Positions 1-64,000 of a stretch of 64,000 nt of DNA are shown here, piece after piece (the stretch's first letter is position 1; each line of letters starts with the position of its first letter). Position numbers and translations under genes: made by a program. This DNA is from Cellulophaga sp. BC115SP. GTDB taxonomy: Bacteria; Bacteroidota; Bacteroidia; Cytophagales; Spirosomataceae. Under the pieces are notes generated by a model that made no database searches, was not told the DNA's origin, and worked only from the letters and a program-made list of their open reading frames with translations. The DNA lies in contig NZ_JAAALB010000018.1 of the NCBI RefSeq assembly GCF_009905545.1, positions 1 to 64,000 of the forward strand. Reading direction: 5' to 3'.

Positions 1-2
1 CA

Positions 3-350
3 GCAACAGTGCAAATAAACTGGGAAGGAAAAGACGTGTACAAGCTTAAGGATTCAAAACGACCTACGGGGCAATTTGCGTTTGGATACCTTTACGATGG
101 AACGATTGTATATCAATACCAACAAAATGGTACATGGACATTCACCACTGACCCTTATACACCACAGACAAACCAACACGGTATTGATACAAAAACCATT
201 TTAGACTATTACAATGGTATTCCTATCTATCAATTTGGAAATGGAACGAGACCTGATGGAGTGGCTGGGTATCTTGAAGATGGGACATACGTCTATGAAA
301 GATGGGCAAATGAAGGTACTGCAGAGGAAAAGAAAGAGTATTATTGGTGA
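3..350 (+). CDS. 5'-truncated protein with an internal duplicated motif, unknown family
   Basis: The reading frame is open to the left edge of the window, so the gene probably begins outside it; the first internal start would be GTG at 9. The 113 residues contain two copies of one unit. Each has a hydrophobic-Tyr step, then RPxG, then a YLxDGTxVY core (near residues 19-36 and 79-93). This spacing suggests a beta-rich repeat domain. There is no recognisable catalytic motif or membrane segment in the visible part. I do not recognise the family. It is followed by almost 800 bases without a confident gene. Confidence 0.6.
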   Translation, partial: ATVQINWEGKDVYKLKDSKRPTGQFAFGYLYDGTIVYQYQQNGTWTFTTDPYTPQTNQHGIDTKTILDYYNGIPIYQFGNGTRPDGVAGYLEDGTYVYERWANEGTAEEKKEYYW

Positions 351-1120
351 AAAGTACCTGACAACGAAATATTCAAATGAATAACCGTCAAACATGGATG
401 TAATTTGAATGATTAATTTTAAAAATAACGACTTTATGTAAGTGGAGAAGTAAGAACATTATTAATTGTATTTAAATGAGATTCCTATAAAAGAAATATA
501 AAGAGAAACATCTGTCGTGGAATTGTGGGAAAGTGGAGTATCATGTAATATCTTCTATTTTGGAGTATTTCAATTTTTCTAGAAAATATTACGCCTTTTG
601 AATTAGATATGATGTAATGTGTCTTTGATTTTTTGATAGACCTACATTAGCCTTTATGATGTTATCTTTAGGTTGTTTTTAGAGAAGTATTTTATTTCAG
701 TCGAAAACGCTTCAAACACTTCAATAAAAAAGCCCCATAATTGTACAGGACTTTTAAATTGTTTTCAGTAACAATGTAAAAAATATCTAAACATTTTCAT
801 ATTTTAAACCTTATTTTTTGTTATTTGAAATAGATGAATCAAAGGTTTTGCAGGATATTTGACAATGTACAACTTTTTTACCTTTCTATAATTGCTTCTT
901 CTATTATCTATGCTTTATTATTACTTGTAATTTCTTTTTTTATTTTTGCTAAAATAGTTGAATTGCTAAAGTGTAAAGTACCACTATAGCATGCATTTAT
1001 CAATATAAGATACTATCACAAGAAATTAATTTAGACACATATAAATTATCACTCTGATACACAGAGAAAATATAATTATCAATTTGATGATAGATTAACA
1101 ATGACAGACCTAAACAAATG
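351..1120. other. Long AT-rich gap with one weak small ORF
   Basis: No confident gene. A weak hairpin-like pair (AAAAGCCC at about 736 against GGACTTTT at about 749) may terminate the upstream gene. A possible 51-codon ORF is listed separately at 834-989. Nothing else is recognisable. Confidence 0.5.
834..989 (+). CDS. Possible 51-residue single-pass membrane peptide
   Basis: An ATG-to-TAG frame of 51 residues with one continuous hydrophobic stretch (about residues 14-39, rich in Leu, Ile and Phe), followed by a short Lys-containing tail. A single-span membrane peptide would fit, but AT-rich DNA readily gives Phe/Leu/Ile-rich chance ORFs. It is on the plus strand, while its downstream neighbours are all minus. 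No family is recognised. Confidence 0.25.
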   Translation: MNQRFCRIFDNVQLFYLSIIASSIIYALLLLVISFFIFAKIVELLKCKVPL

Positions 1121-1357
1121 TTATTTAGATATATTCTTTACAGGAGATTTTTCATCTTCAATTAAAATACTGAAGTCTTTGTGAGCGATTTCATCCTTAA
1201 CACTTTCATAGTTTTTCCTAAGCTTTTCCAAGTAGTTCTTTCCTCTCTCCGTCAAGTCTTTTCCTACTCCGTCCTTTGAACTGGCTATCAACATCCCAGT
1301 TAAAGTACCTAAGCCAAAAGCGGCTAATACTCCTAAAAATACACTGCTATTTTTCAT
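1121..1357 (-). CDS. YtxH-like small membrane-anchored protein (copy 1)
   Basis: A 78-residue protein. It has one N-terminal hydrophobic span (about residues 5-26) with small residues (FGLGTLTGMLIA), then SSKDGVGKDLTERG and a charged amphipathic tail. The motif following the span (GxLxAxxxDGxGKDL) is typical of YtxH-domain general-stress proteins. These are thought to sit in the inner membrane with a helical cytoplasmic tail. A clear paralogue lies at 12212-12442. The start is an ATG with no Shine-Dalgarno, as is usual in Bacteroidota. Biochemical function is unknown for the family. Confidence 0.75.
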   Translation of the reverse strand: MKNSSVFLGVLAAFGLGTLTGMLIASSKDGVGKDLTERGKNYLEKLRKNYESVKDEIAHKDFSILIEDEKSPVKNISK

Positions 1358-1742
1358 GATTTGTTGTATTTAATAAATTTGAATAATAATCTTACTACTT
1401 AAAGTACTGATTATAAATAGAATAATCCTAGTCATGGTATTCATAATCAAGAAACCTTCGCTTTAGCACAAAATATGTCAAATATTTGTATATACGTAAG
1501 AGGTAAATAGTTTCTAACGACTTGAATATTGGATTGATTCATGCTTTTGAGTACTATCAGAAAAAGAACTATTTTATCTAATCAAATAGGAATCAATTTT
1601 AAGTATAACCAGCTAATTATATAAAAATGTGAACTTATCCATAATGTATATTACTGAAACTCGCATGTGTTTTGTATAAATCACAACTTATATAAAGGGA
1701 ATCAATCGACACATATAAATTTGATTGTACAAAAGTGGCATG
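1358..1742. other. Gap without a recognisable feature
   Basis: AT-rich and presumably holding the promoter of the YtxH-like gene on the minus strand. I see no ORF, RNA gene or strong hairpin. The string GACACATATAAAT at about 1709 also occurs at about 1033, the only repeat noticed. Confidence 0.4.
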
Positions 1743-1919
1743 TTAACTATGATTTAATTCCAACTTACTTCTAAGTCCTAACTTGATCACCCTTTTAGCA
1801 ATCTTCTTGGAGTACTTATCTATTGATTTTTTCAGTTTTTTATCTGTATCTGAAGTGATGACAGCTTTGTAAATGGCAGATGAAATTTTTTCTGTAACTT
1901 GTTGCTTTACTGATTTCAT
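1743..1919 (-). CDS. Small basic protein, unknown (58 aa)
   Basis: A 58-codon minus-strand frame starting with ATG at 1919. The product is strongly basic and predicted helical. Its N-terminal half begins MKSVKQQVTEKISSAIYKAV; a Lys-rich stretch follows (DKKLKKSIDKYSKKIAKRV). Codon composition resembles a real gene, with an amphipathic pattern and no low-complexity collapse. It lies in the same minus-strand array as the YtxH-like and lmo0937-like genes, with its own upstream AT-rich start region. Family not recognised; possibly a nucleic-acid- or membrane-surface-binding peptide, which is a guess from charge only. Confidence 0.5.
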   Translation of the reverse strand: MKSVKQQVTEKISSAIYKAVITSDTDKKLKKSIDKYSKKIAKRVIKLGLRSKLELNHS

Positions 1920-2096
1920 AATGATGAATATTTTTTATTAAAAAATTATACTACTTTTTGTTCAAGAATTAGCCAGACTATACTCATTGTGTGATACATT
2001 GGGAACTCTTTATCGCCATTAGTCAAAATAAACTTTTAGAGATATTAGGATACTCATGAAAGGAGTTGAAATCCTAATCACGAAAAAACATCCTGT

Positions 2097-2252
2097 TCAA
2101 AGAGGACGCTTTCCTCTAACGACTCTCAATACCACAGCAATAACTGCAACGGCTAACAGAATATGAATTATTCCATCCACATTGTATCCAATAAAACCAA
2201 TAGCCCACAATAAGACGAGTATGACAGCTATCGTATAAAGTAAATTCCCCAT
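2097..2252 (-). CDS. lmo0937-family small membrane protein (51 aa)
   Basis: A 51-residue frame, ATG at 2252, stop TGA at 2097-2099. It has two hydrophobic spans: residues about 3-21, ending in the diagnostic LLWAIGFIGYN, and about 29-43. A short basic end RVVRGKRPL follows. This arrangement (MGNLLYTIAVILVxLWAIGF, then IHILL, then a basic tail) matches the lmo0937-type two-helix membrane proteins found in many Bacteroidota and Firmicutes. The role of the family is not established; neighbouring YtxH and BON genes suggest envelope stress. Confidence 0.8.
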   Translation of the reverse strand: MGNLLYTIAVILVLLWAIGFIGYNVDGIIHILLAVAVIAVVLRVVRGKRPL

Positions 2253-2279
2253 CTATTTGTCATTAATGATTGATAAGTG

Positions 2280-2459
2280 TTATTCATTTTGAGTATTTTC
2301 TATGGCTGCAGTCTCATCAGCAAGCGTTTGTTCTCGTATTATTCTTCTTTTTCGCTTCAATTTTCTCCATCTATATGATTGATACAGCATGAAAGCAAAG
2401 AACAAGACACAAAGATGTATCAGCGAAAAGTAGATAAAGTCCATCGATAAATCTCTCAT
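2280..2459 (-). CDS. Small single-pass membrane protein, unknown (59 aa)
   Basis: A 59-codon frame with ATG at 2459 and TAA at 2280-2282. It has a hydrophobic span at about residues 7-26 (FIYFSLIHLCVLFFAFMLY), a very basic stretch RWRKLKRKRR just after it, and an acidic tail. By the positive-inside rule the C-terminus would be cytoplasmic. It lies 27 bases upstream of the lmo0937-like gene, so the two may be co-transcribed. Family not recognised. Confidence 0.55.
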   Translation of the reverse strand: MRDLSMDFIYFSLIHLCVLFFAFMLYQSYRWRKLKRKRRIIREQTLADETAAIENTQNE

Positions 2460-2495
2460 ATCGGTAAGATTTAGGCTATGCTATTATAGTAATGT

Positions 2496-3128
2496 CTACA
2501 AAAATCTAAATCCAAGCGTTGCCTGATACCATCCGTTTTTATACCTTGGAGTAATAGAAGAACCATCTCCATTATTTTGTTGCAAATCATAACCAACTCT
2601 TGCGCCTAAAACAAAGTGTCCAAAGTTGATATTAACTCCTCCTGCAAGTGAGAGTAAGTTTTTCCTAACATTATCGTTCTTAAATTCCTTCTCTTGCTCC
2701 ACACTAGTGGTAGAGGTCTTAAATGTATTTTTCTCCTTCACTAGAAAAGAAAACTGAGGACCGACCAAAATAGCCACCGCAGGAATGGGCTTAATCGCTA
2801 GTAATAAAGGAACATCGACATAGTCAGTGTTTCTGGTCATTTCGTAATCACTACCTAATACTCGTCCAGTGCTCTTAAAACCTTTTTCGGAGTATAATAC
2901 TTCTGGCTGAATACCCAAAAATTTTCCAAATAAAATAGTAGCAAATCCTCCAAATACTACCCCGTATTTGCTACTAGCGATGAACTTTTCACCTTGTGTG
3001 TCATAAACGTTAGAGTAGTTTACTCCAGCTTTTAGACCAAAATTGAAAAAACTTACCTCTGTTTGTGCATAAAGGGGTGACGATAACAAAATAATTAATG
3101 TTGTTATCAACATAAGAAAACTTTTCAT
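2496..3128 (-). CDS. PorT-type outer-membrane beta-barrel protein (copy 1)
   Basis: The start is set at the ATG at 3128, because it gives a proper signal peptide (hydrophobic core of about 15 residues ending SSPLYAQ). Mature protein of about 190 residues with alternating-residue beta strands and the hallmarks of the PorT/outer-membrane-beta-barrel family: GLKAGVNYSNVY near the N-terminus, GIQPEVLYSEKGF in the middle and a final aromatic (GFRFL). Predicted outer-membrane eight-stranded barrel; substrate or partner unknown. A paralogue with the same layout is at 10234-10869 (there GFKIGMNYFKVY, GIHPEILFSENGF). An alternative start 42 bases upstream would spoil the signal peptide. Confidence 0.8.
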   Translation of the reverse strand: MKSFLMLITTLIILLSSPLYAQTEVSFFNFGLKAGVNYSNVYDTQGEKFIASSKYGVVFGGFATILFGKFLGIQPEVLYSEKGFKSTGRVLGSDYEMTRNTDYVDVPLLLAIKPIPAVAILVGPQFSFLVKEKNTFKTSTTSVEQEKEFKNDNVRKNLLSLAGGVNINFGHFVLGARVGYDLQQNNGDGSSITPRYKNGWYQATLGFRFL

Positions 3129-3299
3129 AATATTAATGTTTAAGTAAGTCAATAAAGTTAGTAGTCTCATTAGTAGTTATCTATATCTAAAAAATAGATG
3201 CAGTAGCCCGAAAGTATGTGTTATCAGAGACTAAACTATACACAACAAATTGATTGTTGTACATTGTTTTTGAAGATTTGATAGAAAATAGAGAGATTA

Positions 3300-3752
3300 C
3301 TATTCTTTGGGAATCTTAACATTTTTTACAGTTAAATCCTTAAAGGCTTTACCTATTTCATCCATATCATGATTAAATTCCTTTTTAAAAGCTTTCCAAT
3401 TCTTCTTGTTGTCCGCCCTAAATTCGTCCATGCGCTTCTTGAGGTCACTATTTTTCTTCTCAAGTTTTTCTATTTTTAATAGATAATCTTTTTTTGCGCT
3501 CTTTTTTTCAAGTGCAACTCTTGCTTTGAACTCTGCGATACTTTTATCATTCATCGCAATTTTTTCAGCTGTTTCTTGCTTGTACTGTGCCACTTCTTTA
3601 AGGTACTCCTGGTTAGCTTTAATTAAATTACTATCAGCTTCCATAACAGCAGCTTTAGCATGGTCTACTTTTTTGATTGGACTATTACAGCTCGACACAG
3701 TTGTCAAACCACATCCTCCTAAAAGGATATAAGTCAAAAAAAATGTTTTCAT
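3300..3752 (-). CDS. Coiled-coil lipoprotein, unknown
   Basis: The start is set at ATG 3752, giving MKTFF and a hydrophobic signal. Lipidation could be at Cys14 (LLGGC) or Cys22 (TVSSC). The mature part is almost entirely Lys/Glu/Ala-rich heptad-like helix (about residues 30-140), interpretable as a long coiled coil. It is predicted to be membrane-anchored and periplasmic. Similar Lys-rich helical lipoproteins occur with stress genes in Bacteroidota, but no enzymatic domain is present. A longer upstream frame exists but would place hydrophilic residues before the signal. Confidence 0.65.
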   Translation of the reverse strand: MKTFFLTYILLGGCGLTTVSSCNSPIKKVDHAKAAVMEADSNLIKANQEYLKEVAQYKQETAEKIAMNDKSIAEFKARVALEKKSAKKDYLLKIEKLEKKNSDLKKRMDEFRADNKKNWKAFKKEFNHDMDEIGKAFKDLTVKNVKIPKE

Positions 3753-3885
3753 GTTATTGAGATTTAAAGTAAAAATGAAGTTAAAAAGTTTCATGATGCT
3801 ATTTCTAACATCCATAAAGTCAAATCCTGTTCAAATACGCTGTTGTCTATTAATGGTATTAATAGACTTCTTTAAACAACGGGTA

Positions 3886-4329
3886 TCAAAACGAATCTGT
3901 AGAAAGAATCATTTGGTTGTTCGGCAATTGTATTGTTGGGTCATTCTCTGCGGTAATAAAAATACGGGTAGGTTTTGTGGCTGATACCGTTTCAAAACTA
4001 GCTTTCAACTGCCTTGACACAGTCCCCTTTGTACTACTGATTTTACCAATATTTTTAGGAGTATTACTAGCTGATTCCATCCAGATTACATAGTATTGTT
4101 TGGGAGGTGTCAAACGTGAAACCTCTGCTAACTCTGTTATGTCTACGTGAATAACATAATTCATATTCCTATCCCTATGCACTTGAATGGTGCCTCTGGC
4201 AGCTGGAACCACAGAAGAAGTTAAAAAGGATATTTTTTTGGTACAAGATAGAAATGAAGAAGAAAGAGTGAGCGTCAGTGCAATAAGCGATATAACTCTT
4301 ATTAGTACTTTACATATTAACAAATTCAT
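3886..4329 (-). CDS. Lipoprotein resembling the extracytoplasmic domain of RskA-type anti-sigma factors
   Basis: A 147-residue protein with a signal peptide and a lipobox ending at Cys29 (SFLSC). The mature domain has the order seen in the C-terminal domain of RskA-like anti-sigma-K factors: GTIQVHRD and a beta strand, a Pro-Pro, YYVIWMES, then NIGKI, and finally a strand near IFITAENDP. The N-terminal zinc-binding anti-sigma domain and transmembrane helix of true anti-sigma factors are absent, and no sigma factor gene is adjacent. The domain assignment is by pattern and moderate; the lipoprotein call is firm. Confidence 0.6.
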   Translation of the reverse strand: MNLLICKVLIRVISLIALTLTLSSSFLSCTKKISFLTSSVVPAARGTIQVHRDRNMNYVIHVDITELAEVSRLTPPKQYYVIWMESASNTPKNIGKISSTKGTVSRQLKASFETVSATKPTRIFITAENDPTIQLPNNQMILSTDSF

Positions 4330-4703
4330 ACTGTCTAAATGTTTAATTGAATTGATAACACAAAGTTGGGATTATTCAAGACCTAAAGTGTTACATACTT
4401 AACACTTTAAAATACATATATCACTGATTTTAAATACTTTACAATTTGTTGAATATAGTAAGATCTACAAAGTGTATCACATTATTTAATAATCTGAAGC
4501 ATTGTGAACTACCAAATACAGAATTCCATTCATCAACTCAGTTATAATCGAATGTATCCATTCTCAACTAGGCTTATCCTCTATATAGAGTACAATGGTC
4601 GTGAGGTAAAGTAAATACCTTCATCAAATTATTGACCTATTAGACATCAAATAGCCTACAAAGGAGAACTTTAAAGTGAACAAAAAACAAGAAAAACATC
4701 GTT
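4330..4703. other. Gap without a recognisable feature
   Basis: AT-rich; holds the promoter region of the lipoprotein gene and the 3' flank of the P-type ATPase gene. No hairpin terminator, RNA gene or convincing ORF seen. Confidence 0.4.
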
Positions 4704-7199
4704 TTATAAAATTCTTTTGCCCCACTTAAAAAATTCATACCACAGTACACTGATACACGCTATTGAAACGGAGATTACAAATTGAGTAAAATTGAGGGGC
4801 ACCAACTCAAAAAATGCACTTGCTGGTTTGATATATAATATACTGACTAACAGCGATACGGTAATACCCAAAATCCACCATATTAGGTTGTTTTTATACT
4901 GAATTGTTATAAATATTGAATAGTATCCTGAACGATTAGTAAGTGTGAGGAAAATATTTGACCCAATGAGTACCGTAAAAACCATAGTTCGGGTCAAGGC
5001 TTCTTCCATTTGAAAAGTCACTGCGTAGTGATAAGTAAAGAGGGCTCCTGCTGCGATGACAAGTCCCTGTAAAATACTGATAATTAATTCGTTCCAATTA
5101 AAAAAAGTAGTAGTAATTGGTCGTGGTTTTTGATTCATAATGTTTTTCTCCATAGGTTCATTTTCGTAGATAATTGAACATGTGGGTCCCATAATTAATT
5201 CCAGAAAAATAATGTGTACAGGAGAAAAAATATTGGGATAAGTCCAATTTAACACTAAAGGAATAAATAAGACAAGAATAATAGGGATATGTATAGAGAT
5301 AATATATTGAATAGCTTTTTTGAGATTGGCGTAAATTCGTCTTCCCATAGCAATAGCATTGACTAATTTTGTCAAATCATCATCTATCAAAACCAATGAG
5401 GCAGCTTGTTTGGCTATTTCTGACCCTTTTTTACCCATAGCTATACCAATATGTGCTGCTTTGAGCGCCATGCCATCATTTACACCATCACCAATCATGG
5501 CAACAATTTCGTGGTTTGCTTTTAGTGCATTAATCACTCTGAGTTTTGCTTCGGGAAACATTCTTGAAAAAATATTAATAGATGAAACTCTATTTTGCAA
5601 GACTTCATCAGAAAGCTCCATAAGTTCGTTTCCTGTAATACAGAATTCATGGCCTTCAAGTCCTATTTGTTTGGCAATAGCAACCGTAGTGGCAGAGTTG
5701 TCGCCTGTGATAATTTTTACTTTAACACCAGCCTGATAGAAGCTTTCTAGCACAGATCTAATATTAGGTTTTGGGGGGTCATAAAAGGCAATTAACCCTT
5801 TAAATTCAAAGCTAAAATCCTTTTGGTCTGAGGGAAATTGTTTAGACAAAAGCTTTGCCTCGCCAACTCCCAAAACACGAAAACCTTCCAGCCCCAAGCG
5901 CATGTTTACTTCTTCAATTTGTTGTATTTGTTGCTTTGTCAAATTTGACGCTTTGATTAGTGCCTCTGGAGCTCCCTTAGCTGCTATAATTCGTTGATTT
6001 ATGTCGTTTTCAAATATATGAGTCATCATAGGTGGCGTGCCTCCAAGAGCATACTCTTGTACCATTTTGTACTTAGGTCGGTTGTCTACCTTCACAAAAT
6101 TCGAATACGCATCATGCAAAGCTATCTCCATTGGATCATAAGGAATTACTTCACTAGCCCATGTGGCCAAAGACAGTACCTCCTTATCAAAATCAGTTAA
6201 CAAGTGATTTACCACAGTAGTCTGTTGGGTATCCAGTGAAAAAATCTTAGCTAGGCTCATTCTGTTTTCGGTGATAGTGCCAGTTTTATCAGTACAAATA
6301 ACAGTAGCACTTCCTAGGGTCTCGACGGTTTTCATTTGTTTTATAATAATCCCTAGGTTCATTAGCCTCCAAGAGCCTATAGCCATAAAGGTGGTAAATG
6401 CAATGGGTATTTCTTCAGGTAAAATACTCATCGCCAAAGTAAGTGCTTGTAGCAAGCTATCAAGTAATTTTTTGGAATGATAAAAGTTAATCCCCCAGAA
6501 AAAAATAAAAACAAAAAGACCAATCAATGCCATTTTCTGAACAAAATTGGTGATTTGAATCTCCAATGGAGTTTTCTCATCTTTAATGAGTTCAAGACTA
6601 TTTCCTATTTTACCAAGTTGAGTTTGATTGCCGATTGCTTTTACAATGACAACTGCTGTACCAGTTGATACCATAGAGCCTTGGAAAACCATATCTGACT
6701 CCGAGTGAATACTTTTCCAAATAGGTAAGGATTCGCCCGTGAGTGTTGACTCATCAACAGAAAAATCATGCGAGTTGATAATTTGTCCATCAGCCGTAAT
6801 AATACCTCCCTCTTCAACCAAGAGGTAGTCACCGATAACTATTTCTTCGCTTCTGATTTGCTTAATTTTGCCTGCTCGAATCACCTTTGACTTCGGTTGA
6901 GTAATTCCCCTGAGTTTTTCGAGTACATTTCGACTTCGGGTGTCCTGATATAATGACATAGCACATTCTAATACCAACGCTGATGTCAAAAAAAAACTAT
7001 CGCCAAACTTCCTATTAATGAAATAAATACAAGCTGTGAGAAATAATAAAATGACCATTGGATCTCTTAATAAACCTTTTAGAGAGATCCAAAGAGTATT
7101 TTCTTGCTTGAAGTTTTGAACGTTATTTCCGTACTTGTTTCGTGCCGAATAGACCTGATTGTTAGTTAAACCATGATACCCAAACGAATCTGTGTACAT
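4704..7199 (-). CDS. P-type ATPase, cation-translocating (P2-like)
   Basis: An 831-residue membrane pump that couples ATP hydrolysis to cation export. Visible in order: N-terminal cation-transporter domain (GLTNNQVYSARNKYGNN), two early membrane helices, actuator motif TGES (154-157), a helix with PEEIP (261-265), phosphorylation motif DKTGT with Asp304, nucleotide-binding KGAPE (408-412), TGD (498-500), GDGVND (570-575) and about six further helices. The length and motif set fit Ca2+-ATPase-like pumps. However, membrane helix 4 has PEEIP rather than PEGLP, and helix 6 reads LELIMGPTCS, without the usual Asp of Ca2+-ATPases. The transported ion therefore cannot be assigned. It is flanked by large gaps and transcribed alone. 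Confidence 0.9.
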   Translation of the reverse strand: MYTDSFGYHGLTNNQVYSARNKYGNNVQNFKQENTLWISLKGLLRDPMVILLFLTACIYFINRKFGDSFFLTSALVLECAMSLYQDTRSRNVLEKLRGITQPKSKVIRAGKIKQIRSEEIVIGDYLLVEEGGIITADGQIINSHDFSVDESTLTGESLPIWKSIHSESDMVFQGSMVSTGTAVVIVKAIGNQTQLGKIGNSLELIKDEKTPLEIQITNFVQKMALIGLFVFIFFWGINFYHSKKLLDSLLQALTLAMSILPEEIPIAFTTFMAIGSWRLMNLGIIIKQMKTVETLGSATVICTDKTGTITENRMSLAKIFSLDTQQTTVVNHLLTDFDKEVLSLATWASEVIPYDPMEIALHDAYSNFVKVDNRPKYKMVQEYALGGTPPMMTHIFENDINQRIIAAKGAPEALIKASNLTKQQIQQIEEVNMRLGLEGFRVLGVGEAKLLSKQFPSDQKDFSFEFKGLIAFYDPPKPNIRSVLESFYQAGVKVKIITGDNSATTVAIAKQIGLEGHEFCITGNELMELSDEVLQNRVSSINIFSRMFPEAKLRVINALKANHEIVAMIGDGVNDGMALKAAHIGIAMGKKGSEIAKQAASLVLIDDDLTKLVNAIAMGRRIYANLKKAIQYIISIHIPIILVLFIPLVLNWTYPNIFSPVHIIFLELIMGPTCSIIYENEPMEKNIMNQKPRPITTTFFNWNELIISILQGLVIAAGALFTYHYAVTFQMEEALTRTMVFTVLIGSNIFLTLTNRSGYYSIFITIQYKNNLIWWILGITVSLLVSILYIKPASAFFELVPLNFTQFVISVSIACISVLWYEFFKWGKRIL

Positions 7200-7440
7200 A
7201 TTTATGAGTTTTTAAGTATAAAAAATAGACGAACTATCCAAGCTTTTATCGGGTGAGAATACCCCAGTAGGAATGTATGGTTAAGTCCAAAATGATTCCC
7301 TAACAAAGGATAGAGTTTTTTCATGAAGGATGTTGGTAAAACAACAATTACTCATCTGAAATTATATAGAGTCTTTATGATTTTAATTCCAAAATCTGTA
7401 TTTATACTATTGACAAGGTTCTATTAGAGAGTGTGTCATC

Positions 7441-9834
7441 TTATTCTGTAATAACCTTTTGCTCTGCATAATTGATAAGTAAATGGATTTCGGTACGACT
7501 GATGGCGCTGATTTTTTTGATGGTTACAAATAGTTTTTCGACCGTCAACCTAGCCATAAGATAACTAATAGTAGATTCAGCACCTTGGTTCAAATTCACA
7601 GCATGTTCCTCCAAACCATCGTAACATCCTCCTGTACAAGGATTATAGATAATTTGTTTCAAGTGATTATTTCCTAAAAACCAATTAAAAGCTACTTCAA
7701 TCTTGTTTAAATATTCTTCTTCTTCGAAAACTTCATAGAATTTATGGAGTGCCAAAATGGTATAGGCTACGTCGATTGGTTGTTCGCCACCAATATGATG
7801 AAGTTTTTTTTCGTCATCTTTTTGTAACCAGTTTTTATTAGAAATAACTCTGATGGAATTAGGAGTGAAAATTTTTGAGAGTAAAAAGTCGAAGGATGAT
7901 TTTGCAATATTTTTGTAAATGGGGTTATGTGTAGACAACCAAGCACAAAGCATTGATTCTGGCAAAATACTATTTGCATAAGTTAGATAGCTTTCAAACC
8001 ACTCCCATTTGTGATTAGCCTCATGTCGAAACATTTGTACTAATCTATCGGATAGTTGCTCAATTAAAGGTACATACTCAAAATCGGACTTACATAAATT
8101 TGCATAATATAAGCCCTTAATGGCAAATCCCATAGCTCGAGTAGAGTGTACTTTACTCATACTTGGCAAGGCATCCTGTAAGGTTTTTTCAGCTTCCAAA
8201 AGAAGTCCCACAGGGAGTAGATGTCTAATTGAAATCAAGTAACCCAATGCCCAAATAGCACGACCATTGGAGTCAGCCAAATTGGAGGTAGTATTTTGTG
8301 CTGTAAAATGATAAGTTTCGCTGACATAATTATAAAAGTAGCCCTCTGGCTGTAAACAAAACCGGATAAATTGAAAATAGATACTAATATATACTAAGTC
8401 ATTGGAGTCTTTCGTAATTTCATAGTGTTGGCAAAATGCCACTAAAGCACGTGCATTGTCATCCAATGTATAACCAGTATCTAGGTCAGGGTGATTTACT
8501 TTAGCAAACTGAATTATCCCAAAATTTGTCGTCATTTTTCTGATATGCTCCAAGTTAATATCAGGAATCCGATAATGTAAGTGAATTTGTTGATTACTCG
8601 TTTTTTCAAAGAGAATAGCATGTGCAATAGCTGCATTTTCCCAAGCAGTAGACGCCATACGATGGAGTCCATCTGAACTTATTTTTTGTCTTCGGGAGTT
8701 ATCTCTTAATAAACTATTTACTTTTTCAGTGAGTTGTATGCTGTTACCAAAGTCAAAAATCAAATCAGAATTGTTTTGCAAAACCTCTATGGCATGCGGA
8801 ATTGGAGTGGAAATAACTGGACACCCGCAACTAATAGCATAAGAAAAGGTTCCACTCACAGCTTGATTGGGATCTTTTGAGGTGAATAGATAAATATCTG
8901 AAAGTTGTAAGTATTCTAGTAAAGTATGGGTTGGTAAAAAGGCATTAATAAACCTGACATGCTTCTCTAATTTCAAAGCAGTAATTTTATTTTTCAACAT
9001 TTGTCTATACACTTCACCTTCTTGTTGAACAACTGTGGGGTGAGTTTTTCCAATGATTAAAAAAAGTATACTCGGATTTTGTAAGACTATAGCAGGCAAG
9101 GCTTCCAAGGTTGTTTCTATACTTTTTCCAGAACTCAAAAGACCGAAAGTTGAAAGAACCGTTCTTCCTGATAAATGGTATTTAGTCTTAAGTAAATCTC
9201 TATCTAATTGTGATACCAAGTGAGTACCATGAGGTATCACCGCTACCTTCTTGATGTTTACTTGATAGTCTCTTTTGAGTACCTCTGAAGAAAATTTGGT
9301 CATTACCACAACCGATGATGCCACGTTAACAATTTGCTTTACATGCAACTTGAGCGTCTCATCAGGCGACTGAAGAACTGTGTGAAATGTAATTATAATA
9401 GGCTTTTCTAGGAGACTCAAAAACTTCAAGAATATTTCTGGATGCTGATTAAAAAAGCCAAACTCATGTTGCACAACAACAATTTGGATAGATTCATCAT
9501 CGTTAATATCCTTTGCCAATCGTAGGGCAAGTTTAGGAAAACTTGTGTTGAAAACATATTTTACTTCATTCCCGTAAGAATAGTCGCTCAATTTTGATTC
9601 GACAGCACATACTTTTAAAGAAAAGGAGTATTGGAATTTGTTATTTAACGCCCTCAGTAAGTCTTGAGAATAAGTAGCTATACCGCATTCGCGAGAAGGA
9701 TAGGAGGTAATAAATAGTATTTCAGGTAAAAGTAAATCTATTGATTTTTCATCTAACTGCATGAATTCGATTGAATTAGTCAATTCTGTTTCAATCAGCG
9801 ATTGTGGCTGGATAAGGGAGATTCTCTTTCTCAT
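7441..9834 (-). CDS. GT4-type glycosyltransferase fused to an (alpha/alpha) toroid domain
   Basis: 797 residues in two parts. The first (about 35-410) is a GT-B glycosyltransferase: an N-terminal Rossmann start LFITSYPSRECGIATYS, VVVQHEFGFF, VIPHGTH, then the nucleotide-sugar half with SGTFSYAISCGCPVIST. The two glutamates of the common GT4 EX7E motif are not evident there (Gln and Tyr sit at the aligned positions). I recall the SGTxxYA form from a subfamily that carries this same fusion. The second part (about 430-797) is helical with TGYTLDDNARALVA, typical of an (alpha/alpha)6 glycosidase-like fold. Likely acts on a mannose-containing glycan; the GH130 gene at 16569-17597 supports this. 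Cytosolic, no signal peptide. Confidence 0.75.
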   Translation of the reverse strand: MRKRISLIQPQSLIETELTNSIEFMQLDEKSIDLLLPEILFITSYPSRECGIATYSQDLLRALNNKFQYSFSLKVCAVESKLSDYSYGNEVKYVFNTSFPKLALRLAKDINDDESIQIVVVQHEFGFFNQHPEIFLKFLSLLEKPIIITFHTVLQSPDETLKLHVKQIVNVASSVVVMTKFSSEVLKRDYQVNIKKVAVIPHGTHLVSQLDRDLLKTKYHLSGRTVLSTFGLLSSGKSIETTLEALPAIVLQNPSILFLIIGKTHPTVVQQEGEVYRQMLKNKITALKLEKHVRFINAFLPTHTLLEYLQLSDIYLFTSKDPNQAVSGTFSYAISCGCPVISTPIPHAIEVLQNNSDLIFDFGNSIQLTEKVNSLLRDNSRRQKISSDGLHRMASTAWENAAIAHAILFEKTSNQQIHLHYRIPDINLEHIRKMTTNFGIIQFAKVNHPDLDTGYTLDDNARALVAFCQHYEITKDSNDLVYISIYFQFIRFCLQPEGYFYNYVSETYHFTAQNTTSNLADSNGRAIWALGYLISIRHLLPVGLLLEAEKTLQDALPSMSKVHSTRAMGFAIKGLYYANLCKSDFEYVPLIEQLSDRLVQMFRHEANHKWEWFESYLTYANSILPESMLCAWLSTHNPIYKNIAKSSFDFLLSKIFTPNSIRVISNKNWLQKDDEKKLHHIGGEQPIDVAYTILALHKFYEVFEEEEYLNKIEVAFNWFLGNNHLKQIIYNPCTGGCYDGLEEHAVNLNQGAESTISYLMARLTVEKLFVTIKKISAISRTEIHLLINYAEQKVITE

Positions 9835-10233
9835 TTTCTGAAAATTTTGTTTATGAGTGTGGTTGCTTCCTTTGACAGAATCATTAAACTACACTGTCTG
9901 AGCAGGCAAGCAAGATTGTATGAAAGCTAAGGCAGCTGACTGGGTAATTAATGGTAGTACCACTTAAGAGATTGATTAGTAGTTATTAGACGATATAAAG
10001 TTATTTAATTTAACTCAAGATGCTTTACATCCTGAATAAGCAATTTTATATATTTCACTGATTATCAAAAATAAAAAATCGTCCCGTAAAACTACAGGAC
10101 GATTTACCCTCTGTTCTCCCTAACCTATGTTACTAAACCTTCCTTTCAATTTAAATAGATATTCATATTTGTTATATGCTCTGATAAAGCTCACAAGTTT
10201 TAAAGTAACGATAATCAATATACGTATAACTTT
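9835..10233. other. Gap with a minus-strand terminator
   Basis: Contains the terminator at 10076-10105 for the downstream end of the barrel gene. The part adjacent to 9834 presumably carries the glycosyltransferase promoter. No ORF or RNA gene recognised. Confidence 0.5.
10076..10105 (-). terminator. Rho-independent terminator of the barrel gene
   Basis: Perfect 9-bp stem AAATCGTCC/GGACGATTT with a 12-base loop. On the minus strand it is followed by TTTTTAT, so it ends the transcript of the 10234-10869 gene. Confidence 0.75.
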
Positions 10234-10869
10234 TTAATAAGGACAAAATCCTACAAACCCCTGAATCCAGATATTTTTGTATAAAGGTATCAAGGATGCT
10301 CTGGCTGCCATATTCATGCTTAAATCCTTGTTTACTCTTATCCCCCAAACGAAATGATTCAACACTATGTCTACACCTAATACTATACTGAAACTATTTT
10401 TTCTGGGATTTCCTTTCATAAATTCCTGCGCTTGAGCAGGAACGGTTGAGAGAAGATAGTCTTTTTGCTTAATCAAATAAGAATATTGAGAACCAAGCAA
10501 AATAGTAAATAATTTATTGGGCTTGTAGGTAAAGAAGATAGGAAAGTCAATATAGGAGGTACTTCGACAAAATTTGTAAGGCTGTCCCAATAACTTTCCA
10601 GAAGCCCCAAAGCCATTTTCTGAAAATAGTATCTCTGGATGAATACCCATTTTTATAGTAATAGGTATTTCAAGGTAAACACCAGCTACAACATCTAACT
10701 TAGGTTCCGTAACAAAGTCTTGATTTCGTACTCTATATACTTTAAAATAATTCATACCTATTTTGAAACCCAGCATGACTGTATCTCGTTTGTCACTAAA
10801 ATTTTGTGCGTTTGTACAAATTAAAGTAGCGATGGTAAGCCCTATAGTTTGGTACAGTAATTTCATCAT
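10234..10869 (-). CDS. PorT-type outer-membrane beta-barrel protein (copy 2)
   Basis: Start placed at ATG 10869 (a second ATG is at 10866), giving MMKLL and a signal peptide ending near NAQ. The mature protein has the same blocks as the 2496-3128 paralogue: GFKIGMNYFKVY, GIHPEILFSENGFGASGKLLG, TSYIDFPIFF, a long central strand with LLGSQYSYL, and an aromatic end (GFCPY). Predicted small outer-membrane barrel. The last residue is Tyr, not Phe, both accepted for barrel insertion. It lies about 130 bases downstream of the BON-domain gene and may share its transcript. Function unknown. Confidence 0.75.
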   Translation of the reverse strand: MMKLLYQTIGLTIATLICTNAQNFSDKRDTVMLGFKIGMNYFKVYRVRNQDFVTEPKLDVVAGVYLEIPITIKMGIHPEILFSENGFGASGKLLGQPYKFCRSTSYIDFPIFFTYKPNKLFTILLGSQYSYLIKQKDYLLSTVPAQAQEFMKGNPRKNSFSIVLGVDIVLNHFVWGIRVNKDLSMNMAARASLIPLYKNIWIQGFVGFCPY

Positions 10870-10995
10870 TAGCAATAAATTAGTGAATAAGTGTCCAAAC
10901 AATTAGAGGCATACAGGAAATGTCGTTGCATGTAATATTCTAAAAAATAGAGATTTGTTTCTTTATTAGGATATCGACAGAAGTTTGGATTCGTC

Positions 10996-11682
10996 CTAAA
11001 AATTAATTTCTCCAAGCCATTTTTGTACTTTATACTGCACACCTAGCTCATTATCGACATTCCATACACCTGGGGCATTCCAAGCAACACGCTCTGCCTC
11101 GTCTTTTTGAAACAAAAAATGCACATGACCGCTCAAGGTTACTGAGTGACCAGCCACTTTAACTCTGATGTCTAATCCGTTGAGTGAACTGCATCTACTG
11201 AGTGCATCCTCGATCCTTCTTGTTTCGATTTCATCGTGACTCCCAGATTTTATAAGAATCCTATTGGTAATACCCGTTACTCCAGAAACCCCTCTGACGG
11301 CCTGATAAGCCCCTTGCTTTTCATAATTCCAAAAAACAATTCCTTCTAGTGTTACCCAACCATTCTCGACTTTTATCTTGACTTTATCTTTGGGAACCGC
11401 CCAGCTACTGCTCAGATTATTGAGAGCTTCTATGGCAATATCAGTATCGTCTTTGATATCGGATAGCACAAACTTTACATTAATATCTTCAACTATAGCT
11501 TTTACCCCTGGTACATTTTTAGTTGCATGCTCAGCTTCCGATTTTTTGATATAACTATCTACGGTTCCTGAAAGTGTGACAACTCCGTCTTGGGCGGTAA
11601 CACCTATTTCTGCAGCGTGTAACAGTGGCTCCCATTTTATGGCTTCTTGAACGTCTTTCTGAAGTACTTCGTTACTATTCAT
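10996..11682 (-). CDS. Triple BON-domain protein (OsmY-like)
   Basis: 228 residues when started at ATG 11682. A TTG nine bases upstream is a worse choice because it lies inside the promoter element. Three BON domains follow one another (about 5-70, 75-140 and 150-220). Each shows the family core: a residue pair VxVxxGxVTLxGxV, then the VxGVxxIxNxI block (GVKAIVEDINV, GVSGVTGITNRI, GVWNVDNELGV). BON domains bind phospholipid membranes; OsmY-type proteins respond to osmotic and envelope stress. There is no obvious signal peptide, so a periplasmic site cannot be claimed. Confidence 0.9.
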   Translation of the reverse strand: MNSNEVLQKDVQEAIKWEPLLHAAEIGVTAQDGVVTLSGTVDSYIKKSEAEHATKNVPGVKAIVEDINVKFVLSDIKDDTDIAIEALNNLSSSWAVPKDKVKIKVENGWVTLEGIVFWNYEKQGAYQAVRGVSGVTGITNRILIKSGSHDEIETRRIEDALSRCSSLNGLDIRVKVAGHSVTLSGHVHFLFQKDEAERVAWNAPGVWNVDNELGVQYKVQKWLGEINF

Positions 11683-11688
11683 GGTTGT

Positions 11689-11696
11689 CAAATTTA
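11689..11696 (-). promoter_or_regulatory. Bacteroidota -7 box TAAATTTG of the BON gene
   Basis: On the minus strand TAAATTTG is followed by six bases and then the ATG at 11682. The consensus -7 element of Bacteroidota is TAnnTTTG. The spacing would put the transcript start at or next to the ATG, implying a leaderless or near-leaderless mRNA. The -33 TTG is not clear. Confidence 0.5.
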
Positions 11697-12211
11697 GATA
11701 ATATTGGATTTGTTACGGTATTGATAAGGAGTAATACAAATAACGAATTGTGATAGTATATTTCTTAGTAATCAAAAAATCATACTTTAATTGACTGGGT
11801 ATTATTTTTAATTATTGGCAATAGACGTTAAGTGAAAATACTTCCATTATTTCATCAAAAAAAGAATTGAACTTTTAGCCTAAGCTTAACACTTAGTTAT
11901 TATTAAAAAAATCATTTTACCCATCTACCTACACAAGCCCTAACCTTATAATTATGTGTTTATCAGTTGATTTCTTCAAAAGAGGAGCAAAATCTTACTC
12001 CTCTTTTATTCCAAGCACTTTCCATTATATTAGCTCATTAACTCAAATTTTTGTCTGTATTGGGTATAGTCACAGCATTATCAACATTAAAAGCAAGTGA
12101 GATAAAATTTGAATTTCGTAGAACACTCAATAATAGGTCTATGTAAGATATAGAGGTTAAAGGTTTTATTTTTGTTTTGTTATATCGCTTTCTTGAATGA
12201 TTCCATGTGTC
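11697..12211. other. Gap with one perfect hairpin
   Basis: A 515-base gap. Only the hairpin at 11978-12007 stands out. No ORF or RNA gene recognised; the right part is the 3' flank of the YtxH-like gene. Confidence 0.45.
11978..12007 (-). terminator. Perfect hairpin, probable terminator
   Basis: AAAAGAGGAG/CTCCTCTTTT, 10-bp stem, 10-base loop; on the minus strand the right arm ends in TTTT. It lies about 200 bases past the stop of the YtxH-like gene at 12212 and may end its transcript. Confidence 0.5.
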
Positions 12212-12442
12212 TTACTTAGGGTTATTTCTTAATACAACGGTTTCTACGTAGGGTGGGCTGTCGTATTTAGCTGATTTCTTACGAAGGTTTTCATACATCC
12301 TTTTTAGTTTAACAAGATACTCTTTCCCTTTATACTGTAGGTTTTTTCCGATACCATCCTTGGAGTTGGCAAGAATAATTCCTGCTAAAGTACCGGCACC
12401 AATTACCACTAAAGCTCCTATAATTATATTATTTGATTTCAT
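12212..12442 (-). CDS. YtxH-like small membrane-anchored protein (copy 2)
   Basis: 76 residues. One N-terminal span (IIIGALVVIGAGTLAGIILA), the NSKDGIGKNLQYKGKEYLVKLKRMYENL block, and a short tail. The arrangement and the DGxGKxLxxxGKxYLxKLxxxYE pattern are shared with the protein at 1121-1357, so the two are paralogues. Presumed inner-membrane anchored with a cytoplasmic helical tail; general-stress role by family only. It lies downstream of the cupin gene with about 110 bases between. Confidence 0.75.
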   Translation of the reverse strand: MKSNNIIIGALVVIGAGTLAGIILANSKDGIGKNLQYKGKEYLVKLKRMYENLRKKSAKYDSPPYVETVVLRNNPK

Positions 12443-12553
12443 GATTTATTTATGTTTAAAAAATTAAGTCTTCGTGTAAGGATTATAAGTCAGGATGTAA
12501 CGTGTTAATAATTAGATTGATAGTCAACCGTGAGTTGAAGTTCAGATAATATT

Positions 12554-12892
12554 TTATTCGTAACCACTTTTGATTACAGTGGACAACATTTTAAATCTCA
12601 CATTAGCCCTAATAGTATTGGGTTTATGCGCAGGAATAATAATAGATTGCCCTACTGCAAGAAGATTAGATTTACCATCAATTTCTATTTCTGCTTGTCC
12701 CTCAATGACTTGAATAAATGTATCGAAAGCTGATACTTTTCCAGATAGAGCTTCGCCTGAGTCAAATGAAGCGACTGTAACATTGCCCGTGGTTTTACGT
12801 ATAATAGTCTTTATTACTACTGAATTCGGAACGTATTCAACGATTTCGACAATGATAAAAACCTTGGCTTTTTCAAATTCTGAGTTTTCCAA
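12554..12892 (-). CDS. Single-domain cupin protein
   Basis: 112 residues forming one beta-barrel cupin. The pattern is SGKVSAFDTFIQVIEGQAEIEIDG, then AVGQSIIIPAHKPNTIRA. The first cupin motif lacks the usual HxH metal pair (Ser-Ala-Phe at that place), while a His is kept in the second motif (PAHKPN). Metal binding is thus uncertain. Proteins of this type are often small-molecule-binding or detoxification proteins of unknown substrate. No signal peptide; cytoplasmic. Confidence 0.8.
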   Translation of the reverse strand: MENSEFEKAKVFIIVEIVEYVPNSVVIKTIIRKTTGNVTVASFDSGEALSGKVSAFDTFIQVIEGQAEIEIDGKSNLLAVGQSIIIPAHKPNTIRANVRFKMLSTVIKSGYE

Positions 12893-13292
12893 TTAAGTAT
12901 GGGTTGAAGATGATTTAAAGGAGATATGTTTCGATGATTTTATAGTAGCTTGATTGGCTCACATCTTAGAGAGATTGTCTCTTTGACCATACTAGTGTTT
13001 ATTGCTCTCATTTCATTTTGTTTCGCCTTAACTATCTCTACATCATTAATTTTCAAAGCCTTTCCTTAATTGTAATGATGGTTATCAGAGCAAATAGTTT
13101 ACATAAATTCTGATTGACAATTACTTCACAAATGTGATAAGTATTTGGTTATTTTATCTTACAGAAAACATTTTTCAATTTACATAATTCACGGATTAAT
13201 GCATTTAAACAGTAAATAGTATCGATACTATGATGTTTGTTCATCCTAATATGGGAAATTTGTTGACAAATTTGAGACAAAATATTAATTGA
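12893..13292. other. Gap without a recognisable feature
   Basis: 400 bases, AT-rich, between the cupin gene start and the SDR gene stop. No terminator-like hairpin, ORF or RNA gene seen. Confidence 0.4.
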
Positions 13293-14054
13293 TTATCCAG
13301 CCAACAAGCCACCGTCTATCACTTGAGAGGTTCCTGTAATAAACTGACTGTCATCACTAGCGAGAAACATGGCCAGACTAGCCACTTCAATAGGTTCAGC
13401 ATAGCGTTTCATAGGAATCCTCGCTTCAAAAAGTCTTTTAACATCTCCTGAGTTATTTACTGATGTCCCTTCTTCAATTGAACGCATCATTCGATTATTT
13501 ACAGGTGAAGGATGTATAGCATTTACTCTAATGTTTCTGTGAGCAACTTCCAATGCGGTCACTTTCATAATCCCAACAATAGCATGCTTGCTTGCTACAT
13601 AGGCACTGAGGTTGACAAAGCCTGTTAGTCCTGCAACGGAAGAACTGATAATGATGCTTCCGCCATTGTTCATGTGAGGCACTACATACTTGATACCCAG
13701 CCAGGTGCCTCTAACATTTACTTCCATCACCCTATCAAACACAGCTTCTGGATAATCGATGATGGATTGAACAACCCCTTCTACCCCAGCGTTGTTGAAA
13801 AAAATATCTATTCCTCCAAACTCATTTAGAGCTTCCATCACGTAACGATGTGTATCATCTGAATTGGAAACATCTGCAACACAGTATCTAATCCGCACAC
13901 CTCCTAGCTCATCTTCAATCTTTTGGAGTTCTGGTTCGTTGGTATCTACCAAAAAAACCTTTGCACCTTCCTCCATAAATAGTTTTGCAGTTATTTTTCC
14001 GATGCTTCCTGCCCCTCCTGTGATAATGGCAACTTTATTTTCTAGTTTTTTCAT
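13293..14054 (-). CDS. Short-chain dehydrogenase/reductase (classical SDR)
   Basis: 253 residues, full SDR length. NAD(P)-binding motif TGGAGSIG (12-19), Asp37 at the end of beta-2 suggesting NAD(H) preference, NNAG (87-90), catalytic Ser near 138-139, Tyr152 and Lys156 (YVASK), and the C-terminal FITGTSQVIDGG typical of glucose/cyclohexanol-dehydrogenase-like SDRs. Substrate not deducible. It sits inside the minus-strand stress-type array rather than with a pathway, so a detoxification or redox role is only inferred. Confidence 0.9.
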   Translation of the reverse strand: MKKLENKVAIITGGAGSIGKITAKLFMEEGAKVFLVDTNEPELQKIEDELGGVRIRYCVADVSNSDDTHRYVMEALNEFGGIDIFFNNAGVEGVVQSIIDYPEAVFDRVMEVNVRGTWLGIKYVVPHMNNGGSIIISSSVAGLTGFVNLSAYVASKHAIVGIMKVTALEVAHRNIRVNAIHPSPVNNRMMRSIEEGTSVNNSGDVKRLFEARIPMKRYAEPIEVASLAMFLASDDSQFITGTSQVIDGGLLAG

Positions 14055-14168
14055 GATGTTGCTTAGAAGTTAAAGTAAATGGATGATATGCTAGGAACAA
14101 AACAGTATTCTTTTGATCGAACCCGTCGATACAATAAGTAATTCCTGAATGATCCTTACATTGCTCTG

Positions 14169-14288
14169 TTACTCACTTTTCTTGTTTTTGGCTTCTCGCT
14201 TGAGAGCTTTATCTGCACGTTTTTCTTTAAGGTTTTTGATGGGCGTTTTTTTCTCTGACTTTTCAGAGGCTTTTTTTTCTTTTGACAT
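14169..14288 (-). CDS. Tiny Lys/Glu-rich protein, conserved-looking (39 aa)
   Basis: A 39-codon frame, ATG at 14288 to TAA at 14169-14171. The product is extremely charged (MSKEKKASEKSEKK, then TPIKNLKEKRADKALKR) and without hydrophobic segments. I recall similar tiny proteins with the PIKxLKEKRADK core in other Bacteroidota, which raises confidence over a chance ORF. Likely cytosolic and disordered or RNA-binding; function unknown. Confidence 0.55.
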   Translation of the reverse strand: MSKEKKASEKSEKKTPIKNLKEKRADKALKREAKNKKSE

Positions 14289-14321
14289 GGTAAGAAGAAA
14301 TTTAGATGAGTTGGGTAAGAA

Positions 14322-14528
14322 TTACAAATGACTAAATGAGTAGTTTTTTAAAAGATATTCTAATGACTGTAAATAATCGGAAAGTGTTTCTGAATTTATG
14401 AGGGGAGATTCTTCATTGGGTACTGTTATGGGCATCTCGGTAAGATATTCTGATAGCTCTGGATATTTCTCCATGATTTCCATAGTAATTTGAAGAATAT
14501 TTACAGTGATGACATGTGCTGTGTTCAT
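14322..14528 (-). CDS. Small hypothetical protein (68 aa)
   Basis: 68 residues with no membrane span. The N-terminal half is helical (ILQITMEIMEKYPELSEYL), then a Pro-containing turn (MPITVPNEESP), then a second helix (SDYLQSLEYLLKNY). It may be a two-helix protein. It lies 33 bases upstream of the 39-residue gene, so the two could be co-transcribed. Family not recognised. Confidence 0.6.
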   Translation of the reverse strand: MNTAHVITVNILQITMEIMEKYPELSEYLTEMPITVPNEESPLINSETLSDYLQSLEYLLKNYSFSHL

Positions 14529-14808
14529 AGGTAGTATTTAACTGAATGTTAGAGTATTGTAAAGGTGAGAACAATAAAGAACATATTAGTTACATAAATT
14601 CTGAATTAGTTACATATTTCACATAAACAAACTACTGTGTTATTGAGGAGCATATTTATTACTATACTTGAGGCGTACATTAGAAGATTGAATTGTACGT
14701 AAGCTTTTAATAATCAACAGACTGATCCATTTGCTTTTTCTGAAAGGTTTCATCGAAAAAAGACACCATAATGTCACATTACGAACAAGGCTTATATCTC
14801 ATTTCTAA

Positions 14809-15366
14809 TTAGACAGTCTCTGATTCGCTCTCTAATGTTTCGAGATTATTTCGTTTTTGTTTTAGTTGCTTATAAAAAGAAGGCGATAAACCTGTTACTT
14901 TTTTGAATTGATTAGAAAGATGGGCCACACTACTATAGTGAAGTCGATAAGATATTTCGGTCAAGTTTAGTTCTCCATAAAGTAGCAATTCTTTTACCTT
15001 CTCTATTTTGTGTATGATAATAAACTGTTGAATCGTCATACCCTTTACCTCTGAAAAAATATTTGAAAGGTAGGTATAGTCATAGTGAAGCTTCTCGCTG
15101 ATATAGTCAGAGTAGTTAACTTTGGGTATATCTTCGCTGTAATGAATCATCTCAATGATGACATTCTTAATTTTATCAATTAAGATGCTCTTTTTGTCGT
15201 CTAATAACTCTAATCCTGATTTCTGTAGATTTACCTTCAGTTTTTCATACTGCTCGTCAGAGAGCTTTTCAAGTATTTCGACTACACCTAGGTCAATTGA
15301 GATATAGTGTAAGCCCATTCTTAGTAACTCTTCTTTGACCAACAATTTACAACGAAGGCTAATCAT
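14809..15366 (-). CDS. AraC-family transcriptional regulator
   Basis: 185 residues if started at ATG 15366 (the earlier ATG at 15387 adds seven hydrophobic residues). The C-terminal 100 residues are an AraC/XylS double helix-turn-helix: YDYTYLSNIFSEVKGMTIQQFI, then the recognition-helix region ISYRLHYSSVAHLSNQFKKVTGLSPSFYK, close to the family signature. The N-terminal part is short and lacks a cupin-type sensor. It is the first gene of the minus-strand array and divergent from the DUF1003 gene, so it may control neighbours on either side. No operator pair was identified. Confidence 0.85.
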   Translation of the reverse strand: MISLRCKLLVKEELLRMGLHYISIDLGVVEILEKLSDEQYEKLKVNLQKSGLELLDDKKSILIDKIKNVIIEMIHYSEDIPKVNYSDYISEKLHYDYTYLSNIFSEVKGMTIQQFIIIHKIEKVKELLLYGELNLTEISYRLHYSSVAHLSNQFKKVTGLSPSFYKQLKQKRNNLETLESESETV

Positions 15367-15812
15367 GTATTTTATGTATAGTAACATTTTTCTTAAATTT
15401 TAAAGTTCTTATAACTTATAGAAAAATCTCCTATAGATGCACCCTGTATCCAGTTTAAAGGTACTGTTTTTTTAATAAACAATTACATTAGTGACAATAT
15501 TCATATTTTAATATACTGAAAATCAGTTTATTAAATTTCACTAAATTAGGTAAATAATATTTTATAAAAGCTGTGAATTATATAAACAAAAGCTTGATTG
15601 ATATAACTTCATTGGTAAAAAAACTTTCATATTTGGTGTTCAATTGAAGCTTAATACCAAGCTTTATAATCAAAGATTTATTCTACAACAAAGTCAACAT
15701 AGCGCTTTTATGGGATTGAAAAACTGCGTACTGAATAGGTCTATTAAGAATTTTTGAAGACGGAGACTTAAATAGATTATAAGGAAAATATAGGCAAAAA
15801 ATATTGACTAAG
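15367..15812. other. Divergent intergenic region between the AraC regulator and DUF1003 gene
   Basis: 446 bases, AT-rich, with promoters for both directions expected. AAGCTT occurs at about 15647 and AAGCTTT at about 15659, a short near-repeat. No RNA gene or long hairpin recognised. Confidence 0.4.
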
Positions 15813-16406
15813 ATGAGAGAAGGAAAAAGTATTAAGAATCATCAATATAAAAAAAAAGATGTAACACAATTAATTAATGATGAAGATGAGCATCTGAGAA
15901 AACTTCATACGATTGTTGAAGAAGCTATAAGTGCCGAAAAATTAATTATATACAATCTACTTAACCCCCCAATAGAGATACTAACCCAAGGGCAGAAAAT
16001 TTCTGATAAAGTTGCACTGTTTGGAGGAAGTTGGCGTTTCATTAGCTTTTTTGGAGTAATTCTGGTCTTTTGGATTTTATTTAATGTGTTTAGTGTCGGA
16101 GTTTTAAAGTTTGATCCATACCCGTTTATTCTCATGAATTTGATTCTTTCGTGTATTGCTGCACTACAGGCTCCAATTATTATGATGAGTCAAAACAGAC
16201 AAGAGGAAAAAGACAGAATGAGAAACGAAAATGACTATTTAATTAATCTAAAAGCTGAAATGCAAATAAGAAGCTTACATCAAAAAATGGATCTACTGCT
16301 GGAAGAGCAAATAAAAACGCTTTTTGACACACAGGAAAAACAGTTAGTGCTCCTACATCAACTTAGCACTCAACTTTTGAAGCTATCAAATAAGGTAAAG
16401 GAATAA
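15813..16406 (+). CDS. DUF1003 membrane protein
   Basis: 197 residues from ATG 15813 (a TTG nine bases upstream is less likely). Order: a charged N-terminus, the family entry block GQKISDKVALFGGSWRFI, a first membrane helix (about 90-110), a second helix (about 118-140, with LNLILSCIAALQAPIIMMSQNRQ) and a charged coiled C-terminus. The Gly-Gly-Ser-Trp-Arg-Phe before the first helix and MSQNRQxxxDR after the second are signatures of DUF1003. Integral inner-membrane protein; function unknown in the family. Confidence 0.9.
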   Translation: MREGKSIKNHQYKKKDVTQLINDEDEHLRKLHTIVEEAISAEKLIIYNLLNPPIEILTQGQKISDKVALFGGSWRFISFFGVILVFWILFNVFSVGVLKFDPYPFILMNLILSCIAALQAPIIMMSQNRQEEKDRMRNENDYLINLKAEMQIRSLHQKMDLLLEEQIKTLFDTQEKQLVLLHQLSTQLLKLSNKVKE

Positions 16407-16568
16407 TAGACATGTTTTTTAAATAACGGTATCTAGGTTAATAAAGAAGGTATAATAAACAATCCTATTCATGGTTATATGACAATACTCAACGAAGGCT
16501 TGGAGATTATAAAAGATTTGGACAAACAAATGCCATTACACAAATGACTCATTTTCAGCAAAAAAACA

Positions 16569-17597
16569 ATGATAGAAGTTAAAAAAGAAGGTATTTTATT
16601 GGAAAAAACATCTTTAGGGTTTGAAAGCCATGGAGTACTAAATCCAGCTGTGTTAATAGAAAATGGCGTGATTCATTTATTCTATAGAGCCGTTAGTAAA
16701 GACAATTACTCTACAATTGGATATTGTAAACTCGATGGACCTATGTCTATCAGTGAACGCCAAGATACGCCTATTTTGTATCCGCAAAATTCTTTCGAGT
16801 CACATGGAATAGAGGATCCCAGAATTGTAAAAATTGATAACCTCTATTATATGACTTATACTGCTTACGATGGGAATAATTCTCTAGGAGCGTTAGCAAT
16901 TTCGGATGACCTACAAAAATTCGAAAAGGTGGGGATTGTAGTTCCGTGTATTCCATTTCATGAATTTGCACACTTATCGCAAACTAAAACCCCATTAAAT
17001 GACAAATATTTAAGATATAATGAATATAAAAAAGAGCTTATTCACGACGACCATCAAAGTTTTGTTTGGGATAAGAACCTTATTTTTTTCCCCAGAAAGA
17101 TAGATGGATATTTCCATTTTATTCATAGAATAAAACCAGATATTCAGATAGTAAAGGTGGATAAACTAGAGAGCCTCACTCCATCATTTTGGCAAAGTTA
17201 TTTTTTAGACTTTAATGCGCATATCCTAATGTCACCGAAGTATGAACATGAGGTTAGTTATATAGGAGGTGGATGCCCGCCAATAGAAACTAAAGAAGGA
17301 TGGTTACTGATTTACCACGGTGTACATGACACCCTTGAAGGATACGTTTATTCAGCTTGTGTGGCCTTGCTCGATTTAACAAATCCTTGTGTAGAAATCG
17401 CAAGACTTCCTTACCCTTTATTTAGTCCTATGTTTGAGTGGGAGAAAGCAGGATTGGTCAACAATGTTTGTTTTCCGTCTGGCGCAATAGTGTTAAAGGA
17501 CAAGCTTTATATTTATTATGGTGCAACTGACGAACATATTGCTTGCGCCACTGTAAACCTTCCCGACTTACTCAATGAACTATTGAGCCAAAAATAG
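16569..17597 (+). CDS. GH130-family mannoside phosphorylase/hydrolase
   Basis: 342 residues, a five-bladed propeller. GLNPAVL-type opening (GVLNPAVLIENGVIHLFYRA), then SHGIEDPRIVKI with Glu82-Asp83-Pro-Arg85 of the GH130 core, the QSFVWDKNLIFFPRKI stretch, GGGCPPIETKEGWLLIYHG in the fourth blade, and a final YYGATDEHIACA. GH130 enzymes phosphorolyse or hydrolyse beta-mannosides; the phosphate-binding Arg/His set was not checked residue by residue, so phosphorylase versus hydrolase is open. No signal peptide, so it acts in the cytosol. Probably linked to the GT4/(alpha/alpha) protein at 7441-9834. Confidence 0.85.
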   Translation: MIEVKKEGILLEKTSLGFESHGVLNPAVLIENGVIHLFYRAVSKDNYSTIGYCKLDGPMSISERQDTPILYPQNSFESHGIEDPRIVKIDNLYYMTYTAYDGNNSLGALAISDDLQKFEKVGIVVPCIPFHEFAHLSQTKTPLNDKYLRYNEYKKELIHDDHQSFVWDKNLIFFPRKIDGYFHFIHRIKPDIQIVKVDKLESLTPSFWQSYFLDFNAHILMSPKYEHEVSYIGGGCPPIETKEGWLLIYHGVHDTLEGYVYSACVALLDLTNPCVEIARLPYPLFSPMFEWEKAGLVNNVCFPSGAIVLKDKLYIYYGATDEHIACATVNLPDLLNELLSQK

Positions 17598-17680
17598 GTT
17601 AATAACAATTTAATAAGGCTGTCTTTATAATCTTAGATTTCTAATAAGACCATATCTTGTTTAAACATAAGTCATCCCTA

Positions 17681-17830
17681 ATTTAGTGATTTAGCGATTG
17701 AATGAATGAGTGATTAATTTAAAATTTGTATTCCATCAGTAGAGACGCAATGATTGCGTCTTAAGTCAAGTCATATCTAACATAGTAGCATCAAAAAGGG
17801 GTCGAAAAATATTTTTCAACCCCTTTTTGA
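17681..17830 (+). repeat. Convergent-junction repeat element, copy A
   Basis: About 150 bases between the convergent GH130 and PKD-lipoprotein genes. It contains an ATTTAGTGATTT head, a palindrome GACGCAAT-G-ATTGCGTC (17744-17760), an AAGTCAAGTCATATCTAACATAG linker, and a long hairpin at 17791-17830. The outer 12 bp of that hairpin are perfect (TCAAAAAGGGGT/ACCCCTTTTTGA), with seven inner pairs after one mismatch. Same elements, order and orientation as copies at 38793 and 52291. Likely a bidirectional terminator. Confidence 0.85.
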
Positions 17831-17883
17831 TAAAAACTTGGAGAATAATCCCAATCCTAAAAATTCGGGATGACTCATGTTTT

Positions 17884-18798
17884 TTAATCTTTAGTCAACA
17901 CTAAGTCATACTTATGCGTATAGAAATCTGCTTCAAAATGTATAGTTAGTTTCCTTCCATCAAGAGCGATTGTTCCAATACATTTTCTTTGGTTATTTCC
18001 ATCGAGAGAGGTGTTGGTCTCATTTATCAGAAACTTTGAAGTTGATTCAGCTTTGATGCTTGTGAACTTAAAAATATCACTAATTATATCGCTGTAGTAC
18101 CTACCATTAAGATAAGTTCCATATTGTATTAGTTCTGCATTAACTGTATTCTTATCTACTTTAACAACTTTAAGCTTTGCAGATCGTGAGTTAACCGTGG
18201 ATAGATAACAACAAGTATAATTTAGACTTCCAGAGTAGCTACCAATTAGCAAGTCACTTGGTTCTATAACCTTTGATACCCTAATTGTTTTGGTATCACT
18301 GGCAGTCCCTCCAGCACCCTTTCCAGTAAGTTTCACAGAAAACTCCTTATTGTCATCAAATTGAACAGTAGGGTTTGTCTCTGTTGATAATTTACCATTT
18401 CCAAAATTCCATTCATAAGAATCAGCGCCAGTGGATTTGTTAGTAAAAGTTACAAAACCATTATCCTTTTCGACATAATCAAAACTAATCATTACAGGAG
18501 CTGGTATCGATGATATTTTGATAGACTTAGGCTTTGTATTCTGACCTCCAGCGCCTTTGGCAGTTAAATTGACAACATACTCCTTATTCGTATCATACTG
18601 AAAACTTGGGTTCTTTTCGCTTGACCGTTGCCCATTACCGAAATCCCATTCATAGGTTTCGGCTCCTGAAGATTTATTGGTAAATAGAACTAAACCTTTT
18701 TCTTTTTCAACAAACTCAAAGTCTGCAATTACGGGTTCTTCTTTTGAACATGATGTGAACAATAGTAGCGCACTAATTAATAGGCTAAAAAATCTCAT
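17884..18798 (-). CDS. Lipoprotein with two PKD domains
   Basis: Start at ATG 18798, which gives a clean lipoprotein signal with Cys17 (LLFTSC). Two PKD domains follow (about 20-95 and 105-180), each with SxGAxxYEWxFGNG and a PxxQxDxNKExxVxLxxxGxGG ending. The C-terminal 110 residues form an unassigned beta-rich domain with LNYTCCYLS and FTSIKAES. PKD domains usually mediate protein or polysaccharide contact at the cell surface. A longer upstream frame would only add hydrophobic and basic residues before the signal. Confidence 0.85.
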   Translation of the reverse strand: MRFFSLLISALLLFTSCSKEEPVIADFEFVEKEKGLVLFTNKSSGAETYEWDFGNGQRSSEKNPSFQYDTNKEYVVNLTAKGAGGQNTKPKSIKISSIPAPVMISFDYVEKDNGFVTFTNKSTGADSYEWNFGNGKLSTETNPTVQFDDNKEFSVKLTGKGAGGTASDTKTIRVSKVIEPSDLLIGSYSGSLNYTCCYLSTVNSRSAKLKVVKVDKNTVNAELIQYGTYLNGRYYSDIISDIFKFTSIKAESTSKFLINETNTSLDGNNQRKCIGTIALDGRKLTIHFEADFYTHKYDLVLTKD

Positions 18799-18977
18799 TT
18801 TGAATAAAATTAGGAATGAACGTTTAATAATAATTTGTAATGTGAAATAGTATAGAGTTTTCATGTATCTGAGATGAAATAGGGGGTTAAATGTAGTAAT
18901 GGTAGTAGATACATTAACTTTTTCATTTTTAACGGTGTTTGAATTTTAGATAGCAAAAGTAATTTATATAATCCAAA

Positions 18978-20225
18978 TTAATTAAGCACTTTTGCAGTTT
19001 TTACGGCATGGGCAACATCCTCCATGTCTAGGTTTACATAATACTTTTTGGTATCCGCTTTGTTATGTCCCAACATTCTGGATACAAACTTATCTGCTAT
19101 GTCTGTTTTTTTGTACCAATATTGACCAAAAGTCCTTCTTGCAATTTTGGTCGATAGGCTTACCTTGAGCCCCAATAATTTACCTACAATCTTGAGTTCC
19201 TCGTTTATAGTTGTTAAATGTAGAACAGGGATATTCTCAATACTGCCATATTTTTCGATTAAAATCAGAGCTTTGTCATTAACTACTACAGAATAATCAA
19301 TCTTAGTCTTTGACCTCTTCCCTCCCAACATTGTTAAGTCGCTTAAATCACTGTCTAACTTCTGAATCTGCGCCTCACTCAAACCACTTGTATCTACATG
19401 ACTTTGGCCTGTGTAACACATCCACAAGAATGAATCAATAACTTTCTGGTATTTCTCAGAAACAAAGGGAGAAAGCTTTTCAAGTGATTGTACTTCTTCT
19501 TGAGTAAGGTGGGAGTAATCCTGTGAGACGTCGTTGGTATTAACCTTGTACTTCAGCTCTTTGGCATTCAGAACTTCTGTTTCTACTCCGAAGCTTATGA
19601 CCTTCTTTATAAATGTGATAATTTTTTTGATGGAGGTAGATTTCATTTTTGCTCCATGTGAGTGCGATTTAGGTATATGGACGGTTTTGAAATAAATTTC
19701 AAGTTTTCTCAGAAAATCTGTATTTACCTGACTGGCGAGAATAGTTGATTGATTCGAATATGCAATATACTCCTTAACATTCTCAGCGGTTGATTTATGA
19801 CTTTTAATTGTATTATGGGTTAAATGAATTGTGTATTCAGCGAGGGTCTTTTCAATTAGAGCTAAAAAGGTAATCGGTTTAAGTACCGGACTTCTGAACT
19901 GTCGAATAATATCATCTGGAGAATAGGCTATTCTCTCATATTCAAAGCTCATTTTTATAGCTTCAAACTTCTTTCTAATATTAAATAGACGATTGTTATA
20001 AATCTCAAGATTTGACTTATCTATTTGACCATCATTACTCATACATACCTGATAATCAACATTTAATGTATTAGCAGGCACTTGAATTCCAGATGCAATC
20101 CATACGGTTTTGTATCCTTCAAGTACTATTCCTACCTTAAGATTTACGAGTCCTTTTGAATTAGGCTTCTTGCCATCTTCGCAAAAGCGAATTTCCATGA
20201 CTTGAAAATTATAGTGTATATTCAT
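18978..20225 (-). CDS. Tyrosine recombinase (phage-type integrase, Bacteroidota family) with atypical active site
   Basis: 415 residues: an N-terminal arm-type domain (about 10-100), a SAM-like core-binding domain (about 115-225) and a catalytic domain (about 240-405). Catalytic positions seen: expected Arg I is Ser275 (YTGQS), beta-hairpin Lys near 306-308, expected His of HxxR is Lys360 with Arg363 kept (KIARRTF), His387 (MLGH) and nucleophile Tyr396. Loss of Arg I to Ser also occurs in the CTnDOT integrase, so activity is not excluded, but the second substitution is unusual. It lies 280 bases from tandem tRNA-Glu genes, on the side of their 3' ends, as expected for an island integrase. Confidence 0.85.
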   Translation of the reverse strand: MNIHYNFQVMEIRFCEDGKKPNSKGLVNLKVGIVLEGYKTVWIASGIQVPANTLNVDYQVCMSNDGQIDKSNLEIYNNRLFNIRKKFEAIKMSFEYERIAYSPDDIIRQFRSPVLKPITFLALIEKTLAEYTIHLTHNTIKSHKSTAENVKEYIAYSNQSTILASQVNTDFLRKLEIYFKTVHIPKSHSHGAKMKSTSIKKIITFIKKVISFGVETEVLNAKELKYKVNTNDVSQDYSHLTQEEVQSLEKLSPFVSEKYQKVIDSFLWMCYTGQSHVDTSGLSEAQIQKLDSDLSDLTMLGGKRSKTKIDYSVVVNDKALILIEKYGSIENIPVLHLTTINEELKIVGKLLGLKVSLSTKIARRTFGQYWYKKTDIADKFVSRMLGHNKADTKKYYVNLDMEDVAHAVKTAKVLN

Positions 20226-20307
20226 GTTTTAGATGTATTTGTCTCACGGAAAAATTTTTGAGTGATGAGACATACCCGCTTCATGAAAACACATGAAAAA
20301 AAACAAA

Positions 20308-20359
20308 TTTGGAGAATGGAGGGGGTCTTTGGAGAATAAATAAGTGTATAATGGAGAAT
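20308..20359. promoter_or_regulatory. Three direct GGAGAAT repeats, possible integrase arm sites or operators
   Basis: GGAGAAT occurs at 20311, 20331 and 20353 (starts 20 and 22 bases apart, about two helical turns). The first two extend to TTTGGAGAAT. They lie between the integrase start and the tRNA genes. Position and phasing fit arm-type sites or an autorepressor site; the role is inferred. Confidence 0.4.
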
Positions 20360-20505
20360 AGAAAAAAATCATGTCCTAAAACATGAATTATGCTCCATTT
20401 AATCATCTATTTATCAGAATACTTAGGTGTAAACTCAAAAAAAAAGTACCCCTCTTTTACGAAAGGTACTATATGGTTAAAATCAGTAGAAGAAATACTT
20501 CTGTG

Positions 20506-20577
20506 TAGTCCGTACGGGAATCGAACCCGTGTTTCATCCGTGAAAGGGACGTGTCCTAACCCCTAGACGAACGGACC
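20506..20577 (-). tRNA. tRNA-Glu(UUC), copy 1
   Basis: 72 bases. Minus-strand sequence begins GGTCCGTTCGTCTAG, has the anticodon loop CTTTCAC (anticodon TTC), the T-arm GGGTTCGATTCCC and ends ACGGACTA. Acceptor pairing GGTCCGT/ACGGACT includes a G-U at the first pair. It repeats at 20640-20711. Confidence 0.95.
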
Positions 20578-20639
20578 TGATGGGGCAATTCAAAACAATA
20601 AATACTAATTAAATATCAACGCCTTCTTGTTAATATTTG

Positions 20640-20711
20640 TAGTCCGTACGGGAATCGAACCCGTGTTTCATCCGTGAAAGGGACGTGTCCTAACCCCTAG
20701 ACGAACGGACC
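20640..20711 (-). tRNA. tRNA-Glu(UUC), copy 2
   Basis: Identical in sequence to the copy at 20506-20577, 134 bases away. The identical stretch also includes CTGATGGGG just upstream of the tRNA. A recent tandem duplication is the simplest reading. The pair sits directly beside the integrase gene. Confidence 0.95.
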
Positions 20712-21107
20712 TGATGGGGATAAAAACGCTTAGAATATGTTTCCTTGTCGTTTTTCGTGGTGCAAAATTACAGCTTTAAGTCATTCACTCCAAATGTTTT
20801 TTATAAAAAAAGTGAAATTATTTTTTAATCATCTGATTATGAATTTATTATTTTTATAAAATTTTTCAAACTGTAATTTAAAAACTCAATCATAAATCAC
20901 AAATTGTTTGTTTTAGTCCTAAATGAGTCGCTTTGGTTTTCTTTAACGCTACATTTTTTATTTCTCCCATAACAGCTTCCTATATCATACCCATTTATAC
21001 TTTATTACTACCCAATCACTCCTTAGAGCCTGTGATAATGCTTTTTTTTCACCTAAATATATTCTAAATTTAAGCCATTAAAATACCATTTTTGTAAACA
21101 ATCAACT
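20712..21107. other. Gap holding promoters of the tRNA genes and maltokinase gene
   Basis: 396 AT-rich bases. No hairpin or ORF seen. TACCATTTTTG at about 21088 resembles an imperfect -7 box ahead of the maltokinase start. Confidence 0.4.
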
Positions 21108-22691
21108 ATGAATGAAATCACCTCGACAAATCTCAGCTCCTTAAAAGCTTGGGAGGATATCAAAAATGATAAGGCACTATTTTCAAAATTTGAGACCGAA
21201 ATTCTTCCCTCTTACATGAATAGTTGTCGATGGTTTGCAGGTAAAGCCAGAACCCAACAGTATTTTAAGGTAGCATCAGCACTCGAAATCCCTATCAAAG
21301 ACTCTATTGCCTTGCTTTGTATTGTAGAAGTTGGCTATGACAATCAGGAGATTGAGCGTTATTTACTACCTGTATCATTTATAGAGGCCTCACAATCTAA
21401 CGCTATAGCACCTGTTGGTATCATCAGTTTGGCATATATCAACGAAAAACGAGGTTTTGTGATTGATGCCTTGTATGATGAACGTTTTCAACAGGCTCTT
21501 TTTTATCAAATTTCTCACGCTGAATCAGTTTATCAACAAGACGGGAAGGTTGATTTTGTGCGTGGTAAAGGACTGTCAGGTGAAGACATCAATGCTCCTA
21601 TTACTTCAAAGGCATTAACCTTATCATCTTCCAACTCGGCAATGGTTTTTGGAGAAAAATATTTTCTCAAACTTTATCGAAAACTCTTTAAAGAAACCAA
21701 CCCTGAAGTTGAAATGATTGAGTTTTTGACCGAGCACTCTGATTTTGCTTTTATTCCAGCATTTGCAGGAAGCATAACTTGGCAACAAGAGTCAGAAAGC
21801 GAAATTACCCTTGGGATGATGCAACGAATGGTCGATAATCAGGCTGATACTTGGGAAATGACAGGCAACCAGCTTACAGACTTTGTAACGGCGTTTGTCG
21901 ATAAAACCTTTGCTATTAAAGAGGATGTTTTCAGTCAGGTAGAATTGCTGGCACAACGCACTGCCGAAATGCACTTGGCACTATATGCGCCTGAGGCTGA
22001 ACCGATGTTTGCTACCCAAAAGTTTGATGATACTTATCGCCAATTTATTCATAAACGCTTATGCGATTTACTGGATCGACGCTATAATTTATTGATAGAA
22101 AAATATACAAGTATTACTGACCCAGTGACTCGTAAATTAGCTTGGGACTTCATGGAAGCGAAAGAGTTGATTGACGAATTTGCTGACCAGATTCTAACCA
22201 AAGACTTAGATTCGCTCAGAATAAGAATCCATGGTGATTATCATTTAGGACAAGTTTTGGCTACTGGAAATGATTATATCATCATCGACTTTGAAGGAGA
22301 GCCAGAAAGCTCCATCACCGATCGAAAAATCATGCACTCACCACTCAAAGATGTGGCAGGTATGATTAGAAGTTACCATTATGCTATTTCGGCAAAGATG
22401 CTTAATTCAAACGAAACAGCAGATATGGATGCATTTAGAGTACAAACTGCCGCTGACCGCTGGTATCGTTTAATTATGCAGACGTATTTGGAAAAATACT
22501 TGGAAACCTTTGGGCATCCTCATCCGCTTTTCAAAAACAATAATGAAACCAACTTCTTACTTTTGATTTATTTATTAGAAAAAGCCGTTTATGAGCTTGG
22601 CTATGAGATTAGTTATAGACCCGATTGGGTAAAAATTCCATTAAAAGGAATTGTCAACGTGATTCGAGAAATTGAGAAAATGAAGATGTAA
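21108..22691 (+). CDS. Maltokinase (Pep2/Mak1-type)
   Basis: 527 residues, kinase-fold enzyme that makes maltose-1-phosphate from maltose, feeding alpha-glucan synthesis. The N-terminal cap has SCRWFAGKARTQQYF, typical of maltokinases, and the kinase domain carries HGDYHLGQ (375-382) with the catalytic Asp and DFEGEP (394-399) with the metal-binding Asp. The branching-enzyme gene lies 4.1 kb downstream on the same strand; the usual partner treS is not in the window. Two terminators follow. Function is by family and is well supported. Confidence 0.9.
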   Translation: MNEITSTNLSSLKAWEDIKNDKALFSKFETEILPSYMNSCRWFAGKARTQQYFKVASALEIPIKDSIALLCIVEVGYDNQEIERYLLPVSFIEASQSNAIAPVGIISLAYINEKRGFVIDALYDERFQQALFYQISHAESVYQQDGKVDFVRGKGLSGEDINAPITSKALTLSSSNSAMVFGEKYFLKLYRKLFKETNPEVEMIEFLTEHSDFAFIPAFAGSITWQQESESEITLGMMQRMVDNQADTWEMTGNQLTDFVTAFVDKTFAIKEDVFSQVELLAQRTAEMHLALYAPEAEPMFATQKFDDTYRQFIHKRLCDLLDRRYNLLIEKYTSITDPVTRKLAWDFMEAKELIDEFADQILTKDLDSLRIRIHGDYHLGQVLATGNDYIIIDFEGEPESSITDRKIMHSPLKDVAGMIRSYHYAISAKMLNSNETADMDAFRVQTAADRWYRLIMQTYLEKYLETFGHPHPLFKNNNETNFLLLIYLLEKAVYELGYEISYRPDWVKIPLKGIVNVIREIEKMKM

Positions 22692-22692
22692 C

Positions 22693-22728
22693 AAAAATCC
22701 CCCTTACCAAATGGCAAGGGGGATTTTT
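22693..22728 (+). terminator. Terminator after the maltokinase gene
   Basis: 13-bp perfect stem AAAAATCCCCCTT/AAGGGGGATTTTT with a 10-base loop. T-rich on both strands, so it may work in both directions between convergent genes. Confidence 0.85.
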
Positions 22729-22806
22729 TACTACCTATCCCGAATAAATAATAAATTGTTGTTTATGAGACACAAAGGTAATAAATGCCTCGTATTAAAA
22801 CTATGG

Positions 22807-22841
22807 AAACACCTGTGATTCATGTCAAATCACAGGTGTTT
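22807..22841 (+). terminator. Second terminator in the maltokinase-kbl junction
   Basis: 14-bp perfect stem AAACACCTGTGATT/AATCACAGGTGTTT, loop CATGTCA, followed by TTTT on the plus strand only. Confidence 0.75.
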
Positions 22842-22877
22842 TTTACTATTTTTTATAAAATAATCACAAACTTCTTA

Positions 22878-24071
22878 CTAAGCCTTCAAAACACCAAGCT
22901 CCTTCCCTACTTTAGTAAAAGCTGCAACTGCTTTTTCAAGGTGCTCCATATCATGTCCTGCTGAAATTTGTACTCGAATACGTGCTTTGCCTTGAGGTAC
23001 AACTGGATAAAAGAACCCAATTACATAGATACCTTCTTCTAATAAACGCGCTGCAAACTCTTGAGCAAGTTTAGCATCGTACAACATAATCGGCACAATT
23101 GGATGCTCACCTTGTAAAATATCAAAGCCAGCTTCGGTCATGGCCTGACGGAAATATTTTGTATTAGCTTCCAATTTATCACGCAACGCTGTCGAGCTAC
23201 TCAATACCTCTAATACCTTGATAGAAGCGCCAACAATGGCTGGTGCAAGCGTATTTGAGAACAAGTATGGACGAGAACGCTGACGTAATATTTCTACAAT
23301 CTCTTTGCGAGCAGCCGTAAATCCACCAGAGGCTCCTCCCAATGCTTTACCATAAGTCCCAGTAATAATATCGATACGCCCCATTACATTTTTAAACTCA
23401 TGTGTACCACGACCCGTTTTACCCATAAAGCCCGATGAGTGGCATTCGTCTATCATAATCATGGCGCCATATTGCTCAACCAAATCACAGATTTTGTCTA
23501 ACTGCGCAATTGTACCGTCCATTGAGAACACGCCATCTGTCACAACCAAAATACGGCGACTTCCTTGAGCTGCTTTTAATTGCTCTTCAAGGTCTTCCAT
23601 ATTGTTGTGCTTATATCTAAAACGCTTCGCTTTACACAAACGAATACCGTCGATAATTGAAGCGTGGTTTAGTTCATCAGAAATAATCGCATCTTGCTCG
23701 TTCAATAATGGCTCAAACACACCTCCATTGGCATCAAATGCTGCGGCATAAAGAATACAATCTTCCATACCCAAAAACTCAGCAGTTTTTTGCTCTAATT
23801 CTTTGTGAATATCTTGTGTTCCACAAATAAAACGAACCGAAGACATACCAAATCCATGGGTATCAATTGCCTCATGTGCTGCCTTAATTGCTTCAGGATG
23901 AGACGATAACCCTAGGTAGTTGTTAGCACAAAAATTGAGTACTTCCTTACCTGTATTGATTTGAATATTAGCAGCTTGAGGACTCACAATAATACGTTCT
24001 GATTTGTATAGTCCTGCTTCTTTGATGATATCTAACTCTTGTTGAAGAGCCTCTTTTACACTTCCGTACAT
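22878..24071 (-). CDS. kbl: 2-amino-3-ketobutyrate CoA ligase (glycine C-acetyltransferase)
   Basis: 397 residues, alpha-oxoamine synthase family, PLP-dependent. It splits 2-amino-3-ketobutyrate with CoA into glycine and acetyl-CoA. The PLP lysine is Lys242 in [10 protein letters not shown]; Asp208 and His211 (IDECHSSG) are also in place, and the N-terminal [12 protein letters not shown] motif is kept. It follows the threonine-dehydrogenase gene with 16 bases between, so they form an operon for threonine breakdown. A divergent Lrp-type regulator gene lies just upstream of that operon. Confidence 0.95.
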
Positions 24072-24087
24072 AAATAATACTTGGTTA

Positions 24088-25053
24088 TTATTGAGTAATT
24101 AAGAGTTTTTGTTGGTATTTTTCAGATAATTTTTCAATCATGACCTGTGTCATACGTGCCAAGTCGAATTGTGGTTTCCAACCCCAATCCTGATAAGCCG
24201 CCGTGTCATCCACAGATTTAGGCCACGAATCGGCAATCATTTGTCTAAAGTCTGGTTGGTATTGCACCTCAAAATCAGGGTAATACCTTTTTATTTCGGC
24301 AGTAACTTGTGCAGGCGTAAAACTCACACCAGCCAAGTTATACGAACTACGAATGCGAATATTTTCGACTGGCGCTTCCATTAATTCTAGCGTTGCACGA
24401 ATCGCATCGTCCATATAGATCATAGGCAAAAGCGTATCTTCACGCAAAAAGCACGTATATGGCTTATGTTGAACTGCTTCGTGGAATATTTCCACAGCAT
24501 AATCTGTAGTACCTCCGCCAGGCATTGATTGATAACTAATTACGCCAGGATAACGCAACGAGCGAATGTCTACGCCATAACGTTTATGATAATAACCAGC
24601 CCAGTTTTCGCCAGCTACTTTGCTAATACCATATACCGTTGATGGATCTAAATAGGTAGCTTGTGGTGTATCGTACTGTGGAGCGCTATCGCCAAAAGCG
24701 GCGATTGAACTAGGGAAGAATACTTTATCGAGCTTTACCTCACGAGCTACTTCAAAAACATTGAAGAGAGTTCTCATGTTAAGTTCCCAAGCACGAAGAG
24801 GATCTAACTCGCCTTTGGCAGAAAGTACTGCGGCTAAATGATAGATTTGAGTGATACCATGACGGTGAACTGTTTCGACCAAAGCCAAAACGTTGGTGGC
24901 ATCCAAAACGACAAACGGACCATTCTCCTCACGAGGAGCTACTATATCTGAGCCAATTACTTGATCTGCACCATGTATGCTGCGTAATTGCTCAAGCAAT
25001 ACTGTACCAATTTGACCATTGGCACCAATTACTAAAATTTTGTCTTTTGCCAT
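24088..25053 (-). CDS. L-threonine 3-dehydrogenase, extended-SDR type
   Basis: 321 residues, NAD-dependent epimerase/dehydratase fold. Rossmann motif GANGQIG (10-16), Asp36 for NAD, catalytic Tyr141 and Lys145 (YGISK), and the block [24 protein letters not shown], characteristic of the SDR-type threonine dehydrogenases of Bacteroidota. It oxidises threonine to 2-amino-3-ketobutyrate, the substrate of the adjacent kbl product. The co-localisation with kbl makes this assignment stronger than the fold alone. Alternative: another sugar epimerase, judged unlikely. Confidence 0.85.
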
Positions 25054-25256
25054 AGTAGTTGATGAGTGTAATTCAAAAATATTACTGACAAGAATAACTT
25101 TTTCAGTAATTATATTGGCACAAATTTATATTTTCAGTTATATTTATCAAAACATATAGATTATTTCAATAAAAATTACTTTATTATAATATTTTTACCA
25201 TAATTTTTACTTTTCCAAGAAGGCAAAATATTATTTGGGTAGAAAAAATTACTTTT

Positions 25257-25718
25257 ATGGAAGCAATAGACGAAATAGACAAAAAAATCCTCAGGATTTT
25301 ACAACAAGATGCTAAAGTAACAACCAAAGAAATCGCCAATCAATTGGGGCTAACAATCTCGCCCGTGTATGAGCGAATTCGTCGCCTCGAAAGCGTTGGA
25401 TATATCAAGCAATACGTAGCAATTGTTGATAAAACCTTGCTCGATAACCCTATTATGTGTATCTGTCAGGTATCTATGCGCTATCATAATGAAGAGTTTA
25501 TCGAGAAATTCGAACAGGCTGTTCAGCAATTAGAAGAAATCCATGAATGCTACCACATGGCGGGTCAAGTAGATTTTTTACTAAAGATTTATATCAAAAG
25601 TCTCGACGAATATCATGACTTTGTTAAATACAAACTTTCAAAACTCGAAAACATCGGTGTCCTCAACACCACATTCGTTTTGAAAGAAATCAAACACACG
25701 TATTCGTATAGTTTTTAA
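25257..25718 (+). CDS. Lrp/AsnC-family transcriptional regulator
   Basis: 153 residues. N-terminal winged helix-turn-helix with IDKKILRILQQDAKVTTKEIA and ISPVYERIRRLE, then the RAM effector domain (about 70-150), including a GQVDFLLKIYI strand. Divergent from tdh-kbl with 203 bases between, so it likely senses an amino acid and controls that operon; this is inference from position. Confidence 0.92.
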   Translation: MEAIDEIDKKILRILQQDAKVTTKEIANQLGLTISPVYERIRRLESVGYIKQYVAIVDKTLLDNPIMCICQVSMRYHNEEFIEKFEQAVQQLEEIHECYHMAGQVDFLLKIYIKSLDEYHDFVKYKLSKLENIGVLNTTFVLKEIKHTYSYSF

Positions 25719-25720
25719 TG

Positions 25721-25895
25721 GTGAATTGTGAATGACGAATTAAGAATTAAACTCATTAGTTATCAATTAGTCATCGATTACTAAAACCTGAGCATTAAGC
25801 TAAGTAAAAATATCTTTGAGAAAGTAAGCCATTTTTACTATCATTAGAAATTTCTCTAAATAAGCGTAAAAGCTAATTCGTCATTCACAATTCAC
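25721..25895. repeat. MITE-like element with 22-bp perfect terminal inverted repeats
   Basis: GTGAATTGTGAATGACGAATTA (left arm 25721-25742) is the exact reverse complement of 25874-25895, with 131 bases between. There is no ORF inside. It occupies nearly the whole gap between the lrp-type gene and the TRIC gene. A related imperfect pair occurs at 53269-53291/53526-53548. Confidence 0.75.
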
Positions 25896-25911
25896 TCATT
25901 CATCATTAATT

Positions 25912-26529
25912 ATGGAACACCTCTACAAAATCATCAGTATCTTGGGAACGGTGGCTTTTAGTATATCGGGCGCTTATGCTGGTATTCAAAAACGATTGGA
26001 TTGGTTTGGGGTTATTGTTGTTGCTTTTGTAACCGCCGTTGGTGGAGGTACGCTTCGTGATGTATTTCTGGGTCAGCCTGTACGATGGATTCATGACGAG
26101 ACCTTGATTTTTATTATTTTCATCAGCGCCATCTTAGCGATTCTTTTTGCGACATGGATTCCTAAGGTAGATATTCCACTTCAAATCTTTGACGCACTAG
26201 GCTTAGGATGCTTTTATGTTTTGGGTTACCAAAGAGGTATTTCTGAAAATAATGAAGTATTAAGTAGCTTTTTATTGGGCACTTGTACAGCCTGTGCAGG
26301 AGGCGTGATTCGAGACATATTACTGAACGAAATTCCTGTTTTATTTCGAAAAGAAATTTATGCAACCGCTTGTTTAGTAGGCTTTTTCACGTTTTACCAA
26401 ATCAAAAACATCTCAGGTATAGAATCTTATTCAAACCAAATTACCATCTTCATCATTTTTACCGTTCGTATTCTTTCATGGAAATTTGGGTTATCATTGC
26501 CTCAAGCAAATGCGAATAAATCGAATTGA
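25912..26529 (+). CDS. TRIC-type trimeric intracellular cation channel family protein (UPF0126)
   Basis: 205 residues with seven hydrophobic segments. The two halves each contain the glycine-rich family motif: AVGGGTLRDVFLG in the first half and CAGGVIRDILLNEIP in the second, as expected for the internally duplicated TRIC/UPF0126 fold. Predicted inner-membrane cation channel. The gene begins 17 bases after the inverted-repeat element. Confidence 0.92.
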   Translation: MEHLYKIISILGTVAFSISGAYAGIQKRLDWFGVIVVAFVTAVGGGTLRDVFLGQPVRWIHDETLIFIIFISAILAILFATWIPKVDIPLQIFDALGLGCFYVLGYQRGISENNEVLSSFLLGTCTACAGGVIRDILLNEIPVLFRKEIYATACLVGFFTFYQIKNISGIESYSNQITIFIIFTVRILSWKFGLSLPQANANKSN

Positions 26530-26838
26530 AATTGTGAAAAACTTTTAAAAAATATTATTTTAGCAGTAATAACCAATCGTTAGATTATTGGTTGTAATTA
26601 ATTTTATGGCAGATAGCTCAAAGCCCAAAGCCAATTTATTTATTTCCTTCAGAATTTTGCATGATATATCAAACTATCACCTCTAAAAGGATAGCCGAAG
26701 ATTTGAATAACGAAAAAGAAATTCCTATAAACGTCAAATTTTCTCCTATTCTCAATGATTGTACTATGACAACCTCTATCTTTACTAAAGTCCATCTAGT
26801 TCCTTTTGAAATTTAATCCATTAACCATTTCAGAAAAT
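26530..26838. other. Gap before glgB
   Basis: 309 bases. A 51-codon frame at 26661-26816 is present but has no recognisable features and is not called. No hairpin seen. Confidence 0.4.
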
Positions 26839-28899
26839 ATGGCTAAGACCACCAAGGCAAAAACTCAATCTGAAGAAGAAAAAGCTGTAACCAAAGCTCC
26901 TGCAAAAAAAAGAGTCTCAAAAAAAACTACTGAAGAAGCACCAGTTGTCGAAACTTCAATTGTTGTTGACCAAACGCCCGCAGCTCCTCCAGTCGAATTA
27001 AAGAATGTAGAAGCGTTTACTCGTTTCTCTGATTTTGATATTTCGTTGTTTAAATCTGGAAAGCATTTTAGATTATTCGAAAAGCTGGGTTCGCATACTA
27101 CCGAATACCAAGGCGTAGCTGGTACTTATTTTGCTGTTTGGGCTCCTTCAGCAAAGAGCGTATCGGTAATCGGTAATTTTAACTATTGGAATAAAGACTC
27201 TCACCACCTTTTTGTCCGTTGGGACGAATCTGGTATTTGGGAAGGATTCATCCCTCATATCGGCAAGGGAGAGGCTTACAAATATTGTATTGAAGCCCAT
27301 GACGGTCGTAAACTTGAAAAAATCGACCCGTATGCGCATTACTTCGAAACACCTCCCAAAACAGCTTCGATTGTATGGGATAACTGGTATGAGTGGACAG
27401 ACTCCGATTGGATGGCTACTCGTAAGAGTAAAAACTCCCTTTCGTCTCCAATGTCTGTTTATGAAGTACATATCGGCTCATGGCGTCGTAAAGGTGACGA
27501 AGAAAAACTATCGTATATTGAACTGGCAGACCAGTTAGTTTCTTATGTAAAAGAAATGGCATTTACACACATTGAGTTTATGCCAGTAATGGAGCACCCA
27601 TACGAACCATCGTGGGGTTATCAAGTATTAGGATACTTTGCTCCTTCTTCGCGTTTTGGCACACCACAAGACTTTATGTATTTGGTAGAACAATGTCACA
27701 AAAATGACATTGGTGTCATACTCGACTGGGTACCATCTCACTTCCCTGGCGATGCCCACGGACTTTATGAGTATGATGGCTCACATCTTTTTGAGCACCC
27801 AGATATGCGTAAAGGTTACCATCCTGATTGGAAATCGTATATTTTCAATTATGGTCGTAATGAAGTACGTAGTTTCTTAATTTCAAATGCTATTTATTGG
27901 CTAGAGCGTTTCCACGCCGATGGCTTACGCGTAGATGCAGTAGCGTCGATGCTTTACTTAGATTACTCGCGTAATCATGGCGAATGGGAACCTAATATCT
28001 TTGGTGGCAATCACCACCTTGAGGCTATTTCGTTATTCCGTGAACTAAACGAAATTCTTTACGCCGAATTCCCAGACGTACAAACGATTGCCGAAGAATC
28101 TACTTCATTTACGGGAGTTTCTCGTCCAGTATATACAGGAGGTTTAGGTTTTGGTCAAAAGTGGATGATGGGCTGGATGAACGATACCTTGAAGTATTTC
28201 GAAAAAGATCCGATGTATCGTAAATACCATCAAGACCAATTGACATTCTCAACAGTTTATGCCTTTACTGAAAACTTTATGCTACCGCTATCTCATGATG
28301 AGGTTGTGTATGGTAAAGAGTCGTTGGTAGGTAAAATGCCAGGAGATGAATGGCAACGATTTGCGAATTTGCGATTGCTGTTTACTTATATGTTTACACA
28401 CCCAGGTACAAAATTATTGTTCATGGGTGGTGAATTTGGGCAAACCTCAGAATGGAATTTCTCAAAAAGTCTTGAATGGTGGTTATTAGACCATGGGTAT
28501 CATCAAGGAGTTCAAAGTCTGGTTAGAGAATTAAACTTACTTTATCGCAACGAACATGCGATGTTTGATAAGCAATTTGCACCAGAAGGTTTTGAATGGA
28601 TTGATTCCTCGGACCGCAACAACTCAGTAGTAGTTTATGCAAGAAAAGGCAATTCTCACAAAGAGCAGCTCATTATCGTGTTAAATCTAACACCAATTCC
28701 TCATAATAATTATCGTATTGGCGTGCCAATGCAAGGTGTTTGGCAAGAGATTTTGAACTCTGACGACACCAAATTTGGTGGAAGTGGCAAGACAAACCCA
28801 GAGCCAATTTTTGCAGAAGAAGTTTCTTGGCAAGGAAAAGCTTATTCGATTCCACTAAACCTTCCTCCATTGGGTGGCTTAGTGTTGAAAGTGAAATAA
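26839..28899 (+). CDS. glgB: 1,4-alpha-glucan branching enzyme with Lys/Ala-rich N-terminal extension
   Basis: 686 residues from ATG 26839 (an upstream TTG at 26806 is less likely). Residues 1-55 are a disordered-looking Lys/Ala/Glu/Pro stretch. Then come a CBM48 domain (about 75-170) and a GH13 barrel with DWVPSHFP, the nucleophile Asp366 in DGLRVDAV, acid Glu419/420 in AEEST and LSHDEV. It transfers alpha-1,4 chain segments to make alpha-1,6 branches in glycogen. Same strand as the maltokinase gene, in line with a trehalose/maltose-to-glycogen route. The N-terminal tail is not a normal part of the enzyme. Confidence 0.95.
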   Translation: MAKTTKAKTQSEEEKAVTKAPAKKRVSKKTTEEAPVVETSIVVDQTPAAPPVELKNVEAFTRFSDFDISLFKSGKHFRLFEKLGSHTTEYQGVAGTYFAVWAPSAKSVSVIGNFNYWNKDSHHLFVRWDESGIWEGFIPHIGKGEAYKYCIEAHDGRKLEKIDPYAHYFETPPKTASIVWDNWYEWTDSDWMATRKSKNSLSSPMSVYEVHIGSWRRKGDEEKLSYIELADQLVSYVKEMAFTHIEFMPVMEHPYEPSWGYQVLGYFAPSSRFGTPQDFMYLVEQCHKNDIGVILDWVPSHFPGDAHGLYEYDGSHLFEHPDMRKGYHPDWKSYIFNYGRNEVRSFLISNAIYWLERFHADGLRVDAVASMLYLDYSRNHGEWEPNIFGGNHHLEAISLFRELNEILYAEFPDVQTIAEESTSFTGVSRPVYTGGLGFGQKWMMGWMNDTLKYFEKDPMYRKYHQDQLTFSTVYAFTENFMLPLSHDEVVYGKESLVGKMPGDEWQRFANLRLLFTYMFTHPGTKLLFMGGEFGQTSEWNFSKSLEWWLLDHGYHQGVQSLVRELNLLYRNEHAMFDKQFAPEGFEWIDSSDRNNSVVVYARKGNSHKEQLIIVLNLTPIPHNNYRIGVPMQGVWQEILNSDDTKFGGSGKTNPEPIFAEEVSWQGKAYSIPLNLPPLGGLVLKVK

Positions 28900-28904
28900 A
28901 AAAG

Positions 28905-28936
28905 AAAATCGACTCTCAGAAATGGGAGTCGATTTT
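28905..28936 (+). terminator. Terminator of glgB
   Basis: 11-bp perfect stem AAAATCGACTC/GAGTCGATTTT followed by TTT on the plus strand. A second weaker stem (AAACCCT/AGGGTTT, 29001-29030) comes about 65 bases later. Confidence 0.8.
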
Positions 28937-29442
28937 TTTATATACATAAAGTACTTTTGTTTTTTCAAAGGAAATATTTTCTTAAACCCTATAAAAAACG
29001 AAACCCTCGAAGCCGCCACTCCAAGGGTTTTCTTGTTTTTTTTAGTTATCCTATTTAGAGGATTACTTTAAGATTACTTAGGCTATTGTTGTTTAATAAC
29101 GCCAATAAACATCACTGCCGCCACAGTTATTTTATTTTAATTATTAACATAAATTAAAATGAGTCTATTATCCACGCTTGCCGCCACAATTGTGAATCGT
29201 TGACATTTCAAAGTTAGTATAATTAATTTTATCCACAATAGAAATGTTTAGTATTTTTCTAAGATTTACATAAAAGATGGAATTTCTATGACTAACTCTT
29301 AAAATTTGATGCAAGAAACAACAGTATTAACCACTCTCAACGTTGGTACAACCTTATTCAACGCTAATAATGAAATTTCATTCATTTGAAAAATAGCGTA
29401 ATAGAGCCTTTTTGGACTATATTACGCTGTGATAAAATGAGA
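28937..29442. other. Gap with a second hairpin, repeated GCCGCCAC strings and a minus-strand terminator
   Basis: About 500 bases between convergent genes. GCCGCCAC occurs at 29012, 29117 and 29180, although surrounding DNA is AT-rich. No ORF is convincing. The minus-strand terminator is listed separately at 29395-29428. Confidence 0.45.
29395..29428 (-). terminator. Terminator of the M20 amidohydrolase gene
   Basis: 9-bp stem AGCGTAATA/TATTACGCT with a 16-base loop; followed on the minus strand by ATTTTTC. Lies 15 bases past the stop codon at 29443. Confidence 0.8.
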
Positions 29443-31053
29443 TTAGTCTTTCTTTTGTTCTACTTTTCGAACAGTAGGATATTGTATACCTAACTGTTCC
29501 AAGTAGGTTTTGTACTTAGTAGGATCAAAGTAATATTGCTTGAGTTTGGGACGGTAAATTTCCATGATATTGGCATTAATCGCAATCGCAGGTTTATCTG
29601 TAGGAGCAATCAACGCTTCATATTTAATATCCTTGGTTTGAACATTTTTATAATAATCCCAAGCACTTTCAATGAGCTTTGGCTCGTTTAATAAGTCCAA
29701 AATTGTCAGCGCCTCTACTTTCGCCCCTGCTGTAATTCCTTTGTGTGCAATAGGAGTAGCCATCGAGATGGCATTTGCCCAGTGGTGCCCCGGCAAACCC
29801 GGAATATTTGAAGGATAACCCAATACAATGGTCGGCAATGACCAAGAAATATCCGCAATATCGTCTGAACCTCCGCCCATCGAGCCTACAACCTCCAAAA
29901 CAGTATCGATTTCGGCACGAAGTCCTTTCTGTTCTGGCGAACTAAGTTCCTGCTGAATTCCCTTCGCTAATTGCTGATCAGCATCTGACCATGTAGGTAA
30001 GCCTACACGTTTGATATGTGAAAAGGCTCTTTCGGCAATAGGTTTGTTAAAATGCCCGGGCCATGCGCTTCCTAGTACCTCCCACGAGACTTTAGTATCT
30101 GTCATCATGGCAGCACCTTGAGCTATTTTTTTACCAAAATCATACAATTCTTTGATTTTGGGATAAGTACGTTCTCTGAAATAATACCAAACCGAAGCTT
30201 TAGAAGGAACTACATTTGGCTGGTCGCCCCCATTTACTACTACATAATGTGAGCGCTGTGTTGGCAAAAGGTGTTCTCTTTTATAATTCCAGCCCACATT
30301 CATCAATTCTACTGCATCAAGAGCACTTTTACCACGCCAAGGGTTCGCAGCGGCATGAGCAGCTTCGCCTTCAAAATTGAACTTTACCGAAACCAAGCCA
30401 TTATTTCCTGCATCACCATGTTTTACGCTCAAATTGCTGTTAACGTGGGTAAAAATACACGCATCTACATCTTTGAAATAACCATCACGAATGTAAAAAG
30501 CCTTTGTTCCCACCAATTCCTCAGCAACCCCAGGCCAAAGCATCAAGGTTCCTGAAAGTTTTTCACGCTCCATGATTTTTTTGAGCACCAAGGCAGAAGT
30601 AATATTCAGTGCCTGACCAGAATTATGACCTTCTCCATGCCCAGGGGCACCATCTACAATTGGGTCGTGATAGGCCACACCAGGTTTTTGTGAAGCTTTG
30701 GGAATACAGTCGACATCCGATCCGATGGCAATGACAGGTTTACCTGCCCCCCAAGTAGCAATCCAAGCCGTTGGGACTCCAGAAATACCCTTTTGAATCG
30801 TAAAGCCTTCTTTTTCTAAAAGATTAATCAAATACTGCGAGGTTTCGGTTTCTTGAAAACCTAATTCGGCAAAACTGAAAATCATATCATTGACCTGCGC
30901 AGAAAATTCTTTTCTTTTATCAACTTCCTCGATAATTTCTTTTTGGAGCGCTTTGATTTTTTGTGGAGAAAGCTTTTGAGCAAAGATTGGTTGAGTCAAA
31001 AATGCACTTGCGACCAACATGAGTGTTGGAAGTTTTCGGAAAAATTGCTTCAT
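29443..31053 (-). CDS. Secreted M20-family amidohydrolase (AbgB-like)
   Basis: 536 residues. A signal peptide of about 25 residues (MKQFFRKLPTLMLVASAFL then PIFAQ), then a zinc amidohydrolase of the M20D subfamily. Metal-site motifs: GSDVDCIP in the N-terminal lobe, APGHGEGHNSG with the bridging His, and MGGGSDDIADISW, resembling AbgB (p-aminobenzoyl-glutamate hydrolase subunit). Dimerisation/lid domain about 215-340. Substrate not established; it hydrolyses an N-acyl amino acid bond outside the cytoplasm. The long upstream region contains a candidate structured RNA on the same strand. Confidence 0.9.
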   Translation of the reverse strand: MKQFFRKLPTLMLVASAFLTQPIFAQKLSPQKIKALQKEIIEEVDKRKEFSAQVNDMIFSFAELGFQETETSQYLINLLEKEGFTIQKGISGVPTAWIATWGAGKPVIAIGSDVDCIPKASQKPGVAYHDPIVDGAPGHGEGHNSGQALNITSALVLKKIMEREKLSGTLMLWPGVAEELVGTKAFYIRDGYFKDVDACIFTHVNSNLSVKHGDAGNNGLVSVKFNFEGEAAHAAANPWRGKSALDAVELMNVGWNYKREHLLPTQRSHYVVVNGGDQPNVVPSKASVWYYFRERTYPKIKELYDFGKKIAQGAAMMTDTKVSWEVLGSAWPGHFNKPIAERAFSHIKRVGLPTWSDADQQLAKGIQQELSSPEQKGLRAEIDTVLEVVGSMGGGSDDIADISWSLPTIVLGYPSNIPGLPGHHWANAISMATPIAHKGITAGAKVEALTILDLLNEPKLIESAWDYYKNVQTKDIKYEALIAPTDKPAIAINANIMEIYRPKLKQYYFDPTKYKTYLEQLGIQYPTVRKVEQKKD

Positions 31054-32075
31054 GGTAATTTAGTTTTAGTTTGAAGTAAGATTTTATCTATCCCAAAAGC
31101 GCCAATGCTATTGGATTAGAAAAAATATATTAAAATTAAAGATTTGTGGATGAGATAAAAGGAAAAAGACTGGGAAAGCTAAAAAATAACAGGAAATACT
31201 TAATTGAGGAATTTTGGGATGGGTATAAAATAATAAAGACCCGCAGCAATGCTCCGAGCCTTTACGCAATCCGCCTAAGTAGTTATCTTTTGGGTAATCC
31301 ACCCGCGAGCCGAAGCTCTAAAGTTTGTTTGCTTTCGAGTCATAAGACTTTACTCACTCAGTTGATTTATCATCAACCTTGAATTTTTTTGGTGATTGAG
31401 TAGCGGCTCAATCACCATTCCAGTAGCGTGTGCGGCACTACGTCGAAAAAGCGGTCAATATCTAACCAAATATTTTTGAATTGAAACGTTCTTCAATTGC
31501 TATTTCTAATCTAAGTTGTAAGCCTAATTGGCTCACGTTGTAAACCTTTATTTTGTTGTTCTTGATTTACATTACAAATGTATTAACAATAAACGTGCCA
31601 AACAAATTTTATGAGACTTTTTTTTGAAAAATATTTCAAAATATCTAACCAATACTCAAATTACCTCATGAACTGACACCCTTACATGCAATTTTACCCA
31701 TAAACTGCTTTGGTATAATTAAAACAAGTTTCATGCCAAGAAAAGCACCTAATATCTTATTGGCGCAGAAAAAACCCTTTAAAGCACAAATTTTTGATAC
31801 TAATTTTCGTCCTTCTTATTTATTAATTTTCAATACAAATTTGTCATTTTATTGCTCAATTTATCAACAATGATAATTGTTGAATATATCATGATTTACG
31901 GCGAAAAATATACACAAATAATAAATTAAGCTTTTTTTTCTTGCTTTTTGCCATTTTTGATATTAGTATTGCATTAGTTCAAAACAATATCATTTTACCT
32001 ATTACTAGAGAAATTTCATCAATAAACCTTCTTTTTCTTGAAATTCAATAGCAACCCATGAATTAATACTAACCG
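31054..32075. other. Kilobase gap with a possible structured minus-strand RNA
   Basis: The part at 31225-31420 is clearly richer in G+C than its flanks and contains five hairpins (listed as an ncRNA candidate). 31420-32075 is AT-rich with no ORF, apart from the promoter region expected for the gene at 32076. Confidence 0.5.
31238..31416 (-). ncRNA. Candidate structured RNA or leader ending in a terminator
   Basis: Read on the minus strand: a 10-bp hairpin GGTGATTGAG-CCGCTA-CTCAATCACC (31416-31391), a 6-bp hairpin GTTGAT/ATCAAC (31377-31361), GAGC-TTCG-GCTC with a UUCG tetraloop (31318-31307), GGGT-GGATT-ACCC (31304-31292) and the terminal stem GGCTCGGAGC-ATT-GCTGCGGGTC followed by TTTATTATTTT. 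The last stem pairs well only as minus-strand RNA, where two G-U pairs form, so the minus strand is favoured. It could be a free RNA or an attenuator leader of the amidohydrolase gene that starts at 31053. No known class recognised. Confidence 0.4.
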
Positions 32076-32294
32076 ATGAATTATAAGTTTATTTACCGTG
32101 ATAAGGATTCTGGCAGAATTATCACAAATAAAGACATTATTAACCTACACAAATACAAAGTTGCTTGCGTAAAGCTTACCGAAAGAGGGATTATCAGAGA
32201 TATTACAATACCGCCTGAATGGTGGATTGATGGTTCGATTGACAATTGTAAAGCTATTGCGTATCACACAAGGATGAGTAAAACCAAAACTTAA
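32076..32294 (+). CDS. Small hypothetical protein (72 aa)
   Basis: 72 residues: an N-terminal beta pair (MNYKFIYRDKDSGRIITNKDI), a stretch KYKVACVKLTERGIIRDI and a Trp-rich segment IPPEWWIDGSIDNCK. No signal or membrane span. It is followed after nine bases by a second small gene on the same strand, so they form a pair. Family not recognised. Codon use looks like a genuine gene. Confidence 0.6.
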   Translation: MNYKFIYRDKDSGRIITNKDIINLHKYKVACVKLTERGIIRDITIPPEWWIDGSIDNCKAIAYHTRMSKTKT

Positions 32295-32303
32295 CATTAA
32301 TAT

Positions 32304-32537
32304 ATGAATATGAGATCTCGCCAAATTAATAAGCCATTTTCTATGCCATATCGTCCTGAAGATGTTTTTTATGTAACTTATTCAAAATTTTTGAGTACGG
32401 CATTCCTGATTTTAAAAGAAAACCGTGAAAAGGTTCAGGTAATCGTTAAACATGAACACATGAAAGACCTTAAAGATTGGGTCACCAGACACCATATCTT
32501 GACAGACGATAGTGTTCTCGACTTTATCCCTTACTAA
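32304..32537 (+). CDS. Small hypothetical protein (77 aa)
   Basis: 77 residues, basic N-terminus (MNMRSRQINK), then PYRPEDVFYVTYSKF, a helix with ILKENREKVQVIVKHEHMKDLKDWV and a final SVLDFIPY. No membrane span. Nine bases after the previous gene, so probably co-transcribed and functionally linked. Family not recognised. A strong terminator follows at 32552. Confidence 0.6.
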   Translation: MNMRSRQINKPFSMPYRPEDVFYVTYSKFLSTAFLILKENREKVQVIVKHEHMKDLKDWVTRHHILTDDSVLDFIPY

Positions 32538-32551
32538 TATTAAAAATTATA

Positions 32552-32599
32552 AAACCTAAAATCCCCTGTCATTTGGAAATGACAGGGGATTTTAGGTTT
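32552..32599 (+). terminator. Long bidirectional terminator
   Basis: 23-bp perfect stem with a 2-base centre: left arm 32552-32574, right arm 32577-32599, core CCCCTGTC/GACAGGGG inside AAACCTAAAAT/ATTTTAGGTTT. Lies between convergent genes ending at 32537 and 32692. Confidence 0.85.
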
Positions 32600-32691
32600 A
32601 CTTTCTACAACTCGCTTCGTATTTTGAACCAATATGTCTTAGACGTAAATCATGCGCATAGCTTGTCTACTCGACATCTCAAAAAAACCTT

Positions 32692-33324
32692 TTAAAACTT
32701 CCGTAGCAATACACTAATGATAAGACCTATATAGAATACAGCTGCCACCAACATCATGCTCATGGTTTGATTTGTTACCGCTACGACAGCTCCTATCGTA
32801 AAAAATACAATAATGGTAAGTCTTGTCAATATACTATCCCACAGACACCCTCTTGATTCGGAACTAGTAAATCTTAGTTTTGATAACTCCACCCCCAAAT
32901 CCATTACCAAACCTGTTAATTGCGATGGCTTTACTTTGGCACAAGTAAAATTGGAAGCAAAGGCATTGTGGTTACTCATGGCAAATACCAAACTGGGGAT
33001 AAAAGGCTCCTTCATAAAATATGCGACAAGAACAATCAACAGATTCACACTTGGAGTGATGAGTTTTTTCCGCATTTTGGGGACCAACTGATAACTATGA
33101 TACCACCATGAACTAAAAAATGACCCCAATAAATAACTCAATATATATATAGTAAGCGTAAAAGGAAACTGATGTCCGTTATCACTCCACCATTGTACGC
33201 CCAAACTAAACAAGCCCGTAACATTGGTGGTGACAACACCGAGTAACTTTATACCCAAAATATTCACTATCCCCGATATTATCGAGAATGGAATAGCAAT
33301 TGCTATGAGTCTTTTAAGCTTCAT
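32692..33324 (-). CDS. YoaK-family (DUF1275) membrane protein
   Basis: 210 residues with about six hydrophobic helices. The N-terminal half shows the family region GIVNILGIKLLGVVTTNVTGLFSLG, where an Asn-Val-Thr-Gly after the second helix is diagnostic, and the C-terminal half has FTCAKVKPSQLTGLVMDLG, a repeated Thr-Gly motif. Predicted inner-membrane protein of unknown function. Confidence 0.88.
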   Translation of the reverse strand: MKLKRLIAIAIPFSIISGIVNILGIKLLGVVTTNVTGLFSLGVQWWSDNGHQFPFTLTIYILSYLLGSFFSSWWYHSYQLVPKMRKKLITPSVNLLIVLVAYFMKEPFIPSLVFAMSNHNAFASNFTCAKVKPSQLTGLVMDLGVELSKLRFTSSESRGCLWDSILTRLTIIVFFTIGAVVAVTNQTMSMMLVAAVFYIGLIISVLLRKF

Positions 33325-33514
33325 TTTTAGTAATAAAGTGATTTTTCAATAGAATCTCATTGACACGCTAAGGAATATGAATGAGTTTTTCTTTGTATAT
33401 TTTAAGTCTATATATCAACAAACAAATATATTAACATTTTTTCATATAGTTAATATATTTCGATAATTGGGCTAAAATATTAGGAGAACAGTTGAAAAAC
33501 AGGGGAAAAAGAAA

Positions 33515-33558
33515 ATTGGCAATTAGTCTAAGCTTATATTCTTAGACTAATTGCCAAT
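33515..33558 (-). terminator. Terminator of pyrF
   Basis: 18-bp perfect stem ATTGGCAATTAGTCTAAG against its reverse complement, 8-base loop, followed on the minus strand by TTTCTTTTTC. Lies 20 bases past the pyrF stop. Confidence 0.85.
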
Positions 33559-33577
33559 CCAAACATTGAAATATTTT

Positions 33578-34408
33578 TTATTTCTTCAAATACAAATCCA
33601 GATACTGAGCCATTTCGGCTTGTACTTTTTGTGCCTCTTCGGCAGCTTTTTCAGCAAAATCTTCGCCAGATGAAGCATAGATAATAGCACGAGAAGAGTT
33701 TACTAATAAGCCACAAGTGCTATTCATACCGTATTTAGAAACCTCCTCTAAGCTTCCACCTTGAGCACCAACGCCAGGTACTAACAAGAAGTGTTCAGGA
33801 GCAAGTGCACGTACTTGTGCAAGCATATCTGCTTTGGTAGCCCCAACCACATACATCAGTTGCTCATCGGTACCCCATTCTTGTGATTTGGTTAGAACCT
33901 CCTCAAATAATGCCTTATCTCCTACCGAAAGCGTTTGAAAATCTTTGCTACCGCCATTTGAGGTTAACGCCAAAAGAATCACCCATTTGTTAGGGAAAGT
34001 CAAAAATGGCGTAACAGAATCTTCACCCATATAAGGCGCTACTGTTACCGAATCAAAATCAAGCCCTGAAGAGTTTGGGTCAAAAAAAGCTCTTGCGTAT
34101 AAACCAGAAGTATTACCAATATCGCCTCTTTTAGCATCAGCAATAGTAAAACATTCTTTGGGAATATAGGCTAATGTTTTTTGAAGACTCTCCCATCCTT
34201 TTGCGCCAAAAGCCTCATAAAAAGCAATATTAGGTTTGTAAGCTACTGCATATTGTTTGGTAGCATCAATAATTTGCTTGTTGAATTCAAAAATGGGATC
34301 TTCAGTATCCAACAAGTGCTTTGGAAGTTTTTGAAGGTCGGTATCAAGACCAACGCATAAATAGGATTTTTTGGACAAAATTTGTCCGAAAAGTTCTTGT
34401 TTTGTCAT
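33578..34408 (-). CDS. pyrF: Orotidine 5'-phosphate decarboxylase (type 2)
   Basis: 276 residues from ATG 34408 (an earlier in-frame ATG is at 34420). It converts OMP to UMP, the last step of de novo UMP synthesis. The catalytic block [13 protein letters not shown] with Lys93 is present, plus [12 protein letters not shown] near the start, [14 protein letters not shown] and the phosphate-binding region [10 protein letters not shown]. This length and layout are of the type 2 enzyme. The pyrimidine genes pyrB and pyrR are 5 kb away on the same strand but are not in one operon with it. Confidence 0.95.
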
Positions 34409-34584
34409 TGTTATGTTCAACTGTGAATTACATGAAATATAGCTACTGTTGTAACTATTAGAAGAGGTGCCACCTTCGTAAGATTGAGATTTGTGCTATG
34501 GACAATGTTCTTTCCTTTTGAAAGCATATTTAATAATTTCATTTGGTATTTGTCGAAAAAAACAAAATTCCCCTTCGCCACACC

Positions 34585-34670
34585 TTACTTTTCTTGTCTT
34601 GACACAAGAAAAGTAACAAAAGAAAGTCAAGAAATCCTAAACTCGCCTTCGGCTCAAACAATAGGATTTC
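34585..34670. repeat. REP-like double hairpin
   Basis: First hairpin: TTACTTTTCTTGT/ACAAGAAAAGTAA (34585-34616), 13-bp perfect, loop CTTGAC. Second: GAAATCCTA/TAGGATTTC (34631-34670) enclosing GCC-TTC-GGC. The first motif resembles dispersed hairpin repeats I recall from other genomes of this phylum. One copy here, in the pyrF-M16 gap. Confidence 0.5.
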
Positions 34671-34728
34671 AGAAAAACATATCAAACCATAAATCGCTCA
34701 TTATAAGCAATTTAAAGAATAGTAAATT

Positions 34729-35964
34729 CTAATTCTCAGGAAGGAAGGTCAAATAACTTAAATCTTCCTCTCTGCAAAGTTCATTGGCTAAATCTTGGAG
34801 CTGAGTAGCCGAAACCGTACGAATCTGAGCAAAAAGCTCTTCTAATGTATCGATACGGTTAATATCCAACAGACTTTTGGCCATCATAAGCATAAAGCTC
34901 ATATTGCCTTCTTCGGACATCGCCATCTGACCCATCAATTGCTCTTTGGTATTATGCAATTGTGTTTTGGTCAAAGGGACTTCTCTCAGCACCTTTAGTT
35001 CTTTCAGAATGAGCGCATTAGCTTTTTTCAAGTGCTTTGGCTCAGTCGCAAAATAAATACCCCAATAGCCTGTGTCAATAAATGGTGTATAGCCTGCATC
35101 AATCGAATATACTAAGCCATTTTTTTCTCTCACAGCCAAATTTAAGCGTGAATTCATGCCTGGTCCACCCAATAAATTAATAAGCATAAAAAATGGCAAT
35201 CGTTGGGCATGAGTAATTTCGTAGGCAGTACGACCAATCGCTACATGCGCCTGCGTGATGCTACGTTTGTGATCAACATTTTTAGGCGTATATAGCTCTG
35301 GAGGAGTTCTTACTAAACTAGAACTTTTGGCAGGAATATTTTTCAAATATTTTTCTACCAAAGCCACTACTTTCTTGAAAGGCATATTACCCACTGATGA
35401 GAAAATAATACGACTTGTATCCAGATTTTCAGCGATAAAATCAAGTAAGTCTTGACGGGTAAAACCGTTTACACTTTCTTGTGTTCCCAAAATATTACGT
35501 CCTAGTTGATGATTTGAAAAGATAATATCATCAAAATCATCCTGAATGGCATCTTCGGGCGAATCGTAATACATCGACATTTCTTCGAGAATTACCCCAC
35601 GCTCACGCTCTACCTGCTTATCTGGAAATACAGAATGAAAAGTAATATCTGATAAAAGTTCTAATGCTCGCTCATAGTGAGGAGTTAGTACTGAAGCATG
35701 AAAACAGATTTTTTCCTTGGTAGTATAAGCATTCAATTCCCCTCCTACTACCTCAAGGCGATTGATAATTTGTAATGACGAACGCTTGTCTGTTCCTTTA
35801 AAAGCCATGTGCTCCCAGAAGTGTGCCAAGCCTTGTTGATGAGGTTTTTCGTCACGGCTACCCATATCGAGCATCAAACCCATGTGTGAAATCGCTGTAT
35901 GCGTTACTTGGCGATGTACAATTCGAATACCGTTTGGTAATGTATATTCTTGAATTCCGTCCAT
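34729..35964 (-). CDS. M16-family zinc peptidase
   Basis: 411 residues from ATG 35964 (the longer frame would begin with TTG). N-terminal catalytic domain with HFWEHMAFKGT: the HxxEH zinc site of M16 (inverzincin) peptidases, followed 70-80 residues later by the third ligand Glu in EEMSMYYDSPED. C-terminal non-catalytic homologous domain (about 210-400). No signal peptide seen, so cytoplasmic. Processing-peptidase or pitrilysin-like; single-unit type that likely dimerises. Substrate unknown. Confidence 0.92.
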   Translation of the reverse strand: MDGIQEYTLPNGIRIVHRQVTHTAISHMGLMLDMGSRDEKPHQQGLAHFWEHMAFKGTDKRSSLQIINRLEVVGGELNAYTTKEKICFHASVLTPHYERALELLSDITFHSVFPDKQVERERGVILEEMSMYYDSPEDAIQDDFDDIIFSNHQLGRNILGTQESVNGFTRQDLLDFIAENLDTSRIIFSSVGNMPFKKVVALVEKYLKNIPAKSSSLVRTPPELYTPKNVDHKRSITQAHVAIGRTAYEITHAQRLPFFMLINLLGGPGMNSRLNLAVREKNGLVYSIDAGYTPFIDTGYWGIYFATEPKHLKKANALILKELKVLREVPLTKTQLHNTKEQLMGQMAMSEEGNMSFMLMMAKSLLDINRIDTLEELFAQIRTVSATQLQDLANELCREEDLSYLTFLPEN

Positions 35965-36161
35965 TCTAATGAATTTCCTTGTTTGATGGTGGTTCTCAGA
36001 CAAGTTATTTACTAATTTCTAAAGCACTTTTTTATCGAACTACAAAGTTACACAATTTTGAAGCGATTGATATGGTTCGTAAAACTACTTATGAAAATAA
36101 GATGCCTGATTGTTATAACACATTTTTAAATAAATACATTCTCGTAGCCAGAAAGTTTAGG

Positions 36162-36169
36162 TAATTTTG
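36162..36169 (+). promoter_or_regulatory. Possible -7 box TAATTTTG of the glycosyltransferase gene
   Basis: TAATTTTG matches TAnnTTTG, 34 bases upstream of the ATG at 36204. No clear TTG at -33. Suggestive only. Confidence 0.35.
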
Positions 36170-36203
36170 TTTTTTTCAGGATTCACCATTAGCCCCCAAA
36201 AGT

Positions 36204-37304
36204 ATGCGTATAGGATTTGATGCAAAACGAGCTTTCCAAAATTTTACAGGATTAGGAAACTACAGCCGATTTATTATTCAATCTTTGCTGGCTTCTCCTT
36301 CGCAACACGAATATTTTGCCTATACGCCCAAGCTTAACAGTAAAGTACAATTTGATGAACGATTGCATATTGAGCTACCACAAACCTCTATGCCAAAATC
36401 ATTGTGGCGAAGCTGGGGCATTAACCAACAACTCAAAAAAGACAACATCGATATTTTTCATGGTTTGAGCAATGAATTACCTTGGCAAATTCAAAATACA
36501 GGTATCAAAACTGTGGTAACTATCCATGATTTAATTTTTATCCGATATCCAGAGTTATATCCTACGATTGACCGTTGGATTTATAAACAAAAATTTAAGT
36601 CTGCTTGTGAAAAAGCAGATTGTGTGGTAGCTATTAGTCAACAAACCAAAGATGATATTGTTGAGATGCTACACATTAATCCTTCCAAAATCGAGGTGGT
36701 GTATCAGGACTGTGATATAGCTTTTAGAAATAAGTTAACAACTGAGCAACTTTCGGCTATTACCCAGAAATACAATTTACACAAGCCATATATCTTGTGC
36801 GTAGCTACCATTGCCGACCGTAAAAATCAACTTACGTTGGTAAAAGCATTTGAAGAACTTCAAAACAGCGATGTGGATTTGGTACTTGTTGGTGGAAAAA
36901 GTGCCTATCAAAATCAAATTGAAGACTATATTCGACAAAAACATCTCAAGGGAGTTCATATTATCAATGGTGTCCCCTTTGCGGATTTGCCTGCATTGTA
37001 TCAAAATGCAACTTTAACCGTATATCCATCCATTTTTGAAGGCTTTGGTATTCCTATTGTAGAGGCATTGCATTCAGGAGTACCTGTGATAGCTGCTACG
37101 GGTTCATGTCTAGAAGAAGCTGGAGGCAATGGGGCACTTTACGTAAACCCTTATGATATTAGCGGTATGACAGAAGAAATAAAACGAGTACTTTCAAATC
37201 CTATTCTTCAAAAAAACTTAGTTATACAAGGACAAGTGTATATCAAAAAGTTTTCTTCAACGGAAATCGCAAAAGATTTAGAAAAAATTTATCAGAAAAT
37301 TTAA
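36204..37304 (+). CDS. GT4-family glycosyltransferase
   Basis: 366 residues. Starts MRIGFDAKRAFQNFTGLGNYSR, the N-terminal glycine loop of GT4. The donor-binding half has the EX7E motif FEGFGIPIVEALHSG (Glu-Gly-Phe-Gly, seven residues, Glu) and VPVIAATGSCLEEAGG. Likely transfers a sugar from a nucleotide sugar to a glycan or lipid at the cytoplasmic face. No signal peptide. Substrate unknown; it stands apart from other glycan genes and has no operon partner. Confidence 0.92.
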   Translation: MRIGFDAKRAFQNFTGLGNYSRFIIQSLLASPSQHEYFAYTPKLNSKVQFDERLHIELPQTSMPKSLWRSWGINQQLKKDNIDIFHGLSNELPWQIQNTGIKTVVTIHDLIFIRYPELYPTIDRWIYKQKFKSACEKADCVVAISQQTKDDIVEMLHINPSKIEVVYQDCDIAFRNKLTTEQLSAITQKYNLHKPYILCVATIADRKNQLTLVKAFEELQNSDVDLVLVGGKSAYQNQIEDYIRQKHLKGVHIINGVPFADLPALYQNATLTVYPSIFEGFGIPIVEALHSGVPVIAATGSCLEEAGGNGALYVNPYDISGMTEEIKRVLSNPILQKNLVIQGQVYIKKFSSTEIAKDLEKIYQKI

Positions 37305-37524
37305 TAATGAGTAAGTGGTAAAATCTATTCTCAGAACACACAAACAAACATTTGGTAACTTTTAGCACTACACACATTTAAATCTCAATAAAAAATAATC
37401 AAATATTCACAATTTGGTTTTATATAATAGGCACGGTTTTTGAAAATTCTTGTAACATGCTGACTTGTAGTTGAGTAAATAGCTACTGGTCTGTGATATA
37501 AATTTCCTAAGTATTGACCGAGTT

Positions 37525-38682
37525 ATGAAAAAAAATAGTCTTTTTCTACTTATATCATTAAGTGGTTGCAAGGACTTTATGTATTTGTCCTTACTAATAT
37601 TTAACCTACTTTCAATCTCTGCAAAATCTAATGATACTTCAATGGGATTCAGTGTATATTATCCCAAATACGCCCAAACGGGTCAAGAGGTGTCTTTCAA
37701 TTTTGCTACACGTTTGAATATCCATCGAATTCGTGTTTTTGTCAACGGCAGTAGCCTTGGTTCTACTTACGTTTCCAACAATCACGCCGAATTCAAATTC
37801 AAGTTTGTGTACGCCAGTACCAAAAAGCTAAAATTTGTCGGTTTTTCTCCTGATAACAATACCCTTAGCGAAGTCCAAGGGGAAATAACGATTGCTGGCA
37901 AAAATCAAATCTCTAAAGAAACTAAGTATGAATACACAAACGCTAGTTTGCCAAACAATACGACTGACAAAAGCTATAACTCCAATAGTGGGAGTATTAC
38001 AGCTGCTCTTTCGGGCGCCAGTGTGGTGTATCCTAATCCCAATGTACCTACTTTTTCAGATACTTTTGATGAAAACAATAAGGTAGTAACCAATGTATAT
38101 CCCTTCGAACAGCCTACCAACGAAGTAGCATGGACATTTTTTAGTAGTATTCAAAATGAAGTGATTCCTCTCGCACACAAATATCGTGTACCTGCTAGTG
38201 TAATTATGGCGATGGCAGCATTAGAGAGTGGTTATGGATATAGTCCTATTTCAATTGCTGCTAATAATTATTTTGGCATCAAACAATGGAAACCCTCAGC
38301 AGATGGCTACCAACTAAAAGGACAAGCAGATGAACATAACGGAAGGGTAAGAATCCTAAAAAACGCAGGACAAGGGCAATATATTTATGATGAAGCCCGC
38401 AGGAAAGATAATTGGTATCGCTCTTTCAAATCACGAGCTGAATGTATCAAGTTTTTGGTAGAAGAAGTTTTTTTACATAAAACAGGAAAATGGAAACGAG
38501 ACTACTCAGGAGCCGTACGAGACTATCAGAATCGTCTGGATAGAGGATTTTCGAAATACGATGCGGCTTATCAGTTTGCTTTTCAGCTAGGTTCAAAAGG
38601 TTATAATCATTTGGGAGGCAAATATTATGCTGATAAAACCATTAAGATTATCGAAAAATATAATCTACTTAGTTTTGATTAA
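37525..38682 (+). CDS. Glucosaminidase-domain (GH73-type) cell-wall hydrolase
   Basis: 385 residues: hydrophobic N-terminus (about 1-35) acting as a signal or anchor, a beta-rich Ig-like domain (about 45-130) with VFVNGSSLGSTYVSNNHAEF, a Ser/Asn linker, and a C-terminal GH73 domain (about 205-385). In the latter, the acid Glu lies in MAALESGYGYSPIS and the second block is NNYFGIKQW. Cleaves the GlcNAc-MurNAc bond of peptidoglycan. Stand-alone, followed by a repeat element with a terminator. Confidence 0.85.
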   Translation: MKKNSLFLLISLSGCKDFMYLSLLIFNLLSISAKSNDTSMGFSVYYPKYAQTGQEVSFNFATRLNIHRIRVFVNGSSLGSTYVSNNHAEFKFKFVYASTKKLKFVGFSPDNNTLSEVQGEITIAGKNQISKETKYEYTNASLPNNTTDKSYNSNSGSITAALSGASVVYPNPNVPTFSDTFDENNKVVTNVYPFEQPTNEVAWTFFSSIQNEVIPLAHKYRVPASVIMAMAALESGYGYSPISIAANNYFGIKQWKPSADGYQLKGQADEHNGRVRILKNAGQGQYIYDEARRKDNWYRSFKSRAECIKFLVEEVFLHKTGKWKRDYSGAVRDYQNRLDRGFSKYDAAYQFAFQLGSKGYNHLGGKYYADKTIKIIEKYNLLSFD

Positions 38683-38792
38683 ACTATTGGTAAATAAAAG
38701 ATGTATCCGTACTTTGTGGTCATAATCTCAGTAACTTGATTTTTTGAATTACCCACAACAAACTAAAGCTAAGTTAACATGATTCCTCACTC

Positions 38793-38944
38793 ATTTAGTG
38801 ATTTGTAATTGAGTGATTTAGTGATTATTAAAAATCTATATTTTAACAGTAAAGACGCAATGCTTTGCGTCTAAAGAGGTATCATTCGGAATATAGTATC
38901 AAAAAAAGCGGTCGAAAATTATTTTTTCGACCGCTTTTTTTGAT
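38793..38944 (+). repeat. Convergent-junction repeat element, copy B
   Basis: Between the convergent glucosaminidase and pyrB genes. It has the ATTTAGTGATTT head, an AGACGCAA-TGCT-TTGCGTCT stem (38853-38872), and a 21-bp perfect hairpin (38898-38944, core AAAAAAGCGGTCGAAAA, loop TTATT) ending TTTTTTTGAT. Same order and orientation as copies A and C. Confidence 0.85.
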
Positions 38945-39052
38945 GAACATTTGGGTATTGATGCTGAAACTCTCAAAAGTCACATCTAATATAAAAACCT
39001 ATTATTAAAATACTTATACAGTAAATACTCCCTCACAATTTAGTATTATTTC

Positions 39053-39976
39053 TTAGTTCTGCGCTGCTAACAAATATAACACTGCCATACGCACTGCTAC
39101 ACCGTTTTCTACCTGATCAAGAATAATAGAATGATGAGAATCAGCGGCATCTGAAGTAAGTTCAACCCCACGGTTGATAGGTCCTGGGTGCATTAGTACG
39201 ATTTCTTTATCCAGTTCATCCAACATTTTTTTGTTGATACCATAGTACAAAGAATACTCACGCAAAGACGGGAAATACTTGATTTGTTGGCGTTCCAACT
39301 GAATACGCAATACGTTGGCTACATCGCACCATGCCAAAGCTTTTTTAACATCGTGGCAAACTGTTACGCCTAGTTCAGTAATATGTCGAGGAATCAAGGT
39401 AGAAGGACCACAAAGCATTACTTCTGCACCTTGTTTTTTTAAGGCAAAAATATTGGACAATGCGACACGAGAGTGTAAAATATCGCCGATAATAGCGATT
39501 TTCTTTCCTGCTAAATCACCCAATTTTTCACGCATCGAAAACGAATCTAATAATGCCTGTGTTGGGTGCTCATGCGTGCCATCGCCAGCATTAACGATAT
39601 TGGCACTGATATGTTTTGACAAATAATGTGGTGCTCCTGGACTAGCATGACGCATCACAATCATATCTACTTTCATGGCCAAAATGTTATTGACCGTATC
39701 CAAAAGTGTTTCTCCTTTTTTTACAGAACTTCCTGCTGCTGAAAAGCTTAAAGTATCGGCCGATAGGCGTTTTTCTGCTAATTCAAAAGAGAGACGTGTA
39801 CGAGTTGAGTTTTCGAAAAATACATTAGCAATTGTCACATCACGAAGCGAAGGCACTTTTTTGATAGGACGATTGATAACTTCTTTAAACTCGGTGGCAG
39901 TAGCCATGATGAGTTCGATATCTTCAGGAGTTAGGTCTTTGATACCCAAAAGATGGCGAGTGCTTAATTTTTGCAT
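39053..39976 (-). CDS. pyrB: Aspartate carbamoyltransferase, catalytic chain
   Basis: 307 residues. Carbamoyl-phosphate site STRTR (57-61) after FFEN, KKGET (about 85-89), HPTQALLDSFS, then HPGPINRGVE. These are all the standard active-site blocks. It forms carbamoyl-aspartate from carbamoyl phosphate and aspartate, the committing step of pyrimidine synthesis. It follows pyrR on the minus strand with 80 bases between; both are read from one promoter upstream of pyrR. No pyrI regulatory chain is nearby. Confidence 0.96.
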   Translation of the reverse strand: MQKLSTRHLLGIKDLTPEDIELIMATATEFKEVINRPIKKVPSLRDVTIANVFFENSTRTRLSFELAEKRLSADTLSFSAAGSSVKKGETLLDTVNNILAMKVDMIVMRHASPGAPHYLSKHISANIVNAGDGTHEHPTQALLDSFSMREKLGDLAGKKIAIIGDILHSRVALSNIFALKKQGAEVMLCGPSTLIPRHITELGVTVCHDVKKALAWCDVANVLRIQLERQQIKYFPSLREYSLYYGINKKMLDELDKEIVLMHPGPINRGVELTSDAADSHHSIILDQVENGVAVRMAVLYLLAAQN

Positions 39977-40056
39977 GGTAATTTATAGCTCAAAACGCAG
40001 TATGCGATGAAATAAGTCAAAAAAATACACGACTCAAAAAGAATCGTGCCATCAGA

Positions 40057-40593
40057 TTATTTTGTAATCAACCAAATTCTATCGGCTTCATGGCCTTGTT
40101 CTTTCCATTCAACCAATACCTTTTCGGTATCAATAGTATTTACCTTTTTGCCAACATAGTCAGGTTTAACAGGTAAATCACGGTTGTAGATACGATCGAC
40201 CAACACACACAATTCCACCTTATCAGGGCGACCAAATGCCGTCATTGCATCTAGTGCAGCACGTACCATACGACCTGTAGCCAATACGTCATCTACTAAA
40301 ATAACCTTCTTATTTTCAATCAAGAAAGGCACTTTAGTAGCGTTGGGCTTGAGGGGCTCACGGCGACGAAAATCGTCACGATAGAAAGTAGCATCTAATT
40401 GTCCTAATGGAATATTTTTGCCTGTAATGCTTAACAATTCTTCTTGAATACGTTTAGCAAAGAAGATACCTCTTGGTTGTAAACCAATGATGACACTATC
40501 AGTAAAATCTTGGTGATTCTCGATCAATTCTTGACAGAGACGGCTGATAGTAATCTCTAAAAGGGGGCTTGAAAGAATAAGTTTCCGTTGCAT
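40057..40593 (-). CDS. pyrR: PyrR: pyrimidine operon regulator / uracil phosphoribosyltransferase
   Basis: 178 residues from ATG 40593. The in-frame TTG nine bases earlier falls inside the -7 box, so it is unlikely. PRPP-binding motif VILVDDVLATGR (97-108), RGIFFAKRI near 41-49 and YRDDFRRR. Proteins of this class bind pyr mRNA or make UMP from uracil. It precedes pyrB in a presumed operon. Whether it regulates by RNA binding here is unknown, since no attenuator was identified between pyrR and pyrB. Confidence 0.92.
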   Translation of the reverse strand: MQRKLILSSPLLEITISRLCQELIENHQDFTDSVIIGLQPRGIFFAKRIQEELLSITGKNIPLGQLDATFYRDDFRRREPLKPNATKVPFLIENKKVILVDDVLATGRMVRAALDAMTAFGRPDKVELCVLVDRIYNRDLPVKPDYVGKKVNTIDTEKVLVEWKEQGHEADRIWLITK

Positions 40594-40599
40594 TGGATG

Positions 40600-40607
40600 C
40601 AAAGATA
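40600..40607 (-). promoter_or_regulatory. -7 box TATCTTTG of pyrR-pyrB
   Basis: Minus-strand TATCTTTG fits TAnnTTTG exactly and lies six bases before the ATG at 40593, the same spacing as for the BON gene. The transcript would start at or near the ATG. The -33 TTG is not evident. Confidence 0.6.
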
Positions 40608-40893
40608 ATATTAAATTATGAATTGTTCGTGCAGAGACGCATTAACAGCAACAAAATTACAGGTTTGTTTAGTTTTTGAGCTATAAAACCCTCAGAGATT
40701 GTTAATTTATGATTTAAGTTTTTATCCGATTGTTTCTTGAAGGCAAAACAATTTAATCAATGTCAACATCCACAAATTGATGTTACCCCAATAACAACTG
40801 GTAAGAAACAGATTATTGTCCTTAATTTTGTAAATAACTATCCCTAAACCCCACAAAGGGGTTTTGTTTTACGTTTAAACTATATTCAAACTC
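40608..40893. other. Divergent region between pyrR and a sugar-isomerase gene, with a leader hairpin
   Basis: A plus-strand -7-like box TAATTTTG is at 40823-40830. A hairpin AAACCCC-ACAAA-GGGGTTT (40846-40864) followed by TGTTTT lies between it and the ATG at 40894. GCAGAGACGCAT at 40631 recalls the palindrome of the repeat element but is not a copy. Confidence 0.45.
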
Positions 40894-41763
40894 ATGCAAA
40901 GAAGAAATTTTCTTAAGCAATCTGGCCTACTTACCGCTGGAGCATTTGCGCTCAATTCATCAGACTTATTCGCCAATTCGAATAGCAAAATCATCAAAAC
41001 TTTCGGTGTGCAGTTGTACAGTGTTCGTGATGTGTTGCCAAAAGACCCTAAAGGCGTAATGACTCAATTGGCACAAATGGGCTACAAACAATTTGAAAGC
41101 TACGGTGGTGCAAAAGGTTTTCTTTGGGGTATGACTCCTAAAGAAATCAAGTCATTTTTGGGAGATATCGGTGTAAAAATGGTCAGTACGCACTTCAATT
41201 ATACGGGCGAAATCAAAAAACCAGAAGAGTTGAAAAAGAGTATTGACTTGGCGGCAGAAGCTGGTTTGAAATACATCCTTTGTCCTTACTTGGGTGCTCA
41301 AAAAACATGGGACGATTGGAAGCGTATTGCTGATAAATTTAACGAAGTGGGTGAGCAAGTGAATAAAGCTGGCTTGAAATTTGGTTATCATAACCACGAT
41401 TACTCTTTCCACTTGCTAGATGGCAAAATGCCTCAAGAGTACTTGTTGGAAAACACTGACCCTTCAAAGGTAATGTTCGAATTAGATTTGTGCTGGATTG
41501 ATGTAGCAGGTGTAAATACAGCAGAGCATTTGAAAAAATACGGTAAGCGTTATGAGCTTTGTCATGTAAAAGATTACAAAAAGGAAAATGGCAAGCCTGT
41601 TCAAAACGACCTTGGTAAAGGAAGCGTTGACATGCAAAAAACGCTTAGAGCTGCACTAGACAACGGTATGAAATATTTCATGGTTGAACAAGAAGAATAC
41701 CCAGAATCGTCATTGATTAGCTTAAAATATGACGCCGAATACATGAAAAAACTTTCGATTTAG
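40894..41763 (+). CDS. Sugar phosphate isomerase/epimerase-like TIM-barrel protein, Tat-exported
   Basis: 289 residues, xylose-isomerase-like TIM barrel (AP endonuclease 2 superfamily). N-terminal MQRRNFLKQSGLLTAGAFA is a twin-arginine-type signal (RRNFLK), so it is probably exported. The barrel contains NHDYSF, ELDLCWIDVAGV, CHVKDYKKENGK and VEQEEYPESS, giving plausible metal ligands His/Asp/Glu. Typical relatives act on sugars, inositols or ketoses. Substrate not deducible; no operon partner. Confidence 0.85.
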   Translation: MQRRNFLKQSGLLTAGAFALNSSDLFANSNSKIIKTFGVQLYSVRDVLPKDPKGVMTQLAQMGYKQFESYGGAKGFLWGMTPKEIKSFLGDIGVKMVSTHFNYTGEIKKPEELKKSIDLAAEAGLKYILCPYLGAQKTWDDWKRIADKFNEVGEQVNKAGLKFGYHNHDYSFHLLDGKMPQEYLLENTDPSKVMFELDLCWIDVAGVNTAEHLKKYGKRYELCHVKDYKKENGKPVQNDLGKGSVDMQKTLRAALDNGMKYFMVEQEEYPESSLISLKYDAEYMKKLSI

Positions 41764-42079
41764 CATTATCATTCGTCTGCTTTAGGCTGTAAGCTTTAGA
41801 CATTAAGCCAAAAAGCTTTTTTGCATTCATTGGGAACATTTTTGCCGAAAGCCCATTGCTGAAAGTCGAAAGCCAAAATTTGATTTTTATATTACCCATT
41901 AACTTGGGCAAAGAGAATATTGACATTAGTTTCACACTACATACGTATCTCTTTGCCTATTTTCTATTAAACAGTTCATACTACATCTACCGTCAATTGG
42001 TTTTCCATCATTTACAAAAATATCTCTACTCCTCTCTTTCAACGTTTAATCTCAACTCACATACTATCCTAAATAATTA
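41764..42079. other. Gap with weak hairpin and GAAAGCC repeats
   Basis: GCCAAAAAGCTTTTTT at about 41807 may terminate the preceding gene. CGAAAGCCCATTGCTGAAAG and CGAAAGCC at 41844-41873 form a short imperfect repeat. No ORF is convincing. Confidence 0.45.
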
Positions 42080-44287
42080 ATGAAAAGATTTCTCCTCCCA
42101 CTATTATTGGTTTGGACTGGGGTAACCGCACAAGATGCTGAAGTTTTTAAACCAGATTCCATCAAAAAAGAGCTTAAAGCTATTCAGATACATCATAAAC
42201 TAAAAGTTGATGGATTACTCAATGATGAAGAATGGAAATTGGCGCCAAGCTCCCCACACTTTACCCAAATAGAACCTTTTCAAGGTAATAAGCCCAACCA
42301 CCATACTGAAGTGAAAGTATTGTACAACAATCATTTTCTATATTTCGGTATTACTTCAAAGGATTCTTTAGGGAAAAAGGCCATTAGAGCCACCGATTTC
42401 AAAAGAGATTTCAATGCACTTCAGCACGATTTAATCATGCTGTCATTTGATGGATTTAATGATCAACGAAATGCTATTTCGTTGGGAACTAACCCTTATG
42501 GCGTACAACGAGATTTATTGTCCTTTGATGATTTATATTATGACATGGATTGGGACGGGCTTTGGCGTGTACGTACAAGCCGAAGCGATTCTGGGTGGGT
42601 AGCCGAAATTGCCATTCCTTGGCAAACCCTTCGTTATCCGAAGACGGCAGATTCTATTCAAAATTGGGGTATAAATATTTATAGAAATAGAAGACTAAGC
42701 AACGAGGTTTCTGCCCTTTCGGCATTTCCTCGCTCGTTTACTGCTATGCGTATGAATTACGCAGGAAAATTGACCAACTTAAAACCTCCTCCCCCAACTT
42801 CAAACATCCGTTTTCAACCTTATTTCTTGACTTCGTATGACCATTATTCGGGCTATGATGCTTCGGTAAAACCTGAAGAGACGAATATTAAAGTAGGCGG
42901 AGAAATGAAATGGGCTATCAATACTAATACCATTTTTGACTTAACAATCAATACCGACTTTGCTCAGGCCGATGCCGACCGTCAGGTAAATAATGTGAGT
43001 AGGTTTTCAGTATTTTTTCCAGAAAGACGCCAATTCTTTCTCGAAAATGCTTCTCTTTTTGGTGTAGGCATTAGTCGAAATCCTGACGAATCAGGTGGTA
43101 ATATGCGTATTCAGCCATTTTTTAGTCGCCGAATTGGCTTGGACGATAAAGGAAATCCTATTCCTATCGAAATTGGCGGCAGACTTGTATATCGATCAGA
43201 TAAAAGAAACTTTGGAGCTATATTGATGCGACAAAAAGAACTTGGAGATTCACCTGCAACTAACTTTTTTGTAGGGCGTTTTTCTGAAAATTTTGGTAAA
43301 CAAAATCGTGTAGGTGGCTTATTAACCCTTAAAAATAGACCCGATGGCACCAATATCGTAAGTACTGTTGATGCTTTTTTTAGGCTTTCGGATACTCACT
43401 CTTTAAATACCTTGGTATCGCAGTCGTCGTCGAGTATTACCGGAAAAAATGGTATGACGGCGTATGCGCAATACTTTTTTGTCAATAATCAATTCAAAAT
43501 CTGGTGGACACAGTCGATTGTCACCAAGGATTATGACCCCGAATTGGGTTTTGTCTCCCGTAACGATGTAGTTGCTACAACACCAGGGATTTTTTGGTGG
43601 TATCGCGGAAAACATTTGCCCTTCAAAAAGTGGCTTCGAGCTTGGGAACCAAGTATTTTTCCAGAGTTCTACCATCAAGCCTCCACAGGCAAACTGATTG
43701 AACGAGTTTGGACAATTTACCCCATTTGGCTGAACTTGCAAAGTGGCGGATATTTTGGGTATAGTATCAACCCTACTTATCAGTATTTGACAGAAGCCTT
43801 TGAACCACTTGGGGTAAAAATTGGTGCTGGTGAGTACAACTATGTGCGTCATCAAATGTATTACAGTACGGACCCTTCGCGCGTCCTCAATTTACAAGTA
43901 GGCTATTCGGGAGGTTCTTATTTTAATGGTCATTTGGATGGAGCAGACGCTACCTTACAGTTTGCGCCCATGCCTCATGTGTCATTATCTGGGAGATTTA
44001 ACCGAAATCATTTCTCGAAAGTAGGTGAAAACCAAACGACGACCAATGTAGATTTATATTCCATTGAGGGAAGATTTGCGCTTAATCCTAGATTACAACT
44101 CATAGGATTTTACCAAAGAAACTCTGAAAATAGCTCACAGAATTACAACATTAGGTTTTCGTGGGAATACCAGCCTTTATCATATATCTATCTGGTATTC
44201 AACCAACAATCCTTTAATCCATACATGGAAAGAGTACGTGTAGAAAATCATGTGATTACCAAAATTAGTTATTTGAAGCAGTTTTAG
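42080..44287 (+). CDS. DUF5916 protein: carbohydrate-binding-like domain plus outer-membrane barrel
   Basis: 735 residues: a short signal peptide (MKRFLLPLLLVWTGVTAQ), a CBM9-like domain (about 30-230) with KVDGLLNDEEWKLAP and DSGWVAEIAIPW, then a long beta-barrel region ending ISYLKQF. The ADADRQVNNVSRFSVFFPE block with RRQFFLENASLF is the DUF5916 hallmark. Predicted outer-membrane protein with an extracellular or periplasmic sugar-binding-like domain. Physiological role unknown. A 14-bp terminator follows. Confidence 0.92.
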   Translation: MKRFLLPLLLVWTGVTAQDAEVFKPDSIKKELKAIQIHHKLKVDGLLNDEEWKLAPSSPHFTQIEPFQGNKPNHHTEVKVLYNNHFLYFGITSKDSLGKKAIRATDFKRDFNALQHDLIMLSFDGFNDQRNAISLGTNPYGVQRDLLSFDDLYYDMDWDGLWRVRTSRSDSGWVAEIAIPWQTLRYPKTADSIQNWGINIYRNRRLSNEVSALSAFPRSFTAMRMNYAGKLTNLKPPPPTSNIRFQPYFLTSYDHYSGYDASVKPEETNIKVGGEMKWAINTNTIFDLTINTDFAQADADRQVNNVSRFSVFFPERRQFFLENASLFGVGISRNPDESGGNMRIQPFFSRRIGLDDKGNPIPIEIGGRLVYRSDKRNFGAILMRQKELGDSPATNFFVGRFSENFGKQNRVGGLLTLKNRPDGTNIVSTVDAFFRLSDTHSLNTLVSQSSSSITGKNGMTAYAQYFFVNNQFKIWWTQSIVTKDYDPELGFVSRNDVVATTPGIFWWYRGKHLPFKKWLRAWEPSIFPEFYHQASTGKLIERVWTIYPIWLNLQSGGYFGYSINPTYQYLTEAFEPLGVKIGAGEYNYVRHQMYYSTDPSRVLNLQVGYSGGSYFNGHLDGADATLQFAPMPHVSLSGRFNRNHFSKVGENQTTTNVDLYSIEGRFALNPRLQLIGFYQRNSENSSQNYNIRFSWEYQPLSYIYLVFNQQSFNPYMERVRVENHVITKISYLKQF

Positions 44288-44348
44288 AGAAAAGAAAACA
44301 GAGATAAGGTACAAATACGTAATTCCATCAAATCTTAATCGCTAAACA

Positions 44349-44387
44349 AAAACCCCTTCAACTCACAAATAGCGTTGAAGGGGTTTT
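44349..44387 (+). terminator. Bidirectional terminator, DUF5916 gene and rfbC
   Basis: 14-bp perfect stem AAAACCCCTTCAAC/GTTGAAGGGGTTTT with an 11-base loop, T-rich on both strands, between convergent genes. Confidence 0.85.
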
Positions 44388-44447
44388 GTTCTAGATAATT
44401 TTCAAGATAATAGCAAGAAAGCTTTATATGAAAAACTTTCTTTTTGA

Positions 44448-44978
44448 CTACTTCAAATCCTTGAAGCTTGGCAATACTAAATCCTTTGAGGATACGATTG
44501 GGTTTTCTACGCCCCAGTCGATGCCAAGGTCAGGGTCATTATAAATAATACCCGATTCAGAAGCTTTGTGCCAGTATTCAGTACACTTGTACAAAAATAC
44601 AGTCTCTTCCAAAGCCACAAAACCGTGTGCGAATCCAGCAGGGACAAATAACATATTGCCCACGTTTGAATCCAATTCAAATTTGGCGTGTTGACCAAAA
44701 GTTGGAGAATTACGGCGAATATCTACCACGACATCAATGACTTTTCCAGTGATTACACGCACCAATTTGCCTTGTGCAAAAGGATCATATTGGAAGTGCA
44801 AGCCCCGAACGACGCCAGGCTTTGACCAAGAGTGGTTGTCTTGAACAAAATTCCCTGGAACACCATTTGCTTCAAAAAGTTTTTGATTGTACGATTCGAA
44901 AAAAAAACCTCTTTCGTCTTCGAACTTAGTTGGGTAGCATTCGATAACTCCTTCTAAGGCTGTTGTCTTAAACTGCAT
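44448..44978 (-). CDS. rfbC: dTDP-4-dehydrorhamnose 3,5-epimerase
   Basis: 176 residues, cupin fold. Family blocks: GVIECYPTKFEDERGFFFESYN, FVQDNHSWSKPGVVRGLHFQ with the catalytic His, KLVRVITGKVIDVVVDIRRNSPTFGQH and VPAGFAHGFVALEE. It epimerises C3 and C5 of dTDP-4-keto-6-deoxyglucose in dTDP-rhamnose synthesis. Other rml genes are not in the window. A stand-alone gene. Confidence 0.95.
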   Translation of the reverse strand: MQFKTTALEGVIECYPTKFEDERGFFFESYNQKLFEANGVPGNFVQDNHSWSKPGVVRGLHFQYDPFAQGKLVRVITGKVIDVVVDIRRNSPTFGQHAKFELDSNVGNMLFVPAGFAHGFVALEETVFLYKCTEYWHKASESGIIYNDPDLGIDWGVENPIVSSKDLVLPSFKDLK

Positions 44979-45155
44979 TATTAACGAAATTGAATAGACT
45001 GATTAACTAATTTGTTTTGAGATTCTTCAAAGTTAGTTTTTTCATAACGAAACCTAAAATTATTTTAAAGGAATCTACTTATTTGATAGCTTTTATGTTC
45101 AAGTCTGCCTTTTTTGCTATTGGAAAAGTTCAAAAACTTTATCGAATAAACTTCC

Positions 45156-45163
45156 TACCTTTG
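45156..45163 (+). promoter_or_regulatory. -7 box TACCTTTG of hemW
   Basis: TACCTTTG matches TAnnTTTG, 46 bases before the ATG at 45210. The TTG at -33 is not at the right distance, so only the -7 element is supported. Confidence 0.5.
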
Positions 45164-45209
45164 CCATTTATTTACCCCAAAATTGGGAATTAACATCGCA
45201 CTCAAACGT

Positions 45210-46337
45210 ATGCATATATACCTTCATATTCCTTTTTGTAAACAAGCATGTTACTATTGTGACTTTCATTTTAGTACCTCTTTATCCCAAAAAGAAGCCG
45301 TAGTCGAGGCGATTTGTCAAGAAATCCGTTTACAGAAAAACTACCTCAAGAATACCCATATAACAACCATTTACTTTGGTGGTGGCACGCCCTCTATTTT
45401 GGATGAAACTTCATTAGGAGTCATTTTTTCTACTTTACACCAAACATTTACCATTTTGCCTGATGCTGAAATTACCCTAGAGGCAAATCCAGACGATATT
45501 AGTGTTGAAAAACTAGCCATATTCAAAAAATTTGGCATCAACCGACTCAGCATTGGTATTCAGTCATTTCATGAGCCACATCTCAAACAAATGAATCGTG
45601 CACATAATGCACACGAGGCCGAAACTTGTGTCAAACTAGCACAGGATGCAGGAATTGATAATATTACGATTGATTTGATTTATGCGATTCCAGCACCAGA
45701 CCATCAAATTTTATATTCAGATTTGGCGAAAGTTGAAGCATTAAATCTTCAGCACGTATCCGCCTATTGTCTGACAATCGAACCACAAACGGTTTTTGGA
45801 AAATGGACAAAACAAGGCAAAATGCCCAATATTGACGATGATTTTTCGGCACAGCAATTCAACATTCTGGTTGAAAATCTTCAAAGAATGGGCTATGAAC
45901 AGTACGAAATTTCCAATTTTGCCCGAAATCAGCAGTATTCAAAGCATAATACCAGTTATTGGAAACAAGAAGAATATCTTGGCATTGGTCCGTCGGCACA
46001 TAGTTTTAATGGAGCTAGTCGCCAGTATAATATTGCTAATAATACCAAATATGTTCAGCAAATCAGCGCAGGAATTATTCCAGCAACGCTTGAAATACTT
46101 ACTAAGGAGGACCAAATCAATGAATATTTGTTGACAGGACTAAGAACTATCTGGGGCTGTAAAATTGATTATTTGGATAGTATTCTTGGGAGCTCTTTTT
46201 TAGATTTACAAAAAAGCTATCTTGAGCCAATTTTAAGAGCTGGGCATCTTGAAATTAATCAGCATACACTCAAGCTCACAGAAGCAGGAAAACTTTTTGC
46301 CGACCGTATTGCCTCAGACTTATTTGTAGAGGAATAG
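45210..46337 (+). CDS. hemW: HemW-type radical SAM heme chaperone
   Basis: 375 residues from ATG 45210 (the longer frame begins with TTG). Radical SAM CxxxCxxC at Cys10, Cys14 and Cys17, with Cys-Asp-Phe-His-Phe following, then YFGGGTPSIL, the SIGIQSF block, and the HemW-type C-terminal domain. Known function of the family: heme binding and transfer, formerly annotated as oxygen-independent coproporphyrinogen oxidase. It lacks the extra N-terminal Cys of HemN (CxxxCxxCxC has Phe in place of the final Cys), which favours HemW. Confidence 0.92.
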   Translation: MHIYLHIPFCKQACYYCDFHFSTSLSQKEAVVEAICQEIRLQKNYLKNTHITTIYFGGGTPSILDETSLGVIFSTLHQTFTILPDAEITLEANPDDISVEKLAIFKKFGINRLSIGIQSFHEPHLKQMNRAHNAHEAETCVKLAQDAGIDNITIDLIYAIPAPDHQILYSDLAKVEALNLQHVSAYCLTIEPQTVFGKWTKQGKMPNIDDDFSAQQFNILVENLQRMGYEQYEISNFARNQQYSKHNTSYWKQEEYLGIGPSAHSFNGASRQYNIANNTKYVQQISAGIIPATLEILTKEDQINEYLLTGLRTIWGCKIDYLDSILGSSFLDLQKSYLEPILRAGHLEINQHTLKLTEAGKLFADRIASDLFVEE

Positions 46338-46580
46338 AGCAAAATATCATTTCTCCGAGACGGTAGTTTTGCTAGAATCTTTTTTACAGACCAATGATAG
46401 GCAGAATGCTAAAAAACGCTTTATCATTCAAAATCAATATTTTGTATTTTTTCTAGAAATACTTCCTAAAATTATAACAAAACCAATGATATTTTTGAGT
46501 AAATTTGTGTTTCTCAGCTTATGGCAAAAACCTAATCTACTCGTACAAATCAACTCCTCATTTGATATACAGATTGCTTT

Positions 46581-47378
46581 ATGGGAAAAAATACATTCAA
46601 AATCACTGAGCAAGAACCAATGGAAGAAACCACGCCCAAACCTAGTTGGTGGCAACGTTATAAAACATTTAGAGAAGAACATACATTTGCGCAATACCTA
46701 CAACGTCTTTTCTTCAAAGCCATCCTTTATTTTTTGGGTATCTCGTTGGCATTGGTGCTGATTTTTAAATTTGTACCTGTTTGGTTTACCCCTACCATGC
46801 TCGATCGCAAAATAGAAGCCATTGCAGATGGACGCGATTCGGAAATCTATTCAGATTGGGAACCTTACGAAAATATTTCGAAAGAAGTAGCCCTAGCCGT
46901 AGTAGCATCTGAAGACCAGCTTTTCCCAGAACATCATGGATTCGACTTTGATGCCATGTGGGGTGCATTTCGTCATAATTTCAAAGGTAAAAAAATCAAA
47001 GGAGCTAGTACTATTTCGCAACAAGTAGCCAAAAACGTATTTTTGTGGCAAGGCAGAAGCTATGTACGCAAAGCGTTGGAAGCATATTTTACCTTGTTAA
47101 TAGAATTGATTTGGGGAAAAGAGCGTATCCTTGAAGTGTACCTAAATGTTGCCGAAACAGGCAAAATGACATTTGGTGTAGAAGCAGCCTCACTCAAATA
47201 TTATGGGCATTCGGCCAAGTCGCTCACACGAGCAGAAGCAGCACGTATAGCGGCCGTATTACCTAGTCCCAATCGCTTTTCTATCAAAAAACCTTCGGGT
47301 TATGTACAGCGCAGAACCAATTTTATCGTAAGACAAATGCGAGGATTGGGGGGCAAACAATATATCTCAAATCTTTAG
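46581..47378 (+). CDS. mtgA: Monofunctional peptidoglycan glycosyltransferase
   Basis: 265 residues. A cytoplasmic head, one membrane helix (about 46-68), then a GT51 domain: the catalytic Glu111 in SEDQLFPEHHGFD, KGASTISQQVAKNVFLW, RKALEAYFT, and GKERILEVYLN. It polymerises lipid II into glycan strands, outside the inner membrane. A single GT51 domain without a transpeptidase makes it MtgA-type. ATG at 46620 is a possible alternative start. Terminator at 47402. Confidence 0.93.
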   Translation: MGKNTFKITEQEPMEETTPKPSWWQRYKTFREEHTFAQYLQRLFFKAILYFLGISLALVLIFKFVPVWFTPTMLDRKIEAIADGRDSEIYSDWEPYENISKEVALAVVASEDQLFPEHHGFDFDAMWGAFRHNFKGKKIKGASTISQQVAKNVFLWQGRSYVRKALEAYFTLLIELIWGKERILEVYLNVAETGKMTFGVEAASLKYYGHSAKSLTRAEAARIAAVLPSPNRFSIKKPSGYVQRRTNFIVRQMRGLGGKQYISNL

Positions 47379-47401
47379 AGAAGACAAAATATTCTAAAAG
47401 T

Positions 47402-47447
47402 AAAAACGGGTAAAAGGTGTTTTTGTGAAACATTTTTACCCGTTTTT
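47402..47447 (+). terminator. Terminator of mtgA
   Basis: 14-bp perfect stem AAAAACGGGTAAAA/TTTTACCCGTTTTT with an 18-base loop, starting 24 bases after the mtgA stop. Confidence 0.85.
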
Positions 47448-47516
47448 CTATTTTTCAGCTTATCTAAAAAGTTATTCCTGAACTACCTAGAGGAGTAACG
47501 GACTTTATTAAACGGT

Positions 47517-47548
47517 TTGGAAAAGTGGTAAAAAATGTATTACCTTTG
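47517..47548 (+). promoter_or_regulatory. Bacteroidota promoter TTG-N21-TACCTTTG
   Basis: TTG at 47517-47519, 21 bases, TACCTTTG at 47541-47548. This fits the full -33/-7 consensus. The predicted start is about 47555, over 340 bases before the next ORF, so the transcript has a long leader or is an independent RNA. Confidence 0.65.
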
Positions 47549-47557
47549 CATACACTC

Positions 47558-47870
47558 TTGTGAAAATGTCCAAAAACGTTCTTTGAATCCAAATTTCACA
47601 CGTCAAATTTAAACAACTGTAAAACAGTTTCTTACTTAATTACACATCAATTATCCAGCTTATTCGGATACGAACATTTTCACAAAATAATCCAAAACCT
47701 AATCACGATTAAGGTATTCGCTTTCATTCCCCAGGACTCCGCACAGCTTGGTTACGAATGACTGTTTTTTGTGCTATCTTACTTTTTGAGCACAATGAAT
47801 ATTCAAGAATGACTACTACTTGAATACGGGAAGGTGCAGTAGTCTCGCATCAGGCCGAAAGAGGCTTTTT
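47558..47870 (+). ncRNA. Candidate structured leader or RNA upstream of a lipoprotein gene
   Basis: It starts right after the promoter. A 12-bp closing pair TTGTGAAAATGT (47558-47569) / ACATTTTCACAA (47674-47685) encloses AACTG-TAAAA-CAGTT (47615-47629). Further stems: TTGTGCT/AGCACAA (47769-47795), GACTACT/AGTAGTC (47811-47844) and AGGCC/GGCTT (47852-47867) followed by TTTT. The last may be a weak terminator 27 bases before the ATG at 47897. No known riboswitch class recognised; it might hold two separate units. Confidence 0.4.
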
Positions 47871-47896
47871 GCTCTACTTAAACAACCATATATTGT

Positions 47897-48487
47897 ATGA
47901 GAAAGACGCTATTACTCTGCATGTTTTTCGCTATGATTAGCATGCTTGTATCTGCTTGTAAAGTCAAACAGAAACAACACGACCTTTCTTCTCAGGACAG
48001 TCCATCTATCATCACTGAATTATTAGAGGGAGATGAACTAACCCATCAATTGTCTAAGACTTGGACAATCAACAAGGTAAATTACCAAGCAGATGCCAAA
48101 AAGGATATGCTTTACCAAAGAGGAGAAGTAGCAAATTTGCGTGATTATTCGAAAGAATGCTTCAAGTTATCGCCCGATGGCACTGTGATTCACACAGACG
48201 AAGGTGGTGACAAACACGAAGGAAAGTGGAAGCTCGTGGACAACAACACTAAATTAAAAATGGTGTTGGAAGACAAAAAGGAAGTGTTTTGGGATATTTT
48301 GAAAACCGACGCTAAGACTTTGGTACTCCATTTGAGTGTAAACGCTCGCAAAGTAAATTGGGATATTCAAAAACTCGATGAGATTGATATTCCGACCGCC
48401 GCAGTATTCGCAGGTTTTTTCGCCGGCATTGTTGATGAAAATACACAAAACATTAGCATTACTTATCAAATGAGCCCTAGGGGCTAA
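47897..48487 (+). CDS. Lipocalin-like lipoprotein, unknown
   Basis: 196 residues, lipoprotein signal with Cys21 (LVSAC). The mature part has the order LSKTWTINKVNY, FKLSPDGTVIH, HEGKWKLVDNNTKLKMVL and a final strand, the arrangement of lipocalin-like domains of Bacteroidota. Anchored on a membrane, facing the periplasm or surface. Ligand unknown. The long upstream leader suggests post-transcriptional control. A bidirectional terminator follows immediately. Confidence 0.8.
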   Translation: MRKTLLLCMFFAMISMLVSACKVKQKQHDLSSQDSPSIITELLEGDELTHQLSKTWTINKVNYQADAKKDMLYQRGEVANLRDYSKECFKLSPDGTVIHTDEGGDKHEGKWKLVDNNTKLKMVLEDKKEVFWDILKTDAKTLVLHLSVNARKVNWDIQKLDEIDIPTAAVFAGFFAGIVDENTQNISITYQMSPRG

Positions 48488-48488
48488 T

Positions 48489-48520
48489 CAAAAAAGGCTA
48501 ACCCAATGGTTAGCCTTTTT
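48489..48520 (+). terminator. Bidirectional terminator of the lipoprotein and alkyltransferase-like genes
   Basis: 14-bp perfect stem AAAAAAGGCTAACC/GGTTAGCCTTTTTT, loop CAAT, two bases after the stop at 48487 and 18 bases before the convergent gene. Confidence 0.88.
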
Positions 48521-48537
48521 TTTGTGCTTTATTGGCA

Positions 48538-48870
48538 CTACAACAACTCCTCTGAGGGAATCCACAAGTGTTTTTTAAAATCGACAATCTTATCATTTTT
48601 GATTACAAGACCTTCTGCTTCTAATAGTTCTTGCATAAGATTACCACCAAAAAATTCTTTTCCTGTGAGCATACCAGTACTATTTACTACACGATGCGCA
48701 GGGATAGAAGGGTCGGTATGACAAGCATTCATAGCCCAACCCACTAATCTGGCGCCACTCTTTTTTCCTAAAAACTGAGCAATAGCACCATAGCTAGTCA
48801 CTCTCCCCTGAGGAATAAGACGCACAACGGCATACACATCCTCGAATATGCTTGATTTGTCGGTAGCCAT
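48538..48870 (-). CDS. Alkyltransferase-like (ATL) DNA-repair protein
   Basis: 110 residues from ATG 48870. The in-frame start 48 bases upstream is rejected, because this ATG overlaps the stop of the preceding gene. C-terminal domain of O6-alkylguanine transferase: the helix-turn-helix block IPQGRVTSYGAIAQFLG, arginine finger in ARLVGWAMNAC, and PAHRVV (57-62) in place of PCHRV. The alkyl-accepting Cys is replaced by Ala58, as in ATL proteins, which flag alkylated bases for nucleotide excision repair. Translationally coupled to the DUF3109 gene. Confidence 0.88.
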   Translation of the reverse strand: MATDKSSIFEDVYAVVRLIPQGRVTSYGAIAQFLGKKSGARLVGWAMNACHTDPSIPAHRVVNSTGMLTGKEFFGGNLMQELLEAEGLVIKNDKIVDFKKHLWIPSEELL

Positions 48871-49442
48871 TACTCCTCCTGACGGTCTTTGATTTCTTCC
48901 AGCAATTCTTGGTACCAAGCTTCGCCATATTTACGGATAAGAGGTTCTTTCAAAAACTTATAAAGCTCCACACCCAATTGTTCACCATGTGAACAGGCAT
49001 CCGAACAAATATGCCAACGATCGTAATTTAAGGCATCATATTGGTCATATTTTGAAATACGGATAGGGTACAAATGACAAGAAATAGGCTTTCTCCACGA
49101 AATTTTACCATCGAAATATGCCTGTTCAATACCACATTTCAAAATACCTTTATCATCATATAAAGCAAAAGCACACTCACGACCTTCGATTACTGGCGTT
49201 GAAAAATCGCCTTCCCAATCTTTTACATAAGTACCTTCTTTTTCAATAACGGCTAATCCTTCTGGTGACAAGTAAGGTTTTACTGCATCCAAAATTTCGT
49301 CCATAATTGGCAATTCATCATCTTCCAGCGGTGCGCCTAGGTCACCTTCTACACAACATGCCCCTCTACATTTGAGGAGATCACATACAAAAAATTTTTC
49401 GGCTATATCATCACTAATGACCGTATTCTCAATTAAAATCAT
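48870..49442 (-). CDS. DUF3109 cysteine-rich protein
   Basis: 190 residues. The Cys pattern is Cys20, Cys25, Cys29 and Cys30 ([12 protein letters not shown]), then Cys in [17 protein letters not shown] and ICSDACSHG. This matches DUF3109, a family probably binding a metal or iron-sulfur cluster. [13 protein letters not shown] follows the first Cys set. Its stop (48870-48872) shares one base with the ATG of the alkyltransferase-like gene, so the pair is translated together. Function unknown. Confidence 0.88.
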
Positions 49443-49917
49443 AATCCTATAGTATATTCGTTAAATTTGGGAAAAAGCACCAAATAAAATGCGCCACTGA
49501 ATAAAAATCTAGCGAAATTAAAGTAATTTTTAGATACTTTTACAATTTGGCACTCTAATTGAGTTTGCTTGTCAAGATGTGAAGAATCTCTTTCTCTTTT
49601 GCACCTGTGCAATTTGCTTTGATTTAGCTTGTATCAGAATGGCTCATTCTATCAGCTAATAGCTTACTTCTACATAAATTGAGTATATAGACCTATCATT
49701 ACTTGATTCGTTATCATTTTCTTTTAATACTGGAGGTTTTCCTAATTTTTTAGCCTCTGAATTGAATTATTAAGTATTTGTAAATACATCAAAACGTTTG
49801 AAAGTCTAAGAAACAAAACTCTGTAGAAATCGCTTGGCCCTGACATTTGCACTAAAGTACCGTAGTTGAATTAAAAATTATTGCACAAAATATATCTTAC
49901 TTTTCTTAAAAAAGTTC
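49443..49917. other. Divergent gap between the DUF3109 and transglycosylase genes
   Basis: 475 AT-rich bases, presumably with two promoters. TTGGCCCTGACATTTG near 49830 is loosely promoter-like. No hairpin, ORF or RNA gene recognised. Confidence 0.4.
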
Positions 49918-52278
49918 ATGAAATTATATCGCTACCTAACATTACTTGTTGCTTTCTTCCCAAGCCTATTAATGGCTCAAGATGTTCCGTCAAGTATGGT
50001 CATTGGCTCTGTTAATGTAAAGATTACGGATGAGGCGCGCACCAAAATCCAAAATGAAATTAGCCCTCTCACCATCAATTCAAACTATCTGAATAGAATG
50101 GTGAGCCGAATGCTAACCTATTTGCCTTCGGTTGAGCGCATTTTACAAGAGGAAAGAATTCCTGATGAAATAAAATACCTATGTGTGCAAGAAAGTTTCT
50201 TGAGCCCAGATGCACGTTCGACTTCGGATGCAATCGGCTATTGGCAATTCAAAAAAGAAACTGCCAAAAATTTTAATCTCCGAGTAGACGCTGTAGTAGA
50301 CGAACGCAAGCATCTTATGGCATCGACTAAGGCAGCTTGTAGCTATTTTAAGAAACATAAAGATTTGTTGGGCAACTGGGTTGCCAGTATTTTGTCGTAC
50401 CGCTTGGGCTATACCAGTTTTAGAAAAGCCAAAGAGATGGAATGGGCAAACAAGTCTGAAATTACCGTTACTGGCGAAACGGACTGGTATATTATTCGTT
50501 TCTTGGCCTATAAGCTTGTCCTTGACCAAGAATACAACAAAGCCAAACAAAATCCTCCTATTAGTAATCCAGTACTGTTTGAGTATAGTAAAACAAAGGG
50601 TAAAAGTCTTTACGAAATTGCTACCTTTCTGAAAGTAAGTACTCAAGAATTAGAACTTTCTAACTCTTGGCTTACCTCAAAGTCTGTTCCCGACGACAAA
50701 GATTATACAGTCTATTTGATTGTAGATCCGATGAAGTATCAAGAGCTCATGAATATTGTCGATGCTACTGATAATAATAATAATTCGTCGAACAACTATA
50801 ATAATAATAGTGGCAGCATTTCAAATGGTCCAGACACTACACCAGATATTGGCTTCCCTGTGCTCAAAAGACTCTCGCCTGCCAATACTAACCCCAATGA
50901 GCCTATTTATTACGAAATAAATGGGAAAAAAGGGATTTTAGCATTGGAAGGAGACACACCCGAAAAAATAGCTGAACGTGGAGATGTTAGTTTAAAGAAA
51001 TTTTTGAAATATAATGATTTGGAAGATAACGAGCGTATCATTCCTAATCAGGTATATTATTTGCGTAAAAAAGACCGCAAAGCACAAGTAGCATTCCACA
51101 CAGTTCGTGGGAATGAATCTCTTTGGCAAGTATCTCAAATGTACGGTATCAATTTAGATGACTTAAAGGAGAAAAACCGTATTACAACAGTTCAAAGGTT
51201 ACAAAAAGGAAGACTTCTTTATCTTATCGACACCCGTTCGGAGAAGGATGATATTCAGATTGTCAAAGATTCAGAGCAACCTCAGCCTCCTAAAGATACC
51301 AATAAAAATCCTGTACCTACACCTCCTAAAGAAGCACCAAAACAAGATAACAATACTAGCAGTGGTGTAGACAAAATGCCACCTCCAATTCTTGTAAATC
51401 CAGGCACCTCAACCAAACAACCTGATGTTCCTGTAACGCCACCTAGTACTACAAAAAAAGACCCTGATCCTTTGGATCCTGTGTACCCAACACCGAATCC
51501 AAAACCTACGAATCCAACACCGCCAAGCGATGCAAGTGATTCAAAGAAAAACTTGAATATTGGCTCACACCGCGTTGAGGCAAAACAAACTTATTACAGC
51601 ATTGCCCGTTTGTATAATATGTCTGTAGCAGACTTATATCAACTCAATGGCGTAGATGCAAGCGTAACATTGCGCGTTGGTCAGGATTTGAAAGTTTATA
51701 AAAATGGGGCTTCAGATGCTTTAATTGGTAATAAAGACAACGTTATTCCTAACGATAACAAAAAGCCGAAGCCATCAGCTATTGATGAACCTATTTATAA
51801 TACCCCTGAAAAAAATGAGGCACCAGTAAAAAACCCTGACAATACTGGAACATCAACGTTTGAAAGGTCAACCAATAAGCCCATTTTTAAGCTTGTACAT
51901 ACAGTTCAAAAAGGAGAAACGCTTTTCCGTATTGCTCAGTTTTATAATGTGAATGCCGCAGATCTTCGCAACTGGAATAGTTTGCCATCCAGTAATGTTG
52001 AAGTAGGACAAGAAATTTCGATTCCAGGAGAATTTGCTCATTTGCCAATCGAAGGTCCAGGAACAAGCACTTACAGTTCTGTTGCTCTTCCTGAAAAACC
52101 TCATGCTCGTACTCCAATAGAATATACTCCTACTGAGACGAAATATCATACGGTAAAAGCAGGAGAAACGGCGTTCCGTATTTCACAAATGTATGGACTA
52201 ACGGTATCTCAATTCTTAAAAATGAACGGTTTATCAAGTCCATCGATTTCTGCTGGACAAAAACTAAAAGTTAAGTAA
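49918..52278 (+). CDS. LysM-repeat lytic transglycosylase (MltD-like)
   Basis: 786 residues. Signal peptide 1-20 (ends MAQ), SLT domain (about 60-185) with catalytic Glu92 in CVQESFLSPDA and GYWQFK, then about six LysM-type repeats. The first (about 225-250) is weak; others are near 340-385, 395-435, 550-590, 655-700 and 740-786. Between them are long Pro/Asn/Asp-rich linkers (e.g. PPKDTNKNPVPTPPKE). It should bind and cleave peptidoglycan glycan strands in the periplasm. The large number of LysM repeats is above the two or three usual in MltD. Confidence 0.9.
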   Translation: MKLYRYLTLLVAFFPSLLMAQDVPSSMVIGSVNVKITDEARTKIQNEISPLTINSNYLNRMVSRMLTYLPSVERILQEERIPDEIKYLCVQESFLSPDARSTSDAIGYWQFKKETAKNFNLRVDAVVDERKHLMASTKAACSYFKKHKDLLGNWVASILSYRLGYTSFRKAKEMEWANKSEITVTGETDWYIIRFLAYKLVLDQEYNKAKQNPPISNPVLFEYSKTKGKSLYEIATFLKVSTQELELSNSWLTSKSVPDDKDYTVYLIVDPMKYQELMNIVDATDNNNNSSNNYNNNSGSISNGPDTTPDIGFPVLKRLSPANTNPNEPIYYEINGKKGILALEGDTPEKIAERGDVSLKKFLKYNDLEDNERIIPNQVYYLRKKDRKAQVAFHTVRGNESLWQVSQMYGINLDDLKEKNRITTVQRLQKGRLLYLIDTRSEKDDIQIVKDSEQPQPPKDTNKNPVPTPPKEAPKQDNNTSSGVDKMPPPILVNPGTSTKQPDVPVTPPSTTKKDPDPLDPVYPTPNPKPTNPTPPSDASDSKKNLNIGSHRVEAKQTYYSIARLYNMSVADLYQLNGVDASVTLRVGQDLKVYKNGASDALIGNKDNVIPNDNKKPKPSAIDEPIYNTPEKNEAPVKNPDNTGTSTFERSTNKPIFKLVHTVQKGETLFRIAQFYNVNAADLRNWNSLPSSNVEVGQEISIPGEFAHLPIEGPGTSTYSSVALPEKPHARTPIEYTPTETKYHTVKAGETAFRISQMYGLTVSQFLKMNGLSSPSISAGQKLKVK

Positions 52279-52290
52279 GCAGATATTAAT

Positions 52291-52443
52291 ATTTAGTGAT
52301 TTGAGATTGAGTGAATGAGTGATTATTTTAATATTTATATTCTAGCAGTAGAGACGCAATGATTGCGTCTTAAGCCAAGTTATATCTAACATAATAGCGT
52401 AAAAAAGCGGTCGAAAAATAATTTTCGACCGCTTTTTTACGCT
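52291..52443 (+). repeat. Convergent-junction repeat element, copy C
   Basis: Between the convergent transglycosylase and O-methyltransferase genes. ATTTAGTGATTT head, AGACGCAAT-G-ATTGCGTCT palindrome (52352-52370), and a 22-bp perfect hairpin (52396-52443, AGCGTAAAAAAGCGGTCG and complement, loop ATAA). Same order as copies A and B, with the outer stem changed on both arms. Confidence 0.88.
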
Positions 52444-52560
52444 AAATTTCATTGTGATATATCCCTCGATACAAAGTACTGCGTATCTACTACTAAGATT
52501 TAGCTTAGCATAATCACTAAATCGCTCCATCACAACTCACTCAATATTCAAATATGCCTC

Positions 52561-53208
52561 TTACAATTTTCTAGAAATCATAATACCATCTCTCAATGGC
52601 AATAAGATATTTTCTGTTCTAGGATCATCGTGACACATTTTGTTGAAATCTAATAAGTTTTTGGTATCCTTATCAATCTTCTTGCCTTCTTCTACATTGG
52701 CAACTTTGCCGCTCCACAAAACATTGTCAGAAAGAATATAGCCACCTTTACGAACTTTATCAAAAACTAAATTATAGTATTTGGTATAGTTCATTTTATC
52801 AGCATCAATAAATACCAAGTCAAAAACTTCGTCGAGGGTTGGAATAATTTCTCCTGCATCACCAATACGATAATCAATTTTATCAGCATAAGGAGATTCG
52901 TCAAAAAAACTACGCGTAAATGTTTCTAACTCTTCATTTACGTCGATGGTAATAATTTTGCCATCATCTGCCAAACCCTCCGCCAAACAAAGTGCAGAAT
53001 ACCCCGTATAAGTCCCAATTTCAAGGATACGACGTGGGCGCATCATATAACTTACCTCCGCCAAATAACGTCCTTGTAAATGCCCTGAGAGCATACGAGG
53101 TTGTAAGATTTTGACGTGTGTATCTCTATTCAGTTTTTTCAACAAATCACTCTCAGGCGTGGTATGCTGTTCTGAATAGTCATTAATATTTTGTGGAAGA
53201 AAATCCAT
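52561..53208 (-). CDS. Class I SAM-dependent O-methyltransferase (COMT-like)
   Basis: 215 residues. It contains the SAM-binding block ILEIGTYTGYSALCLA, IITIDVNEELETF, the metal-binding DLVFIDADKMNY and a DNVLWSGKV motif with Asp-Asn, typical of the metal-dependent caffeoyl-CoA-type O-methyltransferases. Cytoplasmic; substrate unknown. A repeat element lies on its upstream side. Confidence 0.93.
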   Translation of the reverse strand: MDFLPQNINDYSEQHTTPESDLLKKLNRDTHVKILQPRMLSGHLQGRYLAEVSYMMRPRRILEIGTYTGYSALCLAEGLADDGKIITIDVNEELETFTRSFFDESPYADKIDYRIGDAGEIIPTLDEVFDLVFIDADKMNYTKYYNLVFDKVRKGGYILSDNVLWSGKVANVEEGKKIDKDTKNLLDFNKMCHDDPRTENILLPLRDGIMISRKL

Positions 53209-53258
53209 TTTAAACTCAATTTAACTTCTTGATGAAAGTACCTAAGCCCTAGTGCTCA

Positions 53259-53549
53259 ATTATGAGTTGAGAATTGTGAATGATGAATTAGTCCTTTATA
53301 TTGGAAATATTGCCTAATTTTTGCCTCATATTTCAGGAAAATTATGGAATACTCCCCTATTTTCGAAATCAGAAATTCATAACTAGTAGTGTACAAAGGA
53401 TTATGAAAAATGTTTATTTCGAAAGTATAATCTTCTAAATTTTGTAAAAAAATAAAGGTATTTTACTTTATTTCCGAAATCAGAAATCCCAAATCTGAAA
53501 TTGTTGGAAATCCTTCGTACAGTCTCCTAATTCATAACTCACAATTCTA
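53259..53549. repeat. Imperfect terminal-inverted-repeat element
   Basis: GAGAATTGTGAATGATGAATTAG (53269-53291) and CTAATTCATAACTCACAATTCTA (53526-53548) are inverted repeats with 20 of 23 positions matching. The first shares GAATTGTGAATGAyGAATTA with the element at 25721. Inside, CGAAATCAGAAAT occurs at 53364 and 53475. It fills the gap between two methyltransferase genes. Confidence 0.55.
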
Positions 53550-53558
53550 CATTATTAA

Positions 53559-54329
53559 CTACTTTGTGGCGATATAGAAAAAGTCGAAACAATTTTCTGC
53601 ATCGTCATTAATAAAATAATCCTGCCAAGTAATATCTGACACTAACTTGCCATCACTTTTCTGAATAATATCACGGCTCATACGGTTGGCAATATCATAA
53701 GGTATTTGCAACATCCATCTTGGCAAGCGGTATTGTAAGTTGAAAATATCGAATCTTGTAATTTTCTCAACTGAGCGTTTATTTTCTTCATAGTAAGCCA
53801 TTACTTTAGGATTACCATGAATACCTTTCGTTTGGATGGTAGGGAATACTTTCAAGATTAAATTTTTCAATTCATCTGCAAGGTATTCTCTCACGTGCCA
53901 AGGATTGCGACTCAATGAATATTTACGGTTTACCGTAGTCAAAATCAACTTCCCGCCTGGTTTTAATACACGATGTGCCTCTTTGATAAACGCCAAATCG
54001 TCTTCGATATGCTCGATTACTTGAAAAGTCACAATATAATCAAACGTATTATCGGCGATACCTTTGAGCGGTGGCAAAAACATATCGATGAATTTGAAGC
54101 TTGGATACTCAGCTGTTAACTTAGTCATCAAAGGCTCATTTTTGTCGACACCCGTATAATTTGTTACCGAAGGAGCCAATACAGCCACTCCGCGGCCAGT
54201 TCCACAACCGATTTCTAACAAGTCGCCAGAGACCATTTTTGCGGCTTCGATATAAGGGAATAACAAACGCTGATGAACAGGATTGTCTGATACAATTTCA
54301 GAGGAAGCGATTTCGGTAGTTTTATACAT
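53559..54329 (-). CDS. Class I SAM-dependent methyltransferase
   Basis: 256 residues from ATG 54329; the longer frame adds 35 residues that look non-coding. Methyltransferase domain about 35-150, with motif I LLEIGCGTGRG, VDKNEPL, the acidic motif after TFDYIVTFQVIEHIEDD, and HRVLKPGGKLILTT. It resembles Methyltransf_11 enzymes (ubiquinone/lipid/sugar type). Cytoplasmic; substrate unknown. The gene order with the O-methyltransferase is separated by a repeat element, so no firm operon. Confidence 0.92.
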   Translation of the reverse strand: MYKTTEIASSEIVSDNPVHQRLLFPYIEAAKMVSGDLLEIGCGTGRGVAVLAPSVTNYTGVDKNEPLMTKLTAEYPSFKFIDMFLPPLKGIADNTFDYIVTFQVIEHIEDDLAFIKEAHRVLKPGGKLILTTVNRKYSLSRNPWHVREYLADELKNLILKVFPTIQTKGIHGNPKVMAYYEENKRSVEKITRFDIFNLQYRLPRWMLQIPYDIANRMSRDIIQKSDGKLVSDITWQDYFINDDAENCFDFFYIATK

Positions 54330-54574
54330 TGTATTCTTGAGTAAAATCCAATTTGTCAATAAAGTGTGTGTTTCCACGCTTTGGCACTTGGAGTCTTTGT
54401 ATTTTTTTTCAAAATTACCGCTTTTGCTTGACATCAGAAAAATACTCCTTAAATTGGTTCGTTATTTATCCGAAATAAGTTTCGGTTTGGTAAAGTTCTA
54501 AGCATATATCTTTCAAAAAATGCTTTAAAGAATTTACCTCTTAAGCTTTTTTACACTGAATCATTTGAACATTC

Positions 54575-54589
54575 CCTACAAATTGTAGG
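54575..54589 (+). promoter_or_regulatory. Palindrome CCTACAA-A-TTGTAGG ahead of the GWxTD gene
   Basis: 7-bp perfect arms around a single base, 33 bases upstream of the chosen ATG (54623). It could be an operator or a small hairpin. No second copy noticed. Confidence 0.35.
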
Positions 54590-54622
54590 TTGATGAAACG
54601 AGCTTACTCATTTAGAATTACT

Positions 54623-55873
54623 ATGAAACAATTATTTTACCTATTCGCCGCATTAGTTTTGTTGAGTGGATGTACTGCTACCAATCCATCTGTAAAACAA
54701 ACTGCCAATAACCAAGAGAATAGAGTTCCCTTACAACGAATTCTTACCAAAAGTAAGTTTTTGGACAATGGTAATAACATCAGAGTATATGTAACTTTCT
54801 ATCTCGACCGCCCCTCTACTCTTGCAGAGGTAAGTCGTGAAGTGGTAGTAAATTATCAGCTATTTGCTGAGTACAACAGCACCAAACAAGCTTTGGTAAG
54901 TGGCAATGTCAATTTTTCGGTAAATACATTGCTTGAAGACAAAGGCTGGTACATTGCATCATTTGACGTACCTAAGCCAAAAGATTTGTACACAGGCGTT
55001 GTTTTAACCGAAATCAGAGACAACCGTAGCAATAATAAAACAATTAATGACTGTTTTGTAAGATTCCAGTCTGGCAAAGTGGGAGACTACTATATGTTTT
55101 TTGATAAAACTGGAACAGTACCTCTCTTACAAAGTTTTGTAACTGCTGGTGATTCTGTTATCTTAAAAAGTTTAGATAGCAAAACAACAGTATTCAAAAC
55201 AATGCGCTATAAATACGAGTTTGACCCAGCCCTTTCACCAATGGCTACAGGGCAACGTGTACCTCAAAAAAGCTTATATACCGACTCTGTTTACACGCTT
55301 CAGTCGAATAAAATCATCAGATTTGATACAGAATCTTTGTATTACATGACTAAAGATACCTCTGAGGCGTTCGGTATCGGATTGATGGTAGTGGATAAAC
55401 GTTTTCCAAAACTAACTCGTCCAGAAAAGCTAGCTCGTCCGCTTATCTATATGAGCACCTCTACCGAAACAGCTGATCTTTACGGTTCAAGAGAGCCTAA
55501 AAAAGCACTTGATAACTATTGGCTGAACGTAACTCAAGGCAATCAAAATAATGCTAAACGCACCATCAAGGCATTTTATCAACGAGTAGAACAAGCCAAC
55601 AAAATGTTTAGTACCTACAAAGAAGGTTGGAAAACCGACAAAGGAATGGTGTGGATTATCATGGGAGACCCTTCAAAAATAGTACGAACTAAGGATAAAG
55701 AAATCTGGACATATACTCGCAATAGTCAATACTCGGAGGTAAATTTTACCTTTAACAGAAGAGCGAACCAATTTACCGAAGACCATTATGAACTACAGCG
55801 ATATGCTGAATATCAATCTATTTGGTATCCAACGGTAGACCAATGGCGTAATGGAGATGTAGGAGTTAGATAA
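54623..55873 (+). CDS. GWxTD-domain lipoprotein
   Basis: 416 residues from ATG 54623, with lipoprotein signal Cys17 (LLSGC); upstream in-frame starts would precede this by 11 residues. A beta-rich N-terminal half (about 30-200) is followed by the GWxTD domain (about 280-400). This includes the cluster EGWKTDKGMVWIIMGDP and EIWTYT. The domain is typical of Bacteroidota and found next to rlmB in many of them; its role is not established. The signature Gly-Trp-Lys-Thr-Asp is intact. Terminator at 55910. Confidence 0.9.
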   Translation: MKQLFYLFAALVLLSGCTATNPSVKQTANNQENRVPLQRILTKSKFLDNGNNIRVYVTFYLDRPSTLAEVSREVVVNYQLFAEYNSTKQALVSGNVNFSVNTLLEDKGWYIASFDVPKPKDLYTGVVLTEIRDNRSNNKTINDCFVRFQSGKVGDYYMFFDKTGTVPLLQSFVTAGDSVILKSLDSKTTVFKTMRYKYEFDPALSPMATGQRVPQKSLYTDSVYTLQSNKIIRFDTESLYYMTKDTSEAFGIGLMVVDKRFPKLTRPEKLARPLIYMSTSTETADLYGSREPKKALDNYWLNVTQGNQNNAKRTIKAFYQRVEQANKMFSTYKEGWKTDKGMVWIIMGDPSKIVRTKDKEIWTYTRNSQYSEVNFTFNRRANQFTEDHYELQRYAEYQSIWYPTVDQWRNGDVGVR

Positions 55874-55909
55874 GCTTTATTTTCATACTCTTGTTAAAGA
55901 AATTAAATC

Positions 55910-55947
55910 AAAACGCTGTAGATGAAACCATAAATCTACAGCGTTTT
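55910..55947 (+). terminator. Terminator of the GWxTD gene
   Basis: 14-bp perfect stem AAAACGCTGTAGAT/ATCTACAGCGTTTT with a 10-base loop, followed by TTATT. Confidence 0.85.
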
Positions 55948-56081
55948 TTATTGAAAATAAATTTTCAATAAAAATGCCTTATTTACATTTGCTAATTTTA
56001 GGTGAATAATGAAGAATTTCTTTTAAAATACTGCATTATACTATACCTTTAGGAATCGACCATATACCTAAATCTACCATA

Positions 56082-56990
56082 ATGAACTCACCACATCTAC
56101 GTACAATTTTTCTTTTCCTATTTTTATCTATTTCTATCACAATTACCAAAGCACAAGCACCTACTCCAACAGATACCTCCCATGTGCAACTAGAATCTGT
56201 GATTTACTTAAAAAGTAAAATTTTCTATATTGGAAAGATTCTAGAACAAACTCCAGAATTTGTTCGATTTGAAACACCTGATGGACGCAAGAAAAAAATT
56301 TACAACACAAGTATCGACAAGATCGTACCTCTCGACCCTACAAACCCACCAGTAAAGTACTACTTCGAAGACCGATTTTTGGATAGGCTCATTCTAAGTC
56401 CAACAGGATTTGAAGGTGGTCAAGAAGGAGCACAACTACATATTCATTCGGGAATTACAGAAATATCTTTGTTTCCGATTAAAAAATTTTCGATGTCTGG
56501 AGCTATATTTCCTTTTTATCCTAGGCTCTTTTATATGTATAAAGCCAAGCTTATCTTCTTAGATACAAGGCTTTTTCATGCTTCTGTATCTGCTGGGAAA
56601 ATAGGTATGTTTAGTAGTAGCGGCGCCTACTGGGCTCCTGCGCTGAGTATTGGTACAAGCAAATCATTTGTCAATATCTCTACCGCATTTTTCAAAAATG
56701 ATCAGGAAAATAGTAAAGGGGTTTTAGCAGCAACCTTGGGATACTCCAAACGATTAAATCATCAATTGACACTAATGAACGAAGGGGTCATGGTGTTTGA
56801 AGGAGGCGATGCTATATTAACGATGCTAGGTTCATCACTAAAAATTAGTAGAGAAAGATATGCCTTAGAATTTGGGCTTAACTTAGCTATTGATACAGAT
56901 AACGTTCGTAATAACATTCAAATCAATGGTTCGCCCAGATTTAGTTTGCATCTTCTTCTCAATAAACCTACTGCTAAAAAAAAACCATAA
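56082..56990 (+). CDS. Secreted hypothetical protein, beta-rich
   Basis: 302 residues. Signal peptide of about 26 residues (ends ITKAQA), then SVIYLKSKIFYIGKILEQ with a beta-strand pair typical of domains that annotate a short sequence followed by KIVPLDPTNPPV. The C-terminal 180 residues alternate hydrophobic residues and glycine as in a membrane barrel (GYSKRLNHQLTLMNEGVMVFEGGDAILTMLGSSLKI). Ends in a Lys-rich tail, so the canonical barrel C-terminal aromatic is missing. Family not recognised. Confidence 0.7.
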   Translation: MNSPHLRTIFLFLFLSISITITKAQAPTPTDTSHVQLESVIYLKSKIFYIGKILEQTPEFVRFETPDGRKKKIYNTSIDKIVPLDPTNPPVKYYFEDRFLDRLILSPTGFEGGQEGAQLHIHSGITEISLFPIKKFSMSGAIFPFYPRLFYMYKAKLIFLDTRLFHASVSAGKIGMFSSSGAYWAPALSIGTSKSFVNISTAFFKNDQENSKGVLAATLGYSKRLNHQLTLMNEGVMVFEGGDAILTMLGSSLKISRERYALEFGLNLAIDTDNVRNNIQINGSPRFSLHLLLNKPTAKKKP

Positions 56991-57197
56991 TCTTTTCTCG
57001 CAAACAGATAAGTTGTAAAGATTTTAGTAAAATACCATTCAAAGCATCGCATAAGAATGCGGTAGTTGTTGGTTACTGCCAAAAACTTTACGAACTTTGT
57101 TAAAATTTTTCATTAACAAAAAGAAAAGACTTATAAGGATATCTATCTGATTGTTAATACCAAACATAGCCAAGTGCTATATTTATATTCAAAAAAA

Positions 57198-57995
57198 ATG
57201 TCATTCGAACAAAAATCTGAAGGGCCTAAAAAACCTTTCAAATATTTTAATCATGCACCGAGACCCGACAATAAAGATATTGTTTTTGGGGTTCAATCGG
57301 TATTGGAGACACTGCGCTCAGGGAAAGAAATCGACAAGATTTTAGTACAAAGAGAATTAGGATCTATCGAAGTATTGGAGTTCGCTCGTCTTCGTGGTAT
57401 TCCTGTTCAAAAAGTTCCTACTGAAAAATTAGACCGTGTTACTCGTAAAAACCACCAAGGTGTTATTGCTTTTGTTTCTGCAATCAATTACGCTAAGTTG
57501 GATAACGTAGTAGCGGGTATCTACGAAAAAGGAGAAACACCACTTCTTCTAATTTTGGATAGAGTAACCGATGTTCGCAACTTTGGTGCGATTGCTCGTA
57601 CTGCCGAGTGTACCGGTGTTCATGCTATCGTGCTTCCTACAAAAGGAGCAGCACAAATCAATGCTGATGCCATGAAAACATCTTCAGGTGCCTTAAACTT
57701 TTTGCCTGTTTGTCGTGAAGAAAGTTTAGCTCAAACAGTAAAATATCTTCAAGAATCAGGGATTCAAGTGGTAGGTTGCACCGAAAAAGTTTCTAAAAAT
57801 CTATATGAAGTAGACATGACTATTCCTACAGCAATCATTATGGGTTCTGAAGAGGATGGTATTTCGGATGAATTATTAAAAGCAGCTGATGAATTGGCCA
57901 GTATTCCAATGGCTGGTCGTGTAGGCTCGCTTAATGTTTCTGTGGCTAATGGTGTGGTATTGTACGAAGCAGTACGTCAGCGCCTTAGTTTGTAG
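57198..57995 (+). CDS. rlmB: 23S rRNA 2'-O-methyltransferase (RlmB-type, SpoU family)
   Basis: 265 residues from ATG 57198. N-terminal substrate-binding domain (about 20-95) with VFGVQSVLETLRSGKEIDKILV, then the SPOUT knot: DRVTDVRNFGAIARTAECTG, IIMGSEEDGISDELL and SLNVSVANGVVLYEAVRQR. Methylates the 2'-O of G2251 in 23S rRNA if orthologous. The motif block RxFGAxARTAE is diagnostic of the TrmH/RlmB group. The specificity is assumed from synteny with the GWxTD gene and from length. Confidence 0.9.
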   Translation: MSFEQKSEGPKKPFKYFNHAPRPDNKDIVFGVQSVLETLRSGKEIDKILVQRELGSIEVLEFARLRGIPVQKVPTEKLDRVTRKNHQGVIAFVSAINYAKLDNVVAGIYEKGETPLLLILDRVTDVRNFGAIARTAECTGVHAIVLPTKGAAQINADAMKTSSGALNFLPVCREESLAQTVKYLQESGIQVVGCTEKVSKNLYEVDMTIPTAIIMGSEEDGISDELLKAADELASIPMAGRVGSLNVSVANGVVLYEAVRQRLSL

Positions 57996-58005
57996 TATAT
58001 CTATA

Positions 58006-58045
58006 GTTTGCAGAAACTAGCATAACATGGTTAGTTTCTGCAAAC
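58006..58045 (+). terminator. Terminator of rlmB
   Basis: 14-bp perfect stem GTTTGCAGAAACTA/TAGTTTCTGCAAAC with a 12-base loop, followed by ATTTTC. About 10 bases after the rlmB stop. Confidence 0.8.
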
Positions 58046-58435
58046 ATTTTCTCCCTATCAACAAATCTTTCGGACCAGAATATATCTGTCTTATTCCTCT
58101 TCTTTTAGCTATTACCCTCTTTTTTTGATTTTATTCCTAATGTGCCGTTCACTCAATAATCGGAGTTATATTCCACATATTCAAGGAAGTATTTATAATT
58201 TTGATTAGAAATCAGAATGCAAAGTTGAGTTTGTTCGTTTTTAGTAAAAGTCCATTTCCTAATTATCTGCTACTAATTTGACAAATTGCCTCTCATTGGT
58301 TAAAAATCGATTTTCACGCAGTTTTTTGCATACACTGTTATTCAGATAATAACATTTTAGTGCGCAATTCGTTTTAGAATTGAACACGTTTGGATTTAGA
58401 AATAATTAGTTACCATAAATAAGTTCGGAATATGA

Positions 58436-58464
58436 AAAGCTCAATACCAATGGTATTGGGCTTT
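58436..58464 (-). terminator. Terminator of the SDR gene
   Basis: 14-position stem AAAGCTCAATACCA/TGGTATTGGGCTTT (one wobble), on the minus strand ending in GCTTTT. About 16 bases past the SDR stop. Confidence 0.7.
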
Positions 58465-58479
58465 CTTGTTTGTAAGGCG

Positions 58480-59232
58480 TTACTGTCTTTTTATGACTGC
58501 TGGAGAAGCCTGTGCCGTAGGATATACCAAAATATCTGCCAAGACAACGTGTGCTGGGCGCGTCACCGTAAAAGCAATAATATCTGCAATGTCTTCTGCT
58601 ACCAAAGGCTGGAATCCTTGGTATACTGCATCAGATTTTTGAGCATCTCCTTTGAATCTCACCATTGAAAACTCGGTTTCGACTGCCCCTGGAGCAATAT
58701 TGGTTACTTTGATATTATGTGGGTTCAAATCCAAGCGCATTCCTTCTGAAATAGCTTCTACTGCAGCTTTCGAAGCACAATATACATTGCCATTCGGATA
58801 CGTTTGCTTACCTGCTATTGAGCTGATATTGACAATATGCCCTGTCTGACGTGCTATCATCCAAGGCATTACAACCTTCGAAACATAGAGCAAACCTTTT
58901 ACATTACCATCAATCATCGCATCCCAGTCGGCTACATCACCATCTTGAATAGTTCCAAGTCCGTGAGCATTTCCTGCATTGTTGAGTAAAATATCCACTT
59001 GTTTTAATTCTTCTGGAAGACTATTCAATGCCGTTTCTACGGCCTCACGGTCACGTACATCAAAAGTTAGGGTATGAACTTTTACTTTAGATGATAATTC
59101 TTCTTTCAACTCGTTGAGACGTTCGATACGGCGTCCACAGATTACTAAATCTATTCCCAAATTGGCAAATGCCACTGCTGTTGCTCTACCAATTCCCGAG
59201 GTAGCTCCTGTAATAATCGCTAATTTTGACAT
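58480..59232 (-). CDS. Short-chain dehydrogenase/reductase (YdfG-like)
   Basis: 250 residues. Cofactor motif TGATSGIG (8-15), basic residues GRRIERLNEL after beta-2 (NADP preference), NNAG (84-87), catalytic Ser137/138 with Tyr151 and Lys155 (YCASK), and ITNIAPGAVETEFSMVRF-like block with NIAPGAVETEF. This form is shared with the E. coli YdfG 3-hydroxy acid dehydrogenase group. Substrate unknown but hydroxy acids are likely for the group. Confidence 0.9.
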   Translation of the reverse strand: MSKLAIITGATSGIGRATAVAFANLGIDLVICGRRIERLNELKEELSSKVKVHTLTFDVRDREAVETALNSLPEELKQVDILLNNAGNAHGLGTIQDGDVADWDAMIDGNVKGLLYVSKVVMPWMIARQTGHIVNISSIAGKQTYPNGNVYCASKAAVEAISEGMRLDLNPHNIKVTNIAPGAVETEFSMVRFKGDAQKSDAVYQGFQPLVAEDIADIIAFTVTRPAHVVLADILVYPTAQASPAVIKRQ

Positions 59233-59428
59233 AATCGTTGCGAGGGTGTTGATGAAAATCGCCCCTTATCTTTTGTGTATTTTGATTAAGCTTTTTAATA
59301 CAACTCATAGCTATATATGAATTGTTTCTCAAGTTAGGTAAAAAAGGGAAATGATTACACCCAAAAATAGATAAAGACACCTCGTTTTAGTCGTATCAAG
59401 CTATCTTGATTTGCCTTCTTGGTTTGTC

Positions 59429-60184
59429 TTATTTAATCGGTGAAAAATCGGTTGGCATTAGATATTCTGATTTCAAATAGACGGTAAGCAACCCTCCTGC
59501 TTTGGCCTCTGTTTCGGCTTTGACCTTTTTCCATGCTGGATCAGCATCAAATTCCTTAAAAGATGCCAAACCAGAAGCTTTGTCTTTATGTACCACAAAA
59601 TAGTATAACATATCCTCCGCTCCTTGGCTGGTCTCAGTAGGTGTCCAATAAATCAAATTATGGATACCATGTTTTTCGAGTAAATCAATAGTATGATTTT
59701 TAAAGCGGTCGAGCAAATTGCCAAGATTATTGGGCGTAGCTTTATAAACTCGTAGTTCGAATACACGATTACCCACATTTTTCCAGTCATAGGGTGAAAA
59801 GTCAGTCATTTTTAAATCCACACTCTCCATTTTAGCGACGATTTCTCCGTCTTTGGTGGTTTCTGACACAACTTTTTTCCACGCTTTATCCTCTACAAAA
59901 GCTTTGGAATAAGCTTCTTTTGCAGATTTATTAGGGAATGACAACAAATAAACGAGTTTACTATCTATATTATCAAGGGGTATCCAAAAGCCTTCAACTA
60001 TTATATGATGCTTCTTGAAAAGTTTTAACGTATGATTTTTAAAACGATCTAGCAAAACGTCTAATTTCCCCTCGGTGGCATAATAGGTTCGTAATTCGTA
60101 CAAGCGCTCTTGTGGGGCTTGCGCCTGAAGTGTGGTTATTTTCAGAAAAAATAAAAAAACAATTATCAGTCGAGGAGCTTTCAT
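59429..60184 (-). CDS. Secreted double-NIPSNAP-domain protein
   Basis: 251 residues. Signal peptide of about 22 residues (ends TLQAQA), then two NIPSNAP domains in tandem (about 27-120 and 140-250). Each shows LYELRTYYA or VFELRVYKA, then LDRFKNHT, then a FWIP/YWTP block. The domain fold is a dimeric ferredoxin-like alpha/beta. Family members occur as secreted and cytosolic forms; the exact role is unknown. Confidence 0.9.
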   Translation of the reverse strand: MKAPRLIIVFLFFLKITTLQAQAPQERLYELRTYYATEGKLDVLLDRFKNHTLKLFKKHHIIVEGFWIPLDNIDSKLVYLLSFPNKSAKEAYSKAFVEDKAWKKVVSETTKDGEIVAKMESVDLKMTDFSPYDWKNVGNRVFELRVYKATPNNLGNLLDRFKNHTIDLLEKHGIHNLIYWTPTETSQGAEDMLYYFVVHKDKASGLASFKEFDADPAWKKVKAETEAKAGGLLTVYLKSEYLMPTDFSPIK

Positions 60185-60228
60185 GGTGATAGATTTGTTG
60201 AAAAATGTAATAGATTTTGAATATATAA

Positions 60229-60265
60229 AAAAAGGAAAGAACTCTTTTTGAATCCTTTCCTTTTT
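60229..60265 (-). terminator. Minus-strand terminator-like hairpin
   Basis: 11-bp stem AAAAAGGAAAG/CTTTCCTTTTT with a 15-base loop; minus strand continues TTTATATATTC. It lies upstream of the NIPSNAP gene, so it would end a transcript coming from the right. Confidence 0.6.
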
Positions 60266-60366
60266 CCTTAAAATGAGGGTTTATGACTAGAGAATAATCT
60301 ATTTTAGAAAAATATTTTTACATTTGTTGAGTAAATAAATAGTGGCACCTACATATAAATAAGACA

Positions 60367-60489
60367 ATGAATATATCTCACTTCAAAGCTATTTTTAGAT
60401 TAGCTCCAGATCTATCTATTCAAATCGACCCTTCCCATTTTAGCGAAATTCGTTTTCACATTTCAATTCATCTGTTGACTGATGAATGA
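60367..60489 (+). CDS. Possible 40-residue peptide, unknown
   Basis: ATG 60367 to TGA 60489. The peptide begins MNISHFKAIFRLAPD and contains IDPSHFSEIRFHISIH. It has no hydrophobic span. It looks more like part of a globular protein than a chance frame, so it may be a gene remnant. TACATTTG 41 bases upstream could be a promoter box. Family not recognised. Confidence 0.3.
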   Translation: MNISHFKAIFRLAPDLSIQIDPSHFSEIRFHISIHLLTDE

Positions 60490-60553
60490 CTGAGTATTTT
60501 CACAAGATAAAATCTAATCTTGGGGAATAAGCTATCCCAAATAAAAACAAAAA

Positions 60554-60585
60554 CCCCGACACATGGCAAGCCAGCGGTTTCGGGG
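60554..60585 (-). terminator. Minus-strand terminator just before the Abi gene
   Basis: CCCCGA/TCGGGG stem with a 20-base loop. On the minus strand it is followed by GTTTTTGTTTTTAT. There is no minus gene to its right other than the OmpA-like gene beyond the Abi gene. Confidence 0.6.
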
Positions 60586-60635
60586 AATACGTTGTAAAAA
60601 TAAGTACTTTTATCCACAAAAACAATAGCAACGAA

Positions 60636-61331
60636 TTGTCTACGCAGTATCAACTTCACGAAAAGTTACTTTCAACACCACGTTTAGGGCGTTTTCTAAC
60701 AGCCACACAAGGCAATAAATCTCAGGCAGTTAGATTGTATAAATATAATTTAAGGCTATCTCAGTCGCTTTTTGGAACAATTTCAATGCTTGAAATTGCA
60801 TTACGAAATGCCATTGACAAGCATTATCAACAGCAATTAAACCAACCGGATTGGCTTAAGCATAGTAGTCAACCATCAGGCTTATTCAATGACCCTTCAT
60901 TAAGAAATCATGCGGGACGTTTTGAACAAGCTGAAAAAGTTAACTCAACCATAATCTCATTAAGAAAGCACTACTCTCATGATAAGCTTGTTGCAGGTTT
61001 AAGTTTTGGATTTTGGCGATTTATGTTTTCTGGTATTCAATTTAAGGTATTTGGGAACACGTTATTACAAATATTTCCTAATCGCCCCAAAGGGATAAAT
61101 CAAAAAAATATTTACCAAAAACTTACCGATATTAATAATTTACGTAACAGAATTGCTCATCATGAACCCATTTGCTTTGATGTTAACAACAAACCCTCTA
61201 TCCTATATTCACAAAGACACTTTCAGGATATTTTGGAGTTATTAGAATGGCTCGGTTACCCCTCTAAGCAAATATTATCAGGTCTCGAATCTCCCAAAAA
61301 AGATTGGGAAAAGATACAAAAGATCCGTTGA
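60636..61331 (+). CDS. Abi-type HEPN protein (putative phage-defence/abortive-infection)
   Basis: 231 residues starting with TTG 60636 (no in-frame ATG close upstream). All-helical with the Abi_2/HEPN motif RNRIAHHEP (170-178): Arg170-Asn171, then His175-His176-Glu177, which acts as an RNase-type site in HEPN proteins. Internal stretches ISMLEIALRNAIDKHY and GLSFGFWRFMFSG are also typical of the Abi family. Likely cytosolic. No antitoxin gene is adjacent, so it may act alone. The OmpA-like gene converges on it with 30 bases between stops. Confidence 0.82.
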   Translation: MSTQYQLHEKLLSTPRLGRFLTATQGNKSQAVRLYKYNLRLSQSLFGTISMLEIALRNAIDKHYQQQLNQPDWLKHSSQPSGLFNDPSLRNHAGRFEQAEKVNSTIISLRKHYSHDKLVAGLSFGFWRFMFSGIQFKVFGNTLLQIFPNRPKGINQKNIYQKLTDINNLRNRIAHHEPICFDVNNKPSILYSQRHFQDILELLEWLGYPSKQILSGLESPKKDWEKIQKIR

Positions 61332-61361
61332 AAATACCATTGATAAGGAAGTATGTCTCCC

Positions 61362-64000
61362 CTACTGAATCCCTACAATCTCAACTCTTCGGTTTCTTTT
61401 CTTACTATCTTCGTTATCGTTTGGCGCTACTGGTTGAGCCCCTCCATATCCTTTAAATGTCAAGCGTTTATCGTCTATACCTTTACTCACAAAATAATTT
61501 AAAATGACTCTAGCGCGGTTTTCGGACAAGGCTTTATTTAACCTTGGATCACCAACGTTGTCGGTATGTCCTGCAATTTCGATTTTGGTTTGCGGGTTTT
61601 GTTTCAACATGGTCACTACCTTGTCTAATTCTGGATAGGACTCTTTTTGAAGAATAAAACTTCCTTGTTCAAAATACACGTTATTTAGTACAAAAGACTT
61701 TCCTTTTTCAATCTTCTGTACTACATCTGGAGCATTTTTAGCAGCAGGCGCTTCTACTTTAGCCACTACTGGTGGTGCTTGCGTATTCTCTTTGGTACGA
61801 GTCAGCAATATTTCTTTCTTTTTGTCAGCCGATGATGGCTCTATCTTAGCAGAATAAGGCATATATCCCTCTGCCTGAATATCTAACTGATATGAAGCTA
61901 CAGGACTCAACTCCGCACTATAAGTATCATTTTTCAGATTTAAAGCCAACTCTTGCGAAGACTTTAAGTCGGTCAAATGTGCTGTAACATTACTCACAAC
62001 ATTTTTATACTTGGCATCCATAACAGTAAAAGACAATATGGTTTCTTTTTCGAGCCAGATAGCAGTTTTACCCTTATCTTTCTTCATACTCTCGTCGAGT
62101 GTGAAGCGTCCGTCGTATAACTTGTAACCCTCTGCTTTTACTTCAATAGTATAATTTACTTTATCCATCAATGAAGCTAATACATATTCATTACGAATAT
62201 CGGTACTTCCTTCGGCAATCGTACCTCCTCCTGGCGCGCTAATTTTTATGCTTGCGGACACTCTTGATTTTTTGACTGCATCAATAGCATACAACTGAAT
62301 AAAATACTTTTTGAAGGGTTGTAATTCCAAATCCTTGCGCTGATCATCGCTAGTAGCCTGTATTTGCGTTTCGTATTCCTCAAAACCTGCTGCTTTCACC
62401 TTCATTTTATAAGTATGTCCAGGCGTTAGATTAGCACTTACCTCTCCGTTTGGTAATGTTACCATGGCAGATACCATTTTGTTGGTCTGAATATCTGTCA
62501 TTATCACCAAGGCATCTTTCAATAAATCACGCGTTTCGGCATGAACTGGACGAGCGGTTAGCACTGAAAAGTCTCTTGAGAAATAGACATTAAAGCTTCT
62601 ACTCGCAGAAAGATCTGCAATCGTAATTTTCTCTTTTTTAACAGAATATCCTTTTACTACGGTCTCAACATAATATGAGCCAAAAGCAGGAATGACAAAC
62701 TTAAACTCCATTTTACCAGATATGGTCAAACCCTGACTAACAACACTTCCATCTGCTTTGGTTACTTTAAATATAGCTTCTAATGGTTTTTGTGAAATCG
62801 AATCTTTAGCAGCCAAAGTCACGGTCATATCCGATGCCACTCGTGTCATTCGGCAAACTAACTCCGTACCTGAAAAATTATTGATTTCTTGTGAAAAACG
62901 CTCAAATCCGCTCGATACCAACTCTATTCGGTATTTGTTTTCTGGCAAAATCGAAATACTAGGCGAACCATCGTTTGCAATGATTACCTCAGGCTTGGCA
63001 TTTTTATCGGACAAATCATATAGTGCATATTTCTGTACATCAATTTTGGAACCTGTTGCATTGTCAATTACTTTGACAGCAACTTGTACATATTCTTTTT
63101 CGAGACGGATAATATAATTATACTTCTTATTTTCAAGCAAATCCGCCATATTGAAGGTACTTTGCTTATGCTTGAATGTTGGCGCTGAAGTTTCGACCGT
63201 AAATACTTCTTTTTCTGATATGCGTATCTCTACTTCAGATTTACCTTGGAAAGTCTCCACTCGATTAGATTTCTCAAGTTTGACCGTTAAATTGGCCTCA
63301 ACAGGCTTATTGGTTTTAGCATCCAAAACAGTAAAGCTTACAGGAACAGATTTGTTTCTGTACAAGGTAAAAGTAAGAGTTGCTCCTACGGGAATGTCCT
63401 CTATTTTTTGAGATAAAGGACGATAGCCATCGGCACTTGCTACTACCTCAAAAGATCCTTTACGTTTCATCATGGCTTTAAATTCACCAGCAGAACCCTG
63501 AATAGTAGGATTTACTTCGCCAGTGAGCATATCAGCAATTTTCACTTTCGAAGTTTTGATGATTTGCTTGGTATCTCCGTCTACAATTTTCACCGTCATA
63601 GGATAACGGTCATTTTGCATGGCTATCAGCTCTACTTTCTTTTCACCTAATTTAAAATCTGAAAATTCAAGTGTTTTTTCAAAAGGCAAGTAACCATCTG
63701 CCTCTGCCGTAATTTCTAATACGTCCTCTTTCAAAAGTTTAACCTCAAAAAACTCCGTATCTTTATTCGTTTTACCTTCTAAAACCTCGCCCTTTTTCTT
63801 CGTTTTTACTTTGAATGAAGCATACAAAAGCCCTTGTGTTACATCATCTATCGCCTTCAATCGTATGAGCGTAACCTTACGTGGAATCAACTTAACCGTC
63901 AAATCATTCGTTGATTGTCCAGTGAAATTGAGGTCATTATCTTCAAAATAATCAGATTGAATAGACACTTTGACTTGGCGATTTTCTGGAAGATGGAGTT
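61362..64000 (-). CDS. Large OmpA-family protein with carboxypeptidase-regulatory-like repeats, 5'-truncated
   Basis: The frame runs off the right edge; a GTG at 63968 lies in a frame still open upstream, with residues LHLPENRQVK before it. At least 878 residues. From the N-terminal part to about 720 there are eight or so repeats of about 85 residues with the pattern VxDxxTxxxxxA, then G(Y/F), then (K/R)xV-type strands, typical of CarboxypepD_reg-like surface domains. The C-terminal 110 residues are an OmpA domain: GHTDNVGDPRLNKALSENRA and KGYGGAQP. OmpA-like domains bind peptidoglycan, so it tethers repeats to the cell wall. Confidence 0.88.
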   Translation of the reverse strand, partial: LHLPENRQVKVSIQSDYFEDNDLNFTGQSTNDLTVKLIPRKVTLIRLKAIDDVTQGLLYASFKVKTKKKGEVLEGKTNKDTEFFEVKLLKEDVLEITAEADGYLPFEKTLEFSDFKLGEKKVELIAMQNDRYPMTVKIVDGDTKQIIKTSKVKIADMLTGEVNPTIQGSAGEFKAMMKRKGSFEVVASADGYRPLSQKIEDIPVGATLTFTLYRNKSVPVSFTVLDAKTNKPVEANLTVKLEKSNRVETFQGKSEVEIRISEKEVFTVETSAPTFKHKQSTFNMADLLENKKYNYIIRLEKEYVQVAVKVIDNATGSKIDVQKYALYDLSDKNAKPEVIIANDGSPSISILPENKYRIELVSSGFERFSQEINNFSGTELVCRMTRVASDMTVTLAAKDSISQKPLEAIFKVTKADGSVVSQGLTISGKMEFKFVIPAFGSYYVETVVKGYSVKKEKITIADLSASRSFNVYFSRDFSVLTARPVHAETRDLLKDALVIMTDIQTNKMVSAMVTLPNGEVSANLTPGHTYKMKVKAAGFEEYETQIQATSDDQRKDLELQPFKKYFIQLYAIDAVKKSRVSASIKISAPGGGTIAEGSTDIRNEYVLASLMDKVNYTIEVKAEGYKLYDGRFTLDESMKKDKGKTAIWLEKETILSFTVMDAKYKNVVSNVTAHLTDLKSSQELALNLKNDTYSAELSPVASYQLDIQAEGYMPYSAKIEPSSADKKKEILLTRTKENTQAPPVVAKVEAPAAKNAPDVVQKIEKGKSFVLNNVYFEQGSFILQKESYPELDKVVTMLKQNPQTKIEIAGHTDNVGDPRLNKALSENRARVILNYFVSKGIDDKRLTFKGYGGAQPVAPNDNEDSKKRNRRVEIVGIQ

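Follow-up and report, generated by a model that had tools for sequence, protein, structure and literature searches.

A dispersed element at gene 3′ ends in Flectobacillus: a probable MITE of an IS4-like IS that carries a predicted bidirectional terminator

By analogy, the nearest known case to the element described here appears to be SPRITE of pneumococcus, presented in PMC3049150 as a MITE-like, terminator-resembling repeat close to gene 3′ ends; 15 of its 30 copies lie between convergent genes, target-site duplication is not established, and its authors suggest that it was co-opted as a terminator. BrickBuilt of Porphyromonas gingivalis, as described in PMC4596501, is a MITE from the Bacteroidota with an internal tandem repeat and terminal inverted repeats (TIRs) like those of resident ISs, and the terminator discussed there belongs to a neighbouring gene, not to BrickBuilt. 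GTAG-tagged REPs and BIMEs, according to PMC3733652, combine GTAG with a palindrome, form many inverted pairs and lie mostly between convergent or unidirectional genes; the REP-targeting ISs of PMC1525189 prefer a dispersed palindromic repeat, as the IS reported below may do; and the ordinary bidirectional terminators with compensatory evolution described in PMC5381666 likewise have a convergent-gap stem that undergoes two-sided changes. For terminator-carrying MITEs and for ISs that insert into terminators or REPs, SPRITE, BrickBuilt and the REP-targeting ISs were the nearest cases found in the open-access literature, where no title or beginning of an abstract reported a Flectobacillus repeat or transposase element of such kind.

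The element that we describe differs from each of these. Compared by description, the TIRs of SPRITE are AAAA/TTTT only and its copies number 30 (PMC3049150), whereas here the TIRs are 22 bp long and shared with an IS, the copies number well over 100, and the unit includes, unlike SPRITE, a REP-like palindrome and tandem repeats. BrickBuilt has IS5-family TIRs, a 23-nt minisatellite and 19 copies (PMC4596501). In contrast to the GTAG REPs of PMC3733652, our palindrome is one module of a TIR-bounded unit and had no RAYT link at 10 loci, and in contrast to the REP-targeting ISs of PMC1525189, the IS ends here abut the edges of a terminator stem and not the REP-like palindrome.

The window, by which we mean the whole 64,000-nt stretch of DNA that was analysed, contains three related copies (A, B and C), each in the gap between two convergent genes (Table 1). 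The original prediction had described them as a single unit of about 150 bp with a GACGCAA palindrome and a long hairpin. Their relatedness stood, with a REP-like palindrome and a long hairpin (21–23 bp per arm, 95–100% complementary) in all three; the size did not, as copy A is 220 bp long, with 22-bp TIRs at both borders and 176 nt between the two TIR arms. From an alignment of 30 copies of the same genome we read the module order as TIR AAACATGAGTCATCCCNAATTT, 8-nt tandem repeats, GTAGAGACGCAATGATTGCGTCT, a linker ending in ATC, AAAAAAGCGGTCGAAAAATATTTTTCGACCGCTTTTTTGAT, a tail and the inverted TIR; the number of 8-nt units differs among copies, with gaps there in the alignment. In a subset of 46 copies, selected because both TIRs are present, 21 of the 22 positions of the left TIR show one base in at least 34 copies, and the base bias ends just outside the element edge. 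At about 200–222 bp and with no transposase gene, the element lies within the size range of MITEs (50–1000 bp). Copy B represents a second subtype (GACGCAATGCTTTGCGTC).

Table 1. Coordinates in the window of the three element copies, their modules and the flanking genes
Feature	Position	Strand	Remarks
Copy A, full-length element	17663..17882	+	edges from TIRs and 30-copy alignment
Copy A, left TIR	17663..17684	+	91% complementary over 22 nt to 17861-17882; 90-91% match to IS ends
Copy A, tandem repeats, four 8-nt units of AGTGATTT type	17685..17716	+	sequence, alignment
Copy A, GTAG-tagged REP-like palindrome GTAGAGACGCAATGATTGCGTCT	17739..17761	+	
Copy A, linker	17762..17789	+	30-copy alignment
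Copy A, long hairpin, predicted bidirectional intrinsic terminator	17790..17831	.	21-nt arms, 95% complementary
Copy A, right TIR	17861..17882	+	23/23 nt identical to both IS ends
Copy B, subtype 2 element, no clear right TIR	38777..38967	+	model match; nhmmer 96 bits
Copy B, REP-like palindrome AGACGCAATGCTTTGCGTCT	38853..38872	+	
Copy B, predicted bidirectional terminator	38898..38944	.	21-nt arms, 100% complementary
Copy C, element without recognisable TIRs	52287..52449	+	model match; nhmmer 140 bits
Copy C, GTAG-tagged REP-like palindrome	52348..52370	+	
Copy C, predicted bidirectional terminator	52395..52444	.	23-nt arms, 100% complementary
Minus-strand match at copy C: shared terminator plus degenerate inverted half-unit downstream	about 52401-52547	-	nhmmer 55.8 bits
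Gene left of copy A, Glyco_hydro_130	16569..17597	+	
Gene right of copy A, PKD domains	17884..18864	-	
Gene left of copy B, Glucosaminidase	37525..38682	+	
Gene right of copy B, OTCace domains	39053..39976	-	
Gene left of copy C, SLT plus LysM	49918..52278	+	
Gene right of copy C, O-methyltransferase	52561..53208	-	

Three further features of the window were recorded: another dispersed repeat, ~130 bp long, which lies between two genes of the minus strand (53416-53547), with many matches in G001 and G003; a repeat-like stretch (41779-41905) with a match elsewhere in G003 (C45:12647-12773); and two equal-scoring tRNA genes in tandem on the minus strand (20506-20577 and 20640-20711).

The 17-mer GACGCAANNNTTGCGTC occurs at 84 sites in the 7.08-Mb genome, versus 0 for the reversed pattern, and an element model built from the sequences of the 30 copies gave at least 156 genome matches (150 of 6231 candidates scored), some of which overlap on opposite strands. 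The stretches around the 150 listed matches, together with the window, made up a 1.78-Mb sample, a quarter of the genome, in which genes were called with a simple dicodon model. This sample holds 148 non-overlapping copies of at least 70 bits, and 137 of them could be placed (most of the other 11 lie at ends of sampled stretches): 90 in convergent gaps, 46 in tandem gaps and 1 in a divergent gap, whose left ‘gene’ is a weak 123-bp ORF. The element is thus located at gene 3′ ends (136/137 placed copies in convergent or tandem gaps), and the original claim that it always lies between convergent genes holds for the three window copies but not genome-wide. Weaker matches were distributed alike, with 18 convergent and 5 tandem at 40–70 bits, and 19 convergent, 4 tandem, 1 divergent and 2 at edges at 18–40 bits. 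Counted over all sample gaps that hold a copy or measure at least 100 bp, the element occupied 89/174 convergent, 45/564 tandem and 1/235 divergent gaps (convergent vs. divergent, Fisher p about 2e-39); because the sampled stretches were chosen for holding copies, these occupancies are not genome-wide, yet such selection does not account for the contrast between classes. Copies in convergent gaps have a median distance of 11.5 bp to the nearest stop, and 39/46 tandem-gap copies are closer to the upstream stop than to the downstream start. The shared orientation of the window copies, which had been taken as a rule, is a matter of chance, as orientation in convergent gaps is random (46 plus, 44 minus; p = 0.92).

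Among 39 genomes searched (59 candidates scored per genome), element matches at E 1e-5 were obtained in the element’s own genome and in four congeners, one of which (G004) has one weak match only, and none in the other 34; the element belongs to the genus Flectobacillus. At one place in its own genome (G000:C141 about 30786-31221, L116:7459-7894) two copies share one gap and a flanking piece is repeated, which suggests a local tandem duplication.

From its letters, the long hairpin looks like a bidirectional intrinsic terminator: the GC-containing stem has a T-tract on both strands, with an A-tract before the GC core and a T-tract behind it in copy A whichever strand is read, and the copy A hairpin appears in the predicted folds of both strands. 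A hairpin was obtained for 139/148 copies, and their best stems comprise 2702/2824 Watson-Crick pairs, 70 G-U pairs and 52 mismatches; these counts are inflated because the best stem was picked, so the fair test is a shuffle. The 7-nt cores behind the A-tract take 24 left-arm forms, and in the 134 copies with two comparable arm cores the left and right cores were identical in 101, against a mean of 41.1 and a maximum of 53 in 2000 shuffles. Of the core pairs with neither arm of the commonest form (53), 38 match, and 18 pairs have the commonest form on one arm only. That hairpin arms differ between copies yet match within each, as originally noticed, is therefore well borne out; of the further proposal that pairing is under selection, the two-sided matching stands but the proof does not, because exchange of whole elements also alters both arms together. 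Selection on arm pairing is likely, though not separated from such exchange.

A screen of the 1.78 Mb for strict A4-stem-T4 hairpins found 229, namely 133 inside elements (at least 40 bits) and 96 elsewhere, and divergent gaps hold 0/221 of those that could be placed. The GGTCG-type core characterises 105/133 of the strict hairpins in elements vs. 6/96 elsewhere, and outside elements no starting 7-mer occurs more than twice; the stems here thus form a dispersed family with mostly one core type, whereas those described in PMC5381666 are resident. On the results of this screen, the elements resemble terminators and occupy terminator positions. The element could still be a pure parasite tolerated behind genes, with a hairpin that does not end host transcripts, much as the pneumococcal IS, BOX and RUP elements, which are enriched in convergent gaps, are read as tolerated parasites in PMC3049150. 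We consider this unlikely, given that the arms stay matched while their letters change, that the element-free orthologous gap B (the gap of copy B) holds other terminator-like hairpins and that elements and other strict hairpins occupy the same types of gap. The processed-RNA alternative of the original prediction, taken here as a small or riboswitch-like RNA, gained no support and strikes us as very improbable: copy A does fold far better than shuffles on both strands (z −8.1 and −8.9), but both strands fold equally well, as a TIR element would, the location follows gene ends, and the window contains no Rfam match at gathering scores except two tRNAs.

The TIR has 124 sites at no more than 1 mismatch (control, 0), several of them no farther than about 150 bp from a contig end. 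As 121/124 are in or at elements, we rejected the candidate of a TIR-bearing autonomous element inside the 1.78-Mb sample; an IS was traced from one of the other three matches and from contig ends. It is 1452 bp long in G003 (L250:6511-7962), and two copies in G001 are 93% identical to it. Copies of the IS with both ends in place were found in G001 and G003; in G000, where the matches lie at or close to contig ends, none was seen with both. The 49 IS-end matches obtained (at most 40 candidates scored per genome) include 13 in G000 and 31 in G003, mostly at contig ends. The G003 frame encodes 447 aa with a DDE_Tnp_1 domain (Pfam 28 bits, cut-off 23), and the frame is shorter in the two G001 copies; none of the 11 NCBIfam models listed reaches its cut-off with the protein (best IS4_3, 50 bits vs. 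160), and the nearest are IS4-family models. Compared with copy A, each IS end is identical to the right TIR over 23/23 nt and matches the left TIR at 90–91%, and beyond the TIRs copy A and the IS share nothing except a marginal 14-nt match (E 0.47). Because the TIRs are identical and nothing else is common, we read the element as a MITE of this IS4-like IS; it is by shared TIRs that a short element is usually assigned to an IS as its MITE (as set out in PMC4596501 and PMC3049150).

Target-site duplications are called frequent in MITEs in PMC4596501 and characteristic of them in PMC3049150. Here, 0/46 copies had a direct repeat of at least 4 bp at the TIR edges, and shorter repeats were of 3 bp in 4 copies (1.0 expected) and of 2 bp in 7 (3.4 expected). 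IS4-type elements typically leave longer duplications than these. Shifting the TIR edges raised the excess at most to 2 copies with 5 bp (0.11 expected), a value selected out of many offsets. At the 3 IS copies with both flanks, no duplication was seen by eye. The inverted repeats seemed at a few copies to extend past the TIRs in a locus-specific way, which permutation rejected (p 0.34 and 0.19; 46 copies).

Element sequence lies within 150 bp of 12/27 IS ends vs. 16/400 random sample pieces. These 27 are the ends with an outer flank available among the 49 matches, once 4 of 31 had been dropped as element TIRs (L250_Lend_0, L340_Lend_7, L357_Lend_25 and L125_Lend_29, two of which had element matches; before dropping, the count was 14/31). 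At 9 of the 12, the element match stops at model position 130–135 or 165–167, abutting the IS; model positions about 131–168 are, as read from the alignment, the terminator with its tracts, so that the IS ends abut the stem edges. In L250, the only case with element beside both IS flanks, the stem is absent on either side, and the other 15/27 IS ends have no element. Two routes would give this picture: preferential insertion of the IS at terminator edges with later loss of the stem, or replacement of the stem by the insertion itself. With these nine IS ends at missing-stem edges, and with hairpins that alternate with elements at gap B, we tentatively raise the possibility, itself rather doubtful, that the IS/MITE family homes on terminator hairpins, the IS landing at A-/T-tract edges with loss of the stem and the MITE bringing a two-way stem.

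The palindrome raises the question of whether the element is instead a GTAG-type REP/BIME family spread by a RAYT, with the terminator as a passenger. The REP cores start with GTAG in 114/139 cases (the loose search pattern itself included GTAG) and have the exact GACGCAA..TTGCGTC palindrome in 80/139, inverted pairs occur, and the exact palindrome pattern is present in 7/200 family genomes, 4 of them outside the genus; moreover, a RAYT of the own genome (97 bits with NCBIfam REP_Tyr_transpos, cut-off 80) adjoins a truncated element copy, its palindrome cut at GTAGAGAC. Nonetheless, this RAYT has different hairpins of its own, no GTAGAGACGCAA within 2 mismatches was found in ~1.3 kb around 10 Y1_Tnp genes (8 genomes; 10/53 matches), G002 has 0 Y1_Tnp matches yet at least 59 element matches, and the unit has sharp TIRs common to a DDE-type IS. 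We therefore hold spread by a RAYT to be quite improbable and retain the reading of the element as a MITE of the IS.

The RAYT locus is of interest in its own right. The gene (L046:1444-1995, in G000:C35), with its own hairpins GTGCTGGA...TCCAGCAC, stands where the palindrome of the truncated element would continue, with a remnant near L046:2237-2323, and the locus lies between convergent genes (polA-like and M28-peptidase-like by eye). In another genus, G181 has a tandem array of a 33-bp unit on GTAGAGACGCAATACTTTGCGTCT beside a masked stretch (L186:657-847). In L187, L188 and L202 (G115, G044), GTAGAGACGCAATGCTTGCGTCT-type palindromes are paired in inverted, REPIN-like fashion at a spacing of about 100 bp, and no terminator stem was seen there by eye.

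We compared 22 orthologous element sites with 800 kb of G003 (element match of 20 bits or more): the element is present in matching orientation at 16, reversed at 3 and absent at 3, two of the last within one duplicated gap and the third with poorly matching flanks. No clean empty site was found among these three element-free sites and gap B of F. longus. The opposite-orientation pairs are only 64–79% identical; simple DNA inversion between the TIRs was rejected on this ground, and exchange or separate insertion fits better. Orientation is kept at sites 31, 66, 71 and 111, where the element is 71–79% identical vs. 85–93% for the flanks. Both sets of sites are compatible with the arms co-changing through whole-element recombination or template-switch palindrome repair rather than through selection on pairing. 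However, one two-sided core change is seen at site 101 (89% element identity), and at copy C (98% identity) the outer stem is altered on both sides; we regard co-change without selection as a serious possibility but not the favoured one.

Close relatives also differ in what stands at a given junction. In gap B, the window and G003 have the element, F. longus has a short, unrelated hairpin (AAAATCCCCCACCAAT...ATTGATGGGGGATTTT) and G002 has a third, unrelated hairpin (both by eye). In the gap of copy C, G003 resembles the window, and F. longus has a different full-length copy, reversed. The left-hand gene of copy A has a homologue in G002 (74% identity over 156 bp), and behind it stands an element with both arms changed; the right-hand neighbour there looks different.

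We think it likely that the element is a Flectobacillus MITE of an IS4-like IS that carries a bidirectional intrinsic terminator able to replace native ones. This reading draws on the observed TIR match to the IS, anatomy, copy number, gap preference, matching arms and hairpin differences among congeners. The original suggestion of a mobile bidirectional terminator cassette fits well with the IS-shared TIRs, the more than 100 copies, the 1/137 in a divergent gap and the unrelated terminator-like hairpins of two congeners in the same gap; the patterns that would speak against it, namely equal numbers in tandem or divergent gaps or stems that do not covary, were sought, and what was found was covariation and a strong bias in placement, still with 46/137 placed copies tandem. 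The IS transposase, judging by the shared TIRs, is most likely what moves the element in trans, and it would do so via the 22-bp TIRs. Transcription entering from either side would end at the element, where the RNA would form a GC-rich hairpin with a U-tract behind it. Copies have built up behind genes, above all in convergent gaps, where harm would be small, a site preference that may come from targeting or from purging. Finally, the element may take over from the native terminator.

The origin of bacterial terminators is rarely visible, and here a single genome seems to draw a hundred or so terminators, perhaps more, from one dispersed family that has a probable parent IS. As close relatives differ at the same junctions, terminator turnover becomes testable. 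The composite of IS-type TIRs, GTAG palindrome, tandem repeats and two-way stem unites repeat classes usually treated apart. As the TIRs are those of a Flectobacillus IS, a selfish element may now end many host transcripts. If the family does home on hairpins, gene ends in Flectobacillus would be served by exchangeable, transposable terminators.
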